Origin: a virus
Length of the DNA stretch: 21,020 bases
Strand: one strand, 5' to 3'
IMG/VR virus record: IMGVR_UViG_3300018049_002076
Coordinates: 1 to 21,020 of that record
This document shows, one piece after another, positions 1 through 21,020 of this stretch. Numbering within the stretch: the stretch's first letter is position 1; each line of letters opens with the position of its first letter. Below the pieces are notes generated by a model, which ran no database searches, was not told the DNA's origin, and was given only the letters and a program-made list of their open reading frames with translations. The position numbers and the translations under genes were made by a program.

Positions 1-1584
1 ACCATCATGTCTATAGAGTTTTAAGTTTTCAGTATCTGCACTGTTTAACCAAACATCGCCATTTACCAAAGAACTAGAACCGTCGCTTTGAAGTGTTGGC
101 TCTGTTGCTTTAGTTTGGAAGTCAGTTGAAAGTGTTTGCCAGCCTGTACCATTGTGCTCAAGTAAATCAATATTTGTTGTGCTGATATCTGCATCGTACC
201 ATAGTGTACCGTCTAATGTTGAACCTACTGGTGCTGTTGCTTTTGCTTCGTACTCTGCCGCTTCCCAGTTAGTGTTAAGACCTGCACTCATATTAATTGC
301 ACCTAAACCGAAACTAGAATTACCTAATTTAAGTTCGATATCGTTACCCTCTGAGTTAACAAGTGTTACTACACCGTCAACATTACTTGCTGTAACTTGG
401 TTTGCGTATGTAGTTGAAGCATTTGCACTACCTAGTGCAGTGTTAATGTCTGCAACTATGTCGTCAATTGAACAATTACCACTTGTTTCTGATGTTAAAT
501 AAACATCAATATCAGCCGTGCCAGCATTTACATTTAAACTAAATGCTACGTCACTGCCAGATACCACAGAGTTAGAAACTGATGTGTCGCTTAATGCACT
601 GCTAGAAGCAACTGTTAATGTAGACTTTCCGTTCCATTCTCTTACAACAAATTCTGCTTCGCCGTCGTCGTTGGCGTCAAACCAAAGACTGCCTTTTACA
701 AGGGTGTCGCCAAATCCTGCTTTTGCACTTCTAGAATACAATCTAGTCTCATAGACTTGAGAAACAAATTGACTGCTGTTTGAATTGTATTTAGAAATAA
801 CTGGATTTGAGCCGCCTGCAGGCGCTGATGTAGACATATACATGTCGCCTGTTTGTAGCGGATTAGAATCTGATCTAGTTGAAGGCACACTTAAATGTGT
901 AGCAAACTGGAAATCTTTTGATGTTGCCGAATTCCAACCGCTAGTACCAATTTTGTACCATGTACCACTTGCTTTTTCCCAGAAAGAAACAGCATCTGCT
1001 GTAGTACCGTCTGAATTAAAATATTTAACACAGTACTCGCCGTCTTTACCGAATGCAGGTTTAGGTGTACCACCTACTGCAATGTCTGCACCTCTAGCAA
1101 CTAAAATGCTAGAAACGTTTTCAAATTTAGTACCGTTGTAAACTTTTAGACCCCACACAGATGTTCCTGAATCTAACCATAGTGTATCATTAGCAGGTGC
1201 GCCTGCTGGAGCACTTGAAGACGCTTCTAATTGAGAAAGGTCTACGTCTGCTCTTAATACATAAGCTCTGTTAGAAATACCAAGATAACTATATGCGGCT
1301 TGTAATCCATATTCGTTAGTTTCATGACCATGTTGTGGTGTTCCGCCAACTACTTTAAAATTTGGATTACCATATGCTTGTAATAACTCTCTCTGACTTG
1401 TAATCTGATAGAGTTTATTTGCTGTTGCTGATGTAGTATAAGTCGCTGTTGATGTACCGTCTGGTGCAGTCTTGTCTTGTGCTGTTGCAATAACTAGCAA
1501 AGGAACTGTACCCGCTCCGGCAGGAGCGTAAAAACTTTCATCTGAAACACTTATGCTAACACCAGGGCTCACTAATGTTGCCAT
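1..1584 (-). CDS. 18: Tail sheath protein, T4 gp18-like (3' end beyond left edge)
   Basis: The contractile sheath subunit polymerises around the tail tube and drives DNA injection. The frame is open from the ATG at 1584 to base 1, giving 528 residues and no stop, so the C-terminal part lies outside the window. The N-terminus (MATLVSPGVS, then DESFYAPAGAGTVPLLVIAT) is the typical start of sheath proteins in marine T4-like phages. A strong Shine-Dalgarno AGGAGA (1590-1595) sits 5 bases before the ATG. Residues 130-528 carry several loosely similar beta-rich segments with a small-residue/L-W-hydrophobic-D/N pattern (about 134-138, 298-303, 459-464, 509-513), often followed by an NG-x-x-W or NGT element. 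These look like surface decorations inserted in the sheath core. The gene has its own late promoter at 1633-1640. The family call is from memory of the family, not from a search. Confidence 0.88.
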   Translation of the reverse strand, partial: MATLVSPGVSISVSDESFYAPAGAGTVPLLVIATAQDKTAPDGTSTATYTTSATANKLYQITSQRELLQAYGNPNFKVVGGTPQHGHETNEYGLQAAYSYLGISNRAYVLRADVDLSQLEASSSAPAGAPANDTLWLDSGTSVWGLKVYNGTKFENVSSILVARGADIAVGGTPKPAFGKDGEYCVKYFNSDGTTADAVSFWEKASGTWYKIGTSGWNSATSKDFQFATHLSVPSTRSDSNPLQTGDMYMSTSAPAGGSNPVISKYNSNSSQFVSQVYETRLYSRSAKAGFGDTLVKGSLWFDANDDGEAEFVVREWNGKSTLTVASSSALSDTSVSNSVVSGSDVAFSLNVNAGTADIDVYLTSETSGNCSIDDIVADINTALGSANASTTYANQVTASNVDGVVTLVNSEGNDIELKLGNSSFGLGAINMSAGLNTNWEAAEYEAKATAPVGSTLDGTLWYDADISTTNIDLLEHNGTGWQTLSTDFQTKATEPTLQSDGSSSLVNGDVWLNSADTENLKLYRHDG

Positions 1585-1598
1585 AATAATCTCCTAAT

Positions 1599-1627
1599 CT
1601 AATATATTAGATACGATAAATTCGTAT
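1599..1627 (-). promoter_or_regulatory. Structured 5' leader of the sheath mRNA (hairpin plus palindrome)
   Basis: On the minus strand a perfect 6-bp stem (ATACGA, 5-base loop, TCGTAT; 1627 down to 1611) is followed immediately by the perfect 12-base palindrome CTAATATATTAG (1610-1599), and then by the AGGAGA ribosome site. The hairpin begins on the base predicted as transcript start from the late promoter at 1633-1640. It would therefore be a 5'-terminal stem-loop of a roughly 43-base leader. The repeats are seen directly; a role in mRNA stability or translation is inference. Confidence 0.5.
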
Positions 1628-1632
1628 GCTAT

Positions 1633-1640
1633 TATTTATC
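1633..1640 (-). promoter_or_regulatory. T4-type late promoter for the sheath gene
   Basis: GATAAATA followed by ATAGC, about 50 bases before the sheath ATG. The eight-base core matches the T4 late -10 element (TATAAATA) except for the first base, and it shares the longer context GATAAATA-(G/A)TAG with the gp13, gp14 and amidinotransferase sites. With T4 geometry (core centred near -10), transcription would start near 1627. Seen in sequence; promoter function inferred from recurrence and position. Confidence 0.75.
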
Positions 1641-1691
1641 TTTTTTAGGGTTTTTTGGTGTATTAAGGAAATTTAACGGTATTAGGCGATA

Positions 1692-2345
1692 TTAAACAAT
1701 TTTTAGTGCTGTTTTAAATAAGTCTTTGTGTATGTCAGCAATATTTTTCTTAAGTGATGTTATATCGCTATTGTTTTCTATAACAATGTCTACTGGGTAT
1801 CCTGCCCAGTTCCATTCACTTTCGTGTACTTCACGATATCTAGTTTCCATAATTTTTCTATTGATTGCATTAGTAGATGCTGTTTTAGCAATTTCAAACC
1901 AATCTGGTAACTCACCGCGTTGTACCCAAATAATTTTGCCGCCTAATTTTTTAATTAGATCGAGCTCATTTGTAAATCTTGCATCACTTACAACAACACA
2001 TCGCTCTTCTTGTTTTGCTCTCAGTCTGTATTCTAAACTGTCTATCCAAATATCTTCATGAAAATGGTTACGCATTACATCAGTTCCCATTAATTGTAAT
2101 GCTAGTCTAGGAGTAAAATGATCTATACCTGTTTTTTTACTCCAGTATATGTCTGGAGTTTCTCGCCATTCGCGACTTTCAACAGTGTCGCCTTCTAATA
2201 GTGATCTGTTCCAGCCAAACGTTGCACTAACTACATCTTTAAGTGGAGCGGCGAATGAATCTTGTACACAGCCGTATTTAACAAACTCTTTTGCTACTGT
2301 ATCTTTACCTGAGCCTATAAATCCTACTATGCCTAATAATTTCAT
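1692..2345 (-). CDS. 1: Deoxynucleoside monophosphate kinase, T4 gp1-like
   Basis: 217 residues. It would phosphorylate dNMPs to dNDPs to supply phage DNA synthesis in the cytoplasm. A Walker A P-loop lies at residues 8-16 (GFIGSGKDT), and the phage dNMP-kinase signature SDARFTNELDLIKKLGG, which follows the LID/base-binding region, lies near residue 120. T4 gp1 is slightly longer (241 aa). The ATG (2343-2345) overlaps the TAA of the upstream gp13-like gene in a TAATG junction, so the two are probably co-transcribed from the late promoter at 3109-3116 and translationally coupled. About 50 bases follow before the next promoter, with no clear intrinsic terminator. Pairing of a nucleotide-metabolism gene with a neck gene on one late transcript is unusual compared with T4. 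Confidence 0.85.
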   Translation of the reverse strand: MKLLGIVGFIGSGKDTVAKEFVKYGCVQDSFAAPLKDVVSATFGWNRSLLEGDTVESREWRETPDIYWSKKTGIDHFTPRLALQLMGTDVMRNHFHEDIWIDSLEYRLRAKQEERCVVVSDARFTNELDLIKKLGGKIIWVQRGELPDWFEIAKTASTNAINRKIMETRYREVHESEWNWAGYPVDIVIENNSDITSLKKNIADIHKDLFKTALKIV

Positions 2346-3103
2346 TAACCAATTACAAATCCGAGCGGATCGTTTCCTTCTTCCATTAAGTGTATCTGTT
2401 CGTTTAGTTTTTCTAGTTCTGCTTGTGCTTCTGATTTAAGTTCTGTGCCGTTTAACTGTATTGCGCCGCCAGCGCCTGGTAGACCCGAAGTATATTTACT
2501 TCTTGCTTCACCAAGCATGTATTTAGACTGCGAAAGTGTATATGCCGCTAACCAATCACTTGCATATACATCTTTAAGTAGTATACTTTCTGGGATGTAA
2601 TTGTATACACCTACTGCAACTTCTTCTTCGTGCCTAACATTTCTTAAGATTTTAAGAACTTTTGTATTTCTGTTCCAAAGAAAGTTGTACTCGCTACCAA
2701 ACACACGACCAATAGTTTCTTTGTATTGTGCAAATGCATCAAATACTGCAAGTCCGCCTATTTGTCCTGCTTGTAGCATGTACATGTTGTTAAATGCAAC
2801 ATCAAATGGATCAAAGTTGGTGCCACCGCCACTGTTAGTACCAATACCTCTGCGATAAAGTCTGCGTACTTCCATAACTTCATCAGGTAATGTGTATTCA
2901 GTCACATTTTCTTGCGTAGTAATAAAGATCATACTTTCTTCTACTGCACCCGAACTAAGTTGGCGGTATTTTGACAGTGCTTTTTTAATTGCAACGTCAT
3001 AATGCTCGCGATCAAGTTCAACATCAACTATGCCGTCTGCTAAACGTAGTTGTGTTTCTTTGATGAGCTCTTCTCTGCTGTTGTATCCGATATCATTTGC
3101 CAT
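2345..3103 (-). CDS. 13: Neck/head-completion protein, probable gp13-like
   Basis: 252 residues. Proteins of this type form the head-to-tail connector beneath the portal. The pattern fits marine T4-like gp13 homologues: an N-terminal helical part (EHYDVAIKKALSKYRQL), the strand TEYTLPDEVMEVRRLYRRG near residues 72-90, a DPFDVAFNNMYML segment, and a C-terminal helix after LPGAGGAIQLNGTEL and SEAQAELEKL. The ATG lies exactly 5 bases after a GATAAATA late-promoter core (3109-3116) and has no Shine-Dalgarno, so its mRNA may be leaderless. It shares a TAATG junction with the downstream dNMP kinase. The presence of gp14- and gp15-like genes at 15.4-17.8 kb supports a neck role, but gp13 specifically is a family-level judgement. 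A more generic connector protein is the alternative. Confidence 0.62.
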   Translation of the reverse strand: MANDIGYNSREELIKETQLRLADGIVDVELDREHYDVAIKKALSKYRQLSSGAVEESMIFITTQENVTEYTLPDEVMEVRRLYRRGIGTNSGGGTNFDPFDVAFNNMYMLQAGQIGGLAVFDAFAQYKETIGRVFGSEYNFLWNRNTKVLKILRNVRHEEEVAVGVYNYIPESILLKDVYASDWLAAYTLSQSKYMLGEARSKYTSGLPGAGGAIQLNGTELKSEAQAELEKLNEQIHLMEEGNDPLGFVIG

Positions 3104-3108
3104 ACTAC

Positions 3109-3116
3109 TATTTATC
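3109..3116 (-). promoter_or_regulatory. T4-type late promoter, 5 bases before the gp13-like ATG
   Basis: The minus strand reads GATAAATA-GTAGT-ATG, with no purine-rich ribosome site between core and start codon. It lies between the stop of the 379-aa gene (3127) and the gp13-like ATG (3103). The 16-base context is identical to the one before the gp14-like gene at 15428-15443. T4 late spacing puts transcript +1 on the A of the ATG. Confidence 0.78.
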
Positions 3117-3126
3117 TTCTTTTCAA

Positions 3127-4266
3127 TTAGAATGCTTTAAGTATGACTGTACTGTCGTTGAATCGGCCATTTAATTTTGTATCGGTAGTTTTAATTTCTT
3201 TAAATGCTTTTGTGTATTTGGTTTTTGCAGTACCTTTAAATAATTTTAATTGTTCTGCTGGTTTTCTAAGAGTCTTTTGGACACTTTTATTTGTATTGAA
3301 GTCTAGTATGCTTGTTCCTTTAACAGTTAATCCTGTTTTAAGATCATCAACAGTATATACACCAAGTTTTCTAGTTTTAGTATTGTAGACCCAAACTTCA
3401 GTGGCTTCAATTATATCTGTTGGATTGACACTCGCTATGCCCAATTCGGGGTCGTTAAGTTGATATTTTAATTTTGCTACTAATTTTTCTTTGCTAGGTG
3501 CTTTCTTAACTCGTGTTTTGCGTGTGGCTTTGCCTGTTTGCACAAACGTATCGCAAGCAGTATTTATTTTTTCAAAAAATGCTACATAATTCTCACGAGT
3601 CTTTTTATCAAAATTAGAGTAGGCTTCTTTAATGTACTCGTCTGACCATTCTTTGACTAGCAATGCTTCTTCGTATTGAGTTTGAAATTCTTCCTTGATA
3701 ATTTTAGCATGATTTGGTTTAATGCAACCGCCTTCATACGCTCTCATCTCATTATAGGGATCGAATTTTTTTAGATCAAAATCACCATCAACTAGTTGAT
3801 CAATATAATATTCCCATTCTGCCATAAGTGGTGTTACTTGCTGTTTCATTCTTTCTTGAATGCTTATAACAATTTTAGGCTTTTCATCTTCTTTCTTTTG
3901 TTTTTCTTCGATTATTTCTTCTGCTTTGTCTTGCAAACCAGGAATTTTATCTAGCAAATGCCTTCGTACATCAGGATGCATATATCCATTAGTCTTTGTC
4001 CAAATGTAAGTATGTTTAGCAAAAGTCCTAAACCAAACATCGGGCACTTTTTTTAGTTTCTTGATCAGTTCTTGGTCAAGGCCACTTTCTTTATCTAACC
4101 ATAAATTAACAGTTGCATCTGCTTTTTTATCTGCAATTTCGTAATGCACAAAGTATTCAAATTTTCGATAAAGAGATTGCTTTTCTTCTTCGGTTTTTAG
4201 ATTATTAATACTAAGCCAATCAGGCTCAGGCATTAAATATAAATTTTTGTTTTTTCTTTTAGCCAT
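3127..4266 (-). CDS. Unknown phage protein, 379 aa, lysine-rich
   Basis: I do not recognise a function. The protein is hydrophilic and strongly charged, with no signal peptide or membrane segment. It opens with a basic stretch (MAKRKNKN), has a Lys/Glu-rich probable coiled coil around residues 110-145, a central helical region with conserved-looking aromatic residues (MAEWEYYIDQL, EWSDEYIKEAYSNF), a basic linker (TRKTRVKKAPSKEK) near 250, and a C-terminal beta-rich part (ATEVWVYNTKTRKLGVYTVDD). That layout could suit a nucleic-acid-binding protein, but this is only impression. It starts 5 bases after the 76-aa gene and should share its transcript from the sigma70-type promoter at 4532-4559, which suggests expression before the late genes around it. 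Confidence 0.72.
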   Translation of the reverse strand: MAKRKNKNLYLMPEPDWLSINNLKTEEEKQSLYRKFEYFVHYEIADKKADATVNLWLDKESGLDQELIKKLKKVPDVWFRTFAKHTYIWTKTNGYMHPDVRRHLLDKIPGLQDKAEEIIEEKQKKEDEKPKIVISIQERMKQQVTPLMAEWEYYIDQLVDGDFDLKKFDPYNEMRAYEGGCIKPNHAKIIKEEFQTQYEEALLVKEWSDEYIKEAYSNFDKKTRENYVAFFEKINTACDTFVQTGKATRKTRVKKAPSKEKLVAKLKYQLNDPELGIASVNPTDIIEATEVWVYNTKTRKLGVYTVDDLKTGLTVKGTSILDFNTNKSVQKTLRKPAEQLKLFKGTAKTKYTKAFKEIKTTDTKLNGRFNDSTVILKAF

Positions 4267-4271
4267 ATTTC

Positions 4272-4502
4272 TCAGTCTTCAAAATTGTCGAAGGAAGGAT
4301 CTAAAAATGCGGCCTTGATTGGATCAGGCCAAGTTTCAAATCCTAATATGCTCTGTTTATCTTTTAGAGCACTTCTTTTTTTGTAAAACTGAGTAATACT
4401 TATCATTCCGGTAAAAATCCCTTCTTTTTTACCTGCATTATAAGAAAAAACGGTGTTTAATACTACAAATCCTATAAAAAGTGCGGCTGTTGCAAAATCC
4501 AT
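4272..4502 (-). CDS. Small membrane protein of unknown function, 76 aa
   Basis: One hydrophobic N-terminal helix (about residues 4-21, ATAALFIGFVVLNTVFSY) is followed by a basic patch (AGKK, and later YKKRSALKDK) and an acidic tail (DPSFDNFED). This predicts a single-pass inner-membrane protein with its C-terminal part in the cytoplasm by the positive-inside rule. A good ribosome site (AAGGAAG) lies 7 bases before the ATG. It is the first gene after the sigma70-like promoter at 4532-4559 and is followed 5 bases later by the 379-aa gene. No family is recognised. A role at the host membrane early in infection is possible but unsupported. Confidence 0.7.
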   Translation of the reverse strand: MDFATAALFIGFVVLNTVFSYNAGKKEGIFTGMISITQFYKKRSALKDKQSILGFETWPDPIKAAFLDPSFDNFED

Positions 4503-4531
4503 AGTGCTACTTCCTTATGAGTTAAAAGTTA

Positions 4532-4559
4532 ATTATAACATTACTTAGTTATTTGTCAA
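4532..4559 (-). promoter_or_regulatory. Near-perfect sigma70 promoter with extended -10
   Basis: On the minus strand TTGACA (4559-4554) is separated by 16 bases from TATAAT (4537-4532), and the -10 is preceded by TGT, giving an extended -10 TGTTATAAT. Both hexamers are exact consensus. The -35 overlaps the last codons of the radical SAM gene (ACTTGACAAATAA). Predicted start near 4525, 22 bases before the 76-aa ATG. This is the only clear host-type promoter seen; all others here are of the T4 late type. Confidence 0.8.
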
Positions 4560-6399
4560 GTATTTTATTAAGGTGCCAACTTTTACGTCTGTGGTAGTAC
4601 ATCAGATCTAAATGCTCTTCTAGAGATCTTGTTGTTTCTGGGTGTCGATCAGTCACTATAACTGTGTTGCCAAATGCATTAGATTTTAAATCTACAATGA
4701 CTGGGGCGTCTAGATATTTGCCAAACTGCTTGATTTGCAAATTTGTTAATCTCTTATAATCGCTAATTATATTGTTATCAACTTTGTCTTTTAAAAAGTT
4801 TGCTACTAAATCAACAAAATATTCGACTAAGTTGCTTTTTTGGATTGCAGGCATTAACGATTGAAACATTTGCCAACCTTCTAATGAGTAATTACCTAAC
4901 GTAACACCCATGTATCCTTTAACTTTCCATTGTTCTAAACCTAATTTAATTTGCTCAATCCATGAGGATAAATGTTTATCATCTTTTATTGCTTCAAACA
5001 AATCACTGTAAAAATCTATGTATTCTGTTTGTTTATTTTCATAAAAATATTTTGAGATCAAATTTGTTATTCCGTACATATGAAACCCAATAATAAACCA
5101 ACTTAGAATAGATGCTTCTATTAAATCTTCACGTGGCAATGTTTTTGTTGATTCTATTACTTCAACTGACTCTGCTAATCCGTCTTCGATGTCTTGTTTA
5201 AATGTTTTTGTGTGAACTCCGTAGAAAAAGTCGTAAGCCTTAAAAGTTTTAAGATCGTATTCGACTACTTGTTTAACGTACATAGGAGAGTTTATTATAA
5301 GTTGTAAATAATAAATGTCGTAATTAGTTATACCATTTTTCATTACATCATTTAATGTATTTTTCCAAGATAATTTTGTTTCACCAGGCATTCCTAATAT
5401 TAACTCTGTGGATATAGGCAGACGATTATCTTCTGCTAATTTCACAACTTCGTCTATTGTGTTTATTTTCATATTGCGCCTATCTATATTAGCAAGAACG
5501 TCCGAAGAAGTTGTTTGTAAACTTAAAATGATTCCAGATTGTATGTCCGCATCGGCAAACGTTTTAACAATGTCCACTACTGTTTTATTACTGTTTTTTG
5601 CATAACTCACACTAATACCACTAGGGTAACCATAACTTTCCTTACAGTCTACAATTATTTGTGCTATTTGTAGATCTCTATCTTTAAAAATACCAAAATT
5701 ACTAGATGTTAGCGATATAAAAGGTAATCTATTTTTTCCTACCCATTCTATTTCAGCATTAATTCTATCAAAATAAAGTTTATACATTTTACTTGCAGTT
5801 GCACTACCCCAATCACAAAAAGTACAACCATACGGACATCCACGATCAGTTTCAATAGTCGGAACCCATTCAATGTCAGGAAATTTTGCAATTAAGTTAT
5901 CGAAGAGTCCGTCCAAGTAAGGGCTAGGAAGATCTAAATCTTTAATTCTATCAAATTCATATTTTTTTTCTAGTTGTGTGCCTTCGATAAAATCTAGCAG
6001 AATTTTTTCTACTGCTAACTCTCCTTCTCCTATAACAATAGAATCTATGTAAGGATATTTTTCAAATAAAGCAGGATCGCGCCAAGGCGTTTCTGGTCCG
6101 CCTAGTATAATTTTTATATTAGGATATGATTGTTTTAATGTTTCAGCAAGTTTAAGAGAATATTTAATATTCCAGACATACACACTCAATAAGACAATGT
6201 CTATGCCGGCATGGTTTTTTACAACACTATCAATAGGGTCTCTTCGAAATGTTATGTTGCCTAAAGCAAAATTTTCTTTAATTTGTTGATTAAGTTGTAC
6301 ATAGGACCATAAGGCACCTACACTATAAGGTAAGTAAAAACTGTTTAAGTGCTTTGGTCCTGTTTGAAAATTAGGCTGTACAAGGCTAACATTATACAT
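4549..6399 (-). CDS. Large radical SAM enzyme with B12-binding-type N-terminal domain
   Basis: 616 residues. Radical SAM enzymes cleave S-adenosylmethionine at a [4Fe-4S] cluster to start radical chemistry. The CxxxCxxC cluster motif is intact (Cys188, Cys192, Cys195 in RGCPYGCTFCDWG). Residues 1-150 have the Rossmann-like layout of cobalamin-binding domains (IDIVLLSVYVWN, then IKIILGGPETPWRDP), but the DxHxxG cobalt-ligand motif is absent, so any B12 would bind base-off/His-off or not at all. PSPYLDG before the cluster is typical of BchE-like B12-radical SAM proteins. About 250 residues of unassigned helical sequence follow the barrel. It is last in the operon that starts with the amidinotransferase; its ATG shares TAATG with the epimerase stop, after an AAGGAAA ribosome site. 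The substrate is unknown; methylation or C-C chemistry on the operon's product is inference. Confidence 0.85.
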   Translation of the reverse strand: MYNVSLVQPNFQTGPKHLNSFYLPYSVGALWSYVQLNQQIKENFALGNITFRRDPIDSVVKNHAGIDIVLLSVYVWNIKYSLKLAETLKQSYPNIKIILGGPETPWRDPALFEKYPYIDSIVIGEGELAVEKILLDFIEGTQLEKKYEFDRIKDLDLPSPYLDGLFDNLIAKFPDIEWVPTIETDRGCPYGCTFCDWGSATASKMYKLYFDRINAEIEWVGKNRLPFISLTSSNFGIFKDRDLQIAQIIVDCKESYGYPSGISVSYAKNSNKTVVDIVKTFADADIQSGIILSLQTTSSDVLANIDRRNMKINTIDEVVKLAEDNRLPISTELILGMPGETKLSWKNTLNDVMKNGITNYDIYYLQLIINSPMYVKQVVEYDLKTFKAYDFFYGVHTKTFKQDIEDGLAESVEVIESTKTLPREDLIEASILSWFIIGFHMYGITNLISKYFYENKQTEYIDFYSDLFEAIKDDKHLSSWIEQIKLGLEQWKVKGYMGVTLGNYSLEGWQMFQSLMPAIQKSNLVEYFVDLVANFLKDKVDNNIISDYKRLTNLQIKQFGKYLDAPVIVDLKSNAFGNTVIVTDRHPETTRSLEEHLDLMYYHRRKSWHLNKILDK

Positions 6400-7355
6400 T
6401 ATTTTCCTTTAGAAAATCGCCTATCTTGATTGTGAGGTAGATTATTTTGTACAATATCTTTCCAGACTGCAATGGTTCTGTCTAGTCCTTCATTAAGACC
6501 AACTTTAGGTGCCCAGCCTAATCTAGTAGTAATCTTATGGTTAGTACTATTAAGCAGATAGATTTCGCCTGGTCTAGGTGGCTTAGTATTCCAGTTAATA
6601 TGTCCTGTCCAGCCAAGTTTACTTGCAATAAGAGTTACATAGTCTTTAATTTTAATTGCATTGTCTGGGCCAATACAGAAAATTTCTCCTTGACACTTGT
6701 CAGGATTTTCAATAACTGCTTGCCACGCATCAAGAAGATCGTCAATATAGATAAAGTTACGGTATGGTTCACCGTAGCCTAAATTGATTTCTTTTTCGTT
6801 TGTAAGCATTTGGTAGATAATTTGTTCTGTTACAAAGAAATTGTTATCTTTTCTTCCATACGCATTAGTCTGACGAATTGCGGTAAAGGGTAACCCATAA
6901 CTCCTATGGGCGTACTCAAGGTATTTCTCGCACCCATACTTAGCAACAGCATAAGGAGCATTGGGGTTTGGAGGTGTACTTTCATTAAATGCTATAATTC
7001 CTTCTTCTCTGCCTTCTCTAATAAGGTCACTAATTGGTTGCCAACCATACACTTCCATTGTACTAGCAAATACAAAGTTTTTTAAGTTTGGCAATGATGC
7101 GGCAATTTCAATTAAGTTTACTGTGCCCACATAATTAATTTCGCTAAATGTAATTTGCTCATAAAAACTATCTTGTACTTCTGTTCTTGCGGCTAAGTGT
7201 ACAATAATTTCAGGATCAAATTGTCTTATTTGAAACCCTACTTTGTCGTGATCTCTGAGATCGTGTTGTAAAAATTCTAGTTTGTGCTTGTCTTTAAGTC
7301 GTTCAACCATGTGCTGGCCGATAAAACCGTCTGCTCCTGTTATAAAAATTCTCAT
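6399..7355 (-). CDS. NAD-dependent epimerase/dehydratase (extended SDR, NDP-sugar type)
   Basis: 318 residues. Extended short-chain dehydrogenases of this type epimerise or dehydrate nucleotide sugars using bound NAD(P). Seen: the glycine-rich nucleotide motif GADGFIG (7-13), the HLAA motif (53-56), the catalytic Thr in FASTMEVYG (about 97-104), and the YxxxK pair Tyr135/Lys139 (PYAVAKYGCEKY). The C-terminal RPGEIY segment is typical of UDP-glucose 4-epimerase, dTDP-glucose dehydratase and GDP-mannose dehydratase relatives. The exact substrate cannot be read. The ATG overlaps the stop of the preceding oxygenase as ATGA, and its TAA overlaps the next ATG, so it is embedded in the six-gene operon. 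The missing nucleotide-sugar partners may be supplied by the host. Confidence 0.88.
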   Translation of the reverse strand: MRIFITGADGFIGQHMVERLKDKHKLEFLQHDLRDHDKVGFQIRQFDPEIIVHLAARTEVQDSFYEQITFSEINYVGTVNLIEIAASLPNLKNFVFASTMEVYGWQPISDLIREGREEGIIAFNESTPPNPNAPYAVAKYGCEKYLEYAHRSYGLPFTAIRQTNAYGRKDNNFFVTEQIIYQMLTNEKEINLGYGEPYRNFIYIDDLLDAWQAVIENPDKCQGEIFCIGPDNAIKIKDYVTLIASKLGWTGHINWNTKPPRPGEIYLLNSTNHKITTRLGWAPKVGLNEGLDRTIAVWKDIVQNNLPHNQDRRFSKGK

Positions 7356-7903
7356 GTGTAAATTCCTTTGTTTGCAAATCCAGATACCTGTAATGTATAT
7401 CTGTTTTCGTTACCTATATTTATTACTGAGTGAATCTTACCTAATTTAATAATAGCATAATCTCCTTTTTTATAATTAAAACAAATTGTGTTATCCATTT
7501 CAAAATAATGCCCGATCTTATGATCTTGTAAAAATAAATTTATTCTTACTGGTTCTTTATCGGTAATATCTATATTATTAACTCTGGCAAATTCTCGCAA
7601 TTTTAAAAATGCATCTCTGTGTGGTGGGATAAAAAATCCCGGTTCTATTAAATTAATTGTTACCATGCTATGCTCGATAGTGTTAGCAAACATGTCTTTT
7701 ATTTTATGAGCCCACTCAGGGCAATCGGATCCGAATGATTGATGAACTATTGCTGATTCTTGTTTTACTTTTGGTTTCGGTAATCCTAATTCCTCCCAAG
7801 TAAATTCTATATGGTGAGTTTCCTTAAATACTGTTTGATCTAACATTTCATCTGTTAAAAAATCAATATCTATATGACCTTTGATCAAACTATTATTGGT
7901 CAT
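7352..7903 (-). CDS. 2OG-Fe(II) oxygenase-like protein, third tandem paralogue
   Basis: 183 residues from the ATG at 7903. A longer in-frame start at 7927 would add eight residues that match nothing in the paralogues, so I prefer 7903, where the N-terminus (SLIKGHIDIDFLTDEML) aligns with its neighbours. It resembles aspartyl/asparaginyl beta-hydroxylase-type cupins: HxD iron ligands His95/Asp97 (PPHRDAF), distal His158 (KIHSVINIG), candidate 2-oxoglutarate Arg168, and the core PVRINLFLQD-x(4)-HYFEM. It is closest to the gene immediately upstream, sharing RINLFLQD, GHYFEM and KGDY. It overlaps that gene by 11 bases and the epimerase by 3. The substrate (protein side chain, small molecule or sugar) is unknown. 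Confidence 0.8.
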   Translation of the reverse strand: MTNNSLIKGHIDIDFLTDEMLDQTVFKETHHIEFTWEELGLPKPKVKQESAIVHQSFGSDCPEWAHKIKDMFANTIEHSMVTINLIEPGFFIPPHRDAFLKLREFARVNNIDITDKEPVRINLFLQDHKIGHYFEMDNTICFNYKKGDYAIIKLGKIHSVINIGNENRYTLQVSGFANKGIYT

Positions 7904-8444
7904 AATCCAGGTTCTCTTCTTTTGCATAACCTGTAAGTTGCATTGTAAATCTTGTTTGATACCCTAGGTTTGCAACTAAATGTGTGCAATCTGGCTTTAT
8001 GATTGTGTAGTCACCTTTTACATAGTCGATCCATGCTTCATTTTCCATTTCGAAATAATGCCCTTCGAGTCTATCTTGTAAAAATAAATTTATTCTTATA
8101 GGAGATAAACCTGATATATCTATATTTTGATTTTTAACTTTTTGTTGCATTTTAAAAAGTGTATCGGTATGCGGTGCAATAAATCTACCTGGTAATATTT
8201 TATTAACAGTAACCATGCTATACTTTAACCAAGGAAATAAATCTTTGCAGTTTGCTACCCAACCGGGGCAGTCGCCCTCAAACACTTGTTGCACCCAAGG
8301 TGCGTCATGAGGGTAATCAGGTACTGCTACTCCTTTCCTATCCCAATAACCTGCACTCCAAACCGTGTTGACGTGCTCCACAAACTTTAATCTGTAAAGC
8401 ATTTCGTCGTCTATATGACTTATGTCAACATGTCCTTTATACAT
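7893..8444 (-). CDS. 2OG-Fe(II) oxygenase-like protein, second tandem paralogue
   Basis: 183 residues. Iron-binding triad His92/Asp94 (APHTDTLF) and His155 (CTHLVANLG), with Arg165 as probable 2-oxoglutarate ligand and Arg117 in PIRINLFLQD. The order of elements matches the gene downstream almost segment for segment (GHVDI at the start, DCPGWV, SMVTVNKI, PHTD, NIDI, RINLFLQD, GHYFEME, KGDYTIIK), so the two arose by duplication and then diverged. It overlaps the previous gene by 8 bases and the next by 11, which implies translational coupling. Enzymes of this family hydroxylate or desaturate using oxygen and 2-oxoglutarate. The substrate cannot be inferred beyond its operon partners. Confidence 0.8.
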   Translation of the reverse strand: MYKGHVDISHIDDEMLYRLKFVEHVNTVWSAGYWDRKGVAVPDYPHDAPWVQQVFEGDCPGWVANCKDLFPWLKYSMVTVNKILPGRFIAPHTDTLFKMQQKVKNQNIDISGLSPIRINLFLQDRLEGHYFEMENEAWIDYVKGDYTIIKPDCTHLVANLGYQTRFTMQLTGYAKEENLDYDQ

Positions 8445-8928
8445 TTTTTAATACTGTAACCTGTGCAGAATAAAAAGGCTCGTCGCCCATGTTACCTGCT
8501 ATGTGCCAATCATCGTTACCAAACTTAACCCATTCGCCTGCACTCCATTTAGTAAATGGTTGATCATGTACTTCGTAATAGTGGCCTCGTTTCCAATCTT
8601 CTAGGAAAATTAAATAACGATAACTTTCTCCTTCACCATGTGCTTCTTTAAGTTTAAAGTGCTTGTCTACATGATGAGGTATAGTTTGACCTGGATCAAT
8701 TTTAATCACACTTACAACATGATGGTCAAAATCTTGCGGTAGTTGTTTAGCAAAGTCATGTACCCATTGAGGCGACTCATCAAACATTTGCCAAATACTG
8801 CTATTACCTTCAGTATAATAATGATGTAGTTTATCGTATTGTCTATAACATTGAAAATAATCTACAAATTTTAGATCATTTAACATTTTATTAGTTACAT
8901 CAATGTCAAGTTTGCCGTATTTAATCAC
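8437..8928 (-). CDS. 2OG-Fe(II) oxygenase-like protein, first and most divergent tandem paralogue
   Basis: 163 residues starting with GTG at 8928, which overlaps the amidinotransferase end (TGTGATTAA); GAGAG lies upstream as a possible ribosome site. The N-terminus (KYGKLDIDVTNKML) aligns with the other two. HxD is present as His86/Asp88 (IPHHVDKH) and the distal His is His142 (DDWHIAGNMG). The Arg expected ten residues after the distal His in the other copies is replaced by Phe152 (EPFYSAQ), so 2-oxoglutarate binding must differ, may use Arg104 in SYRYLIFLED, or may be lost. It is shorter than its paralogues because the loop between HxD and the RYLIFLED strand is reduced. Confidence 0.76.
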   Translation of the reverse strand: MIKYGKLDIDVTNKMLNDLKFVDYFQCYRQYDKLHHYYTEGNSSIWQMFDESPQWVHDFAKQLPQDFDHHVVSVIKIDPGQTIPHHVDKHFKLKEAHGEGESYRYLIFLEDWKRGHYYEVHDQPFTKWSAGEWVKFGNDDWHIAGNMGDEPFYSAQVTVLKNV

Positions 8929-9982
8929 AATAACTCTCTAAAGTTCCTCTTCTTCTTAAATCTAATGTAGCACAATGTATGCCGCCTGAGAGCGTCATAG
9001 AGTGACGGAATTGGACAGGTACACTGTTGATACCATATTTGTCTAGCTCACGCATTAGAGGCTCTTGTGCTGAGTCTAAGACTACCGTATTCTCGTCTAC
9101 ACTGAGTAAGTTCATACCAATGTATGGAGAACACGGGGGCATGTAACCTTGGTCTGCTAATTTACTGCCTTGTACAACACAATCATCAAACCAAATCTTA
9201 TCCCACTTAGCAAACATTTCCGGACAGTTGTCTGGTGTTACTCTTGAGCTGTTTAATAACACTAATCCAGGTCTTAGTGGAACAATGGTGCTGTCAAAGT
9301 GAGCAAAACTATAAAGTTCGCTGTAATGTAATTTGTAACCCATAGGCTCTAATAATCTTTTAAGCCACTTAAAGCCTTTCATGTTGCCTGAGTTACTTAC
9401 TTGATATAATAAGTCTCTGCCTACTCTCACAATATTTGGTGCATCAAAACATATCTCATGATCCAATAATGTTGGTTTGTTTTCAATGTCTTCAAAAGTG
9501 TACATGTCGTCATGTAGTTTTGGCTTAGGTGCTTGTAACCAAAGAGCACCGTCTTCGAATGCTTCATATAAAATATCTTCGTATAACCTTGTTTCAAAAT
9601 ATCTTGCTCTTACAGGAGTAGGAGTTTCTATTAACATATCTCCTAATGGCAGTATTAAATCTCTTGGGCACCAACTATACCAGCCTTTGGTATTCCAACC
9701 TTGACCAATATCGTAATTTACTTTGTCCCAATCAATAATTTTAGGTCTGTGTACTATAACACCTAAGTCTTCAAGTGCTTTTGCAAGACCATCTGCATCT
9801 TCGTTGGCTTCGTCGATTACCCATTGCGGATAAGTGCCTTCTAGTTTTTCTACGTCTTCTTTTGGAAAGTTTGCATAACTAAAACTTCTTGCTGAAATGT
9901 CTGTTGCTATGCGTGAATGATGGGCATGTCCTACTATAATCTCTTCTAAAGGGTCCCAGTCGTTGTGAGAATTTACAATCAT
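8921..9982 (-). CDS. Amidinotransferase, glycine amidinotransferase (AGAT)-like
   Basis: 353 residues, about the usual family length. These enzymes move the amidino group of arginine to an amine acceptor (glycine in AGAT, lysine, or an inosamine phosphate), leaving ornithine. The catalytic set is complete: Asp180 (CFDAPNIVRVG), His228 with Asp230 (FAHFDSTIV), and nucleophile Cys337 (SGGIHCATLDLR). RDLILPLGDMLIETP and RARYFETRLYEDI match the AGAT core. It is first in the six-gene operon, with a late promoter at 10015-10022, a short leader and a clear CAGGAG site before the ATG. The acceptor is unknown. The adjacent oxygenases, epimerase and the PLP enzyme upstream suggest a guanidino-bearing small molecule or sugar, by loose analogy with aminocyclitol pathways. 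Confidence 0.9.
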   Translation of the reverse strand: MIVNSHNDWDPLEEIIVGHAHHSRIATDISARSFSYANFPKEDVEKLEGTYPQWVIDEANEDADGLAKALEDLGVIVHRPKIIDWDKVNYDIGQGWNTKGWYSWCPRDLILPLGDMLIETPTPVRARYFETRLYEDILYEAFEDGALWLQAPKPKLHDDMYTFEDIENKPTLLDHEICFDAPNIVRVGRDLLYQVSNSGNMKGFKWLKRLLEPMGYKLHYSELYSFAHFDSTIVPLRPGLVLLNSSRVTPDNCPEMFAKWDKIWFDDCVVQGSKLADQGYMPPCSPYIGMNLLSVDENTVVLDSAQEPLMRELDKYGINSVPVQFRHSMTLSGGIHCATLDLRRRGTLESYCD

Positions 9983-10014
9983 TTTGTCTCCTGTGTGTAA
10001 TCATAATCAACTAC

Positions 10015-10022
10015 TATTTATC
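10015..10022 (-). promoter_or_regulatory. T4-type late promoter of the amidinotransferase operon
   Basis: The minus strand reads GATAAATA-GTAGT, identical over 13 bases to the gp13 and gp14 promoters, but here the ATG does not follow directly. The predicted start near 10009 leaves a leader of about 27 bases that contains CAGGAG, placed 5 bases before the ATG at 9982. It sits just after the stop of the PLP-enzyme gene (10032). A six-gene transcript from here would run to at least 4549. Confidence 0.75.
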
Positions 10023-10031
10023 GGCTTAGAT

Positions 10032-10895
10032 TTAGCAATCTCCTAAAAATTCGCTTACACATACTCTATAATTCCCCCTAACACCTCTATTAAATTCGGT
10101 ATGTCGAGCGTCGTCACCTAATCCAAATATTACTGTGTCAGTCCATACTAGATCTTCCTTGTGGCAAAGTTCTTCGTATGCATCCTTATATTTTTGCCAA
10201 TTATAATCAGGCGAAAAGTTACGCATATACTCGACGCCTAACGCCATAGAATGATTATTAGCCATTTTAACTTCGTTTAGCATACTAATACCATCGTCAG
10301 CATAATCTTTTGTAAACCTTACGCCCACTCTGTGATTTTCCAAAGTAAAAAATGGTTTGCTAAGACTGCATGTAACTTCTTTAATACAAGGATATAAATT
10401 TAAATCGATATGCACGTTTTTTGCTATCCCCCAATATGCTAAATCTAAACACACCGGAATTTCGAAATCATTGCAGACCCCCATTATGTTTTCAAACTCA
10501 GGATGTATGGCGCCATAATCACTAAAAGGGGCACTAATTATTAATGCATGTAAATCTTTTCCGTATAAAAAGTCAGGGTGTATGTGCATTAACTCTTTAA
10601 ATTCTGCAAATTTAGTAATGCATCGATGATATTGAAACTCTCCGTTTAATGCAACAATTTGTCTTTTGTGATTATGTTTCATTACAAAATGATCGAATGT
10701 TTGGCTAGTACCCTGTGTATAGTCTGCAAAACTAAATGATTCTAACCCTTTAAGAGATTTATTGTCGCTGTAATTTATCCACTCACGAAAAGTATTAGTA
10801 TATGTGTCTAGGTCTACATCTTTTAAATTTATATTTTTATGAAAATCATAAATTTCTTTGTTTCGTATTGGTCTTGCTCCTCTAACTGCAGGCAT
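10032..10895 (-). CDS. Short PLP-dependent aminotransferase-like protein (fold type I)
   Basis: 287 residues, much shorter than the roughly 400 of typical class I/II aminotransferases, although the catalytic core is visible: Asp151 (CLDLAYWG) for the pyridine nitrogen with Tyr154, the Schiff-base Lys180 in CSLSKPF, and Arg189 (HRVGVRF) in the usual R-x-G spacing. An ADYTQGTSQTFDHF segment near residues 57-70 may hold the phosphate loop. Most of the usual N-terminal and C-terminal small domain is missing. It starts 14 bases inside the end of the preceding gene, with a strong AAGGAG site. It may transfer an amino group to a sugar or keto acid, or be a non-catalytic derivative. It is last in the SGNH/tRNA/isocitrate lyase unit and directly precedes the amidinotransferase operon. 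Confidence 0.66.
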   Translation of the reverse strand: MPAVRGARPIRNKEIYDFHKNINLKDVDLDTYTNTFREWINYSDNKSLKGLESFSFADYTQGTSQTFDHFVMKHNHKRQIVALNGEFQYHRCITKFAEFKELMHIHPDFLYGKDLHALIISAPFSDYGAIHPEFENIMGVCNDFEIPVCLDLAYWGIAKNVHIDLNLYPCIKEVTCSLSKPFFTLENHRVGVRFTKDYADDGISMLNEVKMANNHSMALGVEYMRNFSPDYNWQKYKDAYEELCHKEDLVWTDTVIFGLGDDARHTEFNRGVRGNYRVCVSEFLGDC

Positions 10896-12195
10896 TATTT
10901 AACTCCTTAAAAAAGTTTCTATTGCTAAAGTGTCTAAAGTTACCAGACTTAATATGCTTATAATTTTTATCTATTGCTGGTTGACACTTTTTAAGTAGTG
11001 CGACCATATCGTCAATACTTAGAGTTTCTAGTTCTTTAATAGTTAAATAACACCACTCAACTCGATCAAACATTGTATCTTGTTGGCTGAAAGATAAATC
11101 AAAAACATCTCTATAAACATCAAAACCTATTTTTTCCATTTCCTCATATACACCCTTACTACCAAATGTAATATAAGGAACTTTGTAATACATAGGTATC
11201 ATTTGTTTTTCGTCTGCATATCCCCATCCGTTAGGCTCACCACTAGCAATAATCGCTATATTAATATTTTTATATAACCATTCTGGTGGATGTCCTTTGT
11301 CTTGAAATCCGACCATGTCTAATTTATGTGGTGGCTTATAAAGGGTATGCATCATTTGATTAACAAATTTAGGGTTATCTACATCGTCGAGCACTTCTTT
11401 AATAGCAACCGACAGCATATTAACTTGGTATTGATACTCGTTGCTATTTTCTTTGATGTTGTCTAACCACCATGGTTGTAAACTCCATAATCTACTATAA
11501 CGTACACTCGATAAATTAGATTCTATTAATGTACTCATGATAAGTCTATGTGCCCTAGGATTACGCATTGTCAATAAGAACTTATTACCGCATGTCATGT
11601 ACTCCGGGGTTTCATCGGGTGCTTCTGTTTGAGTTTCAATGAAATGTCTGGGGCTATCTTTGAATTCGCTGTATTCCTTTATATAATGTACTCTATCAAA
11701 ATACCATAATTTAAAAATTATTTTCACATTATTGCACTGTTTAAGTTTAGCAAAGTTATGTTCATATCGATTTGGTATTTCTCCTGACCCGCTCATAATA
11801 AAAAAACATTCTTTATACTTATTGGCTAGTTCTGCAATAAACAAATTATTTTCATTATAGTAAGGCTCTGTGCTTGTATAAAGAAGAAATATTTTTTTGT
11901 GTGTTGTAATTTTACTATTAATAGTTTCTATTATTTTAGTAACTTCTTCACCCAACGGTGTAATACTGTTAATACCATTACGGTCTTCAAATGATAGTTT
12001 ATTACTTTGATAATCTATTGGTACAATAACATCCCCGTCTACAAGTTTAGATACATCTCCGTCACTAATAACATTGTGAGAGATTTGGCCAAATTTGTTC
12101 AATTGGCAAATAGTTTCCAAAGGCAAGTATACCTGATTTAAATTTTTTAATAGATCAGATTGGCAATGGTCTTGTAAATAATAGATGTTATACAT
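10882..12195 (-). CDS. Probable glycosyltransferase-like protein (exostosin-like C-terminal region)
   Basis: 437 residues with no signal peptide or membrane span. I do not recognise the N-terminal half. The C-terminal half has the layout of phage exostosin-like or GT-B-like proteins: GEPNGWGYADEKQMIPMYYKVPYITFGSKGVYEEMEKIGF (about residues 315-355), where an E-K-x(2)-P-x(6)-P-Y/F element is followed by an acceptor or nucleotide-sugar loop and a GFDVYRDVFD segment, then helices ending in KELETLS. The start codon follows the isocitrate lyase stop after 3 bases without a Shine-Dalgarno, so translation is probably coupled. Codon use is much more AT-rich than in isocitrate lyase. The function is tentative; host surface glycan or phage-protein glycosylation is possible. 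Confidence 0.6.
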   Translation of the reverse strand: MYNIYYLQDHCQSDLLKNLNQVYLPLETICQLNKFGQISHNVISDGDVSKLVDGDVIVPIDYQSNKLSFEDRNGINSITPLGEEVTKIIETINSKITTHKKIFLLYTSTEPYYNENNLFIAELANKYKECFFIMSGSGEIPNRYEHNFAKLKQCNNVKIIFKLWYFDRVHYIKEYSEFKDSPRHFIETQTEAPDETPEYMTCGNKFLLTMRNPRAHRLIMSTLIESNLSSVRYSRLWSLQPWWLDNIKENSNEYQYQVNMLSVAIKEVLDDVDNPKFVNQMMHTLYKPPHKLDMVGFQDKGHPPEWLYKNINIAIIASGEPNGWGYADEKQMIPMYYKVPYITFGSKGVYEEMEKIGFDVYRDVFDLSFSQQDTMFDRVEWCYLTIKELETLSIDDMVALLKKCQPAIDKNYKHIKSGNFRHFSNRNFFKELNNACS

Positions 12196-12198
12196 AAA

Positions 12199-13407
12199 TT
12201 AAAATTGTGCTGTCTCCGTACTGTCTTTAAGTGCGGCTACACTGCTTGCACCTACTGCTTCGCTAATTGCATCAAAGTATCCAACACCAACTTCTCTTTG
12301 ATGTTTAACTGTGGTAAATCCGTCTACTTGTGCTCTAAACTCTTTTTCTTGTAAATCGCTGAAGGCAAGCATACCGTTTTCTCTGTACTGTTTTGCAAAA
12401 TCAAATACAGCATAGTTTGTGGCATGAAATCCAGCAAGCGTAATAAATTGAAATTTAAATCCTAGTTTTCCGAGTTCATGCTGAAACTCTTTGAGTTCTT
12501 CACTGCTAGGAATACTTTGTCTCCAATTAAAACTTGGAGAACAGTTGTATGCTAACATTTGATCAGGATATGCTCCTCTTACTGCATCAGCAAAATATTT
12601 TGCTTCTTTGAGGCTTGGTGTACTGGTTTCACACCAAATCAAATCTGCATACTCTGCATACGCCTGTCCTCGTTCTGCACCATATTCCATTCCACCATTA
12701 ATCTCATAAAAACCTTCTGGTGTTCTATTGCCTGTGCAAAATCTTTTATCTAAATCATCAACATCATTGCTTAACAGTTTTGCACTTTCTGCATCTGTAC
12801 GAGCAATAATCACTGTGTCGGTTTCTGCAACATCACTGGCAAGTCTTGCCGCATTTAAATTTCTAATTGCTTGACTTGTAGGAATAAGTACTTTGCCACC
12901 TAGGTGGCCGCACTTCTTTTCGCTTGCAAGTTGATCTTCGAAATGCACTGCCGCCGCTCCTGCTTCGATTAAATTTCTTGCGAGCTCGTATGCGTTGAGT
13001 GCGCCACCGAACCCTGCTTCTGCATCAGCAATGATTGGTGCGAAGTTAAAGCCTTGTCCGCCTTCAAGCACATCGATTTGATCTTGTCTGCGGAACGCAT
13101 TGTTAATGCTACGCACCACATTAGGAACGGAATCGACCGCATATAGACTCTGATCAGGGTAAGTCTCATTTTGTGAATTAGCAGAAGCCGCGACTTGCCA
13201 TCCTGATAGATATATAGCGTCAAGTCCCGCTTTAACGTGTTGTACAGCCTGTTGCCCATTATATGCTCCAAACGTGTTGATGTATGGCTTTGTTGCTAGT
13301 AATTCTCTGAATTTTTTAGCACCGTTTTTAGCCAATGTGTGTTCAATTTTTACCGAACCCTGTAACTGTTTTACTTGCTCGGGGGCGTAATTCCTCTTGT
13401 TTCCCAT
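12199..13407 (-). CDS. aceA: Isocitrate lyase
   Basis: 402 residues from the ATG at 13407. It cleaves isocitrate to glyoxylate and succinate, the entry step of the glyoxylate shunt. Essentially all family hallmarks are intact: SGWQVA (68-73), IADAEAGFGG (126-135), HFEDQLASEKKCGHLGGK with catalytic Cys166 in KKCGH (164-168), NCSPSFNW (288-295), FKFQFITLAG and the terminal STETAQF. E. coli AceA has 434 residues; this copy lacks part of the N-terminal arm and a short loop. The open frame continues upstream to 13512, but those 35 residues are a translated tRNA and leader, and the 13407 ATG has an AGAGGAAG site. Base composition is markedly higher in G+C than in neighbouring genes (about half G+C in 12961-13080), suggesting recent transfer. 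No malate synthase is in the window. Confidence 0.96.
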   Translation of the reverse strand: MGNKRNYAPEQVKQLQGSVKIEHTLAKNGAKKFRELLATKPYINTFGAYNGQQAVQHVKAGLDAIYLSGWQVAASANSQNETYPDQSLYAVDSVPNVVRSINNAFRRQDQIDVLEGGQGFNFAPIIADAEAGFGGALNAYELARNLIEAGAAAVHFEDQLASEKKCGHLGGKVLIPTSQAIRNLNAARLASDVAETDTVIIARTDAESAKLLSNDVDDLDKRFCTGNRTPEGFYEINGGMEYGAERGQAYAEYADLIWCETSTPSLKEAKYFADAVRGAYPDQMLAYNCSPSFNWRQSIPSSEELKEFQHELGKLGFKFQFITLAGFHATNYAVFDFAKQYRENGMLAFSDLQEKEFRAQVDGFTTVKHQREVGVGYFDAISEAVGASSVAALKDSTETAQF

Positions 13408-13408
13408 G

Positions 13409-13428
13409 ATACTACTTCCTCTTAGTAT
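13409..13428 (-). promoter_or_regulatory. Ribosome site of isocitrate lyase presented in a hairpin loop
   Basis: On the minus strand a perfect 6-bp inverted repeat, ATACTA (13428-13423) and TAGTAT (13414-13409), encloses the 8-base loop AGAGGAAG, which is the Shine-Dalgarno sequence. The stem ends one base before the ATG. The element lies between the tRNA-Ser 3' end (13437) and the gene. The repeat is seen directly. Display of the ribosome site in a loop, or control of its access, is inference; a 6-bp AT-rich stem is only moderately stable. Confidence 0.5.
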
Positions 13429-13436
13429 GTGTGTTC

Positions 13437-13526
13437 TGGCGGAGAGAGAGGGATTCGAACCCTCGATACAGTTACCCGTATAACACCTTAGCAGGGTGCC
13501 GCTTTCGACCACTCAGCCACCTCTCC
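13437..13526 (-). tRNA. tRNA-Ser(GCU), CCA end encoded
   Basis: A complete cloverleaf on the minus strand. Acceptor GGAGAGG pairs with TCTCTCC (one G-U). The D-arm region is GGCTGAGTGGTCGAAAGC. The anticodon stem GCACC/GGTGT encloses loop CTGCTAA with anticodon GCT. The long class II variable arm has stem ATACGG/CTGTAT and loop GTAA, which together with the anticodon fixes serine. The T arm is GAGGG-TTCGAAT-CCCTC. Discriminator G is followed by encoded CCA (13439-13437). It reads AGC/AGU codons. The first 39 bases double as the 3' end of the SGNH reading frame, and the isocitrate lyase ATG follows 29 bases after the CCA, so it appears embedded in a protein-coding transcript. Confidence 0.96.
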
Positions 13527-14273
13527 GAATCGACTTTCTATTTCTTTTAATATATATCTTGCAATTAAAGCATGTCCTACCTTATTTGGATGTCGGTCAT
13601 CTTCAGATTCTACATGATTATTTGCTATTTCACTAAATGATAAATCTAGATAATTACTTGTGTCTATTTCGTTTGCTAACATTTTTAAAAAGTCTAAATT
13701 TAGTGTTTCGTCTGCAAAACTATTGTGTTTAATTAAATCATCATTATGCCTATATTTTAAAATGTGCCATGGGGCACAATTATGAGGAAACATACACCCG
13801 TAGATCACTTTAGCAAACTTTCTTTTTTTCAAAAACTCTTGCAGTGTTAGAGTATAATGCATTTGTTTCATTAATATATCTTCTTCGCTAAAAATATTAT
13901 GAATATGAAATATTGATGGATCTTTTGCTTTAATGAATTTTATATTATCTTCGTCTAAGTGTTGCATTCTATCGTCGAATACACTTCGATGTGGGTGTTG
14001 TTGTACATAACCTATATTGGGTACAAACCATTCGAATCTAGTATAATCAGTCCACTGAATAACCACTACCCAATTTTCTGGATCATCGATATTACTGAGG
14101 TATTCCATAGAACGTCTAATAGTGCGATAGTTACTAGAACCGCGCCATGCTTCATTTACTACTAGATCAAATTTATCTTCTAGTTGGTGGGGCCATGCAA
14201 AAGAACATCTATGATTATCATCATAATCTTTGTGTCCGTGGGTAAAACTACAGCCGTTAGTGTATAATTTCAT
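13488..14273 (-). CDS. SGNH/GDSL hydrolase-like protein whose end is encoded by the tRNA
   Basis: 261 residues from the ATG at 14273 (MKLYTNGCSFTHG). The frame stays open upstream to 14336, but those 21 residues have no family match and cross the divergent promoter. SGNH blocks are visible: nucleophile Ser9 in GCSFTHG, GSSN at 45-48 (oxyanion Gly/Asn), and DDRHPNKVGH with Asp225/His228. The family includes esterases and glycan deacetylases; marine phages carry many such proteins with unknown substrates. The start lies exactly 5 bases after a GATAAATA core, without a Shine-Dalgarno. The last 12 codons (GEVAEWSKAAPC) and the TAA are supplied by the tRNA-Ser gene, the stop being bases 36-38 of the tRNA. 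Hydrolase activity is inferred from motifs only. Confidence 0.74.
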   Translation of the reverse strand: MKLYTNGCSFTHGHKDYDDNHRCSFAWPHQLEDKFDLVVNEAWRGSSNYRTIRRSMEYLSNIDDPENWVVVIQWTDYTRFEWFVPNIGYVQQHPHRSVFDDRMQHLDEDNIKFIKAKDPSIFHIHNIFSEEDILMKQMHYTLTLQEFLKKRKFAKVIYGCMFPHNCAPWHILKYRHNDDLIKHNSFADETLNLDFLKMLANEIDTSNYLDLSFSEIANNHVESEDDRHPNKVGHALIARYILKEIESRFGEVAEWSKAAPC

Positions 14274-14278
14274 ATAAA

Positions 14279-14286
14279 TATTTATC
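14279..14286 (-). promoter_or_regulatory. T4-type late promoter, leftward, 5 bases before the SGNH ATG
   Basis: The minus strand reads GATAAATA-TTTAT-ATG. It is one half of a 55-base divergent promoter region (14274-14328); the other half is the rightward core at 14316-14323. Because of the palindromic ATAAATATTTAT, a perfect TATAAATA also occurs on the plus strand at 14273-14280 and could add a second rightward start. No Shine-Dalgarno is present. Confidence 0.68.
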
Positions 14287-14315
14287 GGAGTTAAATACAC
14301 ACTTAATAATTTTAC

Positions 14316-14323
14316 GATAAATA
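14316..14323 (+). promoter_or_regulatory. T4-type late promoter, rightward, 5 bases before the radical SAM ATG
   Basis: The plus strand reads GATAAATA-TCAGC-ATG with no ribosome site between core and ATG. It is divergent to the core at 14279-14286. T4 late geometry places the start of transcription on the A of the ATG at 14329. Confidence 0.72.
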
Positions 14324-14328
14324 TCAGC

Positions 14329-15432
14329 ATGTACAAAAGTCATGTTAATAGTGTTCACATAGAAGTAACCGATCGATGCAATGCATTATGTCCAGCATGT
14401 CCTAGAACTTTTAGTGGCAGTTTTGAAATGCCTTATGTAAAAAATCAAGAATTAGGGTTAGAATATTTTAAGTTACTAGGCAAAGAGTTTATTTCAAATA
14501 TTAGAACATGGAATTTTTGTGGCACAAAAGGCGATCCAGCATCAGCACAAGAACTATTTGAAATTTTAGATTATATTCTAGATTGCAATCCTAAAGCATT
14601 TATAGAAGTTAGAACAAATGGTGGAGCAAGAAATCCTAAATTTTGGAAAAGCATAGGTGAAAGATTCAAAGGAACATACTCAAGTGTTGTATGGAGCATA
14701 GACGGTTGGGAAGAAACTAATCACATATATCGTAGAAATGTTAAGTGGAGTAAATTATTTGAAAATTTACAAGCGTATGTGGGAACAAAAGCACCTGCAA
14801 AATGGGAGTTCAACAAGTTTGCTCATAATATGAAAGACTTGCCTATCATAGAATACTTTTGCAAGAAAAATAACATTGATCTCATACTGCGTGAACCTTT
14901 TGGATTTGAAACTATAGATGCAATGACAGTTGACAGTGAATACAAAGAGCAAGTAAAAAGATTGCCTGTTTACAAAATTGTAGACGATGTGGCTAATTTA
15001 GACTATGAAATTGAACCTTTTGACAAAGAAAATAAAATTTTAGTATCAACTAGCCGTAAACAAGTACACAAAGATGAAGGGCTAAAGCCGGGTGTATATA
15101 ATAAAGAAAACTGGTGTAATGTAAACGGTACTAATATAGATGTTGAATGTGTTGTAAGTACTAATAATAACAGACAGGAGATTTATATTGATTCTGATGG
15201 TACTATATTGCCCTGTTGTTATATAGGTTCAACATACATTATGGGCGATGAGCAATGCCGAGAAATGGTAGACCCTGTAAAAGAAAGTTTAATAGTTTCA
15301 ACAGATAATTCCATTTATGATGTGCTAAACAGTGACTTTTTTCAAAAAACTATGCCGAGTGGCATACAAGGAAATATGGATAATGATGTGAAGTATTGCA
15401 TTACTTGTTTACACCATTGTAGAAAGCGATAA
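14329..15432 (+). CDS. Radical SAM protein with SPASM-like C-terminal cysteine cluster
   Basis: 367 residues. The radical SAM CxxxCxxC motif is Cys17, Cys21, Cys24 (RCNALCPACPRT). WNFCGTKGDP (61-70) is a variant of the SAM-binding GGEP region, and EVRTNGG (93-99) and VVWSIDG (120-126) are typical barrel strands. A SPASM/twitch-type domain follows: DSDGTILPCC (Cys296, Cys297), Cys310, and CITCLHHC (Cys357, Cys360, Cys364), enough to hold an auxiliary Fe-S cluster. SPASM enzymes often modify peptides or proteins; dehydrogenation or side-chain chemistry is possible, and the substrate is unknown. It lies directly upstream of the gp14-like gene, whose promoter overlaps this gene's TAA stop. The start is preceded by a late-promoter core at fixed 5-base spacing. 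Confidence 0.85.
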   Translation: MYKSHVNSVHIEVTDRCNALCPACPRTFSGSFEMPYVKNQELGLEYFKLLGKEFISNIRTWNFCGTKGDPASAQELFEILDYILDCNPKAFIEVRTNGGARNPKFWKSIGERFKGTYSSVVWSIDGWEETNHIYRRNVKWSKLFENLQAYVGTKAPAKWEFNKFAHNMKDLPIIEYFCKKNNIDLILREPFGFETIDAMTVDSEYKEQVKRLPVYKIVDDVANLDYEIEPFDKENKILVSTSRKQVHKDEGLKPGVYNKENWCNVNGTNIDVECVVSTNNNRQEIYIDSDGTILPCCYIGSTYIMGDEQCREMVDPVKESLIVSTDNSIYDVLNSDFFQKTMPSGIQGNMDNDVKYCITCLHHCRKR

Positions 15433-15435
15433 ATA
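15428..15435 (+). promoter_or_regulatory. T4-type late promoter, 5 bases before the gp14-like ATG
   Basis: GATAAATA-GTAGT-ATG, identical to the gp13 promoter context. The core overlaps the TAA stop of the radical SAM gene (15430-15432), and the whole intergenic space is 8 bases. There is no Shine-Dalgarno. It should drive gp14, gp15 and the Nudix gene. Confidence 0.78.
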
Positions 15436-15440
15436 GTAGT

Positions 15441-16499
15441 ATGGGCAAATTAAGTTTATGGAATCCAACAAAAACTAATGACTTCAACTTTATAGATAGA
15501 ATAGTTGGAGAGCATCTCTACGCAGGTGGAACCGGCGTACATGTACACAAATATATAGGTATACAGGATACAGAAGTAACCGGAGATCCTACAAGACCAG
15601 GTGGTGCAGGTGGTGGAGAAACATATATACAAGATGTACTGTTTTTAGAGAACAGAGACCGCAAGTACGACACAAACATATACGAATTACGTGGGCAATA
15701 TAATTTAGGCGACAATGATTCGTTTGATTTAACACAATTCGGTATGTTCTTGGCAAATGATACTCTTTTTATGAACTTTCATATTGAGAGCATGGTTGAA
15801 GCAATAGGGCGTAAACTTATGCCTGGCGATGTACTAGAATTACCACATTTAAGAGACGACCTGTTATTAGGCAGTGACGAAGCAATAAACAGATTTTATG
15901 TAGTTACAGATGGTAGCAGACCAGCAGAAGGTTATGATCCCCGTTGGTGGCCTCACTTATGGCGTGTCAAATTAGGACCTATAAGCGACAGTCAAGAATA
16001 CAGAGATATACTCGGTACTGGCGAAGAAGAAGGAGACCTCAGAAATCTCATCAGCACATACGCAGATGAAATTACAATTAACGATAAATTATTAGAACAA
16101 GCAGAAAATGATGTGCCGTTTGACACACAAACTAGATCAAAGGCACATTTATACGTTGATGAAAATGCTAAAGGAAAAGCAGGCATCGGTTTTGGTGGTG
16201 GCGACGGTCTTCCGCCTAATGGTGTAAGTATTGTGGGCAGTGGAGAAACATTCCCTATAAACGGTGTTAACAACGGTGATTACTTTTTGCGTACAGATTT
16301 TTCACCAAATCGACTTTTTCAAAAGAGCGGAAATCGTTGGTTAAAAGTTGAAGATGATTCTAGAGGAACTTGGGCCGCGGCAAATAGAATTTTAACAGGC
16401 TTTATTAATAATGACAATCTTGTTTCACTAGAAGACGGCGAAACAATTAACGAAAAAACAAATTTAAGCAAGGTTGTAAAACCTAGGACAGATAACTAA
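15441..16499 (+). CDS. 14: Neck protein, T4 gp14-like, with C-terminal extension
   Basis: 352 residues against 256 in T4 gp14. Gp14 sits in the neck and joins the filled head to the tail. The core FGMFLANDTLFMNFHIE, then KLMPGDVLELPHLRDD, INRFYVVTDGSRPAEGYDPRWWPHLWRVKL and SDSQEYRDIL follows the gp14 order seen in marine T4-like phages. The extra C-terminal part (about residues 265-352) contains GDYFLRTDFSPNRLFQKSGNRWLKV, a beta module resembling decorations in the sheath and gp15 genes here. A glycine-rich stretch (PGGAGGGE) lies near residue 55. Leaderless-type start at 15441. The TAA overlaps the gp15 ATG (TAATG), indicating coupled translation. Confidence 0.78.
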   Translation: MGKLSLWNPTKTNDFNFIDRIVGEHLYAGGTGVHVHKYIGIQDTEVTGDPTRPGGAGGGETYIQDVLFLENRDRKYDTNIYELRGQYNLGDNDSFDLTQFGMFLANDTLFMNFHIESMVEAIGRKLMPGDVLELPHLRDDLLLGSDEAINRFYVVTDGSRPAEGYDPRWWPHLWRVKLGPISDSQEYRDILGTGEEEGDLRNLISTYADEITINDKLLEQAENDVPFDTQTRSKAHLYVDENAKGKAGIGFGGGDGLPPNGVSIVGSGETFPINGVNNGDYFLRTDFSPNRLFQKSGNRWLKVEDDSRGTWAAANRILTGFINNDNLVSLEDGETINEKTNLSKVVKPRTDN

Positions 16500-17848
16500 T
16501 GGCAGGCAAAAATTTAGATTACTGGTATGACGAGCAGATAAAAAGATATTTGTTACAGATTATTCGAGTTTTCTCTCATTTCAAAGTAAAAGAAAATACA
16601 AAGAACGGTGTAAAACTTAATCGTGTGCCTGCACGTTATGGCGATATCAGCAGAATGGTTGCAAGCATTTTAAGAGGTAACAGCGAAAACGTTATTAACA
16701 GTGCGCCTTTTATAAGTGTTACAATAGGCAGTGTACAAGTAGCAAGAGACAGAACACATGAACCTTATCTAGTTGATACTAGGCAAGTTGCTGAAAGAGA
16801 GTGGGATAAAGAAGCAAAAGCATACACTAGCAATCAAGGAAACTTGTATACCACACAGCGATATATGCCAGTTCCCTATAACATGACCATAAGTGTTGAT
16901 ATCTGGACTACGAATACTGATACCAAATTACAAATTTTAGAACAAATATTTGTACTGTTTAATCCCAGTCTACAATTACAGCAAAACGATAATCCTCTAG
17001 ATTGGACCAGTGTATTCGAGCTCGAACTCACAGATATTCAATGGAGCAGTAGGAGTGTTCCTGCTGGTGTAGATGAAACATTAGATATTGCTAATTTGCA
17101 ATTTGCAGTTCCTATTTGGATTAGTCCTCCAGCAAAAGTGAAAAAGCAAAGTATTATACAAACAATTATTGCTGATGTTCATAGTGTAAAATCTTTAGAT
17201 GGTTTAAATTTTGATAATGCGTATTACGATTTCTTTGGCGACATAGACGATACTGCAGAAATAGTTGTTACACCAAACGATTATCATTTACAAATAGACG
17301 GCGCAAATGCAGTACTATTGGATAATGCTGATAGAGGACAAAACTGGAGCGATCTTATAGAAATGCAAGGTTCGTTATCAGAAACTAGCAAACTTAAATT
17401 AAATATATCACCTGACAGCGATTCAGATTTAAATTTAATTACTGGTCGAGTAACAGTAAATCCTATAGATCCTACTAAACTAATTTTTAATTTAGACACT
17501 GATACACTTCCGTCTAATACCTTAGACGATATAATAAAAATTATTGATCCTAGAGCAAACCATCCGGGTGATGGAACTTTAGACAATGCAGATATCGGAC
17601 AACGATATTTAATTACCGAAACCCTCGATGCAGATGCATGGCCCAATTGGGGCATTGATGCAGGAGAAGGCGATATTATAGAATACAACGGAACCAATTG
17701 GACCGTAGCATTTGATGCTAGTGCCATAAGTACTAATCAGTATGTGACAAATTCATATACTAATAAACAGTACAAATGGGACGGTTCTAGTTGGATTAGT
17801 AGCCATGAAGGTGTATATCGTCCTGGGTTTTGGAGAATTTCTTTTTAA
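16499..17848 (+). CDS. 15: Tail sheath stabiliser/completion protein, T4 gp15-like, extended
   Basis: 449 residues against 272 in T4. Gp15 caps the top of the tail tube and sheath and contacts the neck. The N-terminal 230 residues fit the family: LDYWYDEQIKRYLLQIIRVFSHFKVK, the VPARYGDISRMVASIL segment, RYMPVPYNMTISVDIWTTN, LQILEQIFVLFNPSLQLQ, and DETLDIANLQFAVPIWISPPAKVKKQ. The remainder is an unassigned extension that includes GDIIEYNGTNWTV and NKQYKWDGSSWIS near the C-terminus, again with the NG/DG-x-x-W pattern seen in the sheath and gp14-like proteins. It is coupled at both ends: the ATG overlaps the gp14 stop and the TAA overlaps the Nudix ATG. Confidence 0.82.
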   Translation: MAGKNLDYWYDEQIKRYLLQIIRVFSHFKVKENTKNGVKLNRVPARYGDISRMVASILRGNSENVINSAPFISVTIGSVQVARDRTHEPYLVDTRQVAEREWDKEAKAYTSNQGNLYTTQRYMPVPYNMTISVDIWTTNTDTKLQILEQIFVLFNPSLQLQQNDNPLDWTSVFELELTDIQWSSRSVPAGVDETLDIANLQFAVPIWISPPAKVKKQSIIQTIIADVHSVKSLDGLNFDNAYYDFFGDIDDTAEIVVTPNDYHLQIDGANAVLLDNADRGQNWSDLIEMQGSLSETSKLKLNISPDSDSDLNLITGRVTVNPIDPTKLIFNLDTDTLPSNTLDDIIKIIDPRANHPGDGTLDNADIGQRYLITETLDADAWPNWGIDAGEGDIIEYNGTNWTVAFDASAISTNQYVTNSYTNKQYKWDGSSWISSHEGVYRPGFWRISF

Positions 17849-18279
17849 TGACAGTAACAGCGGCAGGCGTAGTATTTTTAGCCAAGGACACCGGAAGGTG
17901 TATGTTACAACTACGTGACTCAGATAAAAAATTTAATCATACTTGGGGATTTTGGGGCGGCCTTATTGATAAGGGCGAAACACCCTATGAATGTATTATC
18001 AGAGAATTAGACGAAGAAATAGGGTTAGTGCCCGAATTACAAAAATTAAATCCAATAGATGTTTATCAAAGTAAAGATAAAAACTTTTATTACTACAGTT
18101 TTGTATATGTAGTAGAAGAAGAGTTCATGCCTCCTAAATTAAACGGAGAAAGTGCAGGATATGCATGGGTTAATATAGGACAATGGCCAAAACCTCTTCA
18201 CAATGGTGCTCACATAACACTAAACAAGAACGGTGGCACCGAAAAACTGCACACTATACTCGACATTCATAACGAATAA
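17848..18279 (+). CDS. Nudix hydrolase
   Basis: 143 residues from the ATG at 17848; an in-frame TTG at 17830 would add only six residues and lie inside gp15. The Nudix box is complete: Gly38-x5-Glu44-x7-Arg52-Glu53-Leu-x-Glu56-Glu57-x-Gly59-Leu60 (GGLIDKGE and RELDEEIGL). Family members hydrolyse nucleoside diphosphates linked to another moiety, such as oxidised dNTPs, ADP-ribose, NDP-sugars, ppGpp-like compounds or RNA caps. The substrate is not evident. The gene is coupled to gp15 by TAATG, so it is a late-transcribed enzyme inside a structural operon. Its TAA lies inside the next late-promoter core. Confidence 0.92.
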   Translation: MTVTAAGVVFLAKDTGRCMLQLRDSDKKFNHTWGFWGGLIDKGETPYECIIRELDEEIGLVPELQKLNPIDVYQSKDKNFYYYSFVYVVEEEFMPPKLNGESAGYAWVNIGQWPKPLHNGAHITLNKNGGTEKLHTILDIHNE

Positions 18280-18282
18280 ATA
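18275..18282 (+). promoter_or_regulatory. T4-type late promoter, 5 bases before the 211-aa gene
   Basis: AATAAATA-ATAGT-ATG, with first base A where the other copies have G, and no Shine-Dalgarno. The core overlaps the Nudix stop codon (18277-18279), the same arrangement as at 15428-15435. Confidence 0.7.
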
Positions 18283-18287
18283 ATAGT

Positions 18288-18923
18288 ATGAGCAACGGAG
18301 AAATAATAGATTTCAACGTCTTGCGAATACAGAACGAGCTCGACAAGTATCAGCGAACTAAAACTATTCCACACACAATTTTAGAAGGCGTTTACGATAT
18401 AGAGGAAATTAAAACAATCTATATTAATAAACTTCCGCCTAAATATAAAAAAATTGCAGACAAGTTACTAGAAGATTATTACAGTCAAATACAAACAAAT
18501 ATAGAAAAACTTAAAGTTACATTGCGAAATGAATACTTTAAGACAATGTCTTCTTTGGCTACTGAAAAAGATAGTTTTAAGTTTGCTAATTTGCAAACAA
18601 AATACAGGAACAACATAAATCCTGTAAGAGCGTTGTATTATGAGACTAGAGAAATCATGCGAAGTTACAACCCGACCAATGAACATCATGTTTGGTTGAA
18701 AAGTCTTGTGACTGATACATCTTATAATAATATTATTTTAGATGCTCTTGCTAAAGATATTGCTAAATTAGAACGTATCGTAAAAAGATATTATTATCCT
18801 ATTGTTCACAACACAAAAAATATCCCGTTAGAATTAGTTCATGCTAAAACTACCATAAAAGATTTTAGGTTTTATTATGACACATTTAAAAATGTAAAAC
18901 TATGGGACTACAACGAAGAATAG
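18288..18923 (+). CDS. Unknown protein, 211 aa, helical; position of terminase small subunit in T4 order
   Basis: I do not recognise a domain. The protein is hydrophilic, rich in Lys, Tyr and Glu, and appears almost wholly helical with coiled-coil potential (IADKLLEDYYSQIQTNIEKLKVTLRNEY, residues about 56-83). A second helical part holds RALYYETREIMRSYNP, and a final segment runs from IAKLERIVKRYYYPIV to the C-terminus. In T4 the gene after gp15 is gp16, the small terminase, which is also helical and oligomeric. That position makes gp16 a candidate, but sequence evidence is lacking. The start is of the leaderless type behind a late promoter. The last 16 bases overlap the end of the convergent oxygenase gene. 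Confidence 0.72.
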   Translation: MSNGEIIDFNVLRIQNELDKYQRTKTIPHTILEGVYDIEEIKTIYINKLPPKYKKIADKLLEDYYSQIQTNIEKLKVTLRNEYFKTMSSLATEKDSFKFANLQTKYRNNINPVRALYYETREIMRSYNPTNEHHVWLKSLVTDTSYNNIILDALAKDIAKLERIVKRYYYPIVHNTKNIPLELVHAKTTIKDFRFYYDTFKNVKLWDYNEE

Positions 18924-19465
18924 TCGTCAGTTGCAAAGAAAAAGTTAACTGTAAATCTACGGTGGGCTTTAACGTTCACTCCTGCACTGTGAAAAGATAC
19001 CGGTGATACCGGAAATAATAATAATTGTCCCGGATTTCCACCGACTTCAAAACCTTCATCGTCTTCTACAGTATGCATCTGTGTGCCAAAAATCTTCTCC
19101 GGATCTACATATAGAATGCCTCGAACAGGAATAGCAAATTTACCATCATAATTATAATCGTTGTGTGGAGGGAGCTCAGACTGGTTGTCAAACATATTTG
19201 TACATATTGTCATTTGTGTGCATTTAGTATTCCACAATAAATTAATTTTATCTAATAAAATTTCATCATAAGCAGAAATAATTTCTTGTACAGGATGCGA
19301 ACTAACACTATTAAATTCTTTAAACTGTTGCAAAATTTGCATGTCTCCTGCATAACTGGTATATACTCTTTTTATATAATAAGGATCAACAAAGTCGTCA
19401 ATAAGAATATGTTCCCATGGATTGTAACTTATATTTTCTTTTTTAATTTCGTTATATTTTATCAT
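18908..19465 (-). CDS. 2OG-Fe(II) oxygenase-like protein, unrelated to the tandem trio
   Basis: 185 residues. The iron triad is readable as His101/Asp103 (LPPHNDYNYDG) and His159 (VSFHSAGVNV), with Arg169/Arg170 (AHRRFTVNFFF) as the 2-oxoglutarate ligand ten residues later. It starts with YNPWEHILIDDFVD, typical of small phage and bacterial prolyl-4-hydroxylase-like 2OG oxygenases. It lacks the RINLFLQD/GHYFEM core of the three tandem copies, so it is a separate lineage. The ATG comes one base after the cyclase TAG, so the two genes form a unit. The 3' end overlaps the convergent 211-aa gene by 16 bases, leaving no room for a classical terminator between them. Confidence 0.82.
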   Translation of the reverse strand: MIKYNEIKKENISYNPWEHILIDDFVDPYYIKRVYTSYAGDMQILQQFKEFNSVSSHPVQEIISAYDEILLDKINLLWNTKCTQMTICTNMFDNQSELPPHNDYNYDGKFAIPVRGILYVDPEKIFGTQMHTVEDDEGFEVGGNPGQLLLFPVSPVSFHSAGVNVKAHRRFTVNFFFATDDYSSL

Positions 19466-19466
19466 A

Positions 19467-21020
19467 CTATTTGCTTGTTGCTATAAATACACCGTTCCAA
19501 TCTTCTGGTAGGTCTTGAGTTTTTTGGAATTCGCAACGCTCAATCCACATGTCATAATACGCATTCATTTTACCATCAAACTCACCTTTAAGTTGTTTGC
19601 AAAAATGTATTGCCATATCAAAACTTTGATTACGATAGCACTCGTGCATTTTATCGTGCTGTGGTTGTATGGCAGGCCAGTTTGTGCTTTCCCAAGCATA
19701 GTCCCATGTGCTTAATACCGTGTATATAGTAATCCCTACACTCTTACCTTTTACTGCTAAATCATCTACCTTAAGATAAAAGAATTCATCAGATGTTTCG
19801 TTATAAGTATTTTCGCCCACAAGCAATAAGCACCCGTACTCTTTACATTTGCTTTCTATCCTAGCGGCAGTACTAACAGCGTCTCCAAGAACATCATAAC
19901 TGTGTCTGCTTGTAGAACCCATTTCCCCAAGATATCCCAAGCCAGTATTAATGCCAGCCCCCATACCAATGGGTGGTCTGCCTTCCGCAGTAATTTTCTC
20001 ATTAAAGTCCTCCACTGCTGTTAACATGTTTAGTCCAGTCATAACTGCTGAATGTGCATGTCGTGGATCATCATTGGGTGCATTGTGTACATGCATACTA
20101 GCATCACCGATATACTTGATAATCATTCCGTCCGCATCAAGTACAGGTTGTGTGATTGCATCCATGTAACCATTCATTAACTTTGTTAATCCTTGCACAT
20201 CGTCACCGAAACTTTCACCTAATGGTGTAAAGCCACGCAGGTCACTAAAACAAATTGAAATCTCTCGTTTCATACCTTCTTTAATCAGTGCAGGGTTTTG
20301 TTGAAGCATACGCACAACTGTAGGCGAGCAGTACCCTGCAAACTGCTTCTGAATTTCCTGTCTAAGTTTGAACTGTATCCAAAAGTTGTTAAACGAACTA
20401 TGTGTGAATACCAAGAACGCACTTAATGCAGGAAATGTTGCGTCAAATAAAACTAAATTGGCAGTATAAGAATGTACACTATAATATACAATTCCACCTA
20501 TAATGCCTACTGTAGTAAACAATCCTGCCCATATAGGCAACTTGTATATTGCTATTGCTATTAAAACCATGCTCAACAAAGCACACAGAAGCTCTACAAG
20601 CGACGATAATTCTGATCTGGTAATGTTACTACCATCAATGAAATTTTGTAGCATAGACGCTTGTATGTGCTGTGGCAGTATGTTGCCTCTCGGAGTGGGT
20701 ACCGGATTGGCAACACCTTCTGCACTCACACCCACTATAACGAACTTTCCACCTAAGTCAGGCAGTTCACTCGCATCTGTATATTCGTATTCATCAAAAG
20801 AGTTATTAAAACGAATATAGGCTGTTCCATCAGGCTGTGTAACAATAGGTTCAAAAGGTGGTACTGCAAATTCTTGTACACCTATTTCTGATGTCTTTAA
20901 CATATAACTTGGCTTTTGTGTATATGCTCTCAACATCTCAATAGCAAAGGAGGGATATATTTTGCCCTCTACACCAATTGCTAATGGATATGTTCTTGTT
21001 TGATTATCTGGTTGTGGTGC
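19467..21020 (-). CDS. CHASE2-domain class III adenylate cyclase (5' end beyond right edge)
   Basis: The frame is open to base 21020, giving 517 visible residues; the true start lies outside. A Met at 20936 is internal, because the 28 codons before it (RTYPLAIGVEGKIYPSFAIEM) belong to CHASE2, an extracytoplasmic sensor domain. Numbering from that Met: CHASE2 continues to about 105 (KFVIVGVSAEG, then ILPQHIQASMLQNF). Three membrane helices follow (about 112-131, 136-153, 160-178), then a linker helix and the cyclase domain from about 225. Metal ligands Asp232 (CFSDLRGFTPLG) and Asp278 (KYIGDAS), adenine-selecting Lys274 and Asp348 (YDVLGDAV), and Arg359 (AARIES) are present. The usual transition-state Asn is Ser355. 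Expected to make cAMP in response to a periplasmic signal. Such a large membrane cyclase is surprising in a phage. Confidence 0.9.
   Translation of the reverse strand, partial: APQPDNQTRTYPLAIGVEGKIYPSFAIEMLRAYTQKPSYMLKTSEIGVQEFAVPPFEPIVTQPDGTAYIRFNNSFDEYEYTDASELPDLGGKFVIVGVSAEGVANPVPTPRGNILPQHIQASMLQNFIDGSNITRSELSSLVELLCALLSMVLIAIAIYKLPIWAGLFTTVGIIGGIVYYSVHSYTANLVLFDATFPALSAFLVFTHSSFNNFWIQFKLRQEIQKQFAGYCSPTVVRMLQQNPALIKEGMKREISICFSDLRGFTPLGESFGDDVQGLTKLMNGYMDAITQPVLDADGMIIKYIGDASMHVHNAPNDDPRHAHSAVMTGLNMLTAVEDFNEKITAEGRPPIGMGAGINTGLGYLGEMGSTSRHSYDVLGDAVSTAARIESKCKEYGCLLLVGENTYNETSDEFFYLKVDDLAVKGKSVGITIYTVLSTWDYAWESTNWPAIQPQHDKMHECYRNQSFDMAIHFCKQLKGEFDGKMNAYYDMWIERCEFQKTQDLPEDWNGVFIATSK

Follow-up and report, generated by a model that had tools for sequence, protein, structure and literature searches.

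A co-inherited amidinotransferase and oxygenase module in a jumbo myovirus fragment with a possible role in guanidino-glycan synthesis

Results

A StrB1-like amidinotransferase (AMT), a short PLP enzyme and an AspH-like oxygenase (OX1) are inherited together at a variable site within the structural genes of marine jumbo myoviruses. Tentatively, we read the cassette around them as a late cargo module at the tail/host-recognition locus, which would make a guanidino-bearing glycan building block and put it on a protein of the virion, most likely a tail protein. The window, the whole 21,020-nt stretch of viral DNA analysed here (positions 1 to 21,020 of IMG/VR record IMGVR_UViG_3300018049_002076), is by sequence a jumbo myovirus fragment, with PA5oct as the nearest isolate by structural genes.

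Checking the open reading frames of the window confirmed the six same-strand genes of an earlier sequence-only reading, all on the minus strand between 4549 and 9982 and overlapping at each junction (Table 1). The overlaps of AMT with OX1 (8 nt), OX1 with OX2 (8 nt) and EPI with rSAM (1 nt) are as that reading gave them. The junction of OX2 and OX3 spans 35 nt with the longest frame, the 11 nt given earlier being obtained only from an internal ATG at 7903, and that of OX3 and EPI is 4 nt rather than 3. A contig chimera at the tRNA-Ser/ICL junction was rejected, as the tRNA-Ser(GCT) gene occupies the same position in 10/18 relatives. A dNMP kinase gene lies near the cassette.

Table 1. Features of the cassette and its surroundings in the window
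Feature	Coordinates	Strand	Description	Evidence
Membrane-like ORF	4272..4502	-	small; left edge of the empty site; own sigma-70-like promoter	
rSAM	4549..6399	-	B12-binding radical SAM; relative of the KedN5 C-methyltransferase family; accessory	Pfam Radical_SAM 1.6e-13, B12-binding 8e-11
EPI	6399..7355	-	NDP-sugar epimerase/4,6-dehydratase-like SDR (GxxGxxG, STMEVYG, YxxxK); separable from AMT	Pfam Epimerase 8e-42
OX3	7352..7927	-	AspH-like; OX2 paralogue, rare in relatives; likely start 7903	Pfam Asp_Arg_Hydrox 2e-4 (slightly below cut-off)
OX2	7893..8444	-	AspH-like Fe(II)/2-oxoglutarate oxygenase; H92, D94, H155, R165	
OX1	8437..8928	-	AspH-like double-stranded beta-helix oxygenase; H86, D88, H142 kept; Phe152 replaces the 2-oxoglutarate Arg	
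AMT	8921..9982	-	StrB1-like amidinotransferase; catalytic Asp180/His228/Cys337	phmmer PDB 1bwd 1.6e-85; invariant triad; tree
GATAAATA	10015..10022	-	T4-type late-promoter-like motif before AMT	
PLP	10032..10895	-	short fold-type-I aminotransferase-like; co-inherited with AMT	alignment; Foldseek; co-occurrence
GT	10882..12195	-	GT-B-fold glycosyltransferase; accessory; 14-nt overlap with PLP	model pLDDT 81
GATAAATA	14279..14286	-	late-promoter-like motif before the SGNH-ICL-GT-PLP run	
SPASM-type radical SAM	14329..15432	+	accessory neighbour; divergent transcription	
Virion structural protein	15441..16499	+	right edge of the empty site	phrog_11591 2e-92; PA5oct 46%

The first start codon of the operon lies 32 nt downstream of GATAAATA, where a late promoter had been proposed. 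Taken alone, the motif does not stand out from chance in the window, with eight copies found against 5.9 expected. Among relatives, NATAAATA is located 18-35 nt upstream of AMT in 55/77 loci (background 0.027 per 100 nt), and the late motif stands ahead of AMT, PLP or GT in 71 of the 77, as it does ahead of virion genes (61/61, 56/56). The earlier reading of a biosynthetic operon preceded by a late-promoter motif is supported.

Using the flanking virion gene as an anchor, we located 24 related loci that span the site. PLP, AMT and OX1 occur together in 15 of them and are all absent from the other nine, which comprise three clean empty sites, two sites with EPI alone and four with EPI and rSAM; therefore, PLP-AMT-OX forms a co-inherited unit. 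The same two flanks enclose empty, EPI-only, EPI+rSAM and full alleles, and the site holds variable cargo within structural genes, as in phage host recognition clusters. The operon is composite, with EPI and rSAM separable and GT accessory (present in only 21/46 spanning jumbo loci); OX3 is found in 5/46. As EPI and rSAM occur without PLP, AMT and OX in related phages, the six genes are not one indivisible pathway, contrary to the sequence-only reading, which had named independent occurrence in relatives as evidence against it; EPI and rSAM do behave in this way, whereas PLP, AMT and OX1 do not. Its claim that the genes are packed together beyond chance is borne out by their retention across dozens of contigs and their recurrence in unrelated phages.

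The catalytic residues D180, H228 and C337 of AMT, already noted as intact, are invariant in an alignment of eight phage sequences. In the phylogenetic tree, AMT groups with StrB1, an inosamine-phosphate amidinotransferase, and separately from AGAT (glycine amidinotransferase) and HsvA, with support of 98/94 at the fork; moreover, AMT aligns to StrB1 and lacks the one-residue insertion found ahead of the catalytic His in AGAT and HsvA. These features assign AMT by sequence to the StrB1 type. Creatine/glycine amidinotransferase was rejected as the best name because AMT falls with StrB1 and the window showed no guanidinoacetate methyltransferase. Aquatic phage contigs frequently encode amidinotransferases: three query sequences gave 131, 330 and 60 pattern-confirmed matches. 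Among the phages that carry AMT, Synechococcus phage S-SCSM2R is a cultured isolate. Two bacterial AMTs at a similar distance, L087 and L089, have neighbours that are carbamoyl-/formyltransferase-like and LysE-like, not glycosyltransferases, with families read from sequence.

The PLP gene, previously noticed just upstream of the operon as a PLP enzyme, is aminotransferase-like and is counted here inside the co-inherited unit. Its motifs SLSK180, DLAYWG and HRVG are invariant in the alignment, with K180 as the candidate Schiff-base lysine. Structural similarity search using Foldseek returned only PLP fold type I proteins, but the model has a pLDDT of only 49; the Pfam Aminotran_1_2 match reaches only 0.06, and searching PDB sequences with the PLP profile brought no useful match. 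A DegT homologue was rejected, as no profile match was found. The enzyme looks like class I, a type commoner with amino acids than with sugars.

All three oxygenases are AspH-like and carry the HxD...H iron site, OX1 and OX2 belonging to one family by profile comparison. The 2-oxoglutarate-binding Arg, ten residues past the distal His, is R165 in 28/28 OX2 sequences, so that the catalytic motif of OX2 is intact, and R176 in OX3. By contrast, OX1 lacks the canonical arginine and has Phe in 24/24 sequences with letters at this position, a departure from the earlier description of three tandem oxygenases. Members of the AspH family hydroxylate protein residues.

The remaining enzymes agree with the families first suggested for them. 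EPI has GxxGxxG and YxxxK with an invariant T-M-E in place of the dehydratase T-D-E, and its HMM matches include dehydratases and epimerases alike, all below cut-off, leaving it a putative NDP-sugar epimerase/dehydratase. The predicted B12-type rSAM has an intact cluster motif, CPYGCTFC, with CxxxCxxC in 19/19 sequences; it scores 219.5 bits against the curated NCBIfam KedN5 model, below the cut-off of 700. Foldseek and VIA-align matches of the GT model are all GT-B, as expected of the glycosyltransferase-like gene by its modelled fold; its best structural neighbours include the T4 DNA beta-glucosyltransferase (Z 10.9), with all other GT-B folds scoring nearly as high.

Unrelated phages re-pair a short aminotransferase (class I-like or DegT) with a StrB1-like AMT, AspH-like oxygenases, glycosyltransferases and radical SAM enzymes, often near tail-fibre genes. 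Within four genes of AMT, T4-like cyanophages encode a DegT sugar-aminotransferase homologue (59/74), an AspH-like oxygenase (59/74), a GT25-like enzyme (65/74) and a carbamoyltransferase (28/74). At the same distance, a third set has PLP in 29/42, AspH-like in 32/42, GT-B in 29/42 and SPASM/twitch rSAM in 27/42; in some of its loci a fused sporadic-carbohydrate-cluster 2OG oxygenase/LIC12192 protein adjoins AMT. In some phages, AMT has an AMP-binding (adenylating) enzyme as its direct neighbour. EPI is seldom beside AMT outside the jumbo group (5/74 and 5/42), and may therefore serve another sugar.

Discussion

The product of the cassette is probably a guanidino-bearing sugar or amine that is attached to the virion or to the surface of the host. 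We infer its substrate, the sequence of reactions and the target as follows. A keto-sugar or other carbonyl acceptor would come from the EPI-type SDR or from the host, and the short PLP enzyme would aminate it; AMT would transfer the amidino group from arginine to the new amine, and OX2, together with OX3, might add a hydroxyl group to the product or to the residue of attachment. Where present, the GT-B enzyme would transfer the product, and the B12 radical SAM enzyme may add a methyl group or remodel the ring.

A guanidino-glycan is suggested by the grouping of AMT with StrB1, the all-or-none inheritance of PLP, AMT and OX1, the sugar-type neighbours in unrelated phages and the predicted GT-B fold of the GT in the window. 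The guanidino-sugar or amidino theme of the sequence-only reading gains strength from unrelated phages in which AMT is accompanied by DegT aminotransferases, glycosyltransferases, a carbamoyltransferase or the sporadic-carbohydrate-cluster oxygenase. The virion-type late motif points to a target on the virion tail, as do the tail-fibre genes at the matching place in PA5oct and the tail-fibre-like genes that adjoin the module in other phages. Against this reading, we count the class I-like rather than DegT-like PLP enzyme, the rarity of EPI beside AMT outside the jumbo group, the patchy occurrence of GT, the neighbours of L087 and L089, and the window itself, in which no tail-fibre gene was found.

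The same chemistry might instead place the guanidino sugar on host surface polysaccharide or LPS and thereby block superinfection or alter adsorption, a minor possibility that is the published guess for phage glycosyltransferase clusters (PMC7029224; PMC7824862) and fits the presence of glycosyltransferases and NDP-sugar enzymes. The late virion-type motif and the site inside tail genes argue against it, as does a Pfam search of the window, which gave no polymerase, no flippase and no O-antigen transporter. Rather unlikely is a free guanidino amino acid or other small metabolite, acting as antimetabolite or osmolyte: the phage neighbourhoods repeatedly include glycosyltransferases and sugar-type genes, and Pfam detected no exporter in the window cassette, whereas the class I-like PLP, the carbamoyl/formyltransferase-like and LysE-exporter-like clusters of L087 and L089, and the AMP-binding enzyme beside some AMTs would suit such a product.

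In a direct modification of a virion protein without a sugar, side chains would be the substrates of the AspH-like and radical SAM enzymes, and AMT would amidinate an amine-bearing residue. The protein-directed activity of the AspH family, the recurrent SPASM/twitch rSAM genes and the late-promoter motif agree with this, but it is improbable, since to our knowledge amidinotransferases act on small acceptors, and it leaves the PLP aminotransferase, the NDP-sugar enzyme and the GT-B enzyme without a role. Collagen-like logic, with a hydroxylase and a GT25 acting on collagen-repeat fibres, was rejected, as Pfam gave 0 collagen matches in 14 relatives' records, which are fragments. That unrelated auxiliary genes merely gathered at one insertion hotspot is quite improbable: the presence of EPI and of rSAM varies independently and the cargo site has empty alleles, but PLP, AMT and OX1 are all-or-none there and are re-paired at other sites in unrelated phages. 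We consider DNA hypermodification, with GT-B and partners building a modified base, very improbable. It would accommodate the T4 DNA beta-glucosyltransferase among the GT model's neighbours and the nearby dNMP kinase, but the late-promoter motif and the nearly equal scores of other GT-B folds speak against it. No thymidylate-synthase/dCMP-hydroxymethylase homologue was found in 14 jumbo fragments and 12 AMT-bearing records (124-364 kb), which as fragments give no proof; on this absence from 26 records, hydroxymethyl-pyrimidine DNA glucosylation was set aside.

Phage amidinotransferases tend to be labelled glycine- or creatine-metabolism genes (e.g. PMC8226683). The genome context argues against this label: AMTs have aminotransferases, AspH-like oxygenases and glycosyltransferases as partners, and those of the jumbo group also carry a virion-type late motif. 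Should the product indeed be placed on the virion, guanidino sugars would add a new type of decoration to those of phage particles and offer a direct handle on the roles of phage 2OG-oxygenase and radical SAM genes. As a speculation of low probability, many marine phage lineages might have separately assembled a guanidino-glycan pathway, in which a cationic, arginine-like virion sugar tunes adsorption or escape and OX1, once an oxygenase, has taken on a new role that does not depend on 2-oxoglutarate.

Comparison with known systems

The closest solved relative of AMT is StrB1 (1bwd) of streptomycin biosynthesis, with the same catalytic triad and loop length. Compared to the StrB1 pathway, no aminocyclitol-forming genes were seen in the window; by Pfam, no cyclitol-forming enzyme (inosose synthase/inositol dehydrogenase) was found in these 21 kb of an incomplete phage genome.

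Among phages, Campylobacter phages CP220 and CPt10 carry an interchangeable module with a putative glycine amidinotransferase and five radical SAM genes (PMC2853527). They resemble the window in placing a putative amidinotransferase beside radical SAM and nucleotide-diphospho-sugar transferase-like genes, but differ in having five radical SAM genes and no AspH-like oxygenase seen alongside, and the amidinotransferases share only 24-30% identity. We found no other described phage amidinotransferase-glycosyltransferase module in the literature. In pelagimyophages, the host recognition cluster forms a hypervariable island among the structural genes and contains tail fibres, glycosyltransferases and radical SAM cassettes (PMC7029224); it belongs to another phage lineage with other flanking genes, whereas the window is devoid of a tail fibre. 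In phage Mosig, genes for a short aminotransferase and Asp_Arg_Hydrox proteins lie next to the tail fibres, and the phage gave no AMT match.

Jumbo cyanophage clusters combine 2OG oxygenases, cupin-like enzymes, carbamoyltransferases and glycosyltransferases, with polysaccharide decoration or a secondary metabolite as the predicted outcome (Iyer et al. 2021, PMC7824862). The main text of that work mentions neither amidinotransferase nor aminotransferase, and Pfam found no carbamoyltransferase or halogenase in the window. The cassette resembles these clusters in bringing together oxygenases and sugar-type enzymes on a phage genome. Given the CP220/CPt10 module and the cyanophage clusters, the earlier statement that no such phage system has been described was too strong, and the cassette is a variant of known phage sugar-modification islands.

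Gene layout and promoter motifs

By its structural genes, this 21,020-base virus record groups with jumbo myoviruses. A tail sheath (phrog_10581) is encoded at the left end of the window, and the virion protein flanking the cargo site shares 46%, 45% and 37% identity with those of PA5oct, Atu_ph07 and SCTP-2, respectively. In PA5oct, tail-fibre genes occupy the position upstream of the corresponding virion gene. As the sequence-only reading had claimed, six minus-strand genes (rSAM to AMT, 4549-9982) each overlap the next. Between the end of the PLP gene and AMT lie 49 nt; PLP and GT overlap by 14 nt.

Features of the cargo site and its surroundings
Feature	Position	Strand
Late-promoter-like motif before a virion gene	3109-3116	-
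Small membrane gene	4272-4502	-
Perfect sigma-70 promoter match	4532-4559	-
rSAM, B12-binding radical SAM	4549-6399	-
EPI, NDP-sugar epimerase/dehydratase-like	6399-7355	-
OX3, AspH-like oxygenase	7352-7927	-
OX2, AspH-like oxygenase	7893-8444	-
OX1, AspH-like oxygenase	8437-8928	-
AMT, StrB1-like amidinotransferase	8921-9982	-
PLP, short aminotransferase-like	10032-10895	-
GT, glycosyltransferase	10882-12195	-
Isocitrate lyase	12199-13404	-
tRNA-Ser(GCT)	13437-13526	-
SPASM, SPASM-type radical SAM	14329-15432	+
Late-promoter-like motif before a virion gene	15428-15435	+
Virion gene	15441-16499	+
CHASE2-domain class III nucleotide cyclase	19467-20936	-

The T4-type late-promoter core NATAAATA precedes the flanking virion genes in 61/61 and 56/56 loci. 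It lies 18-35 nt upstream of AMT in 55 of 77 loci, before PLP in 32 of 72, and before at least one of GT, PLP and AMT in 71 of 77, against a background of 0.027 per 100 nt. The late-promoter claim depends on these relatives, because the motif count within the window alone is not above chance. At the two virion genes, only 5 nt separate the end of the motif from the start codon in almost every relative. This spacing points to leaderless late transcripts or to a different function of the motif. The sigma-70 match (TTGACA-16-TATAAT) lies before the small membrane gene; since a TTGACA element also precedes this gene in the three loci with an empty site, this promoter belongs to the flank rather than to the cassette.

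Conservation at the cargo site

Searching with AMT gave 131 confirmed viral matches; the 80 retained all share the same neighbourhood. All 46 AMT-chosen loci that reach from the virion gene as far as p11903 contain PLP and EPI; OX1 is present in 40, OX2 in 37, SPASM in 25, GT in 21, rSAM in 19 and OX3 in 5. As this set was selected by AMT, a second set of 24 spanning loci was chosen by a flanking adaptor gene. Fifteen of the 24 have PLP, AMT and OX1 together with EPI (OX2 in 14 and rSAM in 3 of these), four have only EPI and rSAM, two only EPI, and three are empty, with ~150 bp between the small membrane gene and the virion gene start; contigs related by shared ancestry are not independent events in these counts. 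Thus, PLP, AMT and OX1 are all-or-none at the site, whereas EPI and rSAM are separable, so that the operon proposed from sequence is not an indivisible set: EPI and rSAM also occur without PLP, AMT and OX1.

The tRNA-Ser(GCT) lies inside the cargo site; 10 of 18 scanned relatives also have it, and it is a possible marker of an insertion point. Between it and GT lies an isocitrate lyase gene of full length, which scores 642 bits against NCBIfam PRK15063 (above cut-off) and was found at that position in none of the AMT-selected relatives; phage C48C1 has an isocitrate lyase of 74.5% identity. The CHASE2 cyclase is retained in 27 of the 46 spanning relatives, shares 59% identity with that of Methylophilales phages Melnitz, and is also present in Pelagibacter phage HTVC008M.

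Enzymes of the module

AMT has a stronger match to StrB1 (inosamine-phosphate amidinotransferase, 1bwd; 1.6e-85) than to human AGAT, SxtG or HsvA. AGAT and HsvA have an extra residue before the catalytic His, whereas AMT aligns to StrB1 without it. In a 60-sequence tree, some long branches of which were flagged by the tool, window-type AMT falls apart from AGAT/HsvA (support 98/94), together with StrB1, two further phage groups and two bacterial relatives. Asp180, His228 and Cys337, previously read as intact, are invariant. AMT identity among relatives is 85-97%, compared to 68-88% for their virion protein, partly a selection effect since the set was picked by AMT similarity.

All three oxygenases have the AspH-family iron site, HxD...H. 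In AspH-like enzymes, an arginine ten residues past the distal His binds 2-oxoglutarate; OX2 and OX3 retain it, and in OX1 it is replaced by Phe in all 24 sequences that cover this column. EPI, an extended SDR, retains GxxGxxG and YxxxK and has an invariant STMEVYG; it could be either a dehydratase or an epimerase. rSAM combines a B12-binding domain with CPYGCTFC and is closest to KedN5 C-methyltransferases, yet scores far under their cut-off. Sequence searches gave no clear match for PLP, which has a relative in pelagiphage Mosig, a putative short aminotransferase; its weak model (pLDDT 49) resembles only fold-type-I PLP enzymes. By its model (pLDDT 81), the upstream GT is a GT-B glycosyltransferase.

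Recurrence in other phages

With the 38%-identical AMT of Synechococcus phage S-SCSM2R as query, 330 further viral matches were retrieved. Within four genes of AMT in the 74 loci with sufficient flank are a short DegT aminotransferase (59/74), an AspH-like oxygenase (59/74), GT25-like genes (65/74), a carbamoyltransferase (28/74) and a SPASM radical SAM (21/74). A third query (57% identical, from L086, a MAG contig with phage-like genes) yielded 59 loci in several further contexts, adjoining tail-fibre-like, DNA polymerase or 7-deazaguanine-type genes, several named from sequence alone. The genes at most four from AMT include PLP in 29 of 42 loci, AspH-like genes in 32, GT-B in 29 and SPASM/twitch rSAM in 27; in some loci, a fused sporadic-carbohydrate-cluster 2OG oxygenase/LIC12192 protein (TIGR04324 + TIGR04323) sits between PLP and AMT. 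A small aminotransferase, from either of two families, has thus become paired with this amidinotransferase repeatedly, by new origin or by spread.

Next to AMT in several phages (loci L183, L185 and L187) is an AMP-binding, adenylating enzyme (~490 aa), accompanied by a small partner gene of 80-90 aa. Downstream of AMT in loci L201-L215, putative GTP cyclohydrolase-like, QueE-like and tRNA-guanine transglycosylase-like genes beside PLP-AMT resemble 7-deazaguanine enzymes, names again drawn from sequence only.

Possible product and comparison with known systems

The late-promoter motif, the tail-locus site, the NDP-sugar enzyme, the glycosyltransferases and the StrB1-like AMT together favour a guanidino-bearing glycan on the virion. 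The chief alternative is that such a glycan is placed on the host surface. The module could also make a free guanidino metabolite, since the window PLP is class I-like and the two bacterial AMT relatives lie in clusters without glycosyltransferases, while a role in DNA modification is unlikely.

We found no description of the PLP-AMT-AspH unit in the literature searched. Already described are an amidinotransferase-radical SAM exchange module of Campylobacter phages (PMC2853527), sugar/amino-acid clusters of jumbo cyanophages (PMC7824862) and the host recognition cluster of pelagimyophages (PMC7029224).
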